Part shown: piece after piece, positions 1 through 64,000 of the stretch
How positions within the stretch are numbered: the first letter of the stretch is position 1
Layout: every line of letters begins with the position of its first letter
Assembly (NCBI GenBank): GCA_000526255.1
Contig: JAFS01000002.1
Coordinates: forward strand, 372,001 to 436,000
Length of the DNA: 64,000 nucleotides
Source: Verrucomicrobia bacterium LP2A
GTDB lineage: Bacteria > Verrucomicrobiota > Verrucomicrobiia > Methylacidiphilales > Methylacidiphilaceae
Direction: 5' to 3'
Position numbers and translations under genes: made by a program
The notes under the pieces: model-generated
Databases searched by the model: none
What the model saw: only the letters and a program-made list of their open reading frames with translations
What the model was told of the DNA's origin: nothing

Positions 1-104
1 GCAAAATCGCGGGACGGCTCGGTAGCCTCCAAGGAGGACGCCGCTCCGACCGGGGGCAAGGCATCGCTCCCCGCAGGCCTCGGCCTCGTGTTCTTGGGTT
101 CCAT
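1..104 (-). CDS. actB: Probable N-terminus of ActB (alternative complex III), truncated by window edge
   Basis: An ATG at 104 opens a reading frame that runs off the left edge of the window; about 34 residues are visible, rich in Pro, Ala and Ser. A GGAGGGG ribosome-binding site lies just upstream of the ATG. The frame starts 25 nt downstream of the pentaheme cytochrome gene, which is ActA-like. In alternative complex III operons, actA is followed by actB, the molybdopterin-oxidoreductase-like/iron-sulfur subunit. The call rests on gene order only, because the visible residues carry no diagnostic motif. Confidence 0.45.
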   Translation of the reverse strand, partial: MEPKNTRPRPAGSDALPPVGAASSLEATEPSRDF

Positions 105-129
105 CAACTCATCCCCTCCTTCGCGCAAC

Positions 130-783
130 CTACCGGTGGCAGGCAGAGCAGTTGTCGGACGGCTGAATTTTCTCCTGCTCGACCAGACGCTTGCCCATCT
201 CGGCCTGCCGTTCCCCGCCCGGAGGCTCCCATCCCAGATCAAAAACCTTTTCCTGCGGCCGGACGAAATATTCCGGATTCCGATGACAATCCAAGCACCA
301 GCTCATGCTCAGAGGCGTCTTATGATAAACGGTCCTCATCAAGTTCACCTCCCCATGGCAACTGAAGCAGCTCACCCCACGGTTCACATGGGCGGAGTGG
401 TCGAAGTAGACGTAATCCGGCAATTGATAGACCCGAGTCCATCGCACCGGCTCCCCGGTCTCCCAGCTCTCGCGCAACGCGGCCAGCTTCGGGCTGTCGG
501 CTTTGACCATCCGGTGACAGGACATGCAGGTTTGGGTCGTCGGCACGTTGGAAAAACCGCTCTTTTCCACGAAGCTATGGCAGAAGCGGCAGTCGAGCCC
601 GAGACCCGTTACATGCAGGGAATGATCGAAGGGAATCGGCTGCTTGGGCATGTAGCCGACCCGCGTGTATTTCGGAGTGAAGTAGTAGGCGATCCCGGCG
701 ACCGTCAGGGCGGCGATGATGAGAATTCCAACGACGATCTTCCGGGGAAGCTCATTGGCCGCTTTCCCGAAGAGATTCGCCAT
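130..783 (-). CDS. actA: Pentaheme cytochrome c, ActA subunit of alternative complex III
   Basis: 217 residues. A single N-terminal membrane segment (about residues 14-33) is followed by a periplasmic domain with five CXXCH heme sites (CRFCH, CMSCH, CFSCH, CLDCH and a C-terminal CSACH). This length, one anchor and five hemes match the ActA subunit of alternative complex III, a quinol:electron-acceptor oxidoreductase in the cytoplasmic membrane that replaces the bc1 complex. The following frame is probably actB, so this is the first gene of the Act operon. The ATG at 783 places the membrane anchor at the extreme N-terminus as expected; no strong ribosome-binding site is visible. It could also belong to another membrane pentaheme family, but the gene order favours ActA. 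Confidence 0.8.
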   Translation of the reverse strand: MANLFGKAANELPRKIVVGILIIAALTVAGIAYYFTPKYTRVGYMPKQPIPFDHSLHVTGLGLDCRFCHSFVEKSGFSNVPTTQTCMSCHRMVKADSPKLAALRESWETGEPVRWTRVYQLPDYVYFDHSAHVNRGVSCFSCHGEVNLMRTVYHKTPLSMSWCLDCHRNPEYFVRPQEKVFDLGWEPPGGERQAEMGKRLVEQEKIQPSDNCSACHR

Positions 784-965
784 TCGTTACACCCCGACCC
801 CTGCGATTCTGCGAGAAAGACCCTCCCGTCCAGGAAGCTCCCGTCGCCTGGAACCTCCTCCCGCAATGAAAAACCGGCTAACACAGCGGCTTTCCAGCAA
901 CAAGCCTTTTGGCGGGGAAGATAGCGAAAACCCGAGCATGCTCGATGACATTTCCCTCTTTTCCG

Positions 966-1037
966 TGGCAGGGGAGAGAATCGAACTCTCGACCAAGGGC
1001 TTATGAAACCCCTGCTCTGCCGCTGAGCTACCCTGCC
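966..1037 (-). tRNA. tRNA-Met (CAT anticodon)
   Basis: Full cloverleaf on the minus strand: acceptor GGCAGGG/CCCTGCC, D arm GCTC/GAGC, anticodon stem GGGGT/GCCCT with loop TTCATAA, and T arm GAGAG/CTCTC with loop TTCGATT. The anticodon is CAT. Position 1 pairs with 72, so it is not the initiator form. An Ile tRNA with lysidine-modified CAT cannot be fully excluded by eye. No CCA is encoded. Confidence 0.93.
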
Positions 1038-1223
1038 GGAGGAATCTTGACGCAACCTCTACCGCCCACATTCCGCGGCGAGCGGAGATCTCTCCGGGCG
1101 CAACCGAATTACCGCTATTCTTTTTGGCGCCAGGGGAAGGTCAACACAAATTCCGGAATCCACGAGGAGGAGAAAGAACTTTGCCTTTGGCCGAATCCCT
1201 CTATACAATGGATCTCAGCTTAG

Positions 1224-1297
1224 CGGGCTGTGGCGCAGTCTGGTAGCGCGCTTGGTTCGGGACCAAGAGGTCCAGGGTTCAAATCCCTGCAGCCCGA
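1224..1297 (+). tRNA. tRNA-Pro (CGG anticodon)
   Basis: Cloverleaf with acceptor CGGGCTG/CAGCCCG, anticodon stem CTTGG/CCAAG with loop TTCGGGA (anticodon CGG), and T arm CAGGG/CCCTG with loop TTCAAAT. Discriminator base A at 1297. The next gene starts only 11 nt further on, so both may be on one transcript. Confidence 0.95.
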
Positions 1298-1308
1298 GTG
1301 GATCGTGC

Positions 1309-1998
1309 ATGGCTTCGACATCGTCAGCCACTCCGCTCGATTCTACCGGGTCGGCTGATGCCGAACCGGGGAAGAATGCGACGTCCAGCGGCGTCCGGTC
1401 GTCATGGGAGTTTTTTCCTGCTCTTACCGCGGCGAAGCTTCCCCACGGCTTTTCCCTTCGGACCGGCGGAATCAACCATCCTCCTCCGGTTCGCGACCTG
1501 GGCATCGATCCCGACCGCCTGATCGGAGCCGAGCAGCCCCACGGCAATGAGATCGCTTTCGTCGAAAACTCCTCGCCCCGATTTTACCCGGGCGTCGATG
1601 GCCTTCTCACCCAATGCCAAGGAGTGGCCCTCAAGATCCGCATCGCGGACTGCGCCGCCGTCTATCTCTTTGATCCGGAGATTCCGGCCCTCGGCCTCGT
1701 TCACTCCGGACGGAAGGGGAGTGAAGCAGGGATCGTCGCCAAGGCGATCGAAGGCTTTCGGAATCGCTGGGGCTCCCCGGCCGAACGCCTGACGCTCCAA
1801 ATCAGCCCTTGCATCCGTCCTCCCCACTACGAAGTCGATTTTGCGCGGCAGATTCGGGAGCAAGCTCTGGACATGGGAGTCCGCTCTCTGTTCGACTGTG
1901 GAACCTGCACGGCCTGCCACCTCGACCGCTATTTTTCCTATCGGGTGGAAAAGGGGAGGACCGGGAGAATGTGGGCGGTCGCCATGCTTCCGGTTTGA
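1309..1998 (+). CDS. pgeF: Laccase-domain (YfiH/PgeF-type) multicopper-like protein
   Basis: 229 residues of the YfiH/PgeF family, cytoplasmic purine-nucleoside phosphorylase/oxidoreductase-like enzymes, some of which act on peptidoglycan precursors. Family signatures visible: LPHGFSLR near residue 45, EQPHGNEI, the metal-ligand Cys in ADCAAVYLFD, a His in LVHSGRKGSE (usually HAGWRG, so divergent here), and the closing CHLDRYFSYR segment with GRMWAVAML. The ATG at 1309 is the only standard start in frame before the conserved core and lies 11 nt after tRNA-Pro, with no clear ribosome-binding site. The first 30 or so residues are low-complexity Ser/Thr/Ala and may be poorly conserved. Confidence 0.85.
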   Translation: MASTSSATPLDSTGSADAEPGKNATSSGVRSSWEFFPALTAAKLPHGFSLRTGGINHPPPVRDLGIDPDRLIGAEQPHGNEIAFVENSSPRFYPGVDGLLTQCQGVALKIRIADCAAVYLFDPEIPALGLVHSGRKGSEAGIVAKAIEGFRNRWGSPAERLTLQISPCIRPPHYEVDFARQIREQALDMGVRSLFDCGTCTACHLDRYFSYRVEKGRTGRMWAVAMLPV

Positions 1999-2064
1999 GC
2001 CTGCACCGAACGCCTCCCGGCGCGAGCGAGCAGCCTAAGAGGTCGCCATCGCAGCCTCGCCCGC

Positions 2065-2427
2065 TCAGAGGATGCCTTCGCGGCGCATGTCGGAAGCAAT
2101 CTGGTCCGCTTCCCGTTTTCGCTCGCCGTTCTTCTTGGCCTTCCAAGCCTCGTAGGATCTCCCGTCGGCCGCATTGGCGCCGCTCTGCACGATCTCCTCG
2201 ATCTCCCGATACGGGATGCTCACGGAGCCAGAGCCTTCCGAGAGCATCAGCTGGATGAAGGCTTCGGCCCCCTCGCCCGCACGGTTGAAGAGATAGCCCG
2301 TCAGGGTTCGTCCGCCGGAAAGGCGCAGGGTGACGTCTCCACGATAATGGAAGGCCATCTCGATCTGGTCCGCCAGCTTCCCGATCGCTGACGACCTGTC
2401 ACGGGAGCGGATCGAATGCTCTTCCAT
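2065..2427 (-). CDS. Small protein of unknown function downstream of hpnH
   Basis: 120 residues, no family recognised. It has no signal peptide or membrane segment; the middle part (residues 20-80) alternates in a beta-strand-like way (FHYRGDVTLRLSGGRTLTGY) and the C-terminal 35 residues are highly charged and probably helical. The Sm-like pattern of short strands is suggestive of an RNA-binding or small beta-barrel fold but this is only a guess. It begins 26 nt after the hpnH stop, with a GGGAGG-like ribosome-binding site, so it is probably co-transcribed with hpnH. Confidence 0.6.
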   Translation of the reverse strand: MEEHSIRSRDRSSAIGKLADQIEMAFHYRGDVTLRLSGGRTLTGYLFNRAGEGAEAFIQLMLSEGSGSVSIPYREIEEIVQSGANAADGRSYEAWKAKKNGERKREADQIASDMRREGIL

Positions 2428-2453
2428 CGTGTCGACCTCCCTGCTCCTGCTGC

Positions 2454-3539
2454 CTAGACGGCAACCGTTTCCTGCCGCTTCTCCGGGCGGCGTGGGGGCG
2501 TTTGGTCGATACCCGGCGACGGCGGGGATCCTCCATTGCCGAAGCTTGCACGAATCGTGCGGAGCAGCCCGGCAAAGGAACCGAAAGTATCGTTGACGGC
2601 ACTGGGCTCGTATCCGGAATGAACCATGCAATCGGCACAGTGGGGATTCCCGCTCCGCCAGCCATATTCTTCCCAGCGGGTCGTCTGCATGAGTTCCGGG
2701 AAGCTCTTTGCGTAACCTTCCTGGAGAAGGTAGCAAGGGCGCTGCCAGCCGAAAATGTTGTAGGTCGGGTTGCCCCAAGGCGTGCAATCGTACTCGATCT
2801 TTCCTTGAAGAAACTCGAGGAAGAGCGGGGAGAGATTGAACTTCCAACTCTTCTTTCGCTCTCGGAAGACCTCCCGGAAAAGTGCCCGCGTTTTCTCCCT
2901 CTTCAAGAAGTGTGCTTGGTCGGGAGCCTTCTCATAGCTGTAGCCCGGAGAGAACATGATCCCCTCGATCCCCAGCTTCATCGCTTCGTCGAACGACTTG
3001 CGAATCCGCTCGGGATCCGCGCCGTCGAAAAACGTCGAGTTGACCGTTACGCGAAAGCCGCGGCGAACCGCTTCCTGGATCCCGGCAACCGCCGTCTTGT
3101 AGACGCCGTCCCGGCAAACCGACTCGTCGTGATCTTCTTCGAGGCCGTCGAGATGGACGCTGAAGGTAAGATACTTCGACGGACGGAAGAGATCGATCTT
3201 CTTTTTCAGGAGAAGCGCATTGGTGCAGAGGTAGATATACTTCTTACGCGCAATCAGGCCTTCTACGATGCGATCGATCTCTTGATGAATCAAGGGCTCG
3301 CCCCCGGGGATGCTCACGATGGGAGCGCCGCATTCCTCCACAGCTGCCCAACACTGTTCCGGGGTCAGCCGTCGGTTCAGGATGTGATCGGGATATTGGA
3401 CCTTGCCGCAACCCGCGCAGGCGAGATTGCAGCGAAAGAGCGGCTCCAACATGAGGACCAGGGGATATCTCTTCCGGCCCGTGAGCCTCTGTTTAAGAAT
3501 GTAGGAAGAAACCGTCCAAATTTGCGAGAGCGGGACCAT
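2454..3539 (-). CDS. hpnH: Adenosyl-hopene transferase HpnH (radical SAM)
   Basis: 361 residues. The radical-SAM cluster motif CNLACAGCGK (CxxxCxxC) is at about residues 37-46, followed by IPGGEPL and, downstream, FSVHLDGLEEDHD, FSPGYSYEKAPDQ and a C-terminal SPIF-like region with NPHCADCMVHSGYEP. These match HpnH, which joins 5'-deoxyadenosyl radical to diploptene to make adenosylhopane, the first step of hopanoid side-chain elongation at the cytoplasmic membrane. The C-terminal 25 residues are a Pro/Arg-rich extension. It lies 54 nt downstream of tatA. Its presence implies that the organism makes extended hopanoids; the squalene-hopene cyclase is not in this window. Confidence 0.93.
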   Translation of the reverse strand: MVPLSQIWTVSSYILKQRLTGRKRYPLVLMLEPLFRCNLACAGCGKVQYPDHILNRRLTPEQCWAAVEECGAPIVSIPGGEPLIHQEIDRIVEGLIARKKYIYLCTNALLLKKKIDLFRPSKYLTFSVHLDGLEEDHDESVCRDGVYKTAVAGIQEAVRRGFRVTVNSTFFDGADPERIRKSFDEAMKLGIEGIMFSPGYSYEKAPDQAHFLKREKTRALFREVFRERKKSWKFNLSPLFLEFLQGKIEYDCTPWGNPTYNIFGWQRPCYLLQEGYAKSFPELMQTTRWEEYGWRSGNPHCADCMVHSGYEPSAVNDTFGSFAGLLRTIRASFGNGGSPPSPGIDQTPPRRPEKRQETVAV

Positions 3540-3593
3540 AAGGTTTCCAGGGTACGACGAGACGGCGGACTGTCAATCCTCGAAGCGTCGCGC

Positions 3594-3884
3594 TCAGGAG
3601 GATTTCTTTTCCTCTCGGGGGATCGGCCCGTTGGAGGTCGCTGCGGGCACCGAAGGCGCGGAAGAGGGCTGTGCTGTGACGGGGGAACTGCCGACCTCGG
3701 GTTCTCGCAAGGAATGGTGCATCTCCCGTTCGAAGTCCTCACGAGCCTTATGGAACTCGCCCAGGGCCTTGCCAACGCCTCGCGCCAACTCCGGAAGCTT
3801 CTTCGCGCCGAAGAGAAGGAAGACGACGACGAAGATCCAAAACCACTCCGAACCCGACGGCAACCCGAATGCCAACCAGAGCAT
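3594..3884 (-). CDS. tatA: Twin-arginine translocase subunit TatA
   Basis: 96 residues. An N-terminal membrane helix (about residues 10-25) is followed by the FGAKKLPELARGVGKALGEF amphipathic helix typical of TatA/TatE, then a charged helix and a low-complexity Ser/Pro/Ala tail. TatA forms the protein-conducting pore of the Tat pathway for folded, often cofactor-bearing, proteins. The FGAKKLPE motif favours TatA over TatB. The gene sits between ispG (100 nt upstream) and hpnH (54 nt downstream). tatB and tatC are not in the window. Confidence 0.9.
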   Translation of the reverse strand: MLWLAFGLPSGSEWFWIFVVVFLLFGAKKLPELARGVGKALGEFHKAREDFEREMHHSLREPEVGSSPVTAQPSSAPSVPAATSNGPIPREEKKSS

Positions 3885-3984
3885 ACCGGACTCTACGCTC
3901 TCCCCGGCACTTTGCCAACTCCGATCCGCCTTCCGTACAGGAGGGGCGCGGCTTTCCGGCGCCTTCCGGAAGAGGCGACGGGCA

Positions 3985-5745
3985 TCAAGCCGAAGGCGGC
4001 TCTACCCATTTCCCTTCCCCGGCAATGAGCGAGATCAAGGAATCGACCGCCCGCTCCTGCGGGATGTTGAACCGGACCGCCTTCTTTCCGACGTAGAGAT
4101 TGACCTTGCCCGGAGCCCCGCCGACGTACCCGAAGTCGGCATCGGCCATCTCCCCGGGACCGTTGACGATGCAGCCCATTACCGCAATCTTGACCCCTTT
4201 GAGGTGCCCGGTCGCCTTCCGGATCCGCGCCGTGGTTTCCTGCAAATCGAAGAGGGTCCTCCCGCACGAGGGGCAGGCCACGAAGTCGGCTTTGAAGCTC
4301 CGGTTGCCGGTTGCTTGCAGAATGTTGTAGGAAAGCTCGAGCGCCTTCTTCGGATCGGCTTCTCCCCGCAAGAGGACGGCGTCCCCAATGCCATCGCAGA
4401 GAAGGGCTCCCAGCTGGAGGGCGCTGTTGAGCAGAGACCGCAGTGGATCTCCCTCCTCGCGCGGGAGGAAGGTGTCCTTGAGCAGAATGGGGTGGCGCGC
4501 CGGGATCCGCGCGGCAAGCATCCGAAAGGCATAGAGCGGAGGATAAGGACAGCCATCCCGGACGGTGACCAATCGAGGAGCTCCGCTCTCCAATGCCGCC
4601 AGCTCTGCTGCATCCTCGGGATCGACCTCCTCGACAATGCCCGGCCGGTAGCCGAGCTCCGGGACAATTTCGGTTCCTGCGGATGCCTGCTCCAACGCGG
4701 CCAGATTCTCCTCGGGCACGGCGACGCGCACCGGCTCCCCTCCGCCGACCTTGGGATTCTGGTCCCAACGATGCGACTCCCGGCGCTGAAACGCAAACGG
4801 GTCGAATGGAGCCACGATCCCGTCCCTAGGTCGCGGAGCGGCCGCAAATTGCTCGACCAGCGATCGCAATGCCTTGGCCACGGGAATCTCCCGCACGCTA
4901 TCCTCTGTCAAGGAGACGCGAATCGTATCGCCGATTCCATCCGCCAAGAGGGCTCCGATACCCACAGCACTCTTGATCCTGCCGTCCTCCCCGTCTCCGG
5001 CCTCCGTCACTCCGAGGTGAACCGGATAGTTCCAATCGGGGCCAAGCTCTTGGAGAGTGGCCGCCAGTCGCCGATAGGCTGAGATCATGATGCGGGGATT
5101 GGAAGCCTTCATCGAGAAGACGATCCGGTGAAAGCCCGCCTTCCGGCAGATCCGTGCATACTCAAGCGCGCTCTCGACCATCCCCAGAGGGGTATCCCCG
5201 TACCGATTGAGAATGCGGTCCGAGAGGCTGCCATGATTGGTTCCAATCCGCAGGGCGATCCCCTGTCGCAGACAGACCTCCACGAGCGGAAGGAAGGAGT
5301 TCTCCAACTGCTCGACGGCGGACCGGTACTCGGCATCGGTATAGCTCCGAACCATGAACTTCTTCCGGTCCGCGTAGTTGCCGGGATTGATCCGAACCTT
5401 GTCCGCCCACTGTGCAGCCTCCATGGCCGCCTCAGGCTTGAAATGGATGTCCGCGACGAGCGGTGCCGGGCAGTTGCGCCTTCGAAGCTCCTCTCGAATG
5501 ACCCGAAGGTTTGCGGCATCCTTGACCGTGGGAGCTGTGATCCGCACAAGCTCGCAGCCGACCCCAACCAAGTCGAGAGCTTCCCGCACGCACGCTTCGG
5601 CATCCATGGTGTCGGAGGTCAGCATCGACTGGATGACGACGGGGAATCCACCCCCGATCGTGACCGGGCCGACGGACACCTCCCGCGAGCTGCGCTTGGT
5701 GTACCGGGAAGGGTCGGGAACGTAGGGGGAAGCAATGCGCGTCAT
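3985..5745 (-). CDS. ispG: 4-hydroxy-3-methylbut-2-enyl diphosphate synthase, large form (IspG/GcpE)
   Basis: 586 residues, far longer than the E. coli enzyme (about 370), matching the large plant/chlamydial form with an extra domain between the TIM barrel and the iron-sulfur domain. The N-terminal barrel shows GGGFPVVIQSM, LVADIHFKP, DKVRINPGN and RIGTNHGSLSDR. The C-terminal domain carries the [4Fe-4S] ligands in ACPSCGRTLFDLQ and MGCIVNGPGE. It catalyses the penultimate step of the MEP isoprenoid pathway. The ATG at 5745 begins 2 nt after the rseP stop, so translation is probably coupled. Earlier in-frame starts would overlap rseP heavily and are rejected. Confidence 0.95.
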   Translation of the reverse strand: MTRIASPYVPDPSRYTKRSSREVSVGPVTIGGGFPVVIQSMLTSDTMDAEACVREALDLVGVGCELVRITAPTVKDAANLRVIREELRRRNCPAPLVADIHFKPEAAMEAAQWADKVRINPGNYADRKKFMVRSYTDAEYRSAVEQLENSFLPLVEVCLRQGIALRIGTNHGSLSDRILNRYGDTPLGMVESALEYARICRKAGFHRIVFSMKASNPRIMISAYRRLAATLQELGPDWNYPVHLGVTEAGDGEDGRIKSAVGIGALLADGIGDTIRVSLTEDSVREIPVAKALRSLVEQFAAAPRPRDGIVAPFDPFAFQRRESHRWDQNPKVGGGEPVRVAVPEENLAALEQASAGTEIVPELGYRPGIVEEVDPEDAAELAALESGAPRLVTVRDGCPYPPLYAFRMLAARIPARHPILLKDTFLPREEGDPLRSLLNSALQLGALLCDGIGDAVLLRGEADPKKALELSYNILQATGNRSFKADFVACPSCGRTLFDLQETTARIRKATGHLKGVKIAVMGCIVNGPGEMADADFGYVGGAPGKVNLYVGKKAVRFNIPQERAVDSLISLIAGEGKWVEPPSA

Positions 5746-5747
5746 GG

Positions 5748-7181
5748 CTACTTGGTTTCCGAAGACGGTGTGGAATGGACCTTCCCCGGGAACTGCATTT
5801 CCTGTCCCTTCGGCCCCTTCCAAGGGAGATCCTGAACATCGAAAAAGGTCACGTAGAGGATGAAGCCGACGATCAGGGTTGCAAAGATCACTTGGAGCGC
5901 CTCTAGGAGGCGGACGCTGAGCGGCCTGCCACGTACCCATTCGGCAAGCGAAAGGAGAATGTGCCCGCCATCCAGAACGGGAATGGGCAGGAGGTTGAGG
6001 AGGGCCACGTTGACATTGAAGAGCACGCTAAACCAGAGAGCGAGCCTCCAGCCATACGGGCTCTGAAAAAGCAGGTAGTACAAGCGCATGATACCCACAG
6101 GACCCGAAAGATGCTGCGGCTTGATGTCCGAGCGGGGCGAAAGCATGGCCGTCACGGTACTGGTCATCGCCCGCACGCTGACGAGAATCTGCTCCAGGGG
6201 ATTCGGATGAACGATGCTCATCGTACCCGCTAAGTCCCACTGAATTCCGATCCTGGGGACAGTCTCCCCCGCCGGCACCTCGGGAACGATCTCGACCGCC
6301 TGGTTTCGGCCCGCTCGAGCAACTTCCAGGGAAAGCGGCTTGCCCGGGTGCTTCAGAACGTAGTCGTTGAGCGCGATTGGCGAGCGGAGGCGCTGACCAT
6401 CGACGGAGAGGATCTGATCGCCCGGCAGTAGCCCCGCTTCCGCGGCGGGACTCTTCGCGAAGACCCGAGCGATGGTCGGAGTCTCTTCGGGCAGGATCAA
6501 GATCTGTCGCAAGCCCTTGCGCTGGAGGAAGCCCCGTTCCTCCCGAACGGGGGCAACGGAGAATGTGAGCGTCTTCCCTTCGCGTTCCACCGTTATGGGG
6601 ATTTCGCTCTCTTCGCTTCGGACGATATTCCAGGTGATCGCCCTGTCATCCATCCCCTGAAAGCGGCGGACAGGATGCCCGTCCACTTGAAGAATCCGAT
6701 CGCCGGCCTGGAGCCCCGCCTTCTCCGCCGGCGAGTCGGGAAAGACATAGCCGATCGTCGTTGTCGCCTCGCTCTGACTGACCGGTCGACCGACCACCCA
6801 GACGATGAGGGAGAAGAGAATGGCCAGCACGATGTTGGCCGCCGGTCCCGCCAAGGCCACGAGAATCTTGTCCCACGGCTTGGCCGGCGGAAGAGGCTCG
6901 GTGCCTGGTGCCTGCTTTCCCTCGAGGAGTTCCGCTCCCGCCATCTGGGGGAGCGCCACGAATCCCCCCGCCGGGATCCAGCCCAAGGCGTAGGTTACTC
7001 CGGCAATCTCTTTCTCCCAAAGAGCCGTCCCAAACCAGATTTGAAAACGCTCCACGTAAAGCCCCCGCAGACGAGCAACGAGGAAGTGCCCCAATTCGTG
7101 GACGACGATCAAGACATTGAAGAGAAAGAGAACCTCGAGCAGGGTCCCCGCGAAACGCACGATCTCGCCGAACAGAACCAT
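5748..7181 (-). CDS. rseP: Site-2 intramembrane metalloprotease RseP
   Basis: About 477 residues. Zinc-binding VVHELGHFLVARL (HExxH) lies in the first membrane helix, with NLLPIPVLDGGHI (the LDG motif supplying the third ligand) near residue 410. Two PDZ domains sit between (FPDSPAEKAGLQAGDRIL and FAKSPAAEAGLLPGDQIL). This is the RseP/site-2 protease family, which cuts anti-sigma factors and signal peptides within the membrane. The start at 7181 (MVLFGEIV) lies 2 nt after the dxr stop; an in-frame ATG at 7211 would overlap dxr. Its tight linkage to dxr is common in bacteria. Confidence 0.93.
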   Translation of the reverse strand: MVLFGEIVRFAGTLLEVLFLFNVLIVVHELGHFLVARLRGLYVERFQIWFGTALWEKEIAGVTYALGWIPAGGFVALPQMAGAELLEGKQAPGTEPLPPAKPWDKILVALAGPAANIVLAILFSLIVWVVGRPVSQSEATTTIGYVFPDSPAEKAGLQAGDRILQVDGHPVRRFQGMDDRAITWNIVRSEESEIPITVEREGKTLTFSVAPVREERGFLQRKGLRQILILPEETPTIARVFAKSPAAEAGLLPGDQILSVDGQRLRSPIALNDYVLKHPGKPLSLEVARAGRNQAVEIVPEVPAGETVPRIGIQWDLAGTMSIVHPNPLEQILVSVRAMTSTVTAMLSPRSDIKPQHLSGPVGIMRLYYLLFQSPYGWRLALWFSVLFNVNVALLNLLPIPVLDGGHILLSLAEWVRGRPLSVRLLEALQVIFATLIVGFILYVTFFDVQDLPWKGPKGQEMQFPGKVHSTPSSETK

Positions 7182-7183
7182 GG

Positions 7184-8347
7184 TTAACGATAGCCCTTCT
7201 TGCGGATCCACTCAACTGCTGCAGTGCGCGCTTCCTGGTCGACCCGCTGCAAGACCTCCAGATCCTTTGCCTCGACCGGCTTCTGCGCGTCGATCACCGC
7301 TTCCACACATCGCGCGATCGCGGGAAATGGGATCCGCCTCTCCAGAAACGCAGCGACCGCCACCTCGTTGGCGGCGTTGAGCACGCAGGGTGCCGTCCCG
7401 CCCGCCTCTCCGGCCCGACGAGCCAGCCGGAGTGCCGGGAAGCGCTCCAGATCCGGCTCTTCGAAAGAGAGGCGGCCGACAGTCGCCAAATCCAGGAACC
7501 TCACCGGGCTCGGAAGGCGCTCCGGATAGGTGAAGGCATATTGGATCGGCAGGCACATGTCGGAATGGCTCAGCTGCGCGAGCTGGGAGCCGTCCACGAA
7601 CTCGACCAGCGAGTGAACGATGCTTTGCGGATGCACGACGACATCGATCACGGAAAAGGGCGCGGAAAAGAGCCAATGCGCCTCGATCATCTCCAGCGCC
7701 TTGTTGAACAGGGTCGCCGAATCGATGGTGATCTTCTTTCCCATCTTCCAGGTCGGATGAGCCAAGGCGTCTTCGACCGTGGCCGCCTCGATCCGGCGGG
7801 CGTCCCAGGTGCGAAAGGGCCCGCCCGAGGCGGTCAAGATGATCCGGCGCACCTGGGCGGCCGGAGCTCCCCCCAAGCATTGAAAGACCGCGTTGTGCTC
7901 GCTGTCGACGGGCAAGATCGCGATCTTCCGCGCCCGAGCCTCCGCCATAACAATCTCTCCGGCCATCACAAGGACTTCCTTGCTGGCCAAGGCCAAGCTC
8001 TTTCCGGTTCGAATCGCGGCCAGAGAGGGGCCGAGTCCCGCGGTCCCCACGATCGCCACGAGCACCATCTCCGCTTCCGTCTCGGCTACCATCTCGGATA
8101 GCCCGACCGCGCCGTGGTAGATCTTGGTCTTCGCGGGGAAGCCCTGGCGCCAGGTATCGCCTGCCGGCGGGCTATGGAGTCCGACTGCTCTGGGACGAAA
8201 CTCATCGGCTTGGGCCCGCAACTCGTCGAGCTGTCTTCCGGCGGCCAAGCCGACCACCTCGAGTCGTTCGGAGAGTTTCCGGACGACGCCGAGCGCGCTC
8301 TGCCCGATCGAGCCGGTCGAGCCGAGGATCAGGACGCGCTTTTTCAT
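7184..8347 (-). CDS. dxr: 1-deoxy-D-xylulose 5-phosphate reductoisomerase
   Basis: 387 residues, normal length. The N-terminal NADPH-binding motif [12 protein letters not shown], then [25 protein letters not shown] (catalytic Asp/Glu metal ligands), [27 protein letters not shown] and CLNAANE-type [10 protein letters not shown] are all present. It converts DXP to MEP, the committed step of the isoprenoid pathway. The ATG at 8347 overlaps the rplT stop by 4 nt (ATGA), giving translational coupling with ribosomal protein L20. Confidence 0.96.
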
Positions 8348-8721
8348 GCCGCCGGGACGGCCGGCAGGCAAACTTTCTCTTTGGCGAGGGAAACGATACG
8401 GGAGAACTGCGCCGGGGAACGGACGGCGAGATCGGCCAACACCTTTCGATCGATGCCGATTCCCGCTTTGGTCAATCCTTCCCAAAAGCGGCTGTAGGTC
8501 ATCCCCTCTCCCCGAGCCGCCGCATTGATTCTAGCAATCCAGAGGCTGCGGAATTCTCGCTTTCGGGCCTTCCGATCCCGGTAGGACCAATACTTGGCTT
8601 TGAAAATCGCGTCTTTTGCGTACCGGTAGAGCTTGCTCCGCCTTCCGCGGAAGCCGCTCGCCTGGTCGATGACGCGCTTGCGTCGCTCGCGCGAAGCCGG
8701 CCCATTCGTTGCTCTTGCCAT
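8344..8721 (-). CDS. rplT: 50S ribosomal protein L20
   Basis: 125 residues, basic, starting [17 protein letters not shown] and containing AKGFRGRR-like [17 protein letters not shown] and the [10 protein letters not shown] segment of L20. It is an early 23S rRNA-binding assembly protein and, in many bacteria, the autoregulator of the infC-rpmI-rplT operon. The spacer to rpmI is long (160 nt). The stop overlaps the dxr start. Confidence 0.97.
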
Positions 8722-8881
8722 AATTCGTTCCTTTCTTTCGTGCCGCTTCCCTCATGCGAAGCGATAGCGGTGTCGCTCCGAGAAACCTGGGGATGTTGCC
8801 GGCTCCTTCCCGGAAAGTCAAAGAGGAAAGGATGGCATGCCGCAGCACCAGGAAGCGTTCCAGCCCGTCCGAGGACCCGTC
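8722..8881 (-). other. 160-nt spacer between rpmI and rplT, no gene seen
   Basis: Unusually long compared with the other joints in this gene train. No open frame with a plausible start and no obvious hairpin terminator was found. It could hold an L20-binding regulatory structure or an internal promoter, but nothing specific can be pointed to. Confidence 0.3.
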
Positions 8882-9091
8882 CTAGCCAAACGGGAGGCTG
8901 TCGCGCACGTGTCCGACGTCTTCGCTCCGGACGGTCTTCGGCTTGCCGAGCCGTCGCATTCTCTTTCGATTCTTGCTGGAGGCCAGATGCCTCCTCCCCG
9001 CGCGAGGAGCAAGCACCTTCCCTCGAGCCGTTACCTTAAATCGCTTCGCTACGGCCTTCTTCGTCTTTCTGCGCGCCACTGCCTTGGGCAT
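8882..9091 (-). CDS. rpmI: 50S ribosomal protein L35
   Basis: 69 residues, strongly basic: MPKAVARRKTKKAVAKRFKV followed by the GKVLAPRAGRRHLASSKNRKR core of L35 and a KTVRSEDVGHVRDSLPFG tail. The start at 9091 fits the family N-terminus (MPK) and is preceded by a GAAAGAAG-type ribosome-binding site; the upstream in-frame start adds residues not seen in L35. It lies 32 nt after infC. Confidence 0.96.
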   Translation of the reverse strand: MPKAVARRKTKKAVAKRFKVTARGKVLAPRAGRRHLASSKNRKRMRRLGKPKTVRSEDVGHVRDSLPFG

Positions 9092-9123
9092 ACCCTCTTC
9101 TTCCTTTCTCTTACGGATAGAGC

Positions 9124-9714
9124 TCAAGCGCTCTCCGCTTCCCCTTCTTCCGTATACTTATGCGTTCTCTTTTGCGCGGGCAGAGGGAGAAGCATCAAGA
9201 CAATACTTCGACCGATCGCCTTGATCTCCTGGTCTGCCGTTCCGACGTGGCCGAGATCGTCGCGCACGCGCCTCATCAGATCCACGGCCAGTTCCTTGTG
9301 GATGTTCTCCCGACCGCGAAGCAGCAGATTGAAGCGCACCTTCATGCCCTTCCATAGGAATCCTTCCGCATGCTTCAGCTTAATCTGGTAATCGTTCGCG
9401 TCGATGTTGAGGTGGAGTTGCAGCTCCTTGAGCTTCGAGGTGCCCGTGCTCCCCTTCTTTGAATCCTTCTCCTTCTTGGCCTGCTCGTACTTATACTTGC
9501 CGTAATCGAGGATCTTGCAGACCGGCGGCTTGGCATTGGGAGCCACTTCCACCAGGTCGAGCATCCTGCCGCGCGCTGCCGCTTGGGCCGCCCCCGCGGA
9601 CATGACCCCGAGCGGCTTTCCGTCGGAGTCGATGACATATACCTCCGGAGCACGGATGAATTGATTGATCCGTACGCGAGGCTGACGTTGAAAGGAACGA
9701 AACGGGGGACGCAC
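9124..9714 (-). CDS. infC: Translation initiation factor IF-3
   Basis: 196 residues with both IF3 domains: N-terminal RVNQFIRAPEV-like RINQFIRAPEVYVIDSDGKP, the linker with DLVEVAPNAKPPVCKILDYGKYKYE, and the C-terminal domain with KELQLHLNIDANDY and VRFNLLLRGRE. The frame opens with GTG at 9714, one nucleotide after the thrS stop. IF-3 genes often use rare start codons for autoregulation; here GTG is the visible choice. The C-terminus (KRTHKYTEEGEAESA) is slightly extended and acidic. Confidence 0.95.
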   Translation of the reverse strand: MRPPFRSFQRQPRVRINQFIRAPEVYVIDSDGKPLGVMSAGAAQAAARGRMLDLVEVAPNAKPPVCKILDYGKYKYEQAKKEKDSKKGSTGTSKLKELQLHLNIDANDYQIKLKHAEGFLWKGMKVRFNLLLRGRENIHKELAVDLMRRVRDDLGHVGTADQEIKAIGRSIVLMLLPLPAQKRTHKYTEEGEAESA

Positions 9715-9715
9715 G

Positions 9716-11551
9716 CTACAGAGACCGCCTTGCCACCTCTTCGGCTACCCGATCCACAAATGCCGTCAGGGTCATTACGCCGAGGTTCCCTCGCCTGCGG
9801 CTTCGCACCGAGAGATTCTTTGAAGATTGCTCGTTCTTTCCAACAATGGCCATATACGGGATCTTCTGCTTTTCGGCAATGCGAATTTTCGCATTCAGCG
9901 TCTCGCTTTTCTCATCGACGGTGACCCGAAGCCGCCGATGACGCAACGCGGCGGCGACCTCCCGCGCATACTCGAGCTGCAAGTCGCTGATCGGCAAGAT
10001 CCTGACCTGCTCCGGAGCGAGCCAGACCGGAAAATCCCCGCCGAAATGCTCGGTCAGGATCGCCAGGAAACGCTCGAGCGAACCAAAGGGAGCGCGATGG
10101 ATCATGACCGGACGATGTTCGCAATTGTCGGAGCCGACGAAGGTCAGCCCAAAGCGGATGGGCAGGTTATAGTCGAGCTGTACCGTGCCCAGCTGCCACT
10201 CGCGTCCCAAGCAGTCCCGCACCAGGAAGTCGATCTTGGGGCCGTAGAAAGCGGCCTCTCCCGCCTCCTGCGTAAAGTCGAGCCCCGCCAGCCGAATGGC
10301 GGAGGCGAGTGCGGCCTCCGCCTTCTCCCACAACTCCGGCTCGCCGATATATTTCTCGGATTCCGGCCCGCGCAGGCCCAGTCGGATCCGGCAATCCCGC
10401 AAATCGAGCGTGGCGAGCACGGCCCGGACCAGCTCCAGGCAGCCTCCCACCTCAGCCTCGACCTGGTCCTCTGAGCAGAAAATGTGCGCATCGTCCTGAG
10501 TAAACCCACGCAGCCGGGTCATGCCTCCCAGCTCTCCGGACTTCTCCCAGCGATAGACCGTGCCGAACTCGGCAAGCCGCACCGGAAGCTCGCGATACGA
10601 ACGCGGGCGACTGGCGAAGATCCGGATATGCATGGGACAGTTCATTGGCTTGAGCAGATAGCCGCCGACCGCTCCGCTCTCCACCCGGTTGGCATAGTCT
10701 CCGCAGCCGCATCCCTCTTGAACCAGGCGCTCCCATGCTGCAGGCTCCGGAATCGGAGGGTACTGGGACTCCCGGTAGAAGGGAAAATGACCGGAGGTGC
10801 GATAGAGCCCGAGCTCGCCGATGTGCGGGGTAAAGACGGTCTCGTAGCCCTGCCCGGCCAGAAGCTCCCCCAGGAAGGCCTGAAGCTCCTGCCGGATCAC
10901 GGCACCTCGAGGAAGCCAGAGAGGAAGGCCGGCGCCCACCGCCTCGTCGAAATAGAAGAGCTCGAGCTCGCGACCGAGCTTGCGATGATCCCGTCTCTTG
11001 GCCTCCTCGAGGCGTGCCAAGTGCTCCTCAAGCTCCCGCTCGGTCGCGAATGCCGTTCCATAGACCCGCTGGAGCTGGGGATTCCTTTCGTCTCCCCGAT
11101 AATAGGCGCTGGCTACATGAGTCAGCCGAACCGCTCCCACCGAGGCGGTGCTTTTCACGTGAGGGCCCGCACAGAGATCGAGGAACTCTCCGTTCTGGTA
11201 GAGCGTGATCGGCTCATCCTCGGGAATGCCGCGCAAGATATCGAGCTTGAACTCGCTCGGCACCGGGCGTTCGGAGAGAGCACCAAGACGGCCGCGCAGG
11301 GCCAGCTTCTCGGCTTCCTCCCGGCCGGCGGGCACGCAGACGAACGGCTGCCCGGCGCGAACGATCTCGCGCATCTTCCCTTCGATCGTCGGGAAGTCCT
11401 CGGGGGAAATCCGGTGGGGAAGAGAGACGTCGTAGTAGAAGCCGTTCTCCACTGGAGGTCCGGCGGCCAACTGTACCTCCGGCCAAATCTCCAGTAGAGC
11501 GGTTGCCAGGATATGCGCGGCGGAATGCCGCAGGGTTTCTAGCTCAGTCAC
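9716..11551 (-). CDS. thrS: Threonyl-tRNA synthetase
   Basis: About 611 residues. The start (GTG at 11551) leads directly into the editing domain motif LRHSAAHILATALLEIWP, so the small N-terminal TGS domain found in many homologues is absent. The class II catalytic core shows KPMNCPMHIRIF (zinc Cys), LPVRLAEFGTVYRWEKSGEL, TRLRGFTQDDAHIF and the C-terminal NCEHRPVMIHRAPFGSLERF, followed by the anticodon-binding domain. A TTG 39 nt upstream is an alternative start. It heads the run thrS-infC-rpmI-rplT-dxr-rseP-ispG. Confidence 0.95.
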   Translation of the reverse strand: MTELETLRHSAAHILATALLEIWPEVQLAAGPPVENGFYYDVSLPHRISPEDFPTIEGKMREIVRAGQPFVCVPAGREEAEKLALRGRLGALSERPVPSEFKLDILRGIPEDEPITLYQNGEFLDLCAGPHVKSTASVGAVRLTHVASAYYRGDERNPQLQRVYGTAFATERELEEHLARLEEAKRRDHRKLGRELELFYFDEAVGAGLPLWLPRGAVIRQELQAFLGELLAGQGYETVFTPHIGELGLYRTSGHFPFYRESQYPPIPEPAAWERLVQEGCGCGDYANRVESGAVGGYLLKPMNCPMHIRIFASRPRSYRELPVRLAEFGTVYRWEKSGELGGMTRLRGFTQDDAHIFCSEDQVEAEVGGCLELVRAVLATLDLRDCRIRLGLRGPESEKYIGEPELWEKAEAALASAIRLAGLDFTQEAGEAAFYGPKIDFLVRDCLGREWQLGTVQLDYNLPIRFGLTFVGSDNCEHRPVMIHRAPFGSLERFLAILTEHFGGDFPVWLAPEQVRILPISDLQLEYAREVAAALRHRRLRVTVDEKSETLNAKIRIAEKQKIPYMAIVGKNEQSSKNLSVRSRRRGNLGVMTLTAFVDRVAEEVARRSL

Positions 11552-11833
11552 GATGTTTCTTTCGTTGTTTCCCTCTTCCGCGGCTCGCAAGAGTATGCCC
11601 GGTCCCGCCGATCGACAAGAAAGGAGGAGATGGGCGTTTCCATCCGGCTCGGGATGGCTCTTGCCAGCAACCTATTCCAACCCCAACAAAGCAGACGCTC
11701 TTGGATTTGCAAGCCGCGAGCGGAAATTTCGGAGGAAAGCGGACGGACGGAACCTTTGGGGTGGAGAAGGTCTCGCCGCAAGGGCCGCCTTGCCGAAAAA
11801 CCGGCCGCGGCGTAGCCTCGGCCACCGCCGCCG

Positions 11834-12640
11834 ATGCTCGCCTACTACGTCGACAACCTCAGCCCCTATCTCGTCCGCTTTCCGGGCGGCTGGGGAATCC
11901 GCTACTACGGCCTCGCCTATCTCCTCGGCTTCCTCTTCCTCTGGTGGGGGCTCCATTATCAGCAGAGAAAGGGCTGGCTTCGGTTAACCGACCGACAGAT
12001 CGATGACTTCGTGTTCTGGCTCGCTCTCGGCGGCGTCATCGTGGGCGGCAGGCTCGGCTACTGTCTGCTCTATGATCTTCCCCATATTCTCCGCCAGCCG
12101 CTGGAGCTTTTTGCCCTCTGGCGGGGAGGAATGTCGAGCCACGGAGGCATCGCCGGTGTCCTGATCGTCCTCTTCTTGAGTGCGCGACGGTGGGGGGTTC
12201 CCTTTTTCCATCTGGCCGACGCTGTCGTCTGGTGCACGCCCGTCGGGCTCGGATTGGGGCGGATCGCCAACTTCATCAACGGAGAGCTTTGGGGTCGACC
12301 CTCCACGGTGCCCTGGGCTGTAATCTTTCCGGAGGCCCCACCGGTCCACGGGCTGCCGGTCCCGCGCCATCCGTCGCAACTCTACGAAGCGGCGCTCGAA
12401 GGGTTGCTTCTTTTCTCGCTGGTCGCCTGGCTGCGGGCGCGCGGCGCGCGCGAGGGTATGGTCGCCCTCTCCTTTCTCGCCGGCTACAGCATCGTGCGAA
12501 TCCTGGCGGAATGTTTTCGCGAGCCCGATGCCCAGATCGGTTTTTATTTCGGTTTTCTGACGCAAGGGCAACTCCTTTCGGTAGTCACACTCATCCTCGC
12601 CGGGCTCCTCTGGTGGCTGCGAAGGCGAAGCTATCTCTAG
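11834..12640 (+). CDS. lgt: Prolipoprotein diacylglyceryl transferase
   Basis: 268 residues, integral membrane protein with about seven helices. Family motifs: IRYYGLAYLLGF, GGRLGYCLLYD, GGMSSHGGIAGV (contains the essential HGG), and the signature GLGLGRIANFINGELWGRPS, then HPSQLYEA. It transfers diacylglycerol from phosphatidylglycerol to the lipobox cysteine of prelipoproteins at the cytoplasmic membrane. It is divergent from thrS with a 280-nt spacer, and its 3' end overlaps the convergent cimA by 4 nt. Confidence 0.96.
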   Translation: MLAYYVDNLSPYLVRFPGGWGIRYYGLAYLLGFLFLWWGLHYQQRKGWLRLTDRQIDDFVFWLALGGVIVGGRLGYCLLYDLPHILRQPLELFALWRGGMSSHGGIAGVLIVLFLSARRWGVPFFHLADAVVWCTPVGLGLGRIANFINGELWGRPSTVPWAVIFPEAPPVHGLPVPRHPSQLYEAALEGLLLFSLVAWLRARGAREGMVALSFLAGYSIVRILAECFREPDAQIGFYFGFLTQGQLLSVVTLILAGLLWWLRRRSYL

Positions 12641-14253
12641 CCCACCTCGGGGGATCGCTTCGAGCGCAGGAGCCAATACTCGATGCTGTCGACGAGCGCC
12701 TCCCAGGAAGCCTCCACGATGTTGGTCGACACGCCGACGGTCGTCCAGCTTGTGGTCCCCTCCGATGATTCGACCAGGACCCGCGTTACGGCTCCGGTGC
12801 CCCCCACGGGGCCCAGGATTCGCACCTTGTAGTCCCGCAGGCCCACGCGTGCGAGGCCTGGATAAAATCGCTCGAGGCCCCCGCGCAGAGCCCGGTCCAA
12901 GGCATGAATCGGGCCGTCGCCCTCGGCGACCGTGTAGACGGCCTCTCCCTTGACCGACAGCTTTACCGTGGCCTCGGACACTTCGTACTCCTTGGCGGGA
13001 AAGCGTCGGATCGAGACGTGGTACTCGACCAGTTGAAAGAAGGGAGGATAGGGGAGCAAGCGTCTACGAAGGAGCAGATCAAACGATGCGTCCGCCGCCT
13101 CGAATTCATAGCCTTTTCCTTCCATCTCCTTGATCTGCTGGAGCGCTTCGCTCGTGCGCACGTCATCCTCGCGGAGCGCCAATCCCAACTCCCTCGCCTT
13201 GATGGCGATATTGCTTCGTCCGGAAAGCTCGCCTACGAGAATCCGCCGGCGATTTCCCACGGCTTCCGGCTCGATGTGCTCATAGCTGCGGAAGAGTTTT
13301 CCGATCGCGTTGACGTGAGTGCCTCCCTTGTGAGCAAAAGCGCACCGGCCGACGAAGGGCGCCCGTGGATTCGGAGCGAGATTGGCCGTCTCATCGACGA
13401 AGAGGGAAAGCTCCTGGAGGCGCGAAAGACCACCGGGAGGAAGGGCGCGCCTGCCCATCTTGATTTCCAGATTGGCGATCGTCGAGATGAGGTTACAGTT
13501 GCCGGTCCGCTCTCCGTAACCGTTAACTGTCCCCTGCACCTGAGTCGCCCCCGCTTGGACCGCAGCCAATGCGTTGGCGACCGCAAGCTCGCCATCGTTG
13601 TGCGTATGAATGCCGATGCGGGAGCCGACCTTCTGCCGGGCCAGCGCGGTCAGCTGCGCGATTCTCTCGGGCAGGGATCCGCCGTTGGTATCGCACAGAA
13701 CCACCCAGTCCGCGCCCGCCTTGGATGCGGCCGCAAGGCACTCCAGAGCATAGTCGGGATCCTCCCGATATCCGTCGAAGGCATGCTCCGCGTCGTAGAT
13801 CACTTCTTTCCCGCGGGCTTTAAAGAATGCGACCGTGTCTCGGATCATCGCCAGGTTCTCCGCCGGAGTTGCGCGCAGGATTTCCCGAACATGCAGCAGC
13901 CAAGTCTTGCCGAAGACCGCCACGGCCCCCGTTCCGGCATCCAAGAGCATGCGAATCTGGGGATCCCGCTCCACGGAAATGCCCGCCCTTCGGGTGCTCC
14001 CGAACGCGACGATGCGGCTCGCCCGGAGCGGAAGGCGGGAAACTTCCTGGAAAAACGCCAGATCCTTCGGATTGCTTCCCGGCCATCCCCCCTCGATGTA
14101 GGAGATCCCCATCTCGTCGAGCTTCTGCACGATCCGCAACTTATCCGGAAGGGAAAAGTGGACATTCTCCCCTTGGGCGCCGTCCCGCAGGGTTGTGTCG
14201 TAGATCGTGACAACCCCATCGGAATCGCAAACCCGGTCTGTCTGGCTCGTCAT
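12637..14253 (-). CDS. cimA: (R)-citramalate synthase
   Basis: About 538 residues. HMGL-like catalytic barrel with YDTTLRDGAQGENVHFS, YIEGGWPGSNPKD, ICDTNGG-like VLCDTNGGSLPERI and IHTHNDGELAVANALA, followed by a LeuA-type C-terminal regulatory domain (VKLSVKGEAVYTVAEGDGPI). The EGGWPGSNPKD segment distinguishes CimA of this long class from isopropylmalate synthase. It condenses pyruvate and acetyl-CoA to citramalate, giving isoleucine without threonine deaminase. The ATG at 14253 is used; a GTG lies immediately before it. Confidence 0.9.
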   Translation of the reverse strand: MTSQTDRVCDSDGVVTIYDTTLRDGAQGENVHFSLPDKLRIVQKLDEMGISYIEGGWPGSNPKDLAFFQEVSRLPLRASRIVAFGSTRRAGISVERDPQIRMLLDAGTGAVAVFGKTWLLHVREILRATPAENLAMIRDTVAFFKARGKEVIYDAEHAFDGYREDPDYALECLAAASKAGADWVVLCDTNGGSLPERIAQLTALARQKVGSRIGIHTHNDGELAVANALAAVQAGATQVQGTVNGYGERTGNCNLISTIANLEIKMGRRALPPGGLSRLQELSLFVDETANLAPNPRAPFVGRCAFAHKGGTHVNAIGKLFRSYEHIEPEAVGNRRRILVGELSGRSNIAIKARELGLALREDDVRTSEALQQIKEMEGKGYEFEAADASFDLLLRRRLLPYPPFFQLVEYHVSIRRFPAKEYEVSEATVKLSVKGEAVYTVAEGDGPIHALDRALRGGLERFYPGLARVGLRDYKVRILGPVGGTGAVTRVLVESSEGTTSWTTVGVSTNIVEASWEALVDSIEYWLLRSKRSPEVG

Positions 14254-14315
14254 CACTCGCGCCTTTTTCGAAGAAAACCCCTGGACAAAGGGAAAGCCAG
14301 GGAAGAGACTTTACA

Positions 14316-14684
14316 ATGATGCAGATCCAATGGAATCCGCAAGGAATTAAGCTGACCGCGCCTCTTTACTCTTATATCGAGAAAAAACTACAAAAGCTCG
14401 AGCGTTACGAGGATAGAATCGTCGGGGCTCACGTGACCGTCCAGCATGATCCGCCCAAGGCTTCCCTCAACAAGCAAGCCTTCATCGTCAAAGTCCATCT
14501 TTCCCTCCCCGGACCGGATCTTCACGCGGAAGATCACGGGCACGACCTCTACCAAGCCATCGACCTGATCGCGGACCGTCTGGAAGGTCAGCTCCGGCGC
14601 CGGAAAACCGAACTGACCGAAAAGCGTCGACACGAATCACGAGAAGCGAAGGGTGAGGTCCACTCCGGGCCTACGCCGGAATAG
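14316..14684 (+). CDS. hpf: Ribosome hibernation promoting factor, short type
   Basis: 122 residues; S30AE/YfiA fold with IQWNPQGIKLTAPLYSYIEK at the start, KLERYEDRIVGAHVTV, the ASLNKQAFIVKVHLSLPG strand pair and AEDHGHDLYQAIDLIADRLE. The long-form C-terminal dimerisation domain is absent, so this is a short HPF/RaiA-like protein that binds the 30S decoding region of idle ribosomes. Divergent from cimA with a 62-nt gap. Confidence 0.9.
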   Translation: MMQIQWNPQGIKLTAPLYSYIEKKLQKLERYEDRIVGAHVTVQHDPPKASLNKQAFIVKVHLSLPGPDLHAEDHGHDLYQAIDLIADRLEGQLRRRKTELTEKRRHESREAKGEVHSGPTPE

Positions 14685-14686
14685 AC

Positions 14687-14730
14687 GACGGGCGAGCCTG
14701 CTCGCTTCCCGTCCGCGCCGCGACGCGGAC
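14687..14730. terminator. Paired hairpins between convergent hpf and pepF-like genes
   Basis: Two adjacent inverted repeats fill the 75-nt convergent gap: GACGGG-CGAGC / GCTCG-CCCGTC at 14687-14713 and GTCCGCG / CGCGGAC at 14711-14730. There is no T-run on either strand, so if they stop transcription they do so as a bidirectional or factor-assisted terminator. They overlap by three bases and could be alternative structures. Confidence 0.4.
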
Positions 14731-14759
14731 GCCAACATCCGCCCAGGGGTTCCCTCCGT

Positions 14760-16493
14760 TCAGCCCGTTCCGTAGCCAAGACGCTCGAGCTCTTCCCCAG
14801 CCGCCGCGACGAGCGACCCTAGGTTGTCCCGTCCGAATGAAAAGGGCACTCCGGCAGCGGTAAAAAGCTCGGGAAGGGTCTTCGAGCCTCCGAAGGCGAG
14901 CGCCCGTCGGTACGCATCCAAGGCGCCGGCAGGGTCGCTCAAGGATCGCCTCCAAATCCCCAAGGCGCCCAGCTGGGCGATCCCATACTCGATGTAATAG
15001 AAGGGATACTCGAAGATATGGAGTTGCCGATGCCAGAGGGAACGCAGAACCCCTTCGTACCCGGACCAGTCCTCTCTTCCTCCGAAACGCCGCACCAACT
15101 CTTCCCAGGAGGCAGCCCTCTCGTCCCGGGAATGACCGGGATGGGTGTAGAGCCAGTGCTGGAACCCGTCCACCACTGCCATCCAAGGAAGGAAGCGAAG
15201 GATTCCCTCGAGATGGTTGCGGCGAGCCCGCCGCAGCTCTTCTTCTCCGTAAAATTCTCCCAGATGGGGGGCGGCCAAAAGCTCCATGGACATCGACGCC
15301 ACCTCGCAAAATTCCAAAGGAGCGGAACGATAGGCATAAAGCGGCTGGGTACGGGCAAGAAGGGTATGAAACGCATGGCCGCTCTCATGCAGCAGGGTTT
15401 CCAGGTCTCGGTGGGTACCGACCGCGTTCATGAAGATGAAGGGCAGTCGAGCTTCGGAGAGCATGCTCTGGTAGCCGCCAGGGGCCTTCCCCTTTCGATT
15501 CTCGAGATCGACCAAGTTGTTCCGGTGCAACTGCCCGAAGAGATCTCCCAACGGTTCGTCGAGGGCGCGGAACACCTTTTCGGTCTTCTCCAGCAGCTCG
15601 GCACTCGCCCGAAACGGGCGAAGAGGGGGCTTCCCCTCGATGTCGACCGCCAGATCCCAGGGACGCAGACGATCCACCCCGAGCCGCTTTCCCCGCCGGA
15701 CATCCATCTCCCGGCAAAGAGGCACGACCACTTCTTCGATCGTCCGACCGAACTCGAGGCAATCTCCCGGAGTGTAATCGAATCGCTCGGCGCGCGCGAA
15801 GGCATAGTCGCGGTAGTCAGGAAAGCCGGCGCCGGCAGCGATCTCCCTTCGCAAAGCAAGAAGGCGATCGAAAATCTCCTCCAACATTTCGGCGTCTTGC
15901 CCCCTGCGCCGGGCGATCTGCTCCCAGGCCGTCCGCCTCCTCTCTCGATTCGGCTCCTCGAGCACCCTTCCTACCTGGGCGAGCGTCTGCTCCTTCCCGT
16001 CGAAGAGGATCGTCATCGCCCCGATGACCTTTTGATATTGCTGAGAAAGGCGCGCCTCCTCCGTCTCCCGTGCGATATTCTCCTCGCGAAAGAGGCGGAC
16101 CTGCATTTCCACGCTCCGCCGGAAGACCGCGTAAGAATCGGGGAGCGCATCGATGCACGGGTGCTGGCAAAAGGCGCGGAGGATTCCCATCTGCCGCGCC
16201 TTCCTCCACGGATCGACGACGGTGAGAATTTCCAGATACGCTTTCTCGCGCTCCGGATCGTCCGTCTGAGCGGTCATCGCGATGTAGCGCTTGGCCCGCA
16301 CTTCGTCCATCGCCGCCTGGACCTCGTCGTAATGACCCAGCCAGGCTTCCAAAGCGGGCACCGATCGGGCGTCGCCCAGCTCTCGTTCGAGTCGCCCAAA
16401 ATGCTCCTCGAGATCGGGTAGTGAGCAGAGGTCGGTCTCGACGGGGAGAAAAGTGCGAGGAGCAAAGGGAGCCACGGGGGCGAACGCGTTCAT
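14760..16493 (-). CDS. pepF: M3 family oligoendopeptidase (PepF-like)
   Basis: 577 residues, M3 metallopeptidase size. The zinc-binding HESGHAFHT (HExxH) is near residue 375, followed by the downstream Glu region FCEVASMSMELLAAPHL, and by the family closing motif FYYIEYGIAQLGALGIW. It degrades short cytosolic peptides. The start (ATG at 16493) gives the MNAFAPVAPFAPRTFLP N-terminus; a far upstream in-frame extension to 17276 overlaps the preceding gene and is not believed. It lies 44 nt after the PHP-glycosyltransferase gene and may be the last gene of that operon. Confidence 0.88.
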   Translation of the reverse strand: MNAFAPVAPFAPRTFLPVETDLCSLPDLEEHFGRLERELGDARSVPALEAWLGHYDEVQAAMDEVRAKRYIAMTAQTDDPEREKAYLEILTVVDPWRKARQMGILRAFCQHPCIDALPDSYAVFRRSVEMQVRLFREENIARETEEARLSQQYQKVIGAMTILFDGKEQTLAQVGRVLEEPNRERRRTAWEQIARRRGQDAEMLEEIFDRLLALRREIAAGAGFPDYRDYAFARAERFDYTPGDCLEFGRTIEEVVVPLCREMDVRRGKRLGVDRLRPWDLAVDIEGKPPLRPFRASAELLEKTEKVFRALDEPLGDLFGQLHRNNLVDLENRKGKAPGGYQSMLSEARLPFIFMNAVGTHRDLETLLHESGHAFHTLLARTQPLYAYRSAPLEFCEVASMSMELLAAPHLGEFYGEEELRRARRNHLEGILRFLPWMAVVDGFQHWLYTHPGHSRDERAASWEELVRRFGGREDWSGYEGVLRSLWHRQLHIFEYPFYYIEYGIAQLGALGIWRRSLSDPAGALDAYRRALAFGGSKTLPELFTAAGVPFSFGRDNLGSLVAAAGEELERLGYGTG

Positions 16494-16537
16494 CTCGGGG
16501 GATAACCCTTGCCACCGGCGGAGGACGAGGGCAAGCC

Positions 16538-18955
16538 TCAATGCGGTCGTTCCGTCGGAGATCCGACCGATTCCCAAAATCGGCCGAAGGCCTGCTCCCA
16601 ATTCCACGATCGCCGAACTTCTTCCGCTATCCTTTCCCGCTCGGCAAGAGAGGGAGCAGCAGTCAGCAGAGCGGAGACCGCGCGCGCCCATTCTTCCCGA
16701 GAGCCGGCTCGGCATGCGCGCCCCATCCCGAACTGGGTCAGAAGCTCCGGGGGGCCGCCCACATCCGATACCACGACCGGCAGCCCGGAGGCCATGGCTT
16801 CGAGAACCGCATTGCCGAATGTATCGGTCGTGCTTGGGAAAACGAAAATATCCGCGGAAGCGTAAGCCTGGCTCAGATCCCTGCCGGTCAAGACCCCGGT
16901 AAAGAGCGCTTCGGGAAGAAGGCGCATCAATTCCGGGCGATAGGGTCCTTCTCCGACGAACGCGAGGGTGAATTTCAGGCCTCGACTGCGCAATGCTTCG
17001 CAGACCGCCGGAAAAAACCCGAGCTCCTTCTCCTTGGAGATCCGTCCCACGTAGAGGAGCACGGGGCCCGCGGCCCCCCGTCGCGTCCAGAAATCGGGTT
17101 GCCGGAACGAGGGATGAAAGGAATCGACCTCGATGCCGCGCGGGAGAATCGCCAGCTTTTCCTCGGGCAGACCCCGCTTTCTCCAGGAACGGAGGTAGGT
17201 GGAAGAGTTCACATAGGTCTTCGCCATCTGGCCGTAAAACCAGTCCATGTAGCTCCATGCCAGCCCTTCCATCCACGAGTCCTGGCTGAGAAAGCGGGTG
17301 TACTGCGGGAAGTCGGTGTGGTAGATGCCCACCGTTCGCAGACCGAGGATCTTCCCGATTGCCAGCGCGGAGAGCCCGATCGGTCCGGGCGTGCTGACGA
17401 TCAGTTCCGTAAATCGCTCCTTGTGCACGAATTCGAGGAGGTCAAAAAAAGGAGGAAACGCGAGTTTCTGCAACTCGTATTCCGGGATCGCAAACTCGCC
17501 GATCGGAGCAAAGTTCCGAAAGCGGATTCCGTCGACTTTCGGATGGGCCCGCGAGGTGACGACCGTCAAATCCGCACCAGCCCGGGAAGCGGCTCGGGCC
17601 ATCGCCTGGATCGTCCTCGTCACTCCGTTGACCTCGTCAAGCGTATCGGTAAACCACGCCCGTTTGCACGAGAGGATCTCGGCCGGAGGCGAGGAGAGGT
17701 ACCGGCGGCAGAGATCCCGCAGGAACCCACGATCAACGCCCTGGCGTTGAAAGGCCAGAAGGTGGGGAGCAGCCGCCGCCCCGACAGGCAGAAGCCCCGC
17801 GACGGACTGGAACGCTTCGAGCACGCTCCCTCGCCCCAGCTGGGCAACCGCCCCGCCCAGGAGACGATAGGCCAATTGGTTCACGAGATAGGAAGCGACG
17901 CGAAACGAAGCGTCGACCGGCGTTGCCGCCCGCCCGATGATCCGATCGATCTCTCCCCGAACCTCGGCGTTGGTAAAGAAATCGGCAAAGGCGCGTACCA
18001 GCGTCCCCTCCCCGGGCTTGAGCAACTCGAAGACTTGCCCGCTGCGCACCGCCGCCGCAAGGTGGCCGATCCGTTCTCCCAGGGAAAATGCCGTTGGGTT
18101 TTTCCCGGAGACAAAGCGCTCGGCGATCTTTTGCAACAGAGCCGCCGCCAAGGGCGCGGACTGTCGAAGCCGCTCCTGAGCATACTGGAATCCGATGTTG
18201 TAAAAGGCGATCGAGACGCACGCCGGGTCGCCAGGCACCCCGCCGCCCGTTCTTCCCCTCCCGGAAAAGAGCTCCCGGAAAAACCCGTCGATGGTGCCGT
18301 CGTCGCCGACTTCCGTCCACAATGTCCCTAGGGAAAGCCCCCCGTGATCATTCGATCCCCCCACGAAAATTTTGCGATGGCACTGGCCATCAACGGGAGC
18401 TATCCCTTGGTGCTTCGCCATTTCGGCGATTCGCTCGGGTGTCAAGGCAAGCAGGCAGAGACGAGCGATCTCCTGCGGTAGGCCGGGGCGGCTGCCGTCC
18501 GCCGTCTCGAACGCGCGAAAGAGCAAAATCAGCTTCTCGAAGTGATCGGGCGAAAATTTCCCGTTGAGATTTTCCAAAGGGTGAGCAACCGCATGAGGAA
18601 TCCTCCTCGACCGGAGAAACGATGCCAGTTCCTCGATATCGGGAGCGAGCTCGTGAATGCGCGGATGGTCTGCCTCCCGGATGTTCCAGACCAACAGGTG
18701 AATCTCGCATCCGTCGGCAAAAAAGGTCGTTACCTCCTCGCTCAGGAAGACGTCGGGATGCCGCTCCCGCATCTCCAGGCACCCGTCGATGCGATCATGA
18801 TCGGTGATCGTCTTCCAGGTCATGCCCGCCGCGGAGAGCTTCTGATAGAGGATCTCCGGATCGGTGTAGCTCTGCCGGCAGCCAATCTTCCGCAAGATCC
18901 ACTCGGAAGGCCGGTCCGAATAACGGGAATGAAGATGGAGATCAGCTCGAGACAT
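16538..18955 (-). CDS. Two-domain protein: PHP phosphoesterase fused to a GT4-type glycosyltransferase
   Basis: 805 residues. The N-terminal ~220 residues form a PHP domain with its metal-ligand motifs apparently intact: DLHLHSRYSD (HxH), TITDHDRIDG, a Glu/His pair in SEEVTTFF...CEIHLLVW, AVAHPLEN and SNDHGG. Residues ~230-410 are an Ala/Leu-rich helical segment that I do not recognise. From about 420 a GT-B glycosyltransferase of GT4 type follows, with EVNGVTRTIQAMARAA, YHTDFPQYT, VLLYVGRISKEKELGF, FVGEGPYR and the nucleotide-sugar motif PSTTDTFGNAVLEAMASGLP. The GT half resembles transferases acting on phosphatidylinositol or diacylglycerol acceptors. No signal or membrane segment. The start overlaps the deacetylase-like gene by 14 nt, indicating one operon. 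Confidence 0.85.
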   Translation of the reverse strand: MSRADLHLHSRYSDRPSEWILRKIGCRQSYTDPEILYQKLSAAGMTWKTITDHDRIDGCLEMRERHPDVFLSEEVTTFFADGCEIHLLVWNIREADHPRIHELAPDIEELASFLRSRRIPHAVAHPLENLNGKFSPDHFEKLILLFRAFETADGSRPGLPQEIARLCLLALTPERIAEMAKHQGIAPVDGQCHRKIFVGGSNDHGGLSLGTLWTEVGDDGTIDGFFRELFSGRGRTGGGVPGDPACVSIAFYNIGFQYAQERLRQSAPLAAALLQKIAERFVSGKNPTAFSLGERIGHLAAAVRSGQVFELLKPGEGTLVRAFADFFTNAEVRGEIDRIIGRAATPVDASFRVASYLVNQLAYRLLGGAVAQLGRGSVLEAFQSVAGLLPVGAAAAPHLLAFQRQGVDRGFLRDLCRRYLSSPPAEILSCKRAWFTDTLDEVNGVTRTIQAMARAASRAGADLTVVTSRAHPKVDGIRFRNFAPIGEFAIPEYELQKLAFPPFFDLLEFVHKERFTELIVSTPGPIGLSALAIGKILGLRTVGIYHTDFPQYTRFLSQDSWMEGLAWSYMDWFYGQMAKTYVNSSTYLRSWRKRGLPEEKLAILPRGIEVDSFHPSFRQPDFWTRRGAAGPVLLYVGRISKEKELGFFPAVCEALRSRGLKFTLAFVGEGPYRPELMRLLPEALFTGVLTGRDLSQAYASADIFVFPSTTDTFGNAVLEAMASGLPVVVSDVGGPPELLTQFGMGRACRAGSREEWARAVSALLTAAPSLAERERIAEEVRRSWNWEQAFGRFWESVGSPTERPH

Positions 18956-19682
18956 AGTGAAGATAGGTGAGAGGGCGGCCTCCTCGATCGAGAGTCCCCT
19001 TGACGATCCGTTCGATCTGGCTGCGAATCGGGCGATAGACGAAATCTGATGGATGGAGGCTCACGCGCATCACGTTCCGAACCGAATCCCGGGCAAGGAA
19101 GCCATTCCAGGCGAGAGAAGAGGCTCTGCGCCAACCCGCCCGGGTGCTCCAACAATGGGTCCGCGCGGGAGTCCATTGTTCCACCGGGCGTAGGGTCAGG
19201 ATCCCCCCGATCCGCGTTGTATACCGAAAACCTTCCCGCGCCAGAAGCTGCGGCAGCCCCGAATCCATCAGCCAGCCCGGAGCCACGAATCCTTCGGTAG
19301 GCCAACCCTGCGCTGCAAAGAGCCCGCGGGCGAAGCGGAGGCGCTCACCGGCCGTGGTCTGCGGCAGGTCGAAAAACTCCGCTTCCCGCCGGGTATAGAT
19401 CTCCGTCCAAAACCAGCTCCGCAGCCCCTTCGCCCCGGCCTCGCGCGAATGGAAGCAACCATGCACGACCAGTTCGTCTCCCTGTTGCCTTTGGAGATCG
19501 ACCCACCGACAAAACTCGGGATCTTCGCAGAAGGACGGACCCTGGTGGTAGGCGGGAATGACGAGCAGGCTCGCTTCTTTCACCCCCCATTCCCGCAGCT
19601 GCTCCCGCTGTCGGGACACGAGCGCAAGAGACGCCGGGTGGAGGTCGTGGAGAGAGACGATCAGCGCTGTCCCCTCTTTCAT
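18942..19682 (-). CDS. DUF2334/polysaccharide-deacetylase-like protein
   Basis: 246 residues. IVSLHDLHPASL at the N-terminus, a VHGCFHS segment (metal-binding HxxxH pattern) near residue 75 and APGWLMDSGLP near 135 place it in the NodB/DUF2334 deacetylase-like superfamily. The catalytic Asp-His-His set looks present (HDLHP and HGCFH). No signal peptide, so it would act in the cytosol, on a glycan intermediate. The ATGA overlap with the upstream GNAT gene and the 14-nt overlap with the PHP-GT gene couple the three. Confidence 0.75.
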   Translation of the reverse strand: MKEGTALIVSLHDLHPASLALVSRQREQLREWGVKEASLLVIPAYHQGPSFCEDPEFCRWVDLQRQQGDELVVHGCFHSREAGAKGLRSWFWTEIYTRREAEFFDLPQTTAGERLRFARGLFAAQGWPTEGFVAPGWLMDSGLPQLLAREGFRYTTRIGGILTLRPVEQWTPARTHCWSTRAGWRRASSLAWNGFLARDSVRNVMRVSLHPSDFVYRPIRSQIERIVKGTLDRGGRPLTYLHYVSS

Positions 19683-20389
19683 TCGTGCGAAGGCGGATGG
19701 GAGCCGTAAAGCCGGGGGTTGGCCTGAAGGTCCTTGACCACCGTGCAGAGATAGACCGACCCCGGGAAACGGTCGCTATACTTGGTCACCGCCACCCGGT
19801 CCACCACTCGAAATCCGTAGCGCTCGAACATCTTTTCCCCTCGGCGGCGATCGAAGACAACGATCTGGCCATAGACCGCCTTTTCGCCCTTTTGGACGAG
19901 GTAGCCCAAAAAAGCGTCTACCAGTTCCCGGGTGCGCGTCACGCTGCGCCACGGCGCCAGAATATTAAAATGAAAATGGGGAATGCCCGGAAGGCTTCGT
20001 GGAGATTCCCGCCGCCCGTTCCAAATGAGCCAGTGCAAATAGCGACGGCTAGCGGGACAATAGAACGGATAACGAAGGAGCATGAGCAGGAAGAGCTGCA
20101 CGTTATGGAAGGCATGATACCAAGACTTGGCACGCGGGTTCCGACATCCCGTCAGGTAGCCGACAATCGTTCCTCCCGCCTCGCAAACCAGCGTCGATTC
20201 CGGCTCTCTGTCCGTGTAGTAGGACGTCAGGTAGTCGGCGAAGAGCTCGCGATCTTCGAAGACCGAATCGATCGGGGAGCCCAAAAAGCCGGTATCCGCG
20301 CAGACCCGACGCACTCCCTCCCGATCGCTCGCCCGGTAAGGACGAATGGCAACGGCGGCCGTCTCTTTCCCCTCTGCGGTCGTGTCCAT
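19679..20389 (-). CDS. GNAT family N-acetyltransferase
   Basis: 236 residues. Starts with a standard GNAT opening (AIRPYRASDREGVRRVC) and has TLVCEAGGTIVGYLTGC for the beta4-beta5 acetyl-CoA face and GEKMFERYGFRVVDRVAV near the end. A middle stretch (FHNVQLFLLMLLRYPFYC) is unusually hydrophobic and may sit on a membrane or bind a lipid-linked acceptor. It lies 27 nt after the glycosyltransferase and overlaps the deacetylase-like gene by 4 nt. N-acylation of an amino-sugar or lipid is a reasonable guess in this company. Confidence 0.75.
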   Translation of the reverse strand: MDTTAEGKETAAVAIRPYRASDREGVRRVCADTGFLGSPIDSVFEDRELFADYLTSYYTDREPESTLVCEAGGTIVGYLTGCRNPRAKSWYHAFHNVQLFLLMLLRYPFYCPASRRYLHWLIWNGRRESPRSLPGIPHFHFNILAPWRSVTRTRELVDAFLGYLVQKGEKAVYGQIVVFDRRRGEKMFERYGFRVVDRVAVTKYSDRFPGSVYLCTVVKDLQANPRLYGSHPPSHE

Positions 20390-20416
20390 CTCCCCTCTTT
20401 CGCTCTGGCCCGCTGG

Positions 20417-21628
20417 CTACTCCGCCCGGACCGCTCCTAGCGGAAGTGCTGCGGTCTCCTCGGTCCGATCGGCCCCTTCGATCGCTAACCGATAGTACCG
20501 CCACAGCGCCGTGAAGACGTTCGGCCACTGGTAAATCTCTCTCGTCCGCAGGGAAGCGGAAAGCCCGATCTGCCGCAGGTCCTGACCGGCGGCATGCTCG
20601 ATCGCTCCCGCAAACTCCTCGGGGCAGTTTCGCTTCGCCCACAAGTCGAGGCCGGCATAGATATGATCATCCATGTTGGTCCCGCGGATGCCGATGACGG
20701 GGCAACCGCAGGCTTGGCTTTCGACGGCGACCAGGCCGAAGGTTTCGACGACTCCGGGATGGACGAAAAGATCTGCCGCCCGGTAGCATCTCCGTAGCTC
20801 GGTCTTCTTTTCGATATACGGCCGCCAGATCACCGCATCGGTTTCCTTCTGCAACCGCTGCACCTGCTTCCTCAGCGGTCCGTCACCCACCACAAGGAGC
20901 CGGTAGTCACGTCGATGCGAAGCTCGAAGAGTTCGGAAGGCGTGCAGCAAGACCGATATGTTTTTTTCTCGAGCGAGCCGCCCCACGTAGAGGAGCAAGA
21001 AGGCGGGATCGGGCACCGCGAGCTCTTCCCGCCATACCCGATCATCCGGCCCGGGACAAAACGTCTCCGCATCGACCCCGAGATGAATCGGGATCGTGTT
21101 GGTCAGTCCCCAGGATTCCAAAAGCTTCCGGAGCCTGATCGAAGGCACGAAGGTGTACTGGAAACGGGAATACAAGCGGACGATGTATTTTCGGGCTGCA
21201 GAGAGGACCATCTCCTCGACCAGACGGCCCCCGAAGCGGCAAGCCGTGCGCAAATAAGCATCCGGAAAGTGGGAGTGATAGAAGCTGACGGCCGGGATGC
21301 CCATCTCGCCGGCCCCTCGCAGGACGGTCCAAGCTAAATGATAGGGGTCCCCGGACTCGACAATATCGGGACGAATGTCGCGGAGAATCGAGCGGACCAG
21401 GGAAACGTTGCAAAGGACTCGGTAGCGGGAGGTCTGGTCGACCTTCGGGGAAGCAATCGTGATCAGATGCGTCCTTCCCTCGCTCTGATGCGACGTCCTC
21501 TCTCCCGGGACGATCAGGTAATGCTCGTCCTCCGTTCGCCTCCTGACATGTTCCTGCTTTTCGCCGAGATAACGTCTCACCCCGCCGCTCCGCGGCGAAT
21601 AAAATTGGGTTACGTCACAGATCTTCAT
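20417..21628 (-). CDS. GT4-family glycosyltransferase, first gene of the glycan cassette
   Basis: 403 residues. N-terminal Rossmann half with VTQFYSPRSGGVRRYLGEK and SFYHSHFPDAYLRT; C-terminal half with LLYVGRLAREKNISVLLHA, VVGDGPLRKQVQRL and HPGVVETFGLVAVESQACG, the GT4 sugar-nucleotide motif. The GGVRRY loop and YHSHFP are shared in type with the glycosyltransferase half of the PHP fusion, so the two may act in sequence on one acceptor. Starts with ATG at 21628; the divergent partner is a porin 206 nt away. Confidence 0.88.
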   Translation of the reverse strand: MKICDVTQFYSPRSGGVRRYLGEKQEHVRRRTEDEHYLIVPGERTSHQSEGRTHLITIASPKVDQTSRYRVLCNVSLVRSILRDIRPDIVESGDPYHLAWTVLRGAGEMGIPAVSFYHSHFPDAYLRTACRFGGRLVEEMVLSAARKYIVRLYSRFQYTFVPSIRLRKLLESWGLTNTIPIHLGVDAETFCPGPDDRVWREELAVPDPAFLLLYVGRLAREKNISVLLHAFRTLRASHRRDYRLLVVGDGPLRKQVQRLQKETDAVIWRPYIEKKTELRRCYRAADLFVHPGVVETFGLVAVESQACGCPVIGIRGTNMDDHIYAGLDLWAKRNCPEEFAGAIEHAAGQDLRQIGLSASLRTREIYQWPNVFTALWRYYRLAIEGADRTEETAALPLGAVRAE

Positions 21629-21834
21629 CGGGGCGCCGCCCTTTTTCTTAACAGAACGCGATCATTGCATTCCCCCAGGCCGCCGCCCATTGAATACATT
21701 TTTCCGGCTGAAATGAAACAAGGAAAGGATAGGAAAGGTTTTCGGCCGGGCGGCTACGGCTCGGGAGAGAGCACATCGCGATTTGCCTTGAGGGCGAAGG
21801 GGGAAAGCGGAGTTTCTCTCCTACGGGAAACGAG

Positions 21835-23301
21835 GTGCACAAGCAACCCTATTCTGTTCCGGCAGCCTTCCGGGCGCCCCATTCGGATGTCCCTGCCAAG
21901 CAATGTCGCTTCCCTTCGGTCTCCCTGCCCTCCCGCCTCCTTGCCGCCTTAGCCTGGATCGGGCTCGCCTCCGCCCTTCCGGCAGAGGCCCAGTCCTCCG
22001 AGCCGCCCCTCTCCGCCAGTCCCGCCGCGCCGGAGGCCGCCGAGCTACAGAAGGCGCTGGAAGAGGGGGGGATCGCCATCCAGACCGCGCGCCCGGGAGT
22101 TCGACTCAGCGGATATCTCGACAGCTCCTTCGTCGACAACTTCATTCCCCCCAATGCCCGAATTCCGACCCGAATGGCCGACGACGGCATCGCCGGCGGA
22201 GGGTTCAATTTCAACACCGTCCGGCTCCTTCTCGAAAAGCCCCTCGATGACCAGAACCGCTGGGAAACGGGATTTCGCGCGGATGTTTTCGCCGGCCAGG
22301 ATGCAGCTTCCATGGGGGGACCGGACAATCTGGCTGGCCTGGGCACCCCGACGGAGGCTGGAAACGCACGGAATAGCGCGAGCTTCCTGCTCGCCGAAGC
22401 CTATGTCAGCTTTCGGATCCCCGTCGGCAATGCCATCGACCTGAAGGTGGGAAAGTTCGTTCCTCCTTTGGGGTTCGAGGTGATGGAGCGTCCGGGCAAC
22501 GTCAATTTCTCCTATGGAAATCTCTACGCCAACCTCATCCCGGAGATGGTCACCGGCATGGAAGCGGTCTATCGACCGCTCGATTGGGTGGAAACGACGC
22601 TCGGGGTGCTCGACGGATCCTTCAACGCCGCGCGAGCGGGATTCCCGTTTTTCGGCGAGAGCACAAATACCCTCGGCAATGGGGCAGCCTATCTTTTCCT
22701 CGCCTCCGCGGCATTCGATGCGCCGGCCCGAAATGCCCGCCTGATGGTGAGCGGCCTCTACGGACCGAACGGGGCAAACCCACCCGGCTTTGGATTGGCT
22801 CCTTCCCTTCCGGGTAGCGGAGTCTTTGTGGAAAGCCCCCTGAACCAGGCCGCACCGTTCTTTTTAGGGGATGTCTGGGGAGAGTGGATTCCCAAGGCCG
22901 CACGCGACCGGCTCCTTCTCGCCTGGGAGACGACGGGCGGCTTCTACGAAGGCGTCGGCGTCCCCGGAAATGGCCCGCTCCAGTCGTCGAGATGGCTCGG
23001 GGCCAGCCTTTGGGCCAAGTATCAGGTGAACAGCCTCGCGAGCATCGCCCTGAGGACCGATTGGATTCATGGGAGCGCCAATGAGATCCTTTCCGATCAC
23101 GTAGGACCGGCCGACATCTATAGCGCCACCGGGACCGTCGCCTTCGACATCTGGGAGAATCTGATGGTGCGAACCGAATTCCGGATGGATTGGGGCGCCG
23201 CCGTCTACGGGACCCCGCTTTCCCCCATGGGAGCCCTTCTCTTTCCCATCTCGAGCGGCCCCGCTTTCCTCTGGGCGGTGGAAACCGTCTACTCGTTTTG
23301 A
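21835..23301 (+). CDS. Outer-membrane beta-barrel porin, BBP2/OmpL-like (lone paralogue)
   Basis: About 488 residues from GTG at 21835. A signal sequence is visible at about residues 33-52 (LLAALAWIGLASALPAEAQ), so the true start may lie further in. The mature protein shares the architecture of the three porins at 48-54 kb: a short helical stretch (ELQKALEEGGIAIQ), the GYLDSSFVDNF strand, GIAGGGFNFNTVRLLLEKPL, RWETGFRADVFAGQDA, FVPPLGFEVMERPGNVNFSYG and a C-terminal strand ending in VYSF, the usual outer-membrane assembly signal. It lacks the NAPSFNQVP insert of the others and is the shortest. No sigma-54 site was found upstream. Confidence 0.75.
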   Translation: MHKQPYSVPAAFRAPHSDVPAKQCRFPSVSLPSRLLAALAWIGLASALPAEAQSSEPPLSASPAAPEAAELQKALEEGGIAIQTARPGVRLSGYLDSSFVDNFIPPNARIPTRMADDGIAGGGFNFNTVRLLLEKPLDDQNRWETGFRADVFAGQDAASMGGPDNLAGLGTPTEAGNARNSASFLLAEAYVSFRIPVGNAIDLKVGKFVPPLGFEVMERPGNVNFSYGNLYANLIPEMVTGMEAVYRPLDWVETTLGVLDGSFNAARAGFPFFGESTNTLGNGAAYLFLASAAFDAPARNARLMVSGLYGPNGANPPGFGLAPSLPGSGVFVESPLNQAAPFFLGDVWGEWIPKAARDRLLLAWETTGGFYEGVGVPGNGPLQSSRWLGASLWAKYQVNSLASIALRTDWIHGSANEILSDHVGPADIYSATGTVAFDIWENLMVRTEFRMDWGAAVYGTPLSPMGALLFPISSGPAFLWAVETVYSF

Positions 23302-24084
23302 CTATCGGGGCCGATGCGCGCCTCCGACCGATTGGCAATCGAGCCAGCGGGCGACGATCGGGCCCGCGATCACGAGGCCGACTCCCTCCACGGACAGCCC
23401 GGCCACCTTCGCAAAGCAGAGTCCGACCAGCTTTCCTTCGAGGTCCAGAACCGGCGCCCCGCTGTCCCCCTGATTCACAGGGGCATCCACCTGGAGAAGA
23501 GAGAGGGCAAATCCCTCTGGCAGATCGATGCGACGCGGTCGCGAGCTGAGTATACCCCGCGACACCGTGTTCCGATAGCCCATGCCGGAGCCGAGTACCA
23601 GCACCGTCATTCCCAACAGTCCTTCGGACAGATTGGAATAGGGAAAGACGGCCGGCAGCGGTCCGGGCTCCGCACGCAAGAGGGCGAGATCCATCCTCAA
23701 GTCGGAACGGATCAAATGAGCGAGCCGCACTCTCCCGTCAAAAAACGTGACGAGCAGCTCCCTCCGCACCACGCTCTTGCCGAGCACGTGCGCGCAGGTG
23801 ACCACATCTCCTCTTTTCGACACGATCAGACCGGTTCCCATCCCTTCGATTTTCCGCGCCGGCCCAAAGAGTCCGCAGCTCTTTTTTTCGACCGATATGG
23901 AGACTACCGCCGGCAGCGTCTGCCGAATCACTGCGACCGTTGCCCGGTCGTACGCGGCGAGGGCTTCCGCAGGCTCCGGTCTCCCGACCGCGACGAGCGC
24001 TCCCAGCAAAACGGATACTCCGACCCGTGCCGGGCCCCGCCACCATCGGCCGGCTTGCCGATGGCTGCGTAAGGCGGGCACCAT
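23302..24084 (-). CDS. Trypsin-like (S1C) secreted serine protease without PDZ domain
   Basis: 260 residues. An N-terminal hydrophobic stretch (residues ~20-36) looks like a signal peptide or anchor. The chymotrypsin-fold triad is visible: His in VTCAHVLGKS, Asp in RMDLALLRAE and Ser in NQGDSGAPVLD. There is no PDZ domain, unlike DegP/DegQ, so it is a minimal HtrA-like periplasmic protease. The stop is directly adjacent to the convergent porin stop. The ATG at 24084 is preferred because longer versions lose the signal at the N-terminus. Confidence 0.8.
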   Translation of the reverse strand: MVPALRSHRQAGRWWRGPARVGVSVLLGALVAVGRPEPAEALAAYDRATVAVIRQTLPAVVSISVEKKSCGLFGPARKIEGMGTGLIVSKRGDVVTCAHVLGKSVVRRELLVTFFDGRVRLAHLIRSDLRMDLALLRAEPGPLPAVFPYSNLSEGLLGMTVLVLGSGMGYRNTVSRGILSSRPRRIDLPEGFALSLLQVDAPVNQGDSGAPVLDLEGKLVGLCFAKVAGLSVEGVGLVIAGPIVARWLDCQSVGGAHRPR

Positions 24085-24230
24085 GAAGCTACTCTGATGG
24101 ATTGCGGTCGAGATGACAATGCGTCTCCTGGGAGAGGCGTCCGACGAAGATCGCTCGGGAGAAGTGCCCCGGCTGGCACAATTATATGCCGGCTTGACAA
24201 GAGGCGAAAGGCTTTCCACCCTGACGCGTC

Positions 24231-25253
24231 GTGCGAATCGCGCAAATTGCCCCTCCGGTGGAGCGCGTTCCCCCAGAAGGCTATGGAGGAACGGAGCGGG
24301 TCGTTTCCTTTTTGACGGAGGCGCTGGTCGACCTCGGACACGAAGTCACTCTTTTTGCCAGCGGGGACTCCCTCACCCGAGCAAGGCTGCGTTCCGTCTG
24401 CCCGCAAAGCCTCCGCAAAATGCCCGATTGCCGGGATTACCTCCCCTATTTCATCCTGGAGATCGATGCGGCGCTCCGGTCGGAAGCCGAGTTCGACCTT
24501 CTCCATTTTCACACGGAGTTTCTGCACTTCCCCTTGTTCCGAAGCCGACCGAACCGATCTCTCACGACTCTCCATTTCCGGCTCGATACGCCCGAGGTGA
24601 GCGCTCTCTTCCATGGCTTCCCGGAAATGCCGGTTGTCGCCATCTCCGAAGCTCAGCGGCGCAAGCTTCCGCATGCGCGCTGGGCGGGAACCATCCACCA
24701 CGGGCTGCCCAAAAACCTCTACGCCCTGGGCACTGGCGGCGGAGGGTATCTCTTCTTCCTCGGGCGCATCTCCGCAGAGAAGCGGCCCGATTTGGCGATC
24801 GAGATCGCCCGGAGGGCGGGACTCGACCTTGTCATCGGCGCCAAGATAGATCCTCGCCATGACGCCGAGTATATCGAGGCGGTTCGTCCGCTTCTCTCTC
24901 TCCCCCACGTCCATTTCCTGGGAGAAGTGAGCGAACGCGAGAAGCAAGCCTTGATCGGAGACGCGGTGGCCATGCTCTTCCCGATCAATTGGCCGGAGCC
25001 CTTCGGCCTGTCTGCGATCGAAGCGCTCGCCTGCGGCACACCCGTCATTGCCTTCCCGTACGGGGCGATCCCCGAAATTCTCGAAGCCGGGACAACAGGC
25101 TTCCTGGTCCAGAATGTGGAAGAAGCCGCCCAAGCGGTGCCCCTTGCCGCGCGACTCCCCCGGAAGCAGATCCGGCTCTGCTTCGAAAGGCGATTTACTG
25201 CGGAACGGATGGCCAGGGACTATCTGGCAATCTATGAAAAGCTGCTCGGTTAA
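24231..25253 (+). CDS. GT4-family glycosyltransferase
   Basis: 340 residues, GTG start. GGTERVVSFLTEALVDLGHEVTL with an upstream PPEGYGGTE loop matches the bacterial GT4 group that often acts on exopolysaccharide or sugar-nucleotide acceptors. The C-terminal half has GYLFFLGRISAEKRPDLAIE, a shortened middle, and INWPEPFGLSAIEALACGTPV with the E-x7-E motif. It overlaps the convergent carboxypeptidase gene by 4 nt. No strong ribosome-binding site was seen. Confidence 0.85.
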   Translation: MRIAQIAPPVERVPPEGYGGTERVVSFLTEALVDLGHEVTLFASGDSLTRARLRSVCPQSLRKMPDCRDYLPYFILEIDAALRSEAEFDLLHFHTEFLHFPLFRSRPNRSLTTLHFRLDTPEVSALFHGFPEMPVVAISEAQRRKLPHARWAGTIHHGLPKNLYALGTGGGGYLFFLGRISAEKRPDLAIEIARRAGLDLVIGAKIDPRHDAEYIEAVRPLLSLPHVHFLGEVSEREKQALIGDAVAMLFPINWPEPFGLSAIEALACGTPVIAFPYGAIPEILEAGTTGFLVQNVEEAAQAVPLAARLPRKQIRLCFERRFTAERMARDYLAIYEKLLG

Positions 25254-26116
25254 AGATCGGGATCGGTTTCGTCACCTTTCCCGGTGAAGGCATAATCGAA
25301 AAGAGCCACCGAATCCCTCCACTTGTTGGGGCTATCGAGCAGGATCAGGGCCACCGTGCGTTCCCCGCGATGGCAGAGAGCCGCATAGGTGTGGCGGGCT
25401 TCCCGTGTGTATCCAGTCTTAGCTGGCCCCATTCCCGGATAGGGTCCCAGAAGACGGTTGGTATTCATCAGGTACTGAACAGGTTTTCCGTCGACCGTCA
25501 GAAGCGAGAAGCTCTCTGTCGAACAGATGGCGCGGAGTTCTTCGATGGCAAGCACTGCTTCGAAAATACGCAGAAGATCGCTGGCGCAGGTCAGATGTCC
25601 CGGCTCGCTCATTCCATTCGGATTGACAAAATGAGTTCGCTCGCAGCCGAGCTCCTTGGCACGGCTGTTCATCTCGAGGACGAAAGCGCCGACCGAGCCG
25701 GAAACCGTTCGAGCCAATGCTAACGCCGCTTCGTTGCTCGAGTTGATGAGAAGCGCCCGAACGAGATCCGACGTCGTGAAGCGATCCCCTGGCAGAAGCC
25801 GGACGGTGGGCACCTCCCCGGGTAGCCCGAGATCATCGAGCCGAATGGTGATCTCTCCCGCCAATCGAGTTTTCTCATAGACCAGCAAGGCCGTCATGAG
25901 CTTGGTCGTGCTGGCCGGCGGATGAAGAGCGTGAATATCCCGTTGGAAGATCGGCTTCTTCGAGCCCTCGTCCCAGAGAAGCACCGAGCCAGCCTGCACG
26001 CGGGAATCGAGGGAGTTTCCCGCTCCTTTCAGCGGTGCTGCGCAGCAAAGGAAGAGGCAGCCGGCTAGAACACAAATCCCCCCGCTCGCCCGCCCTCTCG
26101 GATTCCTCGATCGCAT
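25250..26116 (-). CDS. dacA: D-alanyl-D-alanine carboxypeptidase (DacA/PBP5-like)
   Basis: 288 residues with a signal sequence at residues ~12-30. The penicillin-binding motifs are ordered as in class C low-molecular-weight PBPs: PPASTTKLMTAL (SxxK, residue ~67), LINSSNEAALALA (SxN) and GPAKTGYTREAR (KTG). It trims the terminal D-Ala from peptidoglycan in the periplasm. The C-terminal beta domain and membrane-anchoring helix of PBP5 are missing, so this is a short, soluble or lipid-anchored version; LAGC at residues ~17-20 could act as a lipobox but the hydrophobic residues after it make this doubtful. Confidence 0.88.
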   Translation of the reverse strand: MRSRNPRGRASGGICVLAGCLFLCCAAPLKGAGNSLDSRVQAGSVLLWDEGSKKPIFQRDIHALHPPASTTKLMTALLVYEKTRLAGEITIRLDDLGLPGEVPTVRLLPGDRFTTSDLVRALLINSSNEAALALARTVSGSVGAFVLEMNSRAKELGCERTHFVNPNGMSEPGHLTCASDLLRIFEAVLAIEELRAICSTESFSLLTVDGKPVQYLMNTNRLLGPYPGMGPAKTGYTREARHTYAALCHRGERTVALILLDSPNKWRDSVALFDYAFTGKGDETDPDL

Positions 26117-26174
26117 CGTTCCCCCCCTCCTCCCCGATCGGAACCTCCCCGGACCTCGGAAGCGGTGAAGGCTC

Positions 26175-26259
26175 TGCCCACGGTGGGACTCGAACCCACA
26201 CGGGAGTTACCTCCCACGGGATTTTAAGTCCCGTGTGTCTGCCATTCCACCACGTGGGC
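26175..26259 (-). tRNA. tRNA-Leu (TAA anticodon)
   Basis: Class II tRNA on the minus strand. Acceptor GCCCACG/CGTGGGC, anticodon stem CGGGA/TCCCG with loop CTTAAAA (anticodon TAA), a long variable arm (GGGAGGTAACTCCC) and T arm GTGGG/CCCAC with loop TTCGAGT. Discriminator A. Confidence 0.95.
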
Positions 26260-26339
26260 CTTCCTCGATTCCCCCCACTCTTCTTCTACCGGTCCGGAGC
26301 CGCTCTGGGCCAGCCAATTGCGACGGGAAAGGCAGCGCC

Positions 26340-26771
26340 TCACTGGCCCTTCGGACCCACGATCACCCACCAGTAACGAAATTCGCTGAAACGGAGCGTG
26401 CCCTCCTGTCGCGCCACCCAAGCGGGAACATAGGGCTCCTCCTCTCGTTCGACCAGAAGGATGCCTTCCCCGCCGTTCTTCGCTGCGATTCGCGCCGCAT
26501 GCTTCCGTGGGCGATTCGTCTCCAAGACGCCGATGCGCCGAAACGCTCGGCTGGGAGCAGAGCTCCAAACTGCAATCTTCCTCTTCGTTCCACCCACCGT
26601 GACCGTCACGTAGTCGTCGGGGGAAAGCTGCCCCGCTTTTCGGACAGAGGACGAGAGGGGTTTCTTGAGCGGATAGTAGGCGGTTTTGGCCGACGCGGAC
26701 GGGCCGGTCACCACCGCTGCCAGGATTGCCACGAAAAGGAAGAGCCCATGCTGATGAAATGATGTTCGCAT
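26340..26771 (-). CDS. Small secreted protein of unknown function
   Basis: 143 residues from ATG at 26771. A clear signal peptide (LFLFVAILAAVVTGPSASA, cut near residue 28) precedes a basic mature part with several beta-like stretches (DDYVTVTVGGTKRKIAVW) and a C-terminal FRYWWVIVGPKGQ. No family recognised. Four consecutive aromatic residues near the C-terminus and high Arg/Lys content are the only striking features. It is monocistronic between tRNA-Leu and a divergent membrane gene. Confidence 0.65.
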   Translation of the reverse strand: MRTSFHQHGLFLFVAILAAVVTGPSASAKTAYYPLKKPLSSSVRKAGQLSPDDYVTVTVGGTKRKIAVWSSAPSRAFRRIGVLETNRPRKHAARIAAKNGGEGILLVEREEEPYVPAWVARQEGTLRFSEFRYWWVIVGPKGQ

Positions 26772-26903
26772 GGGATTTCCTGCATAAGCTACGCTTTTGC
26801 CACCGTCAACCTTGTTTTTTTCTCTCTTGCCCCTCTGAGATCTCGATCGATTCATTGACGGAATGGGCACCGGGTTCGTAGCGTCGGGCCAGAGCCCGAT
26901 CCC

Positions 26904-27683
26904 ATGGGGCGAATCCTTAATCCACTCTCCTTGACCGCGTCCGCGCTGATCGAACTCGGGAAGCGGGCTCCGCTCACATCCCTCCTCCTTCTTGGATTCG
27001 CCTTCTTATCCGCAGCGCTTTCCTGGCTCTTGCTCACCCAGTCGGTGCTTCTCTGGAACAGGCGCTTCGCCCCAAAAGCCCGGCGCCATCCGCTTTGCGC
27101 TCTTGCCGCCCTCTCCACTCTCTTTGCGGTACCGCTCTTTTTCGGCGCTTCCTCGATCCAGCCGTTCGTCAATCGAACCATCCGGGAGGGGGCTCGGAAG
27201 GCTTTGGCCGAGCCCCAATGGCGAGAATCCGCCTTTGACCAAGCCTGGGAGGCCGTTCGCCGGAGAGGGCTGGAGCCGCTTCTGCCGCCACGGGAAGCGC
27301 ACTGCCTGGTGCTGACGACCGCCGCGGCTCGTGAGGCGGCGGCCGGCGCCTACTCCACCACTGCAGTCGCGCGCTTTTCCGGAGAGAGTCGCGTTCCGGC
27401 TTCTCTCCTCGGCTTCTCCGCACCGGAAACGGCGAAGGCACTCTCGGCGGACATGCAATCGTTTTTCGACTCCTCCCCAGGCCTCTATCCGGAAGCGCGA
27501 ATCGAGCAGGTCATCGTCGAATCCTGGGATGCCACCGCCAACCGCCGCTGCAGAGAAGCTGCGAGGAAGGTGCAGATCCTTGCCGCACTCCTTCTGCTCC
27601 TCCCGCATCTGGCTGCATTCGGAATCGTCGGGTGGTCCGGCTATCGCGAAATCGGCTCGGGCCACGAAGCAGGGGATCGGTAG
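26904..27683 (+). CDS. Unknown membrane protein with three predicted helices
   Basis: 259 residues. Hydrophobic segments at about 24-46, 67-84 and 223-241 flank a ~140-residue region that would lie on one side of the membrane, probably periplasmic. That domain starts with a charged helix (NRTIREGARKALAEPQWRES) and has no motif I recognise. The next gene starts 19 nt downstream and encodes a secreted protein, so the pair probably forms one operon and possibly one complex. Confidence 0.6.
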   Translation: MGRILNPLSLTASALIELGKRAPLTSLLLLGFAFLSAALSWLLLTQSVLLWNRRFAPKARRHPLCALAALSTLFAVPLFFGASSIQPFVNRTIREGARKALAEPQWRESAFDQAWEAVRRRGLEPLLPPREAHCLVLTTAAAREAAAGAYSTTAVARFSGESRVPASLLGFSAPETAKALSADMQSFFDSSPGLYPEARIEQVIVESWDATANRRCREAARKVQILAALLLLLPHLAAFGIVGWSGYREIGSGHEAGDR

Positions 27684-27702
27684 GAAAAAGAAAGGTGCTC
27701 GC

Positions 27703-28455
27703 GTGTCCACCGTACGATCGCTCGGGATAAAGGTGGTTTTCTTCCTCTGCCTGGGAAGCTGCCTTGCCTTGGCCCGGGCGGGCCCGCTGCCGGTCCGACT
27801 CCTTTTGGACAACGCCTATGCGCAGCTCATTCCGGGCAAGCCGGCCTCGACCCCTGCTCCCTCCCCGCGACTCGTCCCGCGCGTGCGCTACCAGGAAGAA
27901 ATCGTCCTGGAGAATGGCGACCAGAGCGTGAAGCTTCGCTTTTATTCCGAGGAGGATCCGGCCAATCCACCGCTCTCCTTTCATGCATGGGAGAGGGAAA
28001 GAGCGGTCGAGCCCGTTCGGGAAATCGCGCCCGAAGAGCTGGTTCGTCTGGGGGAGAAGAGCGGAAACCCTGTGCGTTATGCCTGGACGATTCCCATGGT
28101 CTTCGCTCCGCGGGAAACCAAGCGCGTCCGGATCGAGGCCGAATACCCGGTGCAACCGGTCTCCGAGCGCCCGAGAAACGACCGTTTCGAAACCTACTTT
28201 TCTTTCTGGGGCTGGCGCCCTTCGACCGCCGGTCTCCTCTTCCGCTTCGATTTCGCCCCGATGATCTCGGCGATTCCCTGTCTTGGCCGCTCGCCGACGG
28301 CTGGGCTTGCCCCCTGGCTCCTTTCCTCTTGGTTCAGGATCCGACCGCCGGGTTATGAGTCAAGGGATCTTACGGTCTGGTGGCGGTTCCGGGAGGCGCG
28401 GACGCCGGAGCGGTGCGAGAGGATCTGCGTCGAATGGCCCGCCTGGTACCGATGA
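27703..28455 (+). CDS. Unknown secreted protein, partner of the upstream membrane gene
   Basis: 250 residues from GTG at 27703, preceded by an AAAGGTG ribosome-binding site. Signal sequence at residues 8-25 (VVFFLCLGSCLALARA); LGSC could be a lipobox, making it a lipoprotein. The mature part looks beta-rich, with VRYQEEIVLENGDQSVKLRF and RYAWTIPMVFAPRETKRVRI, a layout like an immunoglobulin or cytochrome-oxidase-II-type beta sandwich, but no family is identified. The gene runs convergent to purK with a 19-nt gap. Confidence 0.6.
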   Translation: MSTVRSLGIKVVFFLCLGSCLALARAGPLPVRLLLDNAYAQLIPGKPASTPAPSPRLVPRVRYQEEIVLENGDQSVKLRFYSEEDPANPPLSFHAWERERAVEPVREIAPEELVRLGEKSGNPVRYAWTIPMVFAPRETKRVRIEAEYPVQPVSERPRNDRFETYFSFWGWRPSTAGLLFRFDFAPMISAIPCLGRSPTAGLAPWLLSSWFRIRPPGYESRDLTVWWRFREARTPERCERICVEWPAWYR

Positions 28456-28474
28456 CCGGCGGAAAGTGCCGTCG

Positions 28475-29608
28475 CTACCGCCGAAGAATCGCCTGAGCCC
28501 GTTCGTCAAGCTCTCGGGCTCCGGCGAGGGAAGGGGCAATCACCGAGTAGTGGCCCATTTTCCGCTTCGCCGCCGGCCGGCTTTTCCCGTAGAGATGGAG
28601 GCGCAGGCCGGGCAGGGAAAGGAGGGAGGCCCAATCGGGCTCACCCTGGGCCCATGCGTCGCCCAGAATGTTTCGCAGCAGGATGGGGCCCCGCAAAGAG
28701 GTATCGCCCAGCGGTAGCCCGGCGATGGCCCGCAGCTGCTGCTCGAATTGGCTCGTCACGCAGCCGTCTAAGGTAAAGTGTCCGGAGTTGTGCGGCCGCG
28801 GGGCGAGCTCATTCACGAGCAGCTCCCCCCCTTCGGCGACGAAGAACTCGACGGCGAGCACTCCGACCAATCGGAGCGCCGAAGCGATCGCGATGGCAAT
28901 CTCTTTCGCGGTCCCTTCGATCCGCTCTCCCAATCCGGATGGAACCAGGGAATAATCGAAAATGCCCTCCCGATGAAAATTCCTGGGAACCGGGAAAACC
29001 GTGACGGCACCCGTAGTGGATCGTCCAACGAGTGCGGAAAGCTCTGCCACGAGCCGCACCTTCTTCTCCAGGATCGCCGGCGCCCCTCCCAACCTGCGCC
29101 ACTCCGGCTCCAGATCCTTGGGCGCTGCGATCTCGGCCTGCCCCTTCCCGTCGTATCCGAGCCGCGTGGTCTTGAGCAAGGCGGGGGTCCCCACAGCCCG
29201 GATGGCTCGTTCCAGATCGCCTGCGCTCTCGATAGGCGAGAACGCGGCTACCGGGCAGTGCTGCCCAACCAAAAAAGCCTTCTCGCGGAGACGATCCTGA
29301 CAGAGCTGCAGGATCCCGGCCGAAGGGAAGACCGGCCTTTTCCCTTCAAGGAAGGAGATGCTCTCCGCAGGGATGTTCTCAAACTCGTAGGTAATTACGT
29401 CGGCGGCAGTCGCAAATTCCTCCAACGCCTCTTGCTCCGTGAAGGGGTAGCACCAATGGCGATCCGCCAGCAGAGCGGCGGGGCTTTCCCGATCGGGGTC
29501 GAAAACCTGGACGCGGTAACCCATCCTTCTCGCTTCACCCGCAAGCATGCGCCCGAGCTGACCGCCGCCCACGATCCCGATGGATGAGCCCGGATACTGG
29601 GGACTCAT
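28475..29608 (-). CDS. purK: N5-carboxyaminoimidazole ribonucleotide synthase
   Basis: 377 residues, ATP-grasp fold. [20 protein letters not shown] at the N-terminus, [24 protein letters not shown] (ATP loop), ELSALVGR and [18 protein letters not shown] near residue 260-280 are PurK hallmarks. It carboxylates AIR with bicarbonate and ATP in purine synthesis. The ATG overlaps the purE stop by 4 nt, coupling the two enzymes, which act consecutively. Confidence 0.97.
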
Positions 29609-30102
29609 AGCGTCTGATCGAGTACCCGCTCCGTCTGCGCGTTGCGGAATTCGCGCAAGCGCTCGGCGAGTTCCGGGTCATGCAAGCTCAAGATGGAAAC
29701 CGCAAGCAGCGCAGCGTTCCGCGCACCAGCCTCACCGATCGCCAAGCAGCCTACGGGGACACCGTAGGGCATCTGCACGATCGACAAGAGCGAGTCGACT
29801 CCCCGCAAAATCCGTGTTTCGACGGGCACGCCGAGCACCGGAAGGGGGGTGTAGGCCGCCAGCATGCCCGGCAGATGAGCCGCGCCTCCGGCACCGGCGA
29901 TCAGCACCTTGAGCCCCCGCTCGGCTGCCGACAGGGCGTAATCACGCAGCTTTTCGGGGGTGCGATGGGCGGAGACGACCGCCTTCTCATGGAGCACGGA
30001 AAATTGCTCCAAGACCTCGGACGCCCCCCGCAGGACCTCCCAATCCGACTGGCTCCCCATCAGGATGGCCACGACCGGCCCCGCCCCCAACCCTTCCCTC
30101 AC
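29605..30102 (-). CDS. purE: N5-carboxyaminoimidazole ribonucleotide mutase
   Basis: 165 residues from GTG at 30102, chosen because a GGAGGG site lies 8 nt before it; a TTG 45 nt upstream is in frame but has no such site. Motifs: [58 protein letters not shown] (active site SDW, AHR and [11 protein letters not shown]). Mutase that moves the carboxyl group from N5 to C4 after PurK. It follows coaC by 122 nt. Confidence 0.96.
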
Positions 30103-30224
30103 GCTCAATCCCTCCGCTCTTCCGCTGCTTATCTCCAAAAGAGACAAAAACCCAACTCTCCCTCGTTTCGTTCCTTTTTACGCCCCGAGGGGCGACTCCT
30201 CGTTCTCGACCTGCGGACTCTTTG

Positions 30225-30314
30225 CTACCGCTTCTTCGCGGCCGGTCCCTTCTTGCTGTTCTTCGCCACCTTCTTGGCCGCCGGCTTTTTGGCCGCCTTC
30301 TTCTTTTCTGTCAT
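30225..30314 (-). CDS. Possible nested 29-residue Lys/Ala-rich peptide inside the coaC 3' end
   Basis: An ATG at 30314, in the coaC frame, is preceded by AAAGGAGGTGAACGAG, one of the best ribosome-binding sites in the window. Translation from it would yield a 29-residue peptide that is about half lysine with AAKKPAAKK-type repeats, like the tails of bacterial histone H1-like proteins. The same residues also form the C-terminus of the long coaC product. Whether the cell makes the long form, the short form or both cannot be told from sequence. Confidence 0.4.
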   Translation of the reverse strand: MTEKKKAAKKPAAKKVAKNSKKGPAAKKR

Positions 30315-30965
30315 CTCGTTCACCTCCTTTGCCTCCTGACCAGACAATGAAATCGCCTCCCGTTCGTGGATGACAAGCTCCTTCCCTGCGGGTTCTGGTG
30401 CGATCCCCGCAGAGGCGCTGGAAGGCCAAAGCTCCTCGACCGCGGCGAAGAGCCGGTCGACGGGCCAGAGCCGTCCAGGGCCCTCGGCTCCGCAGGAGAG
30501 AAGCCCCGACTCCGGACCAACCAAGCGCACGCCGCGCCCTTGGAGCAGAGCGACGTTGTCGCGAACCGCCGCGTGCATCCACATCTGGGTATTCATCGCC
30601 GGAGCGAGCACAACCGGAGCTGTGGTGGCGAGAAGCAGGGCGGAGAGGAGATCGGGAGCCAAGCCGCACGCGTATCGACCAATGAGGTCTGCGGTCGCGG
30701 GAGCAACAAGCACGACTCGCGCCCGATCCGCCAGCTCGATGTGAATGGCCCGACCCCCGAGCATCCCGGGACTCTCGTCGGTGTAGGCGGGGCGATGGGT
30801 TACCGCCTCGAACGATAGGGGGCGCACGAAATGGTGAGCCGCCGCGGTCAACACCACGTCAACGCGGTATCCACTCTGCGTCAGCCGGCTGGCCAGATCG
30901 ATCGTGCGAAATGCGGCGACCGATCCCGCCACGCCGAGAAGAACGGTAGCTCCGTCATTCTCCAT
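30225..30965 (-). CDS. coaC: Phosphopantothenoylcysteine decarboxylase (CoaC domain only) with Lys/Ala-rich tail
   Basis: 246 residues. Flavoprotein fold with LGVAGSVAAFRTIDLASRL, HFVRPLSFEAVT, HIELADRARVVLVAPATADLIGR, LLATTAPVVLAPAMNTQMW (catalytic PAMN-type loop) and GLLSCGAEGPGRLW (the essential Cys region). This is the CoaC half; the CoaB (phosphopantothenoylcysteine synthetase) half normally fused to it in bacteria is absent. After residue ~215 the frame continues without a stop into a 30-residue Lys/Ala-rich tail, in-frame with a separate, strong internal start described below. The gene overlaps the gmk stop by 11 nt. Confidence 0.88.
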   Translation of the reverse strand: MENDGATVLLGVAGSVAAFRTIDLASRLTQSGYRVDVVLTAAAHHFVRPLSFEAVTHRPAYTDESPGMLGGRAIHIELADRARVVLVAPATADLIGRYACGLAPDLLSALLLATTAPVVLAPAMNTQMWMHAAVRDNVALLQGRGVRLVGPESGLLSCGAEGPGRLWPVDRLFAAVEELWPSSASAGIAPEPAGKELVIHEREAISLSGQEAKEVNEMTEKKKAAKKPAAKKVAKNSKKGPAAKKR

Positions 30966-31593
30966 ACAACGTCAGCCTGCGGCTCAGATATCGCTCGGCG
31001 CGCATGATGGCGCGAAACTTCGTCAGGTCCTCCTCCACCGAGCCCGAGAGGATGGTGTATTTGAACTCCTTCCACTCCTTCATCTCTTCCCGGCCTCGCT
31101 CCAGCCTTCGCGCGATCTCCTTTTCGTTTTCCGTTCCGCGCTTTCTCAGCCGCCGCTCCAGCTCAGCGAAGGTCGGGGGAATGATGAAGACGTCGACAAG
31201 GGACGATTTCAACTGGGCGTCCTCCTGGCTGCGAATATTCCTCGCCCCCTGAACGTCAATGTCCAACAGGACATCCTTCCCTTCGGACAGGGCGTCGAGC
31301 GCTGTCCGCCGCAAGGTCCCGTACCAGCAACCATGGACTTTGGCGTGCTCCAGGAACTCCCCTGCAGCGACCTTCTCAAAAAACTGTCGGTCATCGAGGA
31401 AAAAATAGTCCTCCCCATCCACTTCGCCAGGCCGAGGCTGCCGGGTCGTACAGGAGATCGAAAAGACGAAGTCGGGTGTGCGGCGCAAATTTTCGCAAAG
31501 CGTGCTCTTTCCCGTCCCGGAGGGTGCCGAGATGACGAACAAAATTCCTTCTCTGCGAAACGCAGCGGCTTCTTCTCCCTTGCCAGATGGCAT
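30955..31593 (-). CDS. gmk: Guanylate kinase
   Basis: 212 residues. P-loop SAPSGTGKSTLC, TTRQPRPGEVDGEDYFFLD (GMP-binding), FLEHAKVHGCWYGT and DIDVQGARNI are all family motifs. It phosphorylates GMP to GDP. The start at 31593 lies 70 nt after trpB, and the far upstream extension would overlap trpB. In many bacteria gmk precedes rpoZ and coaBC; here it directly precedes the coaC-only gene. Confidence 0.96.
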   Translation of the reverse strand: MPSGKGEEAAAFRREGILFVISAPSGTGKSTLCENLRRTPDFVFSISCTTRQPRPGEVDGEDYFFLDDRQFFEKVAAGEFLEHAKVHGCWYGTLRRTALDALSEGKDVLLDIDVQGARNIRSQEDAQLKSSLVDVFIIPPTFAELERRLRKRGTENEKEIARRLERGREEMKEWKEFKYTILSGSVEEDLTKFRAIMRAERYLSRRLTLYGE

Positions 31594-31663
31594 TGCTTCT
31601 TCCACCAACTCGACTCTTTTCGGATCGCCCCGGGAAAGCCTAACCTCCCTCGTGGGCTTGGTT

Positions 31664-32911
31664 TCAAAACGGGGCAACCTCCCGCACCGCAAAGCCGCCC
31701 CCACCCGCACTTCGCTCGCCCTCCATCCGGACCACCTGCTCAACATCCTTGTCGCCTCGGCCCGAGAGATTCACGAGGAGCACCGCATCGGGAGGAAGCC
31801 GCTTGGCCAGGCGAACGGCGTGAGCAACGGCATGGGCGCTTTCGAGCGCGGGGACAATCCCTTCCCTACGCGCCAGCAGGAAGAACGCATCCAGGGCTTC
31901 CTGATCGCTCGCGGCCGTATACTCGGCCCTTCCGATCTCCCGCAGGTAGGCATGCTCGGGGCCGACCGCCGCGTAGTCCAGCCCCGCCGATATCGAGTGA
32001 GTCAATGCAATCTGTCCTTCGTTGTCCTGCAGGACATACGTTCTCGTTCCTTGCAGTACCCCGACGCTCCCGGCCGAGAAGCGGGCGGCATGATCTCCCA
32101 GCCGGGGGCTCCGGCCCCCGGCCTCAACCCCGATGAGACGGACCCCTGGATCGTCGAGGAATCCGTGAAAGATACCGATGGCGTTGCTTCCCCCCCCCAC
32201 GCAAGCCACTACGGCGTCGGGAAGCCTTCCCGCGCTCTCGAGGATCTGCCGCCGTGCCTCCCGGCCGATGACGCTTTGAAAGTCCCGGACCAACGTCGGA
32301 AACGGATGCGGGCCCAGCGCCGAGCCGAGTATATAGTGGGTCGAGCGCACCGTCGCGGCCCAATCGCGCATTGCGGCGTTGACCGCCTCCTTGAGAGTAC
32401 GCTGACCGCCCCGCACCGCCATCACTTCTGCGCCGAGAATCTCCATGCGGGCGACATTCAGGGCCTGACGCTCCATGTCCACCTCGCCCATGTAAACGAC
32501 GCAAGCAAGCCCGAATCGGGCGCAGACGGTCGCCGTGGCCACCCCGTGCTGGCCGGCTCCGGTCTCGGCAATGACGCGCTTCTTTCCCATCCGCACGGCC
32601 AAGAGGGCCTGGCCGAGCGTGTTGTTGATCTTGTGCGCCCCGGTATGGAGAAGATCCTCCCGCTTGAGATAGATGCGTGCGCCTCCTGCGCTTTCCGTCA
32701 GGCGCTCGGCGAAGGTAATGGGGGTGGGCCTGCCTGCAAACGTCCGAAGCAGATGGTCCAACTCCTCCCGGAAGGCCGGATCCTCCTTGGCGACACGGTA
32801 GACTTCCTCGAGCTCAGAGAGTGCCGCCACGAGAGACTCCGGCGCGAACCTTCCTCCGTAGGAACCGAAATGACCTCCGAGGTCCGGCAGGCTAGCTAGA
32901 GACCCTTGCAT
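31664..32911 (-). CDS. trpB: Tryptophan synthase beta chain
   Basis: 415 residues from ATG at 32911 (a second ATG at 32929 is possible). PLP lysine in [14 protein letters not shown]-type [22 protein letters not shown], and the phosphate-binding [13 protein letters not shown]. TrpB joins indole and serine. It overlaps trpF by 16 nt. The trpA gene normally next to trpB is not in the window, so the alpha subunit is encoded elsewhere. Confidence 0.97.
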
Positions 32912-33510
32912 CTTCGTACAAATTCCCATACACGCTTCGGATCCTTTTTGCCAGGAGCAAGCTCGACCCCGCTCGCCACGTCCACTCCGAACGGACGGGT
33001 CCGCTCGATGGCTTCCGGGACGTTCTCAGGAGTCAATCCTCCAGACAGGATCAAGGGCTGACGCACCCTCTCCGCAAACTTTCGCGCGAGCGACCAATCG
33101 AGCGTGCGGCCGCTTCCGCCCCAAGAGGAAGACGAACTATCCAGAAGGAGCGCCGCAGAAGGAAAGGAGAATTCCGCGGCGCTCGGCCAAGGTGGACGGA
33201 GGGCCTTGATGATCCTCCGAGGCCGAAGCGATGCGCAGAATTCCGCGCTTTCGCCCCCGTGCAGCTGCCAGCAGCTGAAGCCGGCCGTCGATTCGATCCG
33301 TTCGATCTCTCCGGCATCGGGATTGACGAGCACGGCCACCCGTTCCACGAAGGGCGGAAGAGCCTCGAGGATCTCCGCGGCGTCCGCCGGAGTCAGGTAC
33401 CGCGGGCTCCCGGGATAGAGAACAAATCCGAGAGCGTCGGCCCCCGCGTCAATCGCGATCCAAGCGTCGACGAGAGAGGTGATTCCGCAAATTTTGACTC
33501 GAACCGGCAT
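32896..33510 (-). CDS. trpF: Phosphoribosylanthranilate isomerase
   Basis: 204 residues, TIM barrel. [12 protein letters not shown] with the catalytic Cys, [40 protein letters not shown] and [17 protein letters not shown]. Third step of the tryptophan branch. It starts 17 nt after trpC and overlaps trpB, so the three are one operon in the order C-F-B. Confidence 0.97.
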
Positions 33511-33527
33511 GCGTAGAACGTTCGGCG

Positions 33528-34340
33528 CTACCCCAGAGGCCGCCGCTCTCCCGACTCCCCGGCGCCCCTCCGGAGCTCCGCCACTTTTGCTTTCGGATCC
33601 GCAGACCGCATCAGGGCCTCCCCGACGAGAATGGCATCAATGCCCAGGGACCGGAGGTGCTCCGCCTGGCTCCGGGAAACGATCCCGCTCTCGCTGACGG
33701 CCACGCAATGTTCCGGTATGGAGCCCACGAGCCTCTCGGTGGTCGCCAGGTCAATGGAAAAAGTGCGGAGATTCCGATTATTGATCCCGATCAGCGTCGC
33801 ATCGATCGAGAGAGCCCGGTCAAGCTCGGCTTGATCATGCACTTCGACAAGAGCTTCCACGCCCAAATCGACCGCGAGCGCATGCAGGTCGCGAAGCTCG
33901 GGCGGCGACAATGCCGCCACGATCAACAACACGGCATCCGCTCCCCATAGGACGCTCTGATAAAGCTGCGCCGGCGAGAGGATGAAATCCTTACGCAAAA
34001 GCGGGAGATCGACCGCCGCCCGGACCCGGCGAAGATCTTCCAAGGATCCGGAAAAGAAAGGCCCGTCGGTGAGAACGCTGATCGCCTCCGCACCGGCATC
34101 GGCATAGCGGAGCGCCTGCTGGATCGGATCGCAATCAGGCGCGATGAGTCCCGCCGAAGGAGAAGCGCGCTTGACCTCTGCGATCAGGGTCAAGCACTCC
34201 CTCTTCTTGAGGGCATGCGCCATCGAGCGGAAGCGACGGCTTGAAAGGCGCGCCTCCCTCCGCATTCGCTCCAGCTCCGAACCGAGATCCTCGATTTCGG
34301 CTCGTTTCCGCAGGAGGATCTGCTCTAGCCTGTCTTGCAT
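33528..34340 (-). CDS. trpC: Indole-3-glycerol phosphate synthase
   Basis: 270 residues. ECLTLIAEVKRASPSAGLI (phosphate loop and catalytic Lys), DGPFFSGSLEDL, LLRKDFILSPAQLYQS, IGINNRNLRTFSID and VAVSESGIVSRSQ. First gene of the trpC-trpF-trpB-gmk-coaC-purE-purK run. The 222-nt divergent region to the TPR gene must hold its promoter; no trp attenuator or T-box was recognised there. Confidence 0.97.
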   Translation of the reverse strand: MQDRLEQILLRKRAEIEDLGSELERMRREARLSSRRFRSMAHALKKRECLTLIAEVKRASPSAGLIAPDCDPIQQALRYADAGAEAISVLTDGPFFSGSLEDLRRVRAAVDLPLLRKDFILSPAQLYQSVLWGADAVLLIVAALSPPELRDLHALAVDLGVEALVEVHDQAELDRALSIDATLIGINNRNLRTFSIDLATTERLVGSIPEHCVAVSESGIVSRSQAEHLRSLGIDAILVGEALMRSADPKAKVAELRRGAGESGERRPLG

Positions 34341-34523
34341 CCTTCTTTGGCCCTTCCGTTCTCAAGCTCCGGATTTTGCTCCGTCCGCTGCCGGTTCCTC
34401 CAGCGCAATATGACGGTCGAGCGCTTCCTGGGCAAGGCGTTCGTGAGAAACCGCAGGCATGCGCAACGGGGGCCTCTCGCGTCTCTACAAATCCCACGCA
34501 AACAGGCCATTAATGAAAGACTG

Positions 34524-34553
34524 TTGACTTTTTACGCATCCGAAAGACACAAT
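34524..34553 (+). promoter_or_regulatory. Possible sigma-70 promoter for the coiled-coil/TPR gene
   Basis: TTGACT at 34524-34529 and CACAAT at 34548-34553 with an 18-nt spacer. The -10 box is only a fair match. The start codon is 9 nt beyond the -10, so transcripts would be nearly leaderless. Confidence 0.3.
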
Positions 34554-34562
34554 CCCGGACTC

Positions 34563-36521
34563 ATGCGCCTCTCTCTGCGAGTTGGCGTCGCTTGCCTGCT
34601 CTTGGCGATCGCCTTTTCGGCCCATGCGGCCTATCCGCCGCAGGATCAGTTTTTACAAGCCTACCTGAGCCTGCAAGAAGCGGAGCAATTGGAAAAGAAG
34701 GGGGATAGGGTCGCCGCCCATTCGAAGTACCTGGACGTCGAAAGGAAGCTCGAGCTTCTCAAGAGAAACAATCCGGACTGGGAGCCGTCCATCGTCGCGT
34801 TCCGCCTTCGCTACGTTCGCGGCAAGATCGCCCTCTCCGAGGATGCCCGTCAGAAGGGAGCCTCCGAGTCCGAAGCTGCACAGCCGGAAAGGGGCGAGGC
34901 GGCCCCCTTGCCGACGGCACGGGACGGGTCGGGAGACCCGCGAGGGAGCCGTACCGCCTCTGCAAGAGGTGGTGCCGAATCCGGCGAGGGCGGTGGCAAC
35001 CGGCAGCTTTTCCTCTTGCGCAGCAGAATCTCCCAGCTCGAAAGCGAGTTGACGTCGACGAAGTCCAGGTTGCAGGCGGCTGTTTCGGAGGCGGGAAACC
35101 TCCGCGAGCGGCTCCAGAGCGCACGCAAGGAGCTGGCCATCGCGCAGTCCTCGAACGTGGAGGAGAGGATTGCCGCGGTCCTCCAGGAAAACAACGCGCT
35201 CAAAGCGCAACTTGCGCAGACGGAAGGAAAGATCCGCGCCCTTCAGACCGGCAACAACGAGAATGCGGTGGTCGGCATCCGGGACCAGCTCAAAGGAGTG
35301 CAGGAACAGCTCGCTGTCCTTGAGCGGGAGAATCAGATTTTCCGGACGACAGCAGGCTCCTTGAAGTCCCAGCTAGAAACAGCGCAACAGCGGCTCGCCG
35401 AGTCGGCGCGCCAATTTTTGGCCTCCTCCGGGAACGAACAGCTGCAAAAGGAAAATGAGATCCTCCGGGGGATCATCAACCGACAGCTCCAGGAGCAGGC
35501 TCGCCACGAAATGGCGAAGAAACTCGTCACCGAGGAGCTCCAATCCCTCAAGGTCGATTCCCAATTTGTGCAAAGGCAGTTGGAGATTCTCTCCTCTCCG
35601 CTGATCTCGCTGACTCCGGAGGAGCTCGCCCTCCTCAAAGGCCCGACGGTCTCGCCACAAGAGCGCTCAGACAAGCAAGCATTCGTCGCCGTCCTGAAGC
35701 AAAAAGCCAAACAGATGGGCATCCTCCCCCAGAGCTCCGACTCGGTGCAGGCAAGCTCGTCCTCCTCGACCCCGGATACGATGTCGGCTACCGTCCCTCC
35801 AGCCTCTTCGGAGGAGCATCCGTCCGGACAGCTCGTTTCGCTGGCGGAAGGAACGCCAGCGCGCGCGTCCGGCGAGGCAAAACCGGAAGCCTCCGCACCA
35901 GCGCAGCCGACCGCCGCCGTTCCCGCTTCCGACGCCGCTTCCGAGGGCAACAATGCCTCCTCCCTCTCTCCTGAGATCCGGAAGCTGGCGGAACAGGCGG
36001 CGACCTACTTCAACGAGCAGCGGCATGACGAAGCCGCCAAGGTCTACGATGAGATCCTTCAAAAGGACCCGGGGAACGTCTTCGCTTGGGCAAACCTAGG
36101 GGTCGTCCGCTTCCAGCAGAACCGCTACGAGGACGCGGACAAGGCTCTGCAGCAGGCCATCAAGCTCAACCCGAACGACGCGTTCTCCCATTCCGTTCTC
36201 GGCATCGTCTACTACCAGCAGGGCCGCTATGACAATGCCATCTCCATGCTCACCCGCTCCATCGTCCTCGATCCGAACGATCCCCGCACCAGAAACTATC
36301 TGGGGATCGCCTGCGCGAAAAAAGGATGGCAGGAGGCGGCAGAAAAGGAGCTCCGCCGCGCGCTCGAGCTCAATCCGAACTATGCGGACGCCCACTTCAA
36401 CCTTGCCGTCATTTACGCCACGCAAAAGCCCCCTGCCAAGGAGCTTGCCAAGCGCCACTACCAGGACGCTCTCAGCCTTGGCCTCCCCAAGGATACGGGG
36501 CTGGAAAAGTTCCTGGAATAG
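34563..36521 (+). CDS. Secreted coiled-coil protein with C-terminal TPR repeats
   Basis: 652 residues from ATG at 34563. Signal peptide at residues 5-22 (VGVACLLLAIAFSAHA). A helical, TPR-like unit near 32-75 is followed by a low-complexity region, a long coiled coil (about 150-340, many Gln/Glu/Leu heptads), a Ser/Pro/Ala linker (390-460) and at least four TPR repeats at 470-640 (for example FAWANLGVVRFQQNRYEDAD and AFSHSVLGIVYYQQGRYDNA). It is probably a periplasmic scaffold. The seven-heme cytochrome starts 59 nt downstream on the same strand, so the two may be functionally linked. No enzyme motif. Confidence 0.8.
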   Translation: MRLSLRVGVACLLLAIAFSAHAAYPPQDQFLQAYLSLQEAEQLEKKGDRVAAHSKYLDVERKLELLKRNNPDWEPSIVAFRLRYVRGKIALSEDARQKGASESEAAQPERGEAAPLPTARDGSGDPRGSRTASARGGAESGEGGGNRQLFLLRSRISQLESELTSTKSRLQAAVSEAGNLRERLQSARKELAIAQSSNVEERIAAVLQENNALKAQLAQTEGKIRALQTGNNENAVVGIRDQLKGVQEQLAVLERENQIFRTTAGSLKSQLETAQQRLAESARQFLASSGNEQLQKENEILRGIINRQLQEQARHEMAKKLVTEELQSLKVDSQFVQRQLEILSSPLISLTPEELALLKGPTVSPQERSDKQAFVAVLKQKAKQMGILPQSSDSVQASSSSSTPDTMSATVPPASSEEHPSGQLVSLAEGTPARASGEAKPEASAPAQPTAAVPASDAASEGNNASSLSPEIRKLAEQAATYFNEQRHDEAAKVYDEILQKDPGNVFAWANLGVVRFQQNRYEDADKALQQAIKLNPNDAFSHSVLGIVYYQQGRYDNAISMLTRSIVLDPNDPRTRNYLGIACAKKGWQEAAEKELRRALELNPNYADAHFNLAVIYATQKPPAKELAKRHYQDALSLGLPKDTGLEKFLE

Positions 36522-36524
36522 CTC

Positions 36525-36553
36525 TTGACATTACAACCTAGTCGAGGTTAACA
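36525..36553 (+). promoter_or_regulatory. Possible sigma-70 promoter for the multiheme cytochrome gene
   Basis: Perfect -35 TTGACA at 36525-36530, 17-nt spacer, weak -10 TTAACA at 36548-36553, 27 nt before the ATG. If real, the cytochrome can be transcribed separately from the TPR gene. Confidence 0.3.
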
Positions 36554-36580
36554 CAATGCTCGTTCAGGGAGCGTTCTGCT

Positions 36581-38992
36581 ATGTCCCGACGGAGCGTACA
36601 GGTGCGCGGTCGCTTGGTTCTGGCGCTGCTATTGCTGACGTTCGTTCTGCCCGCTAGCGCCGACGTTACGAGTTACAATCCGAATCCCCCATTCCGGCTT
36701 GACCAGCTAAAGCCAGTCGAGATCCGGGACGAGGTTTCCCATCTCACCCTCAAGGCCTACCAGCCGAAGAATCCCTACAACATCCTCATCAACTACGAGC
36801 TGGGGATGCACTGCGTGGGGTTCGACATCTCCTACTGCTGCGTCATCCCTCCGTACAACTCCTTTCAAGCCCAGGCGGTCGAATCCGGCAGGGATGGCAA
36901 GCGACCGAAGCTGCTCTCTCCGGCCGATCAGGTCAAGCTCTACTATTTCCTGCGGGACAACAGCTATTCTGAAGGCAATAAGATGAAGTACTGGTCAGTC
37001 CTCAAGGATGTGAACGGTAACGGCACCATGTCCGACCCAGGGGACAACATGGCCAACTACGTCTGGGAGCATGTCTTCATCTACAAGGATCTCGAGGGAA
37101 CTCTCCCCCAGGACTGGTCGATCGAGAAGCGGATTCACATCGGTAAGGACCTCGAGATCCCCATCGACGCAGGCCCCTCGGGCAAGCCGCTCGCGGGAGG
37201 CTACCTCGACTACGCTGGAGATCATGGCGGGGACATCGTCTTCACCGATTCCCTGATCCCGGACGTGAAGAATGTCCGTTTGACGCTGACGGCGTCGAAT
37301 GTCTGGGACGCTCTCGGCCTGCCTTTGACGGCGTTCTACGACTCGACAAGGAAAGGCACGATCCGGAGCGTGACGAACGGAGATTTCCAACCCTACCAAT
37401 ATGCGACCGTTCAGCTACGGGGCAGAGAGGGCAAGCCGATCCTCGCCGAGGGGAAGCCGGTCCAGTTCTTTGGCACCAATCCGGTCGATATTCCCAACTG
37501 CGTCCTCTGCCACTCCTCGGACGGCAGGGGCGCGAAGCTCTCCAAGCAAGCGGGCATGACCTTGTTCGAGAAGGAATACGATTACTGGAAAAGAAACTAT
37601 CCCGACGAGTCCGACTATATGGCGCGGCTCTCTTCCTCCTCCATCAACCTGCTCGAGATCCATGACAAGATGTTCCGGACGCAATTCCTCAAGGAGTACA
37701 ATCCGAATGCGTCATCGAACCGTCTCGGAAGCGTCGGGTCGGTCAACTGCGCCGACTGCCATGGTGACAATGTCTCCGGCAACCTGCAGGAACCGCGCCC
37801 GGGAGCGACGGGATATCCCACGACGAAAGCCAAGCCGCTCGCCGCATCGATTCATGCCGCCCATGCGACCTTTTTGGCCGACATGAACGATAAAGCGGGA
37901 CGAACGGTTTCCTGCCAGGCCTGCCACCCGACGCACTGGCAGAACCCGAAGAAGAACGACTTCGACACGAACCCATTTCAGATTACCGACTCCTACGGAA
38001 ACAACAAGTTTGCGGAGTCCGACCAGAGGATCGCCGGGGGCGGCTGCTATTTGCGAAGAGACGCCCACACCAACCCGCACGTTCAGCCGCCGTTCTTCCT
38101 CAACTCTCTGGGGAAGTGGTATCTCGAGAATGTGAGCATGCGGGACGAGAACGACAAGCCTCTCCGGCAGATGAGGGGCCTGACCTGTACAAATTGCCAC
38201 AACCAGCTTTCGATCGAGCTCTATACCCGGGACGACCTGGATGATGTCGTTTCACAAACGGGAAAAACCTTAAGGAACAAGAGCGTCGAAGAGATCCGGA
38301 ATGAGGTTGCCCGTGGAGAGGTCGAGCGCTTCCTGGAAATGGCCGACCCCAGGGCTCGGAACGGAAACAACCCTGTCTACTCCTATTACGCCGATCACAA
38401 GGGAGCAACCCTCGTCAAGGCGTCGAAGGACAGGGAAGGACATCTCAAGCTCTTGCCGTGGAATGCGGGCGAAGGAGATCCCGTTTCTTACGACAGCGCT
38501 TCGGGGGGAAGCGATTGGTGGCTCTCCGCCAGCGAACCCAAGTGCGCCACCTGCCATGCGGCTCCCTTCGTGGAGAGCGAAGGAGGAAAGTATTTTCCGA
38601 TCGACCAACCCCGCAAATATGCCCTCTACCGCTACTCGAAGGCGCATGGCCAGCTCTCCTGCCAGTCGTGCCATGAGTCGATCCACGGCCTCTACCCGGT
38701 CCGCTTCGAAGGAGACGAGAACACGGTCGATCTGACCACCCATCAGGCCGCATTGCAGTATTCTCCCGACGGCCGGTATGCCGGACCCGTCAGTTGCGCC
38801 GCCTGCCACACGGTCAACCAGAAAGGGGTGCCGACCCTGCTGGCGGGAACCGACTATGCCGACGACTACTGGGCATCGGTCGTTCTCTTGCACTACATGC
38901 GCGAAGGGGACGAGAAATTGCCGGTAAAGGAGCTTTTGCGCAAGTATCCTTACCGTGGCTCCCGGAACGTCGTTCTCCAGGGCTGGAAGTAG
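36581..38992 (+). CDS. Seven-heme secreted cytochrome c with a large heme-free N-terminal domain
   Basis: 803 residues. Signal peptide at 11-27 (LVLALLLLTFVLPASA). Seven CXXCH sites lie at about residues 307, 390, 445, 536, 655, 694 and 739 (CVLCH, CADCH, CQACH, CTNCH, CATCH, CQSCH, CAACH). The first 300 residues have no heme site but contain a Cys-rich ELGMHCVGFDISYCCVIPP segment and look beta-rich; I cannot name this domain. No membrane segment after the signal, so it is periplasmic or outer-surface. Spaced rather than clustered hemes argue against NrfA- or OmcA-type folds that I know. It could carry electrons or be a redox enzyme. It follows a TPR scaffold and precedes two transporters. 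Confidence 0.85.
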   Translation: MSRRSVQVRGRLVLALLLLTFVLPASADVTSYNPNPPFRLDQLKPVEIRDEVSHLTLKAYQPKNPYNILINYELGMHCVGFDISYCCVIPPYNSFQAQAVESGRDGKRPKLLSPADQVKLYYFLRDNSYSEGNKMKYWSVLKDVNGNGTMSDPGDNMANYVWEHVFIYKDLEGTLPQDWSIEKRIHIGKDLEIPIDAGPSGKPLAGGYLDYAGDHGGDIVFTDSLIPDVKNVRLTLTASNVWDALGLPLTAFYDSTRKGTIRSVTNGDFQPYQYATVQLRGREGKPILAEGKPVQFFGTNPVDIPNCVLCHSSDGRGAKLSKQAGMTLFEKEYDYWKRNYPDESDYMARLSSSSINLLEIHDKMFRTQFLKEYNPNASSNRLGSVGSVNCADCHGDNVSGNLQEPRPGATGYPTTKAKPLAASIHAAHATFLADMNDKAGRTVSCQACHPTHWQNPKKNDFDTNPFQITDSYGNNKFAESDQRIAGGGCYLRRDAHTNPHVQPPFFLNSLGKWYLENVSMRDENDKPLRQMRGLTCTNCHNQLSIELYTRDDLDDVVSQTGKTLRNKSVEEIRNEVARGEVERFLEMADPRARNGNNPVYSYYADHKGATLVKASKDREGHLKLLPWNAGEGDPVSYDSASGGSDWWLSASEPKCATCHAAPFVESEGGKYFPIDQPRKYALYRYSKAHGQLSCQSCHESIHGLYPVRFEGDENTVDLTTHQAALQYSPDGRYAGPVSCAACHTVNQKGVPTLLAGTDYADDYWASVVLLHYMREGDEKLPVKELLRKYPYRGSRNVVLQGWK

Positions 38993-39080
38993 CGGAGCGC
39001 TCGCCAGCCGATCCCTGGATGGACAGGAGCATTTTTCTCGGCGTGTCACGACGCCCTCATGCTATGGTGGCTTTCACTTC

Positions 39081-40445
39081 GTGGTGAGATTTCCCGTCCA
39101 CCGTCCGCGCCCCATATCCGACGAGTCCGCACCCTGCGGGAGCGCACCGTCTCCCGCACGGCGCGCCGCGATTCCGCCGCTGGCCGGGAAATGGGAGCGG
39201 CTCGCCTGGAGCTGCTTCGATATCGGCAGTTCCTCCTTCACCACCGTCATCGTCGACCTGGTTTTCGCCGTCTATTTCGTTCGCGTCATCTGTGCCCACC
39301 GGGTAGACGCGACCTGGCTATGGACTCTGGCTCTCTTCGCCTCCCAAGCCTTCGTCGCCCTTTCCTCTCCCTGGATCGGCGCGATGGCCGACGTCCTGGG
39401 CTGCAAGAAGCGAATGCTCTTCTCCGCCTATGCGGTCTGCATCCTCTCGTCGCTGAGCTTGGCGCGAATGGGAGAAGGAGATGTCTGGCCGAGCCTGATC
39501 GCCTTCGCCGTCACGAACATCTCGTTCTCCTTCGCCGACAATCTCATGGCCGGCTTTTTACCCGAGATCGCCAGCTTCGATTCTCTTGGCGCTCTCTCCG
39601 GCTGGGCGCGTTCCTTGGGAAACTTGGGTAGCTTGGTCAACTTGCTCCTGGTCTCGCCTCTGCTTGCCTCGGGCTTCACCGTCTCCAACGCAGGCCGCAT
39701 CCAGATCGCCTTGGCCCTGACGACCGCCATCTATGCCTTGGCGGGACTCCCCGCACTCTTGCTTTTGCGTGAGCGAACGGAAGCCGTTGCCGGCGATCTC
39801 GGACAAGCCCTCCGGCAAGCCGCGCGCCGCCTGGGCGACTCGATGCCCGACGTGGTGCGCCCGGGAGCCTTGCGAACTTTTTTTATCTCTTCCCTTCTCT
39901 GCGGCGCGGGCGCAACCATCGTAATGGTTGTCGTGGCCATCTATGCCCAGATGGCCATCGGGATGGCGGACACCGAACAGGACCTGGTCTTGCTCGCCGT
40001 CCAGGGCGGGGCGTGCGTCGGGGCTTTCCTTCTCGGCAAGATCAAGGATTGGATCGGCTCCGCGCGGACGCTGCAGCTGGTCGTCCTCGTATGGGTAGTC
40101 TCCTCGATCGCCCTTGTCTGCGTGCAATCGAAGCCGCTCTTCTGGGCTACGGCCTTTTTGGTCGGGATCGGCAATGGATCTCTCTTCGCCGTCAGCCGTG
40201 CCGTCATGGGGCTCCTCTCCCCTGCTAAGGCGCGGGCCCAATATTACGGGCTCTGGTTTGTTACCGGACGGGTCGCTGCCGCAATCGGGCCTCTTCTCTT
40301 CGGAGCTCTCTTCCAGACGACTCATTCCTTCCGGCTGCCCATGACCATCCCTTTGATCTGCTTTGCCTTGGGGTTTCTCTTCCTGCTCGCCCTGCCATCG
40401 GACCGGGCGCAGCCAGCCGTTCCCTGCCCGCCCGCGATGCCTTGA
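39081..40445 (+). CDS. UMF1-type major facilitator superfamily transporter (copy 1)
   Basis: About 454 residues with roughly 12 membrane helices starting near residue 40. The opening helix WSCFDIGSSSFTTVIVDLVF and the FFxxxxxxxxxxVIVD pattern, loop VLGCKKRMLF and AVMGLLSPAKARAQYYGLWF match the UMF1/Atg22-like MFS group. The start is uncertain: GTG at 39081 or 39084 is the nearest in frame; the first ~35 residues are Pro/Ser/Arg-rich and poorly constrained. Substrate unknown. The next gene is a close paralogue in tandem. Confidence 0.8.
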   Translation: MVRFPVHRPRPISDESAPCGSAPSPARRAAIPPLAGKWERLAWSCFDIGSSSFTTVIVDLVFAVYFVRVICAHRVDATWLWTLALFASQAFVALSSPWIGAMADVLGCKKRMLFSAYAVCILSSLSLARMGEGDVWPSLIAFAVTNISFSFADNLMAGFLPEIASFDSLGALSGWARSLGNLGSLVNLLLVSPLLASGFTVSNAGRIQIALALTTAIYALAGLPALLLLRERTEAVAGDLGQALRQAARRLGDSMPDVVRPGALRTFFISSLLCGAGATIVMVVVAIYAQMAIGMADTEQDLVLLAVQGGACVGAFLLGKIKDWIGSARTLQLVVLVWVVSSIALVCVQSKPLFWATAFLVGIGNGSLFAVSRAVMGLLSPAKARAQYYGLWFVTGRVAAAIGPLLFGALFQTTHSFRLPMTIPLICFALGFLFLLALPSDRAQPAVPCPPAMP

Positions 40446-40631
40446 CAGGGTCTTCCGATCACGGTTAGCTCCAACAAGCGCTTCCTCAAGAAGACGCCCA
40501 AGACAGATCCCATGACCGACTCCCGTCCTACGAGTCAAGCGGCGGCCTTGTGGGCTTCCTTTCGCCAATCCGTCGTCGACCGGCCCGACAACAGCCGAAT
40601 GCGGCAGGCCTTCTCCTGAACCGGTTTTTCC

Positions 40632-41924
40632 ATGCACGCTTCCGAGAAAGCTTTTTCTCCCCCACTGCGTCAGGCACCCCCGAGCAAAGCCGAGAAGGTA
40701 GCATGGTCGTTCTTCGATTTTGCCAATACCGCGTTTAACACCCTGATCGTCGATCTGGTCTTCGGCACCTATTTTCTGCGCGTCATCTGCGCACATCGAA
40801 CCGATGCGACGTGGCTCTTCGGTTGTGCCCTCTTCGTCTGTCAAACCCTGGTCGGAGTGATCTCCCCCCTTCTCGGAGCCCTGGTTGACGTGACCGGGAA
40901 AAAGAAAAGGATCCTCTCGATCTCCTACGCCATTTGCATCCTCTCCACGGCCAGCCTCGCCGCGATGGGAGAAGGCGACGTTTGGTCGAGCCTGATCGCG
41001 TTCATGGCGGCATCGGTCGGTTATGCGTTCGCAGAGAATCTCACGGCGAGCTTTCTTCCCGAGCTCGCTCCCCCGCAAGAGATCGGGAGGCTATCCGGAC
41101 TAGCAAGGGCGCTCGGCAACGTGGGGGGCTTCCTCAGCGTAGTCGCTGCGTCTCCGCTCATGAGCCCAGGATTTACGCTCGCCAACTCCGGAGCAATCCG
41201 GCTGATTTTTCTCCTGACCGCTGGCATCTATTGCGCTGCGGGACTGCCCACGATCCTTTTCGTGCGGGAACGAGCGTGCGCGGCGCAGCAGGATTGGAAG
41301 GGCGCTGTGGGAGCTTCCCTGCTTCGTCTCTCCCGCACCTTTTCGAAGCTTTTCCGCGAGGCACGTCTCCGCCTCTTTTTCGGCGCATTCCTGCTCTACG
41401 CCACCGGAGCGGCCATGGTCATGGCGATGGCCGCCCTTTATGGCGAGATGCAGATCGGCCTCGCCGGCAACGAGCCGGTCTTTCTCCTTCTTGCCATCCA
41501 GACCGGCGGCTGCGTGGGAGCGATCCTTTTCGGGTTCATCGAGGATGCCCTCGGTTCCAAGAGGACTTTGCAGCTCATCGTTTGGATCTGGTTCCTGGGA
41601 ATGGGCGGCTTTTACTTCGTCCAAGACAAGCTCGCCTTCTACGTGGTTTCCGCGATCCTGGGGATGGGCGCAGGCTCCCTGCACTCGGTCAGCCGCGCCG
41701 TAGTCGGCATTCTCGCCCCAAAGAACGAGCATGCCGAATACTTCGGACTCTGGGGGCTCTTCGGTCGGGTAGCCGCTGGATCGGGTCCTCTCGTCTTTAG
41801 TCTTCTTTCGCAGCGTCTTCACTCGTTTCACACGCCAATGCTGGCCTCGTTTGTTTGCTTTGCGCTTAGCCTCGGTCTGCTCTCCGCCCTGCCCGCATTG
41901 CACTCGGTCGACACCGACTCATAA
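40632..41924 (+). CDS. UMF1-type major facilitator superfamily transporter (copy 2)
   Basis: 430 residues, about 12 helices, ATG start. It shares with copy 1 WSFFDFANTAFNTLIVDLVF, YFLRVICAHRTDATWL, VTGKKKRILSISYAICILS, MGEGDVWSSLIAF and SRAVVGILAPKNEHAEYFGLW. The helix 1 sequence (FDFANTAFNTLIVD) is closer to the UMF1 consensus than copy 1, suggesting copy 1 is the diverged duplicate. The two genes are 186 nt apart on the same strand. Substrate unknown. Confidence 0.88.
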   Translation: MHASEKAFSPPLRQAPPSKAEKVAWSFFDFANTAFNTLIVDLVFGTYFLRVICAHRTDATWLFGCALFVCQTLVGVISPLLGALVDVTGKKKRILSISYAICILSTASLAAMGEGDVWSSLIAFMAASVGYAFAENLTASFLPELAPPQEIGRLSGLARALGNVGGFLSVVAASPLMSPGFTLANSGAIRLIFLLTAGIYCAAGLPTILFVRERACAAQQDWKGAVGASLLRLSRTFSKLFREARLRLFFGAFLLYATGAAMVMAMAALYGEMQIGLAGNEPVFLLLAIQTGGCVGAILFGFIEDALGSKRTLQLIVWIWFLGMGGFYFVQDKLAFYVVSAILGMGAGSLHSVSRAVVGILAPKNEHAEYFGLWGLFGRVAAGSGPLVFSLLSQRLHSFHTPMLASFVCFALSLGLLSALPALHSVDTDS

Positions 41925-42082
41925 GGGATTTCGACGGGCACGTTTCCCCGCAAGCGCCCTTCCCGACCGCTTCGTCCGACTCGCCGTTGGCCGTTCTCGG
42001 CCCTGGCGTTCGGGTTAATGCCTTGCTCTCTGGGCTCTCTCGTGCCGCCGCCCGGGGAGGGCGGTGCGGGCGAAGAGAAACG

Positions 42083-42169
42083 CGGACAGGGTGGGATTTG
42101 AACCCACGGTGGGGTTTCCCCCACGCTCGATTTCGAGTCGAGTGCCTTAAACCGCTCAGCCACCTGTCC
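42083..42169 (-). tRNA. tRNA-Ser (CGA anticodon)
   Basis: Class II tRNA: acceptor GGACAGG/CCTGTCC, D arm with GCTGAGCGG, anticodon stem CTCGA/TCGAG with loop CTCGAAA (anticodon CGA), long variable arm (GTGGGGGAAACCCCAC), T arm GTGGG/CCCAC with loop TTCAAAT, discriminator G as expected for Ser. Confidence 0.95.
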
Positions 42170-42186
42170 GAGGCGACTGCATCTCT

Positions 42187-42645
42187 TTACACTTTCTGCT
42201 CCCCTGCCGCAATCAAGGAGACGAATTCGGCCGGGTCCTTGACGCGGAGAAGTCGCGCTCGGGAGGGAGCCTCGTGGACGACGCGAGCCAGCGCCCCTAC
42301 AGCGATCAGATACTCCGTATGAAACTGCTTGGGGACACCGATCACGAAGACGAGCTTCACGACCGGCTGAACATCCTGTATCACGATCCCCTCGGAGCTC
42401 CTTCCCGCTGCCAGGACGAGATTCCTCACATGGCCGCTCCGCGCGTGAGGAAATCCGACCTCGCTATCGAACCAGAGCTGTCCGCTGCCCTGGATCGTGA
42501 GCAGTTCTTCCAGAAAAGCCGAAAAGTCGTCGATTTCCGGCGCTTCCCGCAAAAGCTCGGCCACCTCGCGGATCGCGTCAATCCACGTGCGAGCGCGGAT
42601 GTCCAAGGAGACTCTTTCCGGCTTGATCCATTCGGCCAGCCTCAC
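42187..42645 (-). CDS. ptsN: PTS EIIA-type domain protein (PtsN/IIA-Ntr-like)
   Basis: 152 residues from GTG at 42645, supported by a GGGAGG site just before it and a 4-nt GTGA overlap with nadK. The fold of fructose/nitrogen-type EIIA is recognisable: opening IKPERVSLDIRARTWIDAI, then EVGFPHARSGHVRNLVLAAGRS with the phosphorylatable His in PHAR, and VFVIGVPKQFHTEYLIAVGALARV. Such proteins relay phosphate from EI and HPr homologues and regulate potassium, nitrogen or sigma-54-linked processes. No other PTS gene is in the window. Confidence 0.85.
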   Translation of the reverse strand: MRLAEWIKPERVSLDIRARTWIDAIREVAELLREAPEIDDFSAFLEELLTIQGSGQLWFDSEVGFPHARSGHVRNLVLAAGRSSEGIVIQDVQPVVKLVFVIGVPKQFHTEYLIAVGALARVVHEAPSRARLLRVKDPAEFVSLIAAGEQKV

Positions 42646-43541
42646 GACTGCCTCCCATCCGCTTCGGCTGGCCGTCCCGGCGTCGGCACGCTTGCCCCGC
42701 TCCAACGAAGCTTCTGCCGAAGAATTTGAAAGAAGTCCCGGCGCGCAAGAAAGGCGAGCGTGACCGGATGTGGGGCGGCACGGATCTCGACCCAGTCCCC
42801 CTGATGTAGGACCCCGCTCGATTGGCCGTCGAACTCCAATCGAACAGGGACGGCTCGCTCCGGCACCGCCATCCGAACTCGCGCATCGGCCGCAAAGACC
42901 AGAGTGCGATTGGTCAGGCTGTGGGGGCAGAGCGGCGTCAACCCAAAGACTCGAGCCTCGGGAACAACGATCGGACCCCCAGCCGAAAGAGCGTAAGCCG
43001 TCGACCCCGTAGGTGTAGCCACGACGAGGCCGTCGGCCTGAAACTCCGTTACGGGCAGATCCCCTGCCAGAACCTCGATCCGAGCCATATGGGATGAGCT
43101 CCCCCGGAAGAAAACAACGTCATTGAACACGCAAGGAATGTGCAATTCCTGGCCTCCGAGCGACCCCCGCACTTCAAGGGCCAGTCGTTGACTGCGACGC
43201 AACAGTCCTGCGGCCAGATCGGGCAGCGCTTCAAGAATTTCTTCCCGAGTCACAGCGGTCAGAAATCCAAGGCCGCCGATGTTCACCCCGAGGATCGGCA
43301 CGGGATTCGGGTAGACCTCATGGACCACGCGCAACAAGGAACCATCTCCCCCCGCAACGATCAGAAGATCGATTGCAGCGATCAAGTGCGCCAGATTTCG
43401 CCCCTCCACCCCGATCAGCCGCGCCGTCTGTTCTTCCCAGAGAAACGGAAAGCCATGCTTGCCAGCAAACTGTTGGATTGCCCGAGCCAGCGCCCGAGCT
43501 CCTGGCTTCTTTTGATTGGCGATCACACCGATGCGCAGCAT
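42642..43541 (-). CDS. nadK: NAD kinase
   Basis: 299 residues. Diagnostic LLIVAGGDGSLLRVVHEV, ILGVNIGGLGFLTAV, FNDVVFFRGSS (NDxxxxR type), VVATPTGSTAYALSAGGPIV and HSLTNRTLVFAADARV. It makes NADP from NAD. The start at 43541 (MLRIGVIANQKKP) matches the family. Overlaps the ptsN-like gene; both are downstream of tRNA-Thr on the same strand. Confidence 0.96.
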   Translation of the reverse strand: MLRIGVIANQKKPGARALARAIQQFAGKHGFPFLWEEQTARLIGVEGRNLAHLIAAIDLLIVAGGDGSLLRVVHEVYPNPVPILGVNIGGLGFLTAVTREEILEALPDLAAGLLRRSQRLALEVRGSLGGQELHIPCVFNDVVFFRGSSSHMARIEVLAGDLPVTEFQADGLVVATPTGSTAYALSAGGPIVVPEARVFGLTPLCPHSLTNRTLVFAADARVRMAVPERAVPVRLEFDGQSSGVLHQGDWVEIRAAPHPVTLAFLARRDFFQILRQKLRWSGASVPTPGRPAEADGRQS

Positions 43542-43762
43542 CTGCTTCCCACCCGCCTCGTCTTTGGAATTTCTACGGAGATACGCCCTCGTTTCCGGAC
43601 GCCGGTCCCCAAGGCGCGCTCCCGCTCTCCCGCGCCGCAGCCGATTCGTCGAATGCACCGTAAAGGAAAAGCCGGACCGAATGCAACCTCGGCGGACCTC
43701 AGGGAAAGATCCGCGACCAAACCGTGCGGAAGCAGGGATCTCCACCCCGAGAGAGCTCTGGC

Positions 43763-43834
43763 AGCCGCTTAAGGGATTCGAACCCTTGACCCACGCTTTA
43801 CGAAAGCGTTGCTCTACCTCTGAGCTAAAGCGGC
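43763..43834 (-). tRNA. tRNA-Thr (CGT anticodon)
   Basis: Cloverleaf with acceptor GCCGCTT/AAGCGGC, D arm GCTC/GAGC, anticodon stem ACGCT/AGCGT with loop TTCGTAA (anticodon CGT), T arm AAGGG/CCCTT with loop TTCGAAT. Confidence 0.95.
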
Positions 43835-44016
43835 GCGGCTTCGCTCCCGTTTCCCAGCCGACTCGGTGGCGCTAGAGGTATCACTATGCGGCAGCGTCGG
43901 CTGCTTGCGCAACTCGAATGTCTTCTCGGCACCCCTTCCGCACCTCCCGCGATCGTTCTTCCGATCCGATTTCGCGCTTGTCAGCCGGAGTCGATGAAGG
44001 CTTCATAGGCGCTGTC

Positions 44017-44625
44017 ATGCGGAACCAGCGCCTCTCCTTTTCGCCGCTCGAGGAGGGCAGTCGGGGGAGCCTTTCCCTTGTTGCCGTACTGCTTCTTCTC
44101 GCGGCCGCCATCGCCGCCGGGATCGGAATTTACGCGTGGCAGAAGCATGAGCGGAGGCTCCGCTGGGAAGAGGTCGCCTCCGCATACGCCAGAGTTGGGA
44201 ACCCTTCGGAGCGTTTGGCGCTGATCGAGCGCCATCGCGACATGCCCCAGAGCGCCCTTTGGCTTCTGCAGACCGCCTCAGCCCAGTTTCAGGAGGGAGC
44301 ATACGGAGAGGCGACGAAGAGCTTCCGGCTCTTCATCGATTACTACCCCAAGCACCCTCTTCAACCCGCCGCGCTTTTAGGGTCGGCCGCAGGATTGGAG
44401 GCGGAAGGGAAGCGGGAAGAAGCCGCCCGCTCTTACCGAGCGGTGATCGACGAGCAGTCGACCGATCCGTACCGACTGATCGCGGAAATCAATCTCGCGC
44501 GGCTGGACATCGAGCAAAAGCAGTATGCTCCGGCGAAAGCGCATCTGGATTCGATCCGTCGGCGGAGACCTGTCAACCGCTTTGAAGGAGAAGTCCAGGA
44601 CCTTCAGGACCGGTTGCCGCCGTAA
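44017..44625 (+). CDS. Membrane-anchored TPR protein (YfgM-like)
   Basis: About 202 residues from ATG at 44017 (an upstream ATG at 43918 is possible). A cytosolic N-terminus, one membrane helix (LSLVAVLLLLAAAIAAGIGIYAW) and a periplasmic domain with TPR-like helices (FQEGAYGEATKSFRLFIDYY, AEGKREEAARSYRAVID, IEQKQYAPAKAHLDSIRRR). This layout matches YfgM/TPR_21 proteins that associate with the Sec translocon and periplasmic chaperones. No bamB is adjacent, so the assignment rests on architecture. Confidence 0.7.
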   Translation: MRNQRLSFSPLEEGSRGSLSLVAVLLLLAAAIAAGIGIYAWQKHERRLRWEEVASAYARVGNPSERLALIERHRDMPQSALWLLQTASAQFQEGAYGEATKSFRLFIDYYPKHPLQPAALLGSAAGLEAEGKREEAARSYRAVIDEQSTDPYRLIAEINLARLDIEQKQYAPAKAHLDSIRRRRPVNRFEGEVQDLQDRLPP

Positions 44626-44691
44626 TCCGACGAAGACCTTACGCCTCTTTTTCAGGCCGCGACCGAGGAGTTGCCAACAGTTGACTAATCA

Positions 44692-46926
44692 ATAGACATA
44701 ACTCACGTTGCATGGCATTCTTTTCCCATGAAGCTGAGCGTCTGGGCAAGGCGGCAGGGGATTGGCTACAAGACGGCTTGGCGGATGTGGAAGGACGGGA
44801 AGATGCCGGTGCCGGTCGAGCAGTTGCCGACCGGGACGGTGATCGTGCATGCGGAGGAGAGGCAGCCCGGCGGAGTTGCCCTCTACGCGCGCGTCTCCAG
44901 CGCCGACCAGAAGGCGGATCTGGACAGGCAGTTGGCGCGGCTGACGGAGTGGGCGCTCGCCAAGCGGTTGCCGATCGTCGATGCGGTCAGGGAGGTCGGC
45001 TCTGGGATGGACGGCCAGCGCAAGGGGCTCTTGCGTCTTTTGCGCGATCCCAAGATCGGCACCATTCTCGTCGAGCATCGGGACCGGTTGATGCGCTTGG
45101 GATTGGAGCAGGTAGAGGCGGCCTTGGCCGCACATGGCCGATCGGTGCTAGTTGTCGATCCGGAGGAGAGGACCGACGACATGGTCCGCGATCTAGAGGA
45201 GGTCATCCTCTCCCTGGGTGAGAGGCTCTACGGCAAGCGGCCCGCCAGGAACCGCGCGAGGAAGGCGCTGGAGGCTCTCCATGAGTGACTATCCGGTCTT
45301 CACCTACCAGACGCGCTTGAGGCTGACGGATGGGCAGGTCGCGGCTCTCGACCGCTATGCGGATCTCTACGGGCAAGCCCAAGCGGGTCCTCTTTGCCAG
45401 GATGCGGGCGGGGATTCCGATGGGCGATCTCAAGTGCGAGTTCCTGCGGCGCTTTAGGATCACCGCCCGGCAGTTCAACGCGATTCGCGTGGGCCTCGAG
45501 GGCAAGATCGCGTCGATCCGGGAGCGGCTTCCGGAGCGGATCGCCGAGGCCGAATCGCGCATCCGGAGAGCCGAAAGGGTAATCCGCATTCTCTCGGCGA
45601 GGGAGCCAGGCTCGGAGAAGCTGCACCAGAAGAAGCGTCGGCTTGGGAACCTTCGCGCCAGGCTTGCGGCACGGATCGCCGACCGGGACTCGGGTCGCGT
45701 CCGCTTCTGCTTCGGCTCCCGCCGCCTGTTCCGCAAGCAGTTTGCCTTAGGGGAGAACGGCTACGCCAGCCATGCGGACTGGAAAAAGGAGTGGCGGGCG
45801 GCGCGGAGCGGTCAGTTCTTCGTGATCGGCTCGAAGGACGAGACCGCGGGCAACCAGTCCTGCCAGGCCTCGGTCGAGGAAGACGGCAGTGTCACGCTGC
45901 GTCTGCGCCTTCCCGACGCGCTAGCCTCGGATGGCAAGCTTCTGGTCATTCCCGGCGTGCGATTCGCCTATGGCCAGGAGGAGATTCTTCAGGCGCTTGC
46001 CGCGAGCCGGGTTGTCTTCTCGCAAACCAAGACGGGCAAGCCTGTCCGGAGGCGGGAGGGGGTGGCTGTGAGCTACCGCTTTCTGAGGGACTGGAAGGGC
46101 TGGCGGGTCTTCGCGAGCGTCCCGGCCAGGCCGGTTCCCATTGCGACAAGCCGTCTGGCGGGAGCGGTTGGGATCGACATCAACCACGACCATCTGGCCG
46201 TGGCGGAGACGGACCGGTTCGGCAACCTGCTGCGGGCCCTTCGGGTGGATCTCAACCTCTACGGCAAGACAGAAGATCAAGCCAAGGCGATCATCGGCGA
46301 CGCGGCAAGGATGATTGTGGAGATGGCCCGGGAGCGTGGTCTTCCCCTGGTCCTTGAGCGGCTGGATCTCAAGAAAAGAAGGGCTGAGCTTGAGGTGGCG
46401 AGTCCATCCGCCGCCAGGAAGATCTCGTCCTTTTGCTACTCCAAGACCATTTCCCTGCTCAAGGCGGCCTGTTTTCGAGCCGGAGTCGAAGGGATCGAAG
46501 TCGATCCGGCCTATACTTCCGTGATTGGTGCCATGAACCACGCGCGTCGTCACGGTATGAGCTCTCACCAGGGCGCGGCCTATGCCGTGGCCAGGAGAGG
46601 CTTGGGCCTCTCCCAAGCGTCCGGCCGTGCGGGAGGCCGCCCGCGCCAGCCCGCAATGGCGGCCACCTCACCTTTGCCCTACCCGCGAGGAATCGGGCGA
46701 AGCCTGTCTGGTCGTTCTGGTCGGAGGTTCGGAGGAGGCTCAAAGCGGCGCATGCAGCGCATGCCCGGTCGGGAGGCTTGCGAGAGCCGCCCGCGCCTTT
46801 GCTCCCGGAAACGCGGGCATTAGGCGCAACCTGGGCATTGCCGGCGCAATCCCCACGCGAACCGTCGGCAGCACTGTTCGGCCGACGTCGTCGACGACCT
46901 TTCCTGGCAGGGGAATGGTTGTCTAT
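44692..46926 (+). mobile_element. IS607-type insertion sequence
   Basis: Carries a serine-recombinase tnpA and an overlapping tnpB in the IS607 order. There are no long terminal inverted repeats, as usual for the family; the only matching pair seen is ATAGACA at 44692-44698 and TGTCTAT at 46920-46926, used here as provisional ends. The element lies between the YfgM-like gene and the 3' end of lysC, which appears intact. The tnpB frame is broken, so the element is probably no longer fully functional. True ends need comparison with an empty site. Confidence 0.7.
44728..45288 (+). CDS. tnpA: IS607-family serine recombinase TnpA
   Basis: 186 residues. N-terminal MerR-like DNA-binding helix-turn-helix (KLSVWARRQGIGYKTAWRMW, residues 2-21), then the serine-recombinase catalytic domain with the nucleophile Ser in ALYARVSSADQKADLDRQ (about residue 57) and the EHRDRLMRLGLEQVEAAL helix holding conserved Arg residues. 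The N-terminal DNA-binding position is the mark of IS607. The frame is intact. It overlaps tnpB by 8 nt. Confidence 0.92.
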   Translation: MKLSVWARRQGIGYKTAWRMWKDGKMPVPVEQLPTGTVIVHAEERQPGGVALYARVSSADQKADLDRQLARLTEWALAKRLPIVDAVREVGSGMDGQRKGLLRLLRDPKIGTILVEHRDRLMRLGLEQVEAALAAHGRSVLVVDPEERTDDMVRDLEEVILSLGERLYGKRPARNRARKALEALHE

Positions 46927-46933
46927 GGTTTGA
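45281..46933 (+). pseudogene. tnpB: tnpB-like gene of the IS607 element, frameshifted
   Basis: Starts with ATG at 45281 (MSDYPVFTYQTRLRLTDGQ...) and runs in that frame to about 45375, where the natural continuation (KPKRVLFARMRAG) is in the next frame, implying an extra base near the GGG at 45370-45372. A long second frame then covers the core to about 46620: RuvC motifs GIDINHDHLAVAETD and PLVLERLDLKKRR, and VDPAYTSVIGAMNHARRHG. A second shift near 46605-46660 is suggested because the expected LPARNRAKPVWSFWSEVRRR ending is in a third frame that closes at 46933. The motif after VDPAYTS is SSHQGAAYAVARRGLG, with His where canonical TnpB has the third catalytic Asp. No CXXC zinc finger was seen. 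Confidence 0.8.
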
Positions 46934-46941
46934 GGAACGGC

Positions 46942-48186
46942 TCAGGCGCGATTTCCTTCCGCTGCGGAAGCTCGCCCGGAAAGCCCGAAAGCGTCGTGGA
47001 CCGCGCAAACGGCTTGTTCCGCCGAATCCTCGTCGATGACAACGGAAATCTTGATCTCGCTTGTGGAGATCATCTGGACATTGACGCCGGCGTCGGCAAG
47101 CGCCTGAAAGAGGCGCGCCGCCACTCCGCTGTGGGACCGCATGCCGATCCCGACGACCGAGAGCTTGGCAACCCCTTCCTGAGCTCGGGGAGCGGATGCC
47201 TGGAGTTCCTGCACGGCTGGCTCGATGATGCGCAGCGCCCGAGAGAGGCTGTCTCGATTCACCGTGAAGGTGATATCCGTTAGCCCACGGTCCGAGACAT
47301 TTTGCACGATCATGTCGACCGAGACGCCGTGATCGGCGACCGACGAAAAAATCTTTGCCGCTACTCCCGGCCGATCCGGAACCGCCGGGATCGTCAACTT
47401 CGCTTGATTCCGCTCGAGGCTGACTCCTCGAACGACGACATCTTCCATCGATTTTGTTTCCGCTTTCACAATCGTCCCTCGCGCCTCGGAAAAACTAGAT
47501 CGGACCTCGAAAACGACCCGAAACTTCTTCGCAAACTCGACCGATCGGCTCTGCATCACCTTCGAGCCCGCCGCCGCCATCTCCAACATCTCGTCGTAGC
47601 TGATCTCGTCGAGCTTCGTGGCAGCCGGCACCAGGCGCGGATCCGCCGTATAGACGCCCTCGACGTCGGTGCAAATCTCGCAAAGGTCCGCTCTCAGCGC
47701 GGCGGCCAAGGCGATCGCCGTCAAGTCGGAGCCCCCCCGCCCAAGCGTGGTAATGCTGCCTTGAAGATCCTGCCCCTGGAAGCCGGCCACGACCACCACG
47801 GAGCCTTCGTCGAGAAGCTGATGAATCTTTTTCGGACCGATATTCAGAATGCGGGCCCGGGTGTGCGAGCCGTCCGTGACGATCCCTGCTTGCGCCCCGG
47901 TCAAGGGTACAGCGTGAACTTTCTTGGCGTGGAGAGCCATGGCGAGAAGTGCCGTCGTCGTCTGCTCTCCCGTAGCCAAGAGGAGATCGAGCTCGCGCCC
48001 CATCGGATCCGGATGCACCTGCCGCGCCAACCGCAAAAGCGAGTCTGTGACGCCGGACATGGCGGAGACCACGACGACGAGCCGGTCTCCTCGTCCATGA
48101 CGGGAAGCGATCCGGCCCGCCACACGATCGATGCGTTCGACATCGCCGACCGAAGTCCCGCCGTACTTCTGGACGACAAGCGCCAT
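46942..48186 (-). CDS. lysC: Aspartate kinase
   Basis: 414 residues, monofunctional. VVQKYGGTSVGDVERI at the start, VSAMSGVTDSLLRLA, ATGEQTTTALLA, GRGGSDLTAIALAAAL and CTDVEGVYTADPRLV for the kinase; two ACT domains follow (LTIPAVPDRPGVAAKIFSSV and LSVVGIGMRSHSGVAARLFQ) for feedback by lysine/threonine. The ATG at 48186 has a GGGAGGGAG ribosome-binding site. An IS607 element lies 9 nt beyond the stop; the C-terminus FGLSGRASAAEGNRA looks complete. Confidence 0.96.
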   Translation of the reverse strand: MALVVQKYGGTSVGDVERIDRVAGRIASRHGRGDRLVVVVSAMSGVTDSLLRLARQVHPDPMGRELDLLLATGEQTTTALLAMALHAKKVHAVPLTGAQAGIVTDGSHTRARILNIGPKKIHQLLDEGSVVVVAGFQGQDLQGSITTLGRGGSDLTAIALAAALRADLCEICTDVEGVYTADPRLVPAATKLDEISYDEMLEMAAAGSKVMQSRSVEFAKKFRVVFEVRSSFSEARGTIVKAETKSMEDVVVRGVSLERNQAKLTIPAVPDRPGVAAKIFSSVADHGVSVDMIVQNVSDRGLTDITFTVNRDSLSRALRIIEPAVQELQASAPRAQEGVAKLSVVGIGMRSHSGVAARLFQALADAGVNVQMISTSEIKISVVIDEDSAEQAVCAVHDAFGLSGRASAAEGNRA

Positions 48187-48456
48187 ATCAGCAGCTCCCT
48201 CCCTTCGCCTCGGATACCCTGATCCCTCGGGACCCGACCCATGATCGCATCTCCGGGAGCACGGCTCGTCCGGTCGCTCGACATCCGATCGGCTTGCTGC
48301 GACGCAAGGAGAGGTGCCGAACCAAGGCAAGCGTGCTGAGACTGGCAGAGGAAGGTTTCTGAATCACCGAGCGCAATTCTTCTCTTGAGTGACGGAAGGA
48401 TACGCCGAATCCGCAGGATAGGCAATGCGAACGCATAGCTTCCGGGAGGAGGAGAG
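48187..48456 (-). other. 270-nt leader between the porin terminator and lysC
   Basis: No gene is supported here. A short open frame (48188-48436) has no ribosome-binding site and an unlikely composition. A weak promoter-like pair on the minus strand (TTGCCT and TATCCT with 17-nt spacing) lies near 48390-48420. I looked for a lysine riboswitch and could not recognise one. Confidence 0.35.
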
Positions 48457-48490
48457 AAAAAAGAGCGGCATGGGGTAGCCCATGCCGCTC
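48457..48490 (-). terminator. Rho-independent terminator after the porin array
   Basis: A perfect 12-bp inverted repeat, GAGCGGCATGGG / CCCATGCCGCTC, with a 4-nt loop at 48463-48490, followed on the minus strand by a run of six T (48457-48462). It lies 110 nt after the stop of the last porin and should end the porin transcript before lysC. Confidence 0.9.
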
Positions 48491-48600
48491 ACTCGGGAAT
48501 CGTTAGAGGAGGAAAACGATTCGTTCGAGGTATCTGAAAGTTTTGACGCAGCCCCCTTCTCTTCCGTTCAAATCGTCGGCTTTTCCCTCTCCCTCCGCAA

Positions 48601-50220
48601 CTAGTACGAATAGACCACGTCGAGCGCGAAGTACCAGAATGGTCCGTTGCTTAGCGCGGCCAGGCCATTTCCGCTCGTCGGCGCGACGCCCTCAGCAGGG
48701 CTATAATAGGTCATGAACCCCTTGCCATAATCCATCCGGTTCTCGACACGAATCATGAAATTGTCCGCGAGGTCAAACCGCCAGTCAACGGTCACGTCCC
48801 AAATATCCGCCGGAAAGAGGTAGGCGCTAAAGATCTGGTTGTAGTTCGTGTGGTCGAACTGCTCCCTCCATGCCATGCTGAAGAGCTTGTTAAACTTGTA
48901 GATCTGGTAGATCGAGACGCCAAAGAAGCTCGTCGAACCATTGTAGCCCCCCGGAGGGAGCCCTGCGCTGGGGAAGACGCCCAGGCTGCTCAACGTCGAG
49001 GCGCCCATTTGGGGCAAGCCGGCCGGAAGCACGGCGGCATTCGAGAATCCGCCGACGAGCTCATAGGCGAACTCCAGCTTCTGGTCTTTGACCCACTTCG
49101 GTATCCATGTGCCGAAGTCATTGAATTCCATGAAGAGGCCATTGTCGTTGTACGGAGAAGGAACGATATCCCCGCCGATGTCGTACGCCCCCGCATAGTT
49201 GCCGCTCGGACGGGTGCCGAACCCCGGGGGATTGACTCCGTCGGGCGCGACCGCGTACCCAAAGGTATTGAGGAAGAGCTTATCCTTCGAGACGTAGTCG
49301 AACATGTTCCAGATGACGTAGCTATTGCTGCTGTTGATCATGTTGTTCACCATCCCGTAGTAGGGATAGCCGGATCGCGATACGTTCCATCCGCCGTTGG
49401 TCACGCCAAACCGCGTCGTCCAGCAGTCGTCGATCTTATAGATCCCCTCTCCTCCCACCATCGTGAATGGCTCGAAGTTGTTGAAGAGGATGCCATAGCT
49501 AAAGTTAAAGTTGGCCGGGCGCTCCATGACCTCCAACCCGATCGGCGAGGCATACTGGCCAATGTGGAACTCGATGCTCTTGTCTCCGATCGGCACTTTG
49601 AACTGCACATAGGCCTGCTCGAGGAAGATGCCGCTGGAGTTGAAGCCGATGCCCGTATTGGTGAAGCTGCCGTTTCCCGTGACCGCGTCGGGCTCGCCCA
49701 AGGCCGCGTCCTGTCCAAAGATCACGTCGGTCCGAAAGCCCGCTTGCCATTTGTTTTCGTCCGTGAGCGCTTTCTCCAGGGCCACTTTGAGCTGATTCAT
49801 GTTGAAGGAGCCCCCCGGAATCCCGTCCGTAGTGAACCGGAGAGGCATGGATGGATAGGAGGGAAGCGGTGTTCCCCTAGGCACCCCGGAGATCGCGGGG
49901 TTTGCCGCGATGACGGGCACTTGATTGAAGGACGGGGCATTGACCAGATTGTAGGTGTAGCTCGCCTCCACGTAGCCGGTCATCTTGATCCCCGGGTTCT
50001 GGGCTTGCATGGCCGCAATCCCTTGCTCTTCGAGCACCTTCTGCAGTCGGTCCATCTCATCGGGGCTCCCCTGAAGCGAGCCAGCGTCCGCAGAGCCAGC
50101 CGAGAGCTCCGGGGTACTTCCTCCCGAGGGAGCCTCGTCCGCCGCCCAAAGAGGGCCCAGCGACAGAAGAAGCAGCCCGAAACTCCACACGATCCCCTTC
50201 CCGCACAGTCTTCTTTTCAT
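48601..50220 (-). CDS. Outer-membrane porin, BBP2/OmpL-like (array copy 3, last)
   Basis: 539 residues. Signal peptide at 8-26 (GIVWSFGLLLLSLGPLWA), acidic linker, a short helix (MDRLQKVLEEQGIAAMQ), then barrel strands with the family marks GYVEASYTYNLVNAPSFNQV, GIPGGSFNMNQLKVALEKAL, WQAGFRTDVIFGQDA, IGLEVMERPANFNFSYG and a terminal VVYSY. Large loops rich in Asn, Gly and Tyr suggest a substrate-selective pore. It lies 26 nt after the middle porin and is probably expressed from the same sigma-54 promoter. Confidence 0.8.
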   Translation of the reverse strand: MKRRLCGKGIVWSFGLLLLSLGPLWAADEAPSGGSTPELSAGSADAGSLQGSPDEMDRLQKVLEEQGIAAMQAQNPGIKMTGYVEASYTYNLVNAPSFNQVPVIAANPAISGVPRGTPLPSYPSMPLRFTTDGIPGGSFNMNQLKVALEKALTDENKWQAGFRTDVIFGQDAALGEPDAVTGNGSFTNTGIGFNSSGIFLEQAYVQFKVPIGDKSIEFHIGQYASPIGLEVMERPANFNFSYGILFNNFEPFTMVGGEGIYKIDDCWTTRFGVTNGGWNVSRSGYPYYGMVNNMINSSNSYVIWNMFDYVSKDKLFLNTFGYAVAPDGVNPPGFGTRPSGNYAGAYDIGGDIVPSPYNDNGLFMEFNDFGTWIPKWVKDQKLEFAYELVGGFSNAAVLPAGLPQMGASTLSSLGVFPSAGLPPGGYNGSTSFFGVSIYQIYKFNKLFSMAWREQFDHTNYNQIFSAYLFPADIWDVTVDWRFDLADNFMIRVENRMDYGKGFMTYYSPAEGVAPTSGNGLAALSNGPFWYFALDVVYSY

Positions 50221-50246
50221 CCTCCTCCTTCTTTCTGCGCGTGGAC

Positions 50247-51830
50247 TTAGTAGCTATAGACGAATTCGAGGGCGCCGAGGAAGATGGGGCCGTTGCCGGA
50301 GTAGAGGAGGGCGCTTGGGGAGGTAGTTCCTTGGTAGGGATAGCCGTAGTAGCCCATGACACCGAGTCCCCAGTCGATTCTTCCTTCGAGTCGCATCATG
50401 AAGTTCTCGGCGAGGTCGAAGGCCAAGGTGGTGGTATACTCCCAGATGTCGGTGGGGGCATTGTGGCCGGCCAGGATGCTGTTCCAGCCCGCCTGCATCC
50501 ATTCGGCCCGCTGGGAGAGGCTGATGATCGAGTTGAACTGGTACTTCATGTGGAGGGCGGCGCCGTACCAGTTGGAGGGTCCGCTGTAGAGGCCCATCGG
50601 CAATCCGCTGACTGCGGGAGAGACGTAGCTCACGTCATTGTTGTAGAAGCCCCCGGTGAACTCGAAGCCCAGGAGGAGCCGGTCGTGGGCGAACTTCGGT
50701 GCCCAGGAGCCCCAGACATCGCCCAGGAAGAAGGCGTTGTTCTGGTTGAAGGTCCCCTCCCCGCGAATCCCCTGCGCGATTCCGTAGGGCTGGGCCACCC
50801 CATTGAGCGGAGAGGCTCCGAAGCCCGGAGGATTGACCCCGTTGAACCCGTACATGGCGGTCGCGCTCAGGATCGCGTTCTTCCCCTTGGCCTCCCACTG
50901 CCCGTTCCAAAAGAGCAGATAGGCATCGTTGCTATCGATCGTGTTGTTCAAATAACCGCTGTAGTCGTACCCCCCGCGGGAGACATTGAAGCCTCCGTCG
51001 GCCACCCCAAAGCGGGTCGACCACTGGTCGTCAAAATGGTAGATCGCCTGCATCCCCGTGAGCGTCGTCGGCAAAAGATTGCTAAAGAGCAGCCCGTAGC
51101 TGAAGTCGAGGTTCACCGGCCGCTCCACCACCTCGTAGCCCGCCGGATCGACAAACTTCCCAATCCGAATGTCGAGCCCGTTGCCCACCGGAACCCGGAA
51201 GACCACGTAGGCCTGCTCCAACCAGAAGCTCGAGGTGTTGAAGAGCACCAGCGAACTGGCGTTGGTCCCCAAGCCCCCAATCGTGTCCGGAGCCCCAATC
51301 GAGGCGTCCTGCCCCACGATCAGATCGGCCCGAAACCCCGCCTGCCACCGGTTCTCATCCGTGAGCGGCTTCTCCAACGCCAGCTTGAAGGCGTTCATGT
51401 TGAAGCCCCCGCCCGGAATCCCGTCCACCGGCTCCCGCCCCGGAATCGCCGGATACCCTAAAGCTTGCCCCGCCGCATTGGTCGGCCCCGCATACCCCCC
51501 CGGCGCCGCAAAACCAGGCACCTGGTTAAACGATGGCGCGTTAATCCCGTTGTAGGTGTAGCTCGCATCCACATACCCCGATAAAACAATCCCCTTGGTG
51601 TTCGCCTGTACTGGTATCCCCTGATCCTCCAACCGCTTGATCAACTCCCCCACCTGTGAACTCTGCGAGCTCTTCGTCGAACCGCTCGTATCGTTCGTAC
51701 TGTTCGTATCGTTCGCACTGGCAGACTCCTCCGCGGCAAGCGCCGATGCGGCCAAGCAGATCCCCAAAAAGATCCCTGAAAGTCCGGAGATCGCATACGC
51801 CAGTCTCCGCCCGTACCTCAACGATTTCAT
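50247..51830 (-). CDS. Outer-membrane porin, BBP2/OmpL-like (array copy 2)
   Basis: 527 residues. Signal peptide ends near 33 (SGIFLGICLAASALA). A Ser/Thr/Asn-rich stretch with repeated NDT/NST triplets precedes the short helix QVGELIKRLEDQGIPVQ. Barrel motifs as in the others: GYVDASYTYNGINAPSFNQVPG, GIPGGGFNMNAFKLALEKPL, RWQAGFRADLIVGQDA, DPAGYEVVERPVNLDFSYG, terminal FVYSY. A GGAGG site precedes the ATG at 51830, and a consensus sigma-54 promoter is 83 nt upstream. This is the first gene of its transcript. Confidence 0.8.
   Translation of the reverse strand: MKSLRYGRRLAYAISGLSGIFLGICLAASALAAEESASANDTNSTNDTSGSTKSSQSSQVGELIKRLEDQGIPVQANTKGIVLSGYVDASYTYNGINAPSFNQVPGFAAPGGYAGPTNAAGQALGYPAIPGREPVDGIPGGGFNMNAFKLALEKPLTDENRWQAGFRADLIVGQDASIGAPDTIGGLGTNASSLVLFNTSSFWLEQAYVVFRVPVGNGLDIRIGKFVDPAGYEVVERPVNLDFSYGLLFSNLLPTTLTGMQAIYHFDDQWSTRFGVADGGFNVSRGGYDYSGYLNNTIDSNDAYLLFWNGQWEAKGKNAILSATAMYGFNGVNPPGFGASPLNGVAQPYGIAQGIRGEGTFNQNNAFFLGDVWGSWAPKFAHDRLLLGFEFTGGFYNNDVSYVSPAVSGLPMGLYSGPSNWYGAALHMKYQFNSIISLSQRAEWMQAGWNSILAGHNAPTDIWEYTTTLAFDLAENFMMRLEGRIDWGLGVMGYYGYPYQGTTSPSALLYSGNGPIFLGALEFVYSY
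51687..51713 (-). repeat. Three 9-bp tandem units within the porin N-terminal linker
   Basis: Plus-strand units CGTATCGTT, CGTACTGTT, CGTATCGTT; the first and third are identical, the second differs at two positions. They encode Asn-Asp/Ser-Thr triplets in the linker behind the signal peptide. Because the unit is a multiple of three, gain or loss would change linker length without breaking the frame. Confidence 0.7.
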
Positions 51831-51912
51831 CCTCCTCGTCCTCCTTCAGTCCAAGAAACCTGATCGACCATGACCTCCCAGGGAATCCCCGGGTCCAACC
51901 GTCCATGGACAA

Positions 51913-51928
51913 AGCAAAACGTGTGCCA
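51913..51928 (-). promoter_or_regulatory. Sigma-54 (RpoN) promoter for the two downstream porins
   Basis: Minus-strand TGGCAC-N5-TTGCT: TGGCAC at 51928-51923 and TTGCT at 51917-51913, with exactly five bases between, an essentially perfect match to the -24/-12 consensus. The expected start of transcription is about 51902, giving a leader of about 70 nt before the ATG at 51830. An NtrC-type activator is encoded 1.8 kb upstream. Confidence 0.85.
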
Positions 51929-51957
51929 GCTTTTCGCCGGAAATCCGCTGCTTCCCC

Positions 51958-53658
51958 TCAAAAGCTGAAGACCGCCTCGAGCCCCGCAAAAAAGAAGGGG
52001 CCGCTGGAAGAGCCCACGAGTCCATTGCCAGCGAGTCCAACGTCGGACGGAGGAATCCCGTTTGCGGGCGCATAATAGTTCATCATGTTGTTCCCCCAAT
52101 CCATGCGCCCTTCCGTCCGCACCATGAAGTTATCGGCCAAGTCGAAGCGGAGGGTGGCCGTTGTGCTGTAGATGTTCGTCGGCGCAGTCATCCCCTCGAG
52201 GTAGCTGTTCCAAGAAGCCTGAAGCCACTGCTCCCGCAGGGCCAGGCTGACGAGAGGATTGAATCGGTAAATCTGGTAAAACCCGGCTCCCAGCCAGTTG
52301 GTCGGACCTCCGTAGCCGGCGGGATAGGGAAAGAGCGGAAAGATCCCCAGCGCAGTTTCCGTCGCCGGACCCAAGCCCGTGATTCCCGGCGGAGCGACGG
52401 CATTGTTGTAGAAGCCGCCGATGAGCTCATAGGCGAGCTGCAGCTGTTTCCGGTGGACGAAGGAAGGAGTCCAGATTCCATAATCGTTGAACTCCATGTA
52501 AGTTCCCGGAGAGTTGTAGGGTCCCGAAACGATATCCCCAGCCGCGTAGGCCCCCGGATAGAAAGTGCCCCCCACCATTCCTGGCGACGTTCCGAAGCCC
52601 GGAGGATTGGTCCCGTGCGGTCCATAGAGCATCCCATAGGTCGTGACAAAGCTCCTGTCGGGAGAGGTATAATCGACGTTGAAGGTCAGCAGGAAGTTCG
52701 ACAGGCCGTTGATCGAGTTGTTGACCATCCCGAAGAAGGGGTAGCCCCCTCGCCCGGTATTGAACCCTCCATCGGTCACCCCTCCCCGGACGGCCCAGCA
52801 ATCGTCCACCCGGAAGAGGAACTGGGTCCCTACGAGCACGAAAGGCTCGACGTTGTTGAAGAAGAGGCCGTAGGTCATGTTGAAGTTCGCCGGCCGCTCG
52901 AGGACCTCCAGGCCGATCGGGGCCGCAAACTTTCCGACATGCACTTCCAGCTTGCGATCGCCGATCGGAATTTGAAACTGGACGTAGGCCTGCTCCAGGA
53001 AGACCTCGCTCGTGTTGAAGCCCATTCCCGTCGAGTTCGCTGTGCCGGTTCCGGAAAGGAAATCCGGCACCCCGAGCGCGGCATCCTGCGCAAGCATCAG
53101 GTCCATGCGAAAGCCGGCATCCCAGCGGTTCTCCGCGGTCAGCGCTTTTTCCGCCCAGAGCTTGACTTGGTTGAGGTTGAAGCCCCCACCCGGAATGCCG
53201 TCGTCCGACAGCCGCATCGGAAGAAGCGGATAGCCTCCGGCCAGTCGGCTTCCCCCTCCGGCGGTCGGCGCAACGAAGCGCGGCACCTGGTTGAAGGACG
53301 GGGCATTCACGAAGTTCATTTCGAAGGCGCTGTCCACATATCCCCCCAACTTCACCCCCGGAGACGGCGAGCTCACCGCCATTCCCTGCTCTTCCAAAAG
53401 CTGCTGGAGATGCTGAGCCTCCGCCTCATCTCCCGTTCCTTGGGATGCCGTCAGATCCACATCCACCTCCGCCTCACTCCCTCCGCCCGTGGCACCGAAG
53501 AGGGGCTGCGGCAGCTCGCCGACAAGAAGCAAGGCAGCGACGATGGTTGCGGCGAAGGAGGCGTACCGGAACCGTCGGCTCTTGCGTTCCCTCCCTACGG
53601 CGGCGAATCTACCCCAGCGGCGAACCCGGTTGGGAATCAAAAGAGGGCCAACCCGCAT
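51958..53658 (-). CDS. Outer-membrane porin, BBP2/OmpL-like (array copy 1)
   Basis: 566 residues from ATG at 53658. A signal sequence is visible at about 33-55 (ASFAATIVAALLLVGELPQPLFG), long and preceded by a very basic N-terminus. Then a helix (EAQHLQQLLEEQGMAVSS), GYVDSAFEMNFVNAPSFNQVP, GIPGGGFNLNQVKLWAEKAL, RWDAGFRMDLMLAQDA, IGLEVLERPANFNMTYG and terminal AVFSF. Largest of the four paralogues. It starts 79 nt after the response-regulator stop, so it may be on the regulator transcript rather than the sigma-54 one. Confidence 0.8.
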   Translation of the reverse strand: MRVGPLLIPNRVRRWGRFAAVGRERKSRRFRYASFAATIVAALLLVGELPQPLFGATGGGSEAEVDVDLTASQGTGDEAEAQHLQQLLEEQGMAVSSPSPGVKLGGYVDSAFEMNFVNAPSFNQVPRFVAPTAGGGSRLAGGYPLLPMRLSDDGIPGGGFNLNQVKLWAEKALTAENRWDAGFRMDLMLAQDAALGVPDFLSGTGTANSTGMGFNTSEVFLEQAYVQFQIPIGDRKLEVHVGKFAAPIGLEVLERPANFNMTYGLFFNNVEPFVLVGTQFLFRVDDCWAVRGGVTDGGFNTGRGGYPFFGMVNNSINGLSNFLLTFNVDYTSPDRSFVTTYGMLYGPHGTNPPGFGTSPGMVGGTFYPGAYAAGDIVSGPYNSPGTYMEFNDYGIWTPSFVHRKQLQLAYELIGGFYNNAVAPPGITGLGPATETALGIFPLFPYPAGYGGPTNWLGAGFYQIYRFNPLVSLALREQWLQASWNSYLEGMTAPTNIYSTTATLRFDLADNFMVRTEGRMDWGNNMMNYYAPANGIPPSDVGLAGNGLVGSSSGPFFFAGLEAVFSF

Positions 53659-53737
53659 CAACAGGCGATCAAAACCGTTGTCGGCTCCCTCCGCTAGCTT
53701 TTTGCAGTCCTGAGCGCCCTTGGTCGCAACCTCGACC

Positions 53738-55105
53738 TCACACGACCCGGTCTTCGAGATACACGCCAGCGATCTTGCGCAGGAGAGTCTTTCGGCTGAT
53801 GCCGAGTTTCCGGGCAGCTTCGCTCCGGTTCCCTCCGCAGGAGTGGAGCGCCTGGAGAATCCACTGTTTTTCCGCCTCGCGCAGAGTCAATGAGGCCGGT
53901 TCTGTCCCGCGCGCCGCACGAAGGGCGGAGGGAACGCGAATTCTTTCCGGAAGATCCTCCGGCCCAATCATTGAGCCCTGCGTCATCACCACCCCGTGCT
54001 CCAGCGCCATACGCAGCTCCCGAACGTTTCCGGGCCAGTCGTACTGACGGAGCAGCTTTTCCGCATCCTTGGTCAGGCCGCTCACTCGCTTGCCGTTTTC
54101 CCGCGCGAACTCGCCGACGAAGGATTGAAAGAGAAGGGGCAGATCCTCCTTCCGCTCCCGCAGTGGCGGCAGGACGATCCTCACCACGTTGAGACGAAAG
54201 AACAGATCTTCCCGAAAGGCCCCGTCCGTTACCATCCGTTCGAGGTCGCGATTGGTGGCCGCGATGATGCGAACGTCCATGGGAATCGCCTTGTTGCTCC
54301 CCACCCGCTGAATCGTCTTCTCGCCGAGCACGCGCAAAAGCTTGACCTGGGTTGTCGCATCGATCTCTCCGATCTCGTCGAGGAAGATGGTGCCCCGTTG
54401 CGCTTCCTCGAAGCGTCCGATTCTCTTTTCCAAGGCACCCGTGAAGGCTCCTCGCTCATGGCCGAAGAGCTCGCTTTCCAGCAGCTGTGGAGAGAGCGCC
54501 GCGCAGTGAACGGCAACGAACGGGCAGGCATGGCGCGGACTTGCGAGATGCAGCGCGTGGGCGGCCAGCTCTTTTCCTGTCCCGCTCTCTCCTTCCAAGA
54601 GCACGGTCGCCCGGCTCCCCGCAACCTGCCGGATCTTCTCGACCACGGGTACCATCGCCGCGGACTTCCCGATGATCCGCTCCAAGCCGAACTTCCATCC
54701 GAGCTGCTCCCGCAAATTCTGATTCTCCGTCTCCACCTGCCGGGAGCGGACCGCCCTCCGCAGAACGATGGTGAGCTTCCCGAGATCGAGAGGCTTGGTG
54801 ACATAGTCATAAGCCCCCCGCTTGATCGCCTCCACGGCGTTATCGACCGAGCCGTAGGCCGTCATGATCACGCATGCGGGAGAGGTCGGCAGATTTCGGC
54901 TGAATTCGAGCAGATCCAGGCCCGACTCTTTCCCCAGCCGAAGATCGAGCAGCACGACATCAATCGCCTCGTCTCCTAAAATGCTTTTGGCGGCGGCCAC
55001 TCCCTCGGCCGTATAGGTCTCGAACTCCTCCGAGAAGGCGCGCCGGAGTCCCTCGCGGGCGTTCCGCTCGTCATCCACGATCAACAATCCAGGAAAATCG
55101 TTCAT
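53738..55105 (-). CDS. NtrC-family sigma-54-dependent response regulator
   Basis: 455 residues. Receiver domain ([16 protein letters not shown], phospho-acceptor Asp in VVLLDLRLG, Lys in YVTKPLDLG), AAA+ domain with [17 protein letters not shown] (Walker A), [19 protein letters not shown] (the GAFTGA loop contacting sigma-54) and [12 protein letters not shown] (Walker B), and a C-terminal Fis-type helix-turn-helix ([19 protein letters not shown]). The intact GAFTGA shows it can activate RpoN promoters. It follows its sensor kinase by 8 nt and precedes the porin array. Confidence 0.95.
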
Positions 55106-55113
55106 CGAGTGGG

Positions 55114-56313
55114 TCAGGCGCGCTCTCCGCTTGTCTCGCCGGAATCCGCCGGATCGGGTCCCATGGGCAAAAGGCGGACACGCCGCTCGCTGCGCGGGAG
55201 AAGGATACGCACGGTCGTCCCTTTCCCTTCCCGGCTTTCCAGCTGGATCTCCCCGCCGTGCTCCCGCACGATGCGGCGCACGACTAAGAGCCCGAGACCC
55301 GTACCCGCCTGCTTGGTCGTGAAGTAGGGCTCGAACGCCCGCCCCATCTCCCCCACCGACATCCCCGAGCCATTATCTTGAAAGCTGATCAGAAAATGGC
55401 TGTCGGAGAGCTCCGTGCGCACCTGCAGGATGCCGCCGCGATCCATCGCCTCGAGCGAATTCTTCATCACGTTGAAGAATGCCTGCCTGAGCTGATCTCG
55501 ATCGGCCCGGACCGGGGGCATGACCTTGGCCAGCTCCATCTCGACCAGGACATCTCGGTTTTCCATCTGCGGAGTGAGGAACAGGACGGCGTCGCGTACG
55601 ATCTCGTTCAACACGGTCCACGAGAGATCGGGCGGAGCGGGGCGAATCGCCCGGAGAAACTGATTGACGATCACGTCGAGCCGCTGCAGCTCCGACCGGA
55701 TCGCGGCGAGCGATTCGGAAACCGCCGTCTTCGTCTTCTTCCGGGCAAGCTCTCTCTGGAGCAGCTCCGTGTGAATCTGCAGGGAATTGAGCGGATTCCC
55801 GAGCTCGTGCGCGACTCCGGCCGCGAGCAGGGTAAGAGCGTTGAGCTTCTCGGACTCGATCATCTCCAAGGTCTTCTCTCGGTTGGCGGTCATGTCATAG
55901 ACGATCACCACGAAAGCCTCCGTCCCCTCTGGCCCCTTTTCGAGAGGGACCGACGAACAGTTCAGATACCTCGCTTCCGGATAGGTGATCTGCAAATCTC
56001 GACTGAAGATTTGCCCAGATACGAACAGGGAGGGCCAGTCGACGTCGGGCAGATAGCGACTGATCGATTTTCCGAGCGCCTTCTCCCAATCGATTCCCAG
56101 GAGCCGCTCCGCGCTCTGGTTTCCATACAAGACCTTCCCGCGGACGTCCACGACCAGGATTCCCTCCTGAAGAGCGTTGAAGACCGTCTCCAGAAAGCCC
56201 TTTTCCTGGGCCAGCCGTTGAAGATAGTTTTGGATCTCCGACGGGCCGAGTCGTTCGATCCGGCCTAGGAGTTTGTTGAGAAACGAATTCCGCAAGCTCA
56301 TGCTTAGCGCCAT
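55114..56313 (-). CDS. NtrB-type PAS-domain sensor histidine kinase
   Basis: 399 residues, apparently cytosolic: no membrane segment. A PAS domain at about 42-150 (NALQEGILVVDVRGKVLYGN) is followed by the dimerisation helix with the phospho-acceptor His in AAGVAHELGNPLNSLQIH (about residue 188) and an ATPase domain with NVMKNSLEAM (N box), FQDNGSGMSVGEM and EPYFTTKQAGTGLGL. The signal it senses is unknown, but a soluble PAS sensor would respond to an internal cue. Paired with the sigma-54 regulator downstream. Confidence 0.93.
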   Translation of the reverse strand: MALSMSLRNSFLNKLLGRIERLGPSEIQNYLQRLAQEKGFLETVFNALQEGILVVDVRGKVLYGNQSAERLLGIDWEKALGKSISRYLPDVDWPSLFVSGQIFSRDLQITYPEARYLNCSSVPLEKGPEGTEAFVVIVYDMTANREKTLEMIESEKLNALTLLAAGVAHELGNPLNSLQIHTELLQRELARKKTKTAVSESLAAIRSELQRLDVIVNQFLRAIRPAPPDLSWTVLNEIVRDAVLFLTPQMENRDVLVEMELAKVMPPVRADRDQLRQAFFNVMKNSLEAMDRGGILQVRTELSDSHFLISFQDNGSGMSVGEMGRAFEPYFTTKQAGTGLGLLVVRRIVREHGGEIQLESREGKGTTVRILLPRSERRVRLLPMGPDPADSGETSGERA

Positions 56314-56409
56314 CTTCTCTTCTCGCCCGAGGGGAATGTAGCGAAGAAGCGGGTTCCAGTCGAGATCGCGTGGGAGGCGGCCGCTCGGACGCTACCGCTG
56401 TCCGGCAGG

Positions 56410-57441
56410 CTAGTCCCCGGGAAGCACGCGCGCAGCCGAGGCTCGCGTGTGAGTCGCTTGGAAAAACCGACCCAGTCCGCGAGCCACGGCTTCGGCGAGT
56501 CGCTGCCGATACTCCGGACGATCGATCGAGGACGAATCGCTCGGGTCGGACAAGAACCCTCCCTCCACGAGGACCCCCGGCAGCGGATTATCCCGGAGCA
56601 CGACAAATCGGGCTCGCCGGACGCCCCGGTCCATTTCCGGGTCGTCCGGCCGCAACCGGATGAGCTCGAGGTGAATTTCGTGCGCCAAGAGCGTATTGAG
56701 AAGGTCGTTCTCGTTCCCCACGAGGGGCAGATAGTCGACCCGTCGCACCCACGTCCCATTGTTGCTTGAGGGGGCACCCCGTGGAGCCAGGCAATAGGTC
56801 TCCACTCCGTGGCCGCTCGGTTCCGACTGGTTGTAATGGAGGCTCACGAAAACGTAACCCGGGTAGGATTGCGCAATCCGAACCCGCTGTTCCAAAGGAA
56901 CAAAAACGTCGCTTGTTCGAGTAAAGACCGTTGGGATCCCTTGGGAACGAAGAATCGATCCCAGCCGCCGAGCGGTGTCCAAGGCGTAGTCCTTCTCGTA
57001 CCGGCCGTTGCAGCTTCTCGCCCCCTTATCCTCCCCGCCGTGGCCGGGATCGATCACCACCCCGCGAAACCAAAGTCGGACCGGCACGTGAGAAGGACGA
57101 AAAATCGGATCGAACAGACAGGAGAGGTCCGTGCGCGAAAGATACCATCGCCCGTCCCTCTCCAGCAGCGGAAAAGAGAGCGCGTGACGGATGCCGTCAA
57201 TAAAAACGTAGGGGCTTCCCTGCTTCCCCTCGACCGTCCCGATCCTGCCGGAGAGATGGATTTCCCCAACCACGGGCTCCGCGGCCGACAGGGCGTAGAA
57301 GCGGCAAAAATCCTCGATCGGCACATACTCTCGCGCCCCGATGGGCACGAGGCGCCATCCGGCAGCCCCTTGCGCCCGCGCGACCCCGAGCGGGAGAAGA
57401 GCGGTTCCCGCCAAAAGCAAGGCCTGGATTAGGCTTCGCAT
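56410..57441 (-). CDS. N-acetylmuramoyl-L-alanine amidase (AmiC-type)
   Basis: 343 residues. Signal peptide at 6-23 (QALLLAGTALLPLGVARA), an N-terminal region of about 110 residues that may bind the envelope, then Amidase_3 with VVIDPGHGGEDKGA (His zinc ligand), a Glu in GRYEKDYALD, VFVSLHYNQSE (His) and GVLVEGGFLSD (catalytic Glu). It splits the peptidoglycan stem from the glycan strand in the periplasm. It overlaps panC by 13 nt and is followed by the sensor kinase after 96 nt. Confidence 0.92.
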   Translation of the reverse strand: MRSLIQALLLAGTALLPLGVARAQGAAGWRLVPIGAREYVPIEDFCRFYALSAAEPVVGEIHLSGRIGTVEGKQGSPYVFIDGIRHALSFPLLERDGRWYLSRTDLSCLFDPIFRPSHVPVRLWFRGVVIDPGHGGEDKGARSCNGRYEKDYALDTARRLGSILRSQGIPTVFTRTSDVFVPLEQRVRIAQSYPGYVFVSLHYNQSEPSGHGVETYCLAPRGAPSSNNGTWVRRVDYLPLVGNENDLLNTLLAHEIHLELIRLRPDDPEMDRGVRRARFVVLRDNPLPGVLVEGGFLSDPSDSSSIDRPEYRQRLAEAVARGLGRFFQATHTRASAARVLPGD

Positions 57442-58205
57442 GGAAAATTGTCGATCAATCGAATCTTATCGATCCAGATCGCTCCGCACAAGCGGCCATC
57501 CGCTTCTTCGACGTAGTCAACGCGAAATCCCGGCACCCGGCTCAGCTCCGCAGACGCCCAAGCGCACCCGTCCGGACGCCGGGACGCCTCCGCAAGAATC
57601 TGGGGAAAAGTGGCCGCCTTCTTCCGCTGCTCAGGCGAAAGATACCGGTTCCTCGAGCTCCATGCCAGCCCGTCCCGATCCCGCTGGACTTCCACCGGCA
57701 CGATTCGGACCGGAAACGCGAGATCCCGAACCAGGCGGCGGATCATGGAAAGTTGCTGCGCATCTTTCCATCCGAAGACCGCCGTTGCCGCCTGGGTTAG
57801 ATTAAAGAGCTTGACGACAACGGTTGCGACTCCTCGAAAGTGGCTGGGCCGGCTTCTTGCGCACCGGCCGGCGGAGAGAGCTTCTTCGGTGACGTAGCTC
57901 GAATGGTCGGTCGCGTAGAGATCGCGGGGAGCGAAGAATAGATCCACCCCTGCGGCTTCGCAGGCCTGCCGGTCCGCCTCCCTCGTCCGTGGATACGCGG
58001 AAAGGTCCTCTCCCGCTCCGAATTGCAGCGGATTGACGTAGACGCTGACGATCACCGGAGTACCCTCCTCTTTCGCTCGTTCGATCAGGGAGAGGTGCCC
58101 TGGGTGGAGCGCCCCCATGGTCGGCACAAGCGCGGGAAACGCCCCCTCCCTGCGCAGACGGAGTCCGACCGCCTGCATCTCTTCCGCATCTTCGATGAGC
58201 TGCAT
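57429..58205 (-). CDS. panC: Pantothenate synthetase
   Basis: 258 residues from ATG at 58205, preceded by AGGAGAGG. Motifs: LVPTMGALHPGHLSLIERAK (ATP HIGH-like), VSVYVNPLQFGAGEDLSAYPR, FRGVATVVVKLFNL, VFGWKDAQQLSMIRRLV and GLAWSSRNRYLSPEQR. It joins pantoate and beta-alanine. The C-terminal domain is short. A nearby upstream ATG (58211) would add two residues. Confidence 0.95.
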   Translation of the reverse strand: MQLIEDAEEMQAVGLRLRREGAFPALVPTMGALHPGHLSLIERAKEEGTPVIVSVYVNPLQFGAGEDLSAYPRTREADRQACEAAGVDLFFAPRDLYATDHSSYVTEEALSAGRCARSRPSHFRGVATVVVKLFNLTQAATAVFGWKDAQQLSMIRRLVRDLAFPVRIVPVEVQRDRDGLAWSSRNRYLSPEQRKKAATFPQILAEASRRPDGCAWASAELSRVPGFRVDYVEEADGRLCGAIWIDKIRLIDNFPCEA

Positions 58206-58289
58206 CGGCATCCTCTCCTCCGACTGTACCACTTTTTCCTTGAGCCGAAGGCACCTTCGCTCCAAAAGAAGCCGGCCGCGCCAGGTCTC

Positions 58290-59186
58290 ATGGGCTCTTT
58301 CTTTCTTGTCTTCCTCGGCCTCTTCTCCCTGCTCGCCCTGCTCGACGCGATCTCGGCCAAGAGCTCGGGGGACGTCTCGCTCGACCGCGCTCTCCTTTTG
58401 AGTTTCCTCTGGTTGCTATTTTCGCTGGGCTGCGGCGGGTATCTCTGGAAGGCACGCGGACCTTCCGCGGCCATCGACTTCGCGACGATCTACGGAATCG
58501 AGTATCTCCTGAGCATCGACAACCTCTTCGCCTTCTATGGAACCTTCCGTCTCTTCGGGATCCGAGGAGCGGCCCAGTCGCAGCTGCTCACGCTGGGCGT
58601 CCTTCTCGCCGTCCTCCTACGCGCCCTGCTGATCTGGGGCGGCTTGAGTCTGCTTGGGAAATATGGAGTAGCCTTTCCCCTCCTCGGCCTCCTGCTCCTG
58701 GTCGCGGCGTTCCGCCTCTCCCAAAAGCCCGGGTCGGAAGTCATCCTCCCAAAAGGACTGAGACCTGCCCTTCTCCCTCCTCAGGATGTCCCGGAGGCCC
58801 CTCGATGGATCATTCGCCGCGCAGGCAAGGTCCGGCCGTCCGCTCGATTGGTGGCGCTTTTGTCCATCGAGCTGGCCGATCTGCTCTTCGCCTTGGATTC
58901 CGTCCCCGCGGCCTTCGCCATTACGCTCGATCCCACGGTGGTGTTTCCGGCCAACCTCTGCGCCGTAATGGGTCTCCGCTCTCTCTATCCCCTGGTGCAA
59001 CAGGCGGCGGAACGGTTGCAATGGCTGACCCGAGCGATCCCTTGGGTCTTGGCCCTGATGGGAGCGGAGCTCTGCGCCAAGCCGTGGATCTCGATCCCGA
59101 CAAAGCATACGCTGGCACTCGTCGTCTCTCTTTTCCTAGGTGCCTTTCTCCTCTCCGCCGGGCGGAAAGTCTCGCGCCACCGATAG
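58290..59186 (+). CDS. terC: TerC-family integral membrane protein
   Basis: 298 residues with about 8-9 membrane helices. The two acidic intramembrane motifs of TerC are present: YLLSIDNLFAFYGTF near residue 78 and LADLLFALDSVPAAFAIT near 198. Homologues export or handle metal ions such as manganese, and some contribute to tellurite resistance or to metalation of exported enzymes. Divergent from panC with an 84-nt gap. No ter operon partners nearby, so tellurite resistance is not implied. Confidence 0.93.
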   Translation: MGSFFLVFLGLFSLLALLDAISAKSSGDVSLDRALLLSFLWLLFSLGCGGYLWKARGPSAAIDFATIYGIEYLLSIDNLFAFYGTFRLFGIRGAAQSQLLTLGVLLAVLLRALLIWGGLSLLGKYGVAFPLLGLLLLVAAFRLSQKPGSEVILPKGLRPALLPPQDVPEAPRWIIRRAGKVRPSARLVALLSIELADLLFALDSVPAAFAITLDPTVVFPANLCAVMGLRSLYPLVQQAAERLQWLTRAIPWVLALMGAELCAKPWISIPTKHTLALVVSLFLGAFLLSAGRKVSRHR

Positions 59187-59205
59187 AGACCGATAGGAAG
59201 CAGGC

Positions 59206-59700
59206 CTACTTGGTCTCGCCGCCAAAGAACGGTTCGTCGGGCGGCTCCTGCTGCTTGCGCTGGGCCTCGCGCATCTTTTCCAAGAGCTCGCTCATGTCCT
59301 CCACTTCATCCCAGACTTCGCGAGAGACCAGAATCGGCCGCTTCGCCTGCAAGGCGAGTGTGAGGCAGTCGCTGGGACGAGCATCGATCTCGATCATCTT
59401 CTTATGCACTTCGCTTTCGGCGTGGAGAAGGAGCCGCGCAAAATAGGTATTGTTTCGTAAGTCATTGATTATGACTCGATCGATGGCGATCGAAAAGCCT
59501 TCGAAGATTAACCCCACCAGCTCGTGGGTCAGGGGTCGCTCGTTCCGCTCCCCACGGAGCGCCATCATGATGGCCCGGCCGACATAGCTGTCGACGTTGA
59601 TCACGAATACCTTCTCCTCATTGCCCAGAAAAACGGCGAACCCCTGCGGCCCGGTCGGGAGAATTCCCGCGACCTCGACGGAAACGAGATCATTGTTCAC
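59206..59700 (-). CDS. Bifunctional-nuclease-domain (BFN/DUF151) protein
   Basis: 164 residues from GTG at 59700, with an AAAAAGGT ribosome-binding site. The domain is recognised from FAVFLGNEEKVFVINVDSYVGRAI, RPLTHELVGLIFEGFSIAIDRVIINDL, TYFARLLLH and IDARPSDCLTLALQAKRPILVS, with the conserved DARPSD turn. Homologues have DNase/RNase activity or bind RNA; the exact role in bacteria is unclear. The C-terminal helix (MREAQRKQQEPPDEPFF) is charged and probably disordered. It runs convergent to terC. Confidence 0.85.
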   Translation of the reverse strand: MNNDLVSVEVAGILPTGPQGFAVFLGNEEKVFVINVDSYVGRAIMMALRGERNERPLTHELVGLIFEGFSIAIDRVIINDLRNNTYFARLLLHAESEVHKKMIEIDARPSDCLTLALQAKRPILVSREVWDEVEDMSELLEKMREAQRKQQEPPDEPFFGGETK

Positions 59701-59759
59701 ACCTTTTTCGTATCATAATCCCGTTGCTTCGCAAGCAGGCGCAAAGGGGCTTGACTCCT

Positions 59760-59778
59760 AAGGGGAAAATTTCCCTTT
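59760..59778. promoter_or_regulatory. Inverted repeat (possible operator) upstream of speA
   Basis: GGGAAA-A-TTTCCC at 59763-59775 extends with AA/TT on each side across one mismatched pair. It sits in the 125-nt divergent region between the BFN gene and speA. It looks like a binding site for a dimeric regulator; the regulator is unknown. Confidence 0.45.
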
Positions 59779-59788
59779 CGCCGGGATT

Positions 59789-59818
59789 GCGAAGAGGGGA
59801 GAGCGGTTTTTATATAGG
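59789..59818 (+). promoter_or_regulatory. Possible speA promoter
   Basis: TTGCGA, an 18-nt spacer and TATATA just before the speA start. The -10 box is close to the ATG, so the transcript would have a very short leader; no ribosome-binding site is visible, consistent with leaderless translation but not proof of it. Confidence 0.35.
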
Positions 59819-59825
59819 GTGACCG

Positions 59826-61796
59826 ATGAGCGTCAAAATCCCCTGGAAGATCTCCCAAGCCCTGCAGACCTATCAGATTCCCAGATGGGGCGCGGGGTAT
59901 TTTTCCGCCAATGAAGCGGGCCACATGACCGTTCGCCCGCTGCAAGACAAGGGCCCGGAGCTCGACCTGCTCGAAGTGGTGGAAATGGCGAGAGAGCGCA
60001 AGCTTCAATTCCCGCTTCTCCTCCGCTTCCAGGATCTCCTGCGCCACCGGGTCGAAAGCCTCAACCGGGCATTCCTCGAAGCGATCGAGGAAGCAGGCTA
60101 CCGCGAAGGGTTTCGCGGCGTCTTCCCGATCAAGGTGAATCAGCTACAGGAAGTCGTGGAAGAGGTGCTCGACGCGGGGGCTCCTTATCACCACGGCTTG
60201 GAGGTCGGGAGCAAGCCGGAGCTTTTCGCCGCCTTGGCACTCCATCGAGACCCGGAGAGCCTGATCATCTGCAACGGATTCAAGGACAGCCTCTTCGTCG
60301 AAACAGCACTCCTCGGGCGCAAGCTCAACAAGAAGATCTTTCTCGTCATGGAAAAGCCCACAGAGCTCGAGGTCGCGCTCGAGGCCGCCCGGAGGTTGGG
60401 GGTCGATCCGTTCCTCGGGGTGCGCATCCGCCTTTCCGCCAAAAGCCGGGGACGGTGGGCGCTCTCCAGCGGAGAAGGTGCCAAGTTCGGTCTGTCCACC
60501 CCGGATCTGCTCGACGTCGCCGATCGGTTGCGCCAATCCGGGATGGAGCACTGCCTGCGACTCGTTCACTTCCACATCGGTTCGCAAATTCCCGACATTA
60601 TCACCATCAAGCGCGCCGTCCGCGAGGCGACTCGGTATTACGCACGCCTGCGCCAATTGGGCTTCCCGGTCGCCTACCTCGATGTCGGCGGAGGCCTGGG
60701 TGTCGACTATGACGGGAGCCGCTCGACCGACTCGAGCATCAACTATACCCTGCAGGAGTATGCGCGCGACGTGGTCTACAACGTGGCCGAAATCTGCGAC
60801 GAGGAAAAAGTCCCCCATCCTTGCCTCATTACCGAAAGCGGGCGTGCGGTAGCCGCACACCATTCGGTTCTCGTCGTTGACGCCTTCGGTACGATCGAGA
60901 AGGAACGTACTCCGTCCGCCGCGAAGGAGACCGAGGCACACAAGCTCGTTCGAGAGCTCCTCGAGGTAAAGAAGCTACTCTCGAGCCGAAAAAATCGCCT
61001 CGAGCATTACCACGATGCCGTCCAGATCAAGGAAGACGCGCTTTCCATGTTCGATCTGGGCCTCCTCGATCTCCACACGAAGGCGCACGTGGAAACGCTC
61101 TACTGGGAAATCAGCAAGGAGGTGCTCTCTCTCTACGAGGGCGCAAAGCAGGTCCCGGAAGAGATTCGCAAGCTCGGCAACTCGCTCTGCGATCAGTTTC
61201 TTTGTAACTTTTCCGTATTCCAGTCTCTGATCGACTACTGGGGATTAGGACAAGTCTTTCCCATTGTTCCCATCCACGAGCTTCACCGGCCGCCGACCCG
61301 TCGAGCCATCCTCGCGGACATTACGTGCGACTCCGATGGCAAGATCTCGACGTTCATCGATGGGGACGATGCCGTTCAAAGCACGCTTCCGCTGCACGAT
61401 TTCACGGGGAAGCCGTACCTCGTCGGTATTTTCCTGATCGGCGCCTACCAAGACATCATGGGCGACCTCCACAATCTCCTGGGGAGAGTCAACGAGGCGC
61501 ATGTCTTCCTCGACGCGGACGAACCGCAAGGATTCTACATCGAGGAAACGATCCCCGCCCTCACGATCGCGGAAGCGCTCGCGTCGGTGCAGTACGAGAC
61601 CCACGCTCTTCAGCGGGCGTTCAAATCGCAGATCGACGCAGCGATCAAGGGCGACGTGCTCAAGCCAAACGAAGGCATGCGCCTCCTGGAATTTTACGAG
61701 GCCGGGCTCCGTCATCCGACCTACCTCGAGTTTCCCTATCCGGCGAGCCTCGCTCCGACCCCGGTACCGCCGCTGCCGTCTCTCGTGGCGGGCTAG
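59826..61796 (+). CDS. speA: Biosynthetic arginine decarboxylase
   Basis: 656 residues, normal size for SpeA. YQIPRWGAGYFSANEAGH at the start, the PLP lysine in FRGVFPIKVNQLQEVVEEV (about residue 105), NGFKDSLFVETALLG, LRLVHFHIGSQIPDI, YLDVGGGLGVDYDG and a C-terminal FLIGAYQDIMGDLHNLLG. It makes agmatine from arginine for polyamine synthesis. No other polyamine gene (agmatinase or agmatine deiminase) is within the window. The inverted repeat upstream may regulate it. Confidence 0.96.
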   Translation: MSVKIPWKISQALQTYQIPRWGAGYFSANEAGHMTVRPLQDKGPELDLLEVVEMARERKLQFPLLLRFQDLLRHRVESLNRAFLEAIEEAGYREGFRGVFPIKVNQLQEVVEEVLDAGAPYHHGLEVGSKPELFAALALHRDPESLIICNGFKDSLFVETALLGRKLNKKIFLVMEKPTELEVALEAARRLGVDPFLGVRIRLSAKSRGRWALSSGEGAKFGLSTPDLLDVADRLRQSGMEHCLRLVHFHIGSQIPDIITIKRAVREATRYYARLRQLGFPVAYLDVGGGLGVDYDGSRSTDSSINYTLQEYARDVVYNVAEICDEEKVPHPCLITESGRAVAAHHSVLVVDAFGTIEKERTPSAAKETEAHKLVRELLEVKKLLSSRKNRLEHYHDAVQIKEDALSMFDLGLLDLHTKAHVETLYWEISKEVLSLYEGAKQVPEEIRKLGNSLCDQFLCNFSVFQSLIDYWGLGQVFPIVPIHELHRPPTRRAILADITCDSDGKISTFIDGDDAVQSTLPLHDFTGKPYLVGIFLIGAYQDIMGDLHNLLGRVNEAHVFLDADEPQGFYIEETIPALTIAEALASVQYETHALQRAFKSQIDAAIKGDVLKPNEGMRLLEFYEAGLRHPTYLEFPYPASLAPTPVPPLPSLVAG

Positions 61797-61807
61797 TGTC
61801 CGCCCGC

Positions 61808-62788
61808 TCAGGCCGAACCCGAACTGACCGCTGCAACATACTGCGCTCTCTCGAAGTTTTCCGGATCGGCACAGTTCTTCTGGCTCAAGAGACCCTGCCA
61901 CTGCTCGATCGACTCGTACCCATGGCGTTCCATCCACTGGGCCATGCCTTCGCGCAGCTGCCCGACCGACGCCGTGCCATGCTCCAGGAGCGTGGAACAG
62001 AGCATCGCGGCACGAGCTCCGGCAAGAATGACCTTGATCGCATCCGCGGTCTCCATGATTCCACCGGTCGCCGCCAGATCGATCGCCACTCGGCCGTAGA
62101 GGATCCCGATCCAGGTAAGGGGGATCCGGGTATCCCGAGAGGAGCCCGGCAAGATCCCGCTCCGCAGAGCCAACCGTTCAACGTCGATATCAGGTTGATG
62201 GAAGCGATTGAAGAGCACCGCGCCATTCACCCCTGCCGCATGGAGACGCTTCGCCATGTGCGCAACGTTGGTATAAAACGGGCTCAGCTTGACAGCCAGA
62301 GGAATTTGGATTTGGGCGCGGACTAGGCGAACGATGTCGAGCGTTTCCATTTCCAGATCGGCACCGGCCTTATCCGGATCGGTCGGCACCGAATAGATGT
62401 TGAGCTCCAGCGCATCGGCTCCTGCCTCCTCGAGGACCTTGGCGTAGCGGGTCCACCATCCCGGAGTCGCGCCGTTCAAGCTGGCGATGACCGGAATCCC
62501 CACCGACGATTTGAGCATGCGAATGTGGTCGAGATAGGCTCCCGCGCTGAACCGAAACTCTTCAAGCTTGGGGAACGCCTCCAGCGCACCGCCATAATCC
62601 TTGTACGAGCGCTCGGCAATCTCCTCCTTGAGAAGCTGCTCCTCGAAGAGAGAGGGGAGCACCACGGCTCCGATGCCTCCCGCCTCCATCTCCTCAATCC
62701 TTGCCGGCGAGGCGGTCAAAGGAGAAGAGGAGGCAATCAGCGGGGAGCGGAGCGATAAGCCAAGATAGCGCGTTTCCAAATTCAGCAT
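61808..62788 (-). CDS. Dihydroorotate dehydrogenase-like flavoprotein
   Basis: 326 residues from ATG at 62788 with a strong GGAGG site. TIM-barrel flavoprotein: LETRYLGLSLRSPLIASSSPLT, GGIGAVVLPSLFEEQL, VIASLNGATPGWWTRYAKVLE, ALELNIYSVPTDP, PLAVKLSPFYTNVAHMAKRL and TGGIMETADAIKVILAGARA. The catalytic base position carries Tyr/Ser in the ELNIYSVPT region rather than the Cys of class 1A PyrD, so it belongs to the PyrD-like side group and may not make orotate. Convergent to speA with an 11-nt gap. Confidence 0.85.
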   Translation of the reverse strand: MLNLETRYLGLSLRSPLIASSSPLTASPARIEEMEAGGIGAVVLPSLFEEQLLKEEIAERSYKDYGGALEAFPKLEEFRFSAGAYLDHIRMLKSSVGIPVIASLNGATPGWWTRYAKVLEEAGADALELNIYSVPTDPDKAGADLEMETLDIVRLVRAQIQIPLAVKLSPFYTNVAHMAKRLHAAGVNGAVLFNRFHQPDIDVERLALRSGILPGSSRDTRIPLTWIGILYGRVAIDLAATGGIMETADAIKVILAGARAAMLCSTLLEHGTASVGQLREGMAQWMERHGYESIEQWQGLLSQKNCADPENFERAQYVAAVSSGSA

Positions 62789-62928
62789 GGGTCCTCCGTT
62801 TGCTCTCTTCTTTGCCCCTTTCTTATCCGAAGGCAAGCGCGGAGCCTCTCCCGCTGGAGAGGACGCCAGCTCCCTAACTCCCGGGCAGAAAGAGGGCCTT
62901 CGGTACCGACCGCAGCGGCCAGCGAGCC

Positions 62929-63858
62929 CTATTCGCCCACCGCTTGCCTCGTATCGGCATCAGCCACCCTATCGGTCCGTTCTTCTTGGAGAGTCTCTAG
63001 GAACCGCTTGACGGCGGGAGAAAGGATTCGTCCCGCCTTGCAAAGCAGGGCGATCGGCCGATAGCATGGTTCGCCCGAAATTTCCACCGCCGCGAGCGAT
63101 CCGTTGAGCAACTCCTGCGCCACGGTTGCCGCGGGAACAATGGAGACCCCGATATCGATCTCGACCGCACGCTTCACCGTTTCAATGTTGTCAAACTCCA
63201 TCACCGGCCGAATTTCGAGCTTGCGATCCCGAAAGAGCTGATCGATCCCCTTACGCGTCGGCATATCCGAGGTGAAGCCGACGAAGCCCTGCCGGGCCAC
63301 CTCCTCCAACCCCACTTCCTTCCGCTTGGCCAGAAGATGCTGGGGATGACAGATGAAAATGAGGCGATCCTTCCGAAACGATACGGCCTTCATTCCTTTG
63401 CGGACGGCAGGAAACGCGACGATCCCCACGTCGCAGGTCCCGTCGGCCACATCTTCGTAGACCTGTCGCGAATGGCGATATTCCACGCGGACGTTCACTT
63501 CTGGATATTCGCGGAGAAACTTTTTCAGATAAGGCGGCAGCTCATAGAGCCCAACGCTGTAAATCGTGGAAACCCGAATCGTTCCGGCAATCGTGTTCCT
63601 CACCTCCGCAATGCGGTTTTGCAGCGCCTGGTAGAGGGCGACGATTTCCTTGGCCGTCTGGTAAACCAGAGCCCCTTCCGGCGTAAGGCCGATGCGTCGT
63701 CCCGCGCCCCGTTCCAAAAGCGGCAGCCGAAAGCGCTCTTCGAGTCCGCGAATTTGCTGGCTGACAGCCGATTGGGAAATGGAATTGGATTGCGCAGCTT
63801 TGCTAAAGCTGCGCGAGTCGACAAGATCACGAAAGACCTTTAAGGTCTCCAATTGCAT
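62929..63858 (-). CDS. LysR-family transcriptional regulator
   Basis: 309 residues. N-terminal winged helix (LETLKVFRDLVDSRSFSKAA, then SISQSAVSQQIRGLEERF), an IRVSTIYSVGLYELPPYLKKF effector-domain start and a periplasmic-binding-protein-like C-terminal domain (VGIVAFPAVRKGMKAV, VEIDIGVSIVPAATV). The helix-turn-helix and the GTIRVSTIYSVG region resemble CbbR/CysB-type members. It is divergent from the YggS-type gene with a 39-nt AT-rich gap, where it may bind, though its own target is not identified. Confidence 0.93.
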   Translation of the reverse strand: MQLETLKVFRDLVDSRSFSKAAQSNSISQSAVSQQIRGLEERFRLPLLERGAGRRIGLTPEGALVYQTAKEIVALYQALQNRIAEVRNTIAGTIRVSTIYSVGLYELPPYLKKFLREYPEVNVRVEYRHSRQVYEDVADGTCDVGIVAFPAVRKGMKAVSFRKDRLIFICHPQHLLAKRKEVGLEEVARQGFVGFTSDMPTRKGIDQLFRDRKLEIRPVMEFDNIETVKRAVEIDIGVSIVPAATVAQELLNGSLAAVEISGEPCYRPIALLCKAGRILSPAVKRFLETLQEERTDRVADADTRQAVGE

Positions 63859-63897
63859 TGCGTGAGTTTTAAACAAACCTAATAAACTGTCAATTTC

Positions 63898-64000
63898 ATG
63901 GGGCTCCCCGAGGAAGCAACGTTGCAAGATCGGCTGACGAAGCTCCAGCAGCGGATCGAAATTGCCGCGAGCAAGTCCGGCCGCCCACCGGGCGCGGTCC
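63898..64000 (+). CDS. yggS: N-terminus of a YggS-family PLP-binding protein, truncated by window edge
   Basis: 34 residues visible from ATG at 63898: LQDRLTKLQQRIEIAASKSG and RPPGAV are typical of the opening helix of YggS/PLPBP proteins, which buffer pyridoxal phosphate. No ribosome-binding site precedes the ATG, and the 39-nt gap to lysR is AT-rich. The active-site Lys lies beyond the window. Confidence 0.75.
   Translation, partial: MGLPEEATLQDRLTKLQQRIEIAASKSGRPPGAV

Follow-up and report, generated by a model that had tools for sequence, protein, structure and literature searches.

The window analysed here is a stretch of 64,000 nucleotides from Verrucomicrobia bacterium LP2A (contig JAFS01000002.1, positions 372,001 to 436,000). 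Its genus is Methylacidimicrobium, in which M. tartarophylax and M. cyclopophantes are two congeneric genomes. Four genes on the minus strand form a tight operon in the order GT4 glycosyltransferase, GNAT-like acyltransferase, DUF2334 deacetylase and, last, a gene in which a PHP domain is fused to a further GT4 glycosyltransferase (PHP-GT4). The features of the operon are as follows.

20417..21628, minus strand: second GT4 glycosyltransferase, GpgS-like (NCBIfam NF053787, 271 bits).
19679..20389, minus strand: GNAT-like acyltransferase (weak Pfam GNAT match, 0.021), overlapping the deacetylase gene by 4 nt.
18942..19682, minus strand: DUF2334 deacetylase, GpgD-like (Pfam DUF2334, 1.2e-20; NF053788, 170 bits), overlapping the fusion gene by 14 nt.
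16538..18955, minus strand: PHP-helical-GT4 fusion gene, one ATG-to-TGA frame of 805 amino acids with full-length homologues.
18254..18955, minus strand: PHP domain and PHP_C segment, residues 1-234 (hhalign, Pfam on relatives, ligand counts).
18350..18352, minus strand: Asn202 codon, AAT, at the catalytic Asp position of D-x-H (alignments).
17672..18253, minus strand: all-helical middle domain, residues 235-428 (structure prediction).
16541..17671, minus strand: GT4 glycosyltransferase domain, residues 429-805 (Pfam, fold, conservation).

A first-pass annotation of this DNA proposed that PHP and GT4 domains are joined in one chain, and this is confirmed by the single open reading frame, by recurring homologues and by the Pfam and hhalign results given below. 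The frame is not a chance one, because an intact frame of about 800 amino acids recurs in the genus, the order and the phylum. The AlphaFold2 model, computed from an alignment of 43 homologues (mean pLDDT 88.9, pTM 0.87), begins with an alpha/beta PHP domain that ends near residue 234, continues all-helical to about residue 428 and closes with a GT-B transferase. The PHP-GT4 fusion is real and ancient, and no published description of it was found in literature searches. The extra N-terminal domains apparent in two homologues (L104, 1504 aa; L106, 1295 aa) were rejected, as these frames are overextended upstream of the PHP start.

The same fusion was sought in other genomes and recurs in all seven genomes of Methylacidimicrobium, in most of the 60 genomes of the order and in 55 of the 388 genomes sampled across Verrucomicrobiota; a pattern-based scan of genome contigs returned Verrucomicrobiota only. 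The GT tree broadly tracks taxonomy and, judged from these computed sequence comparisons, the fusion is vertically inherited across the phylum. No case was found in which the two halves are encoded separately in unrelated surroundings, and GTs that stand alone still have the operon around them. In five genomes of genus g12 the GT half alone is present, at an unchanged operon position, the PHP and middle domains having been deleted; because g12 nests with full support within the clade of fused proteins, this absence represents one loss. In L076, the fused relative closest to g12, three ligands are already changed (H7Q, E74T and H204Y). Two apparent splits of the gene were not accepted as natural. 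One, in the single-contig genome G011 (L072:8313 region), arises because a single base next to a G run is missing in comparison with G007, which is either a real frameshift or a sequencing error; the other, in G037, lies in a poor assembly in which neighbouring genes are frameshifted too. A distant relative of 714 aa (L107:6578-8722) has the PHP and middle domains but, of GT4, only a weak C-terminal part that appears to be truncated.

The PHP half of the window's protein is not recognised by Pfam. Comparison of residues 3-234 with ordinary PHP/PHP_C proteins from genomes of the same order gave an hhalign probability of 96.8% (E 2.6e-10), and among 43 family members PF02811 was matched in 16 (best 1.4e-4) and the PHP_C family PF13263 in 20 (best 6e-6). 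The clear alignment was obtained with a reference set of the COG0613 type, and HisK-type PHP proteins aligned weakly; a fold search with the full model is uninformative on the PHP domain, since its best 50 matches were all of GT4 type. From these profile comparisons we assign the half as a true PHP domain. It resembles TrpH/COG0613-type PHP phosphoesterases with PHP_C over residues 3-234 in fold region and in the aligned ligand motifs, but differs from them in having Asn in place of the Asp of D-x-H, an insertion of about 13 residues after motif I, and the fused GT4 domain. The structure prediction models the PHP domain with high confidence, and the domain is not collapsed.

The aligned ligands of this domain are H7, H9, H53, E74, H86, H125, N202 and H204, position 202 being Asp in most relatives. 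The tally covers eight aligned positions, a ninth ligand having no confident placement. The metal ligands had been described as retained, which stands for seven of the eight aligned positions but not for the canonical Asp, so that the full set of PHP metal and catalytic residues is not present here. In particular, an NDH motif taken as intact aligns to the canonical S-D-x-H, which places Asn202 at the canonical Asp. This position corresponds to D226 of Mtb DnaE1 (register checked on the 7pu7 alignment), where the D226N substitution leaves metal content unaffected and abolishes exonuclease activity (PMC5636811). All eight aligned ligands are kept (HHHEHHDH) in 34 of 72 distinct homologues; HHHEHHNH is found in 14 of the 72, all from family f4 or from two genera of the window's family, one of them the window's own genus. 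Erosion goes further in family f22, where several more PHP ligands are gone (for example, HHDSSSDH) with the GT residues kept. The adjoining D203 is invariant (72/72 homologues) and could, from the alignment, compensate for N202. Within the genus, dN/dS ranges over 0.055-0.106 in PHP, 0.044-0.078 in the middle domain and 0.061-0.091 in GT; PHP and GT are thus under equally strong purifying selection, and the PHP domain is not decaying. This selection and the invariant D203 leave room for a retained activity. The best reading nonetheless appears to be that the PHP domain of the genus would still bind metal, its chemistry having been lost or altered.

The middle domain was described at first as matching nothing familiar, and this description stands. 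It has no match in Pfam, no credible relative among PDB sequences (best E 0.11, a designed helical protein) and no match among PDB folds (best E 1.0). A search of plasmid records with the PHP and middle domains together gave no match.

The GT half matches Glyco_trans_1_4 (4e-29) and Glyco_transf_4 (5e-20) in Pfam, and has the GT-B fold with both the N- and C-terminal Pfam domains of the GT4 class. H546, R638, K643, D711 and E719 are conserved, Asp711 and E719 being the first and second acidic positions of the GT4 E-x7-E motif, and nearly every one of the 72 distinct homologues has the catalytic residues; the nucleotide-sugar and active site had been claimed to be intact, and the conservation agrees. 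Matches to known folds include MshA and BshA, and sucrose-phosphate synthases are also among the nearest. With MshA, BshA and PimB' the GT half shares the fold, the nucleotide-sugar site and the catalytic residues; however, identity is below 20% in the fold alignments and only the fusion has PHP and helical domains in front. The products of MshA and of sucrose-phosphate synthases are phosphates.

A glycolipid setting had been suggested for the fusion, and the operon supports it by holding GpgS-like and GpgD-like genes. Both are homologues rather than called equivalogs: the upstream GT4 scores 271 bits against a cut-off of 480 for the GpgS equivalog NF053787, and the DUF2334 protein 170 bits against 280 for the GpgD equivalog NF053788, a cut-off that is reached by no sampled Verrucomicrobiota genome. 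Because of these scores the exact lipid may differ. The homologue of the GNAT-like gene at L080 has a clear Pfam GNAT match (1.2e-6). When a strong GpgD-like gene was defined as one of at least 150 bits among the 388 genomes of the phylum, PHP-GT4 was present in 21 of the 22 genomes having such a gene and in 34 of the 366 others (Fisher p 6e-19 by genome and about 3e-6 by family, the family count being approximate and kinship ignored in both). In G246, G333, G350 and G375 the GpgD-like gene and PHP-GT4 are on separate contigs. The GpgS-like gene (GT4a) adjoins GNAT in most of the genomes examined, even when apart from DUF2334 and PHP-GT4. Because G197 has GT4a-GNAT and DUF2334 and lacks PHP-GT4, the fusion is an add-on to a GT4a-GNAT-DUF2334 core. 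Many deeper-branching genomes have PHP-GT4 and no GpgD-like gene, and for this reason the founding role of PHP-GT4 may be a separate one. Two kinds of fusion were seen within the core. In family f4 a single frame of 487 aa encodes both GNAT and the DUF2334 deacetylase (L080:5781-7241 and L079:9525-10985), and in a genome without PHP-GT4 one of 703 aa, adjacent to DUF2334, encodes the GpgS-like GT4 and GNAT (L179:6357-8465).

The closest known system is GpgSDF of P. aeruginosa, for glucosaminyl-phosphatidylglycerol, which shares with the module a GpgS-like GT4 and a GpgD-like DUF2334 deacetylase in one operon; in P. aeruginosa as well as in E. coli, GpgS and GpgD have been shown to yield GlcNAc-PG and GlcN-PG (PMC12713373). 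The module differs by its GNAT and PHP-GT4 genes, by homologues that score below the equivalog cut-offs and by having no linked flippase, two PF03706 genes being situated elsewhere. HexSDF and UgtA of C. difficile, for aminohexosyl-hexosyl-diradylglycerol, are also similar in that two glycosyltransferases and a deacetylase make an amino-sugar glycolipid, whereas the pathway description in that source mentions neither a PHP fusion nor GNAT, and the likeness drawn here is one of described pathway (PMC11898633). An increase of GlcN-PG in acid is cited for Bacillus megaterium (in PMC12713373).

The probable product of the conserved four-gene set, in these acid-loving, methane-eating bacteria and their kin, is a membrane lipid that carries an amino sugar. 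From the gene content we infer the substrates, the order of the steps and the product as follows. The GpgS-like GT4 would put an N-acetylhexosamine on a lipid acceptor (phosphatidylglycerol in Pseudomonas), and the GpgD-like DUF2334 protein would then deacetylate this lipid. PHP-GT4, the fourth enzyme of the module and predicted to be a cytoplasmic, probably membrane-associated, retaining GT4, would transfer another sugar, either making the acceptor or extending the product, and GNAT would probably acylate an amine. The roles that we infer for the PHP and helical domains are docking or regulation of the transferase, the PHP domain of the genus being most likely metal-binding and no longer a normal phosphoesterase. 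We lean, with some reserve, towards this reading of PHP-GT4 as a glycosyltransferase of an amino-sugar glycolipid module with a metal-binding PHP domain that is regulatory, structural or used for docking. Its more specific form is offered tentatively: the PHP domain would be a pseudo-phosphatase, naturally changed at the catalytic Asp yet metal-binding and under selection, and with the new helical domain would serve for sensing or docking and so control the lipid glycosyltransferase of a four-enzyme Verrucomicrobiota aminoglycolipid pathway. The findings suggest that Verrucomicrobiota, which include extreme acidophiles, have a membrane-lipid pathway that has not been described. They also provide a natural series that starts with an intact PHP, passes through a single catalytic change and the erosion of ligands, and ends with the whole domain lost; with it, the use of PHP to the glycosyltransferase can be tested.

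Other readings of the fusion have to be weighed. The protein may be a bifunctional enzyme whose GT half would produce a phosphorylated glycoside from which PHP then removes the phosphate, on the pattern of fused sucrose-phosphate synthase/phosphatase or of MshA followed by a phosphatase. The ligands kept here and in the 34 relatives with all eight, the purifying selection on PHP, and nearest folds that include MshA and the sucrose-phosphate synthases are all consistent with it, but N202 in the window's genus is not, and a required step is unlikely to be lost without replacement, as it would have been where PHP is eroded (f22) or deleted (g12) and GT stays in the operon. The first-pass annotation had held that both halves look active and had proposed such a two-step synthesis with dephosphorylation. 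Because of N202, at the Asp whose change inactivates DnaE1, the erosion in f22 and the g12 deletion, with GT retained in the operon, that model is doubtful here and is not general, and we consider the bifunctional enzyme unlikely. PHP might instead control the transferase by turning over, as a phosphodiesterase, some nucleotide or glycerophospholipid, being active where all ligands are present and weakened here. PHP enzymes can indeed be phosphodiesterases (PMC5460133), and about half of the distinct homologues have all eight aligned ligands; however, N202 is again a problem in the window's genus, and we regard the proposal as distinctly improbable. A low-molecular-weight thiol-like compound made by mycothiol logic (GT4, phosphatase, deacetylase and GNAT) would have four identical activity classes and a GT fold nearest to MshA and BshA, but is very improbable given that no cysteine ligase is seen in the module, that the deacetylase is a DUF2334 protein matching the GlcNAc-PG deacetylase model and not of MshB/LmbE type, and that the GlcN-PG synthase model scores best for both GTs.

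Several genes near the operon or similar to it were also recorded. A divergent BBP2/OmpL-like porin gene (21835-23301, plus strand) adjoins the operon start, an adjacency that is kept in some relatives, and a third GT4 (24231-25253, plus strand) lies near the operon on the opposite strand, outside the conserved module. An M3-family oligoendopeptidase (14760-16427, minus strand; TIGR02289, above cut-off) is directly downstream, and it is also downstream in other f1 genomes and in G019. In another phylum, the megaplasmid of Thermomicrobium roseum (L188:5989-8731) carries, in this order, a gene for a DUF2334 deacetylase and two for glycosyltransferases, possibly a similar lipid cassette.
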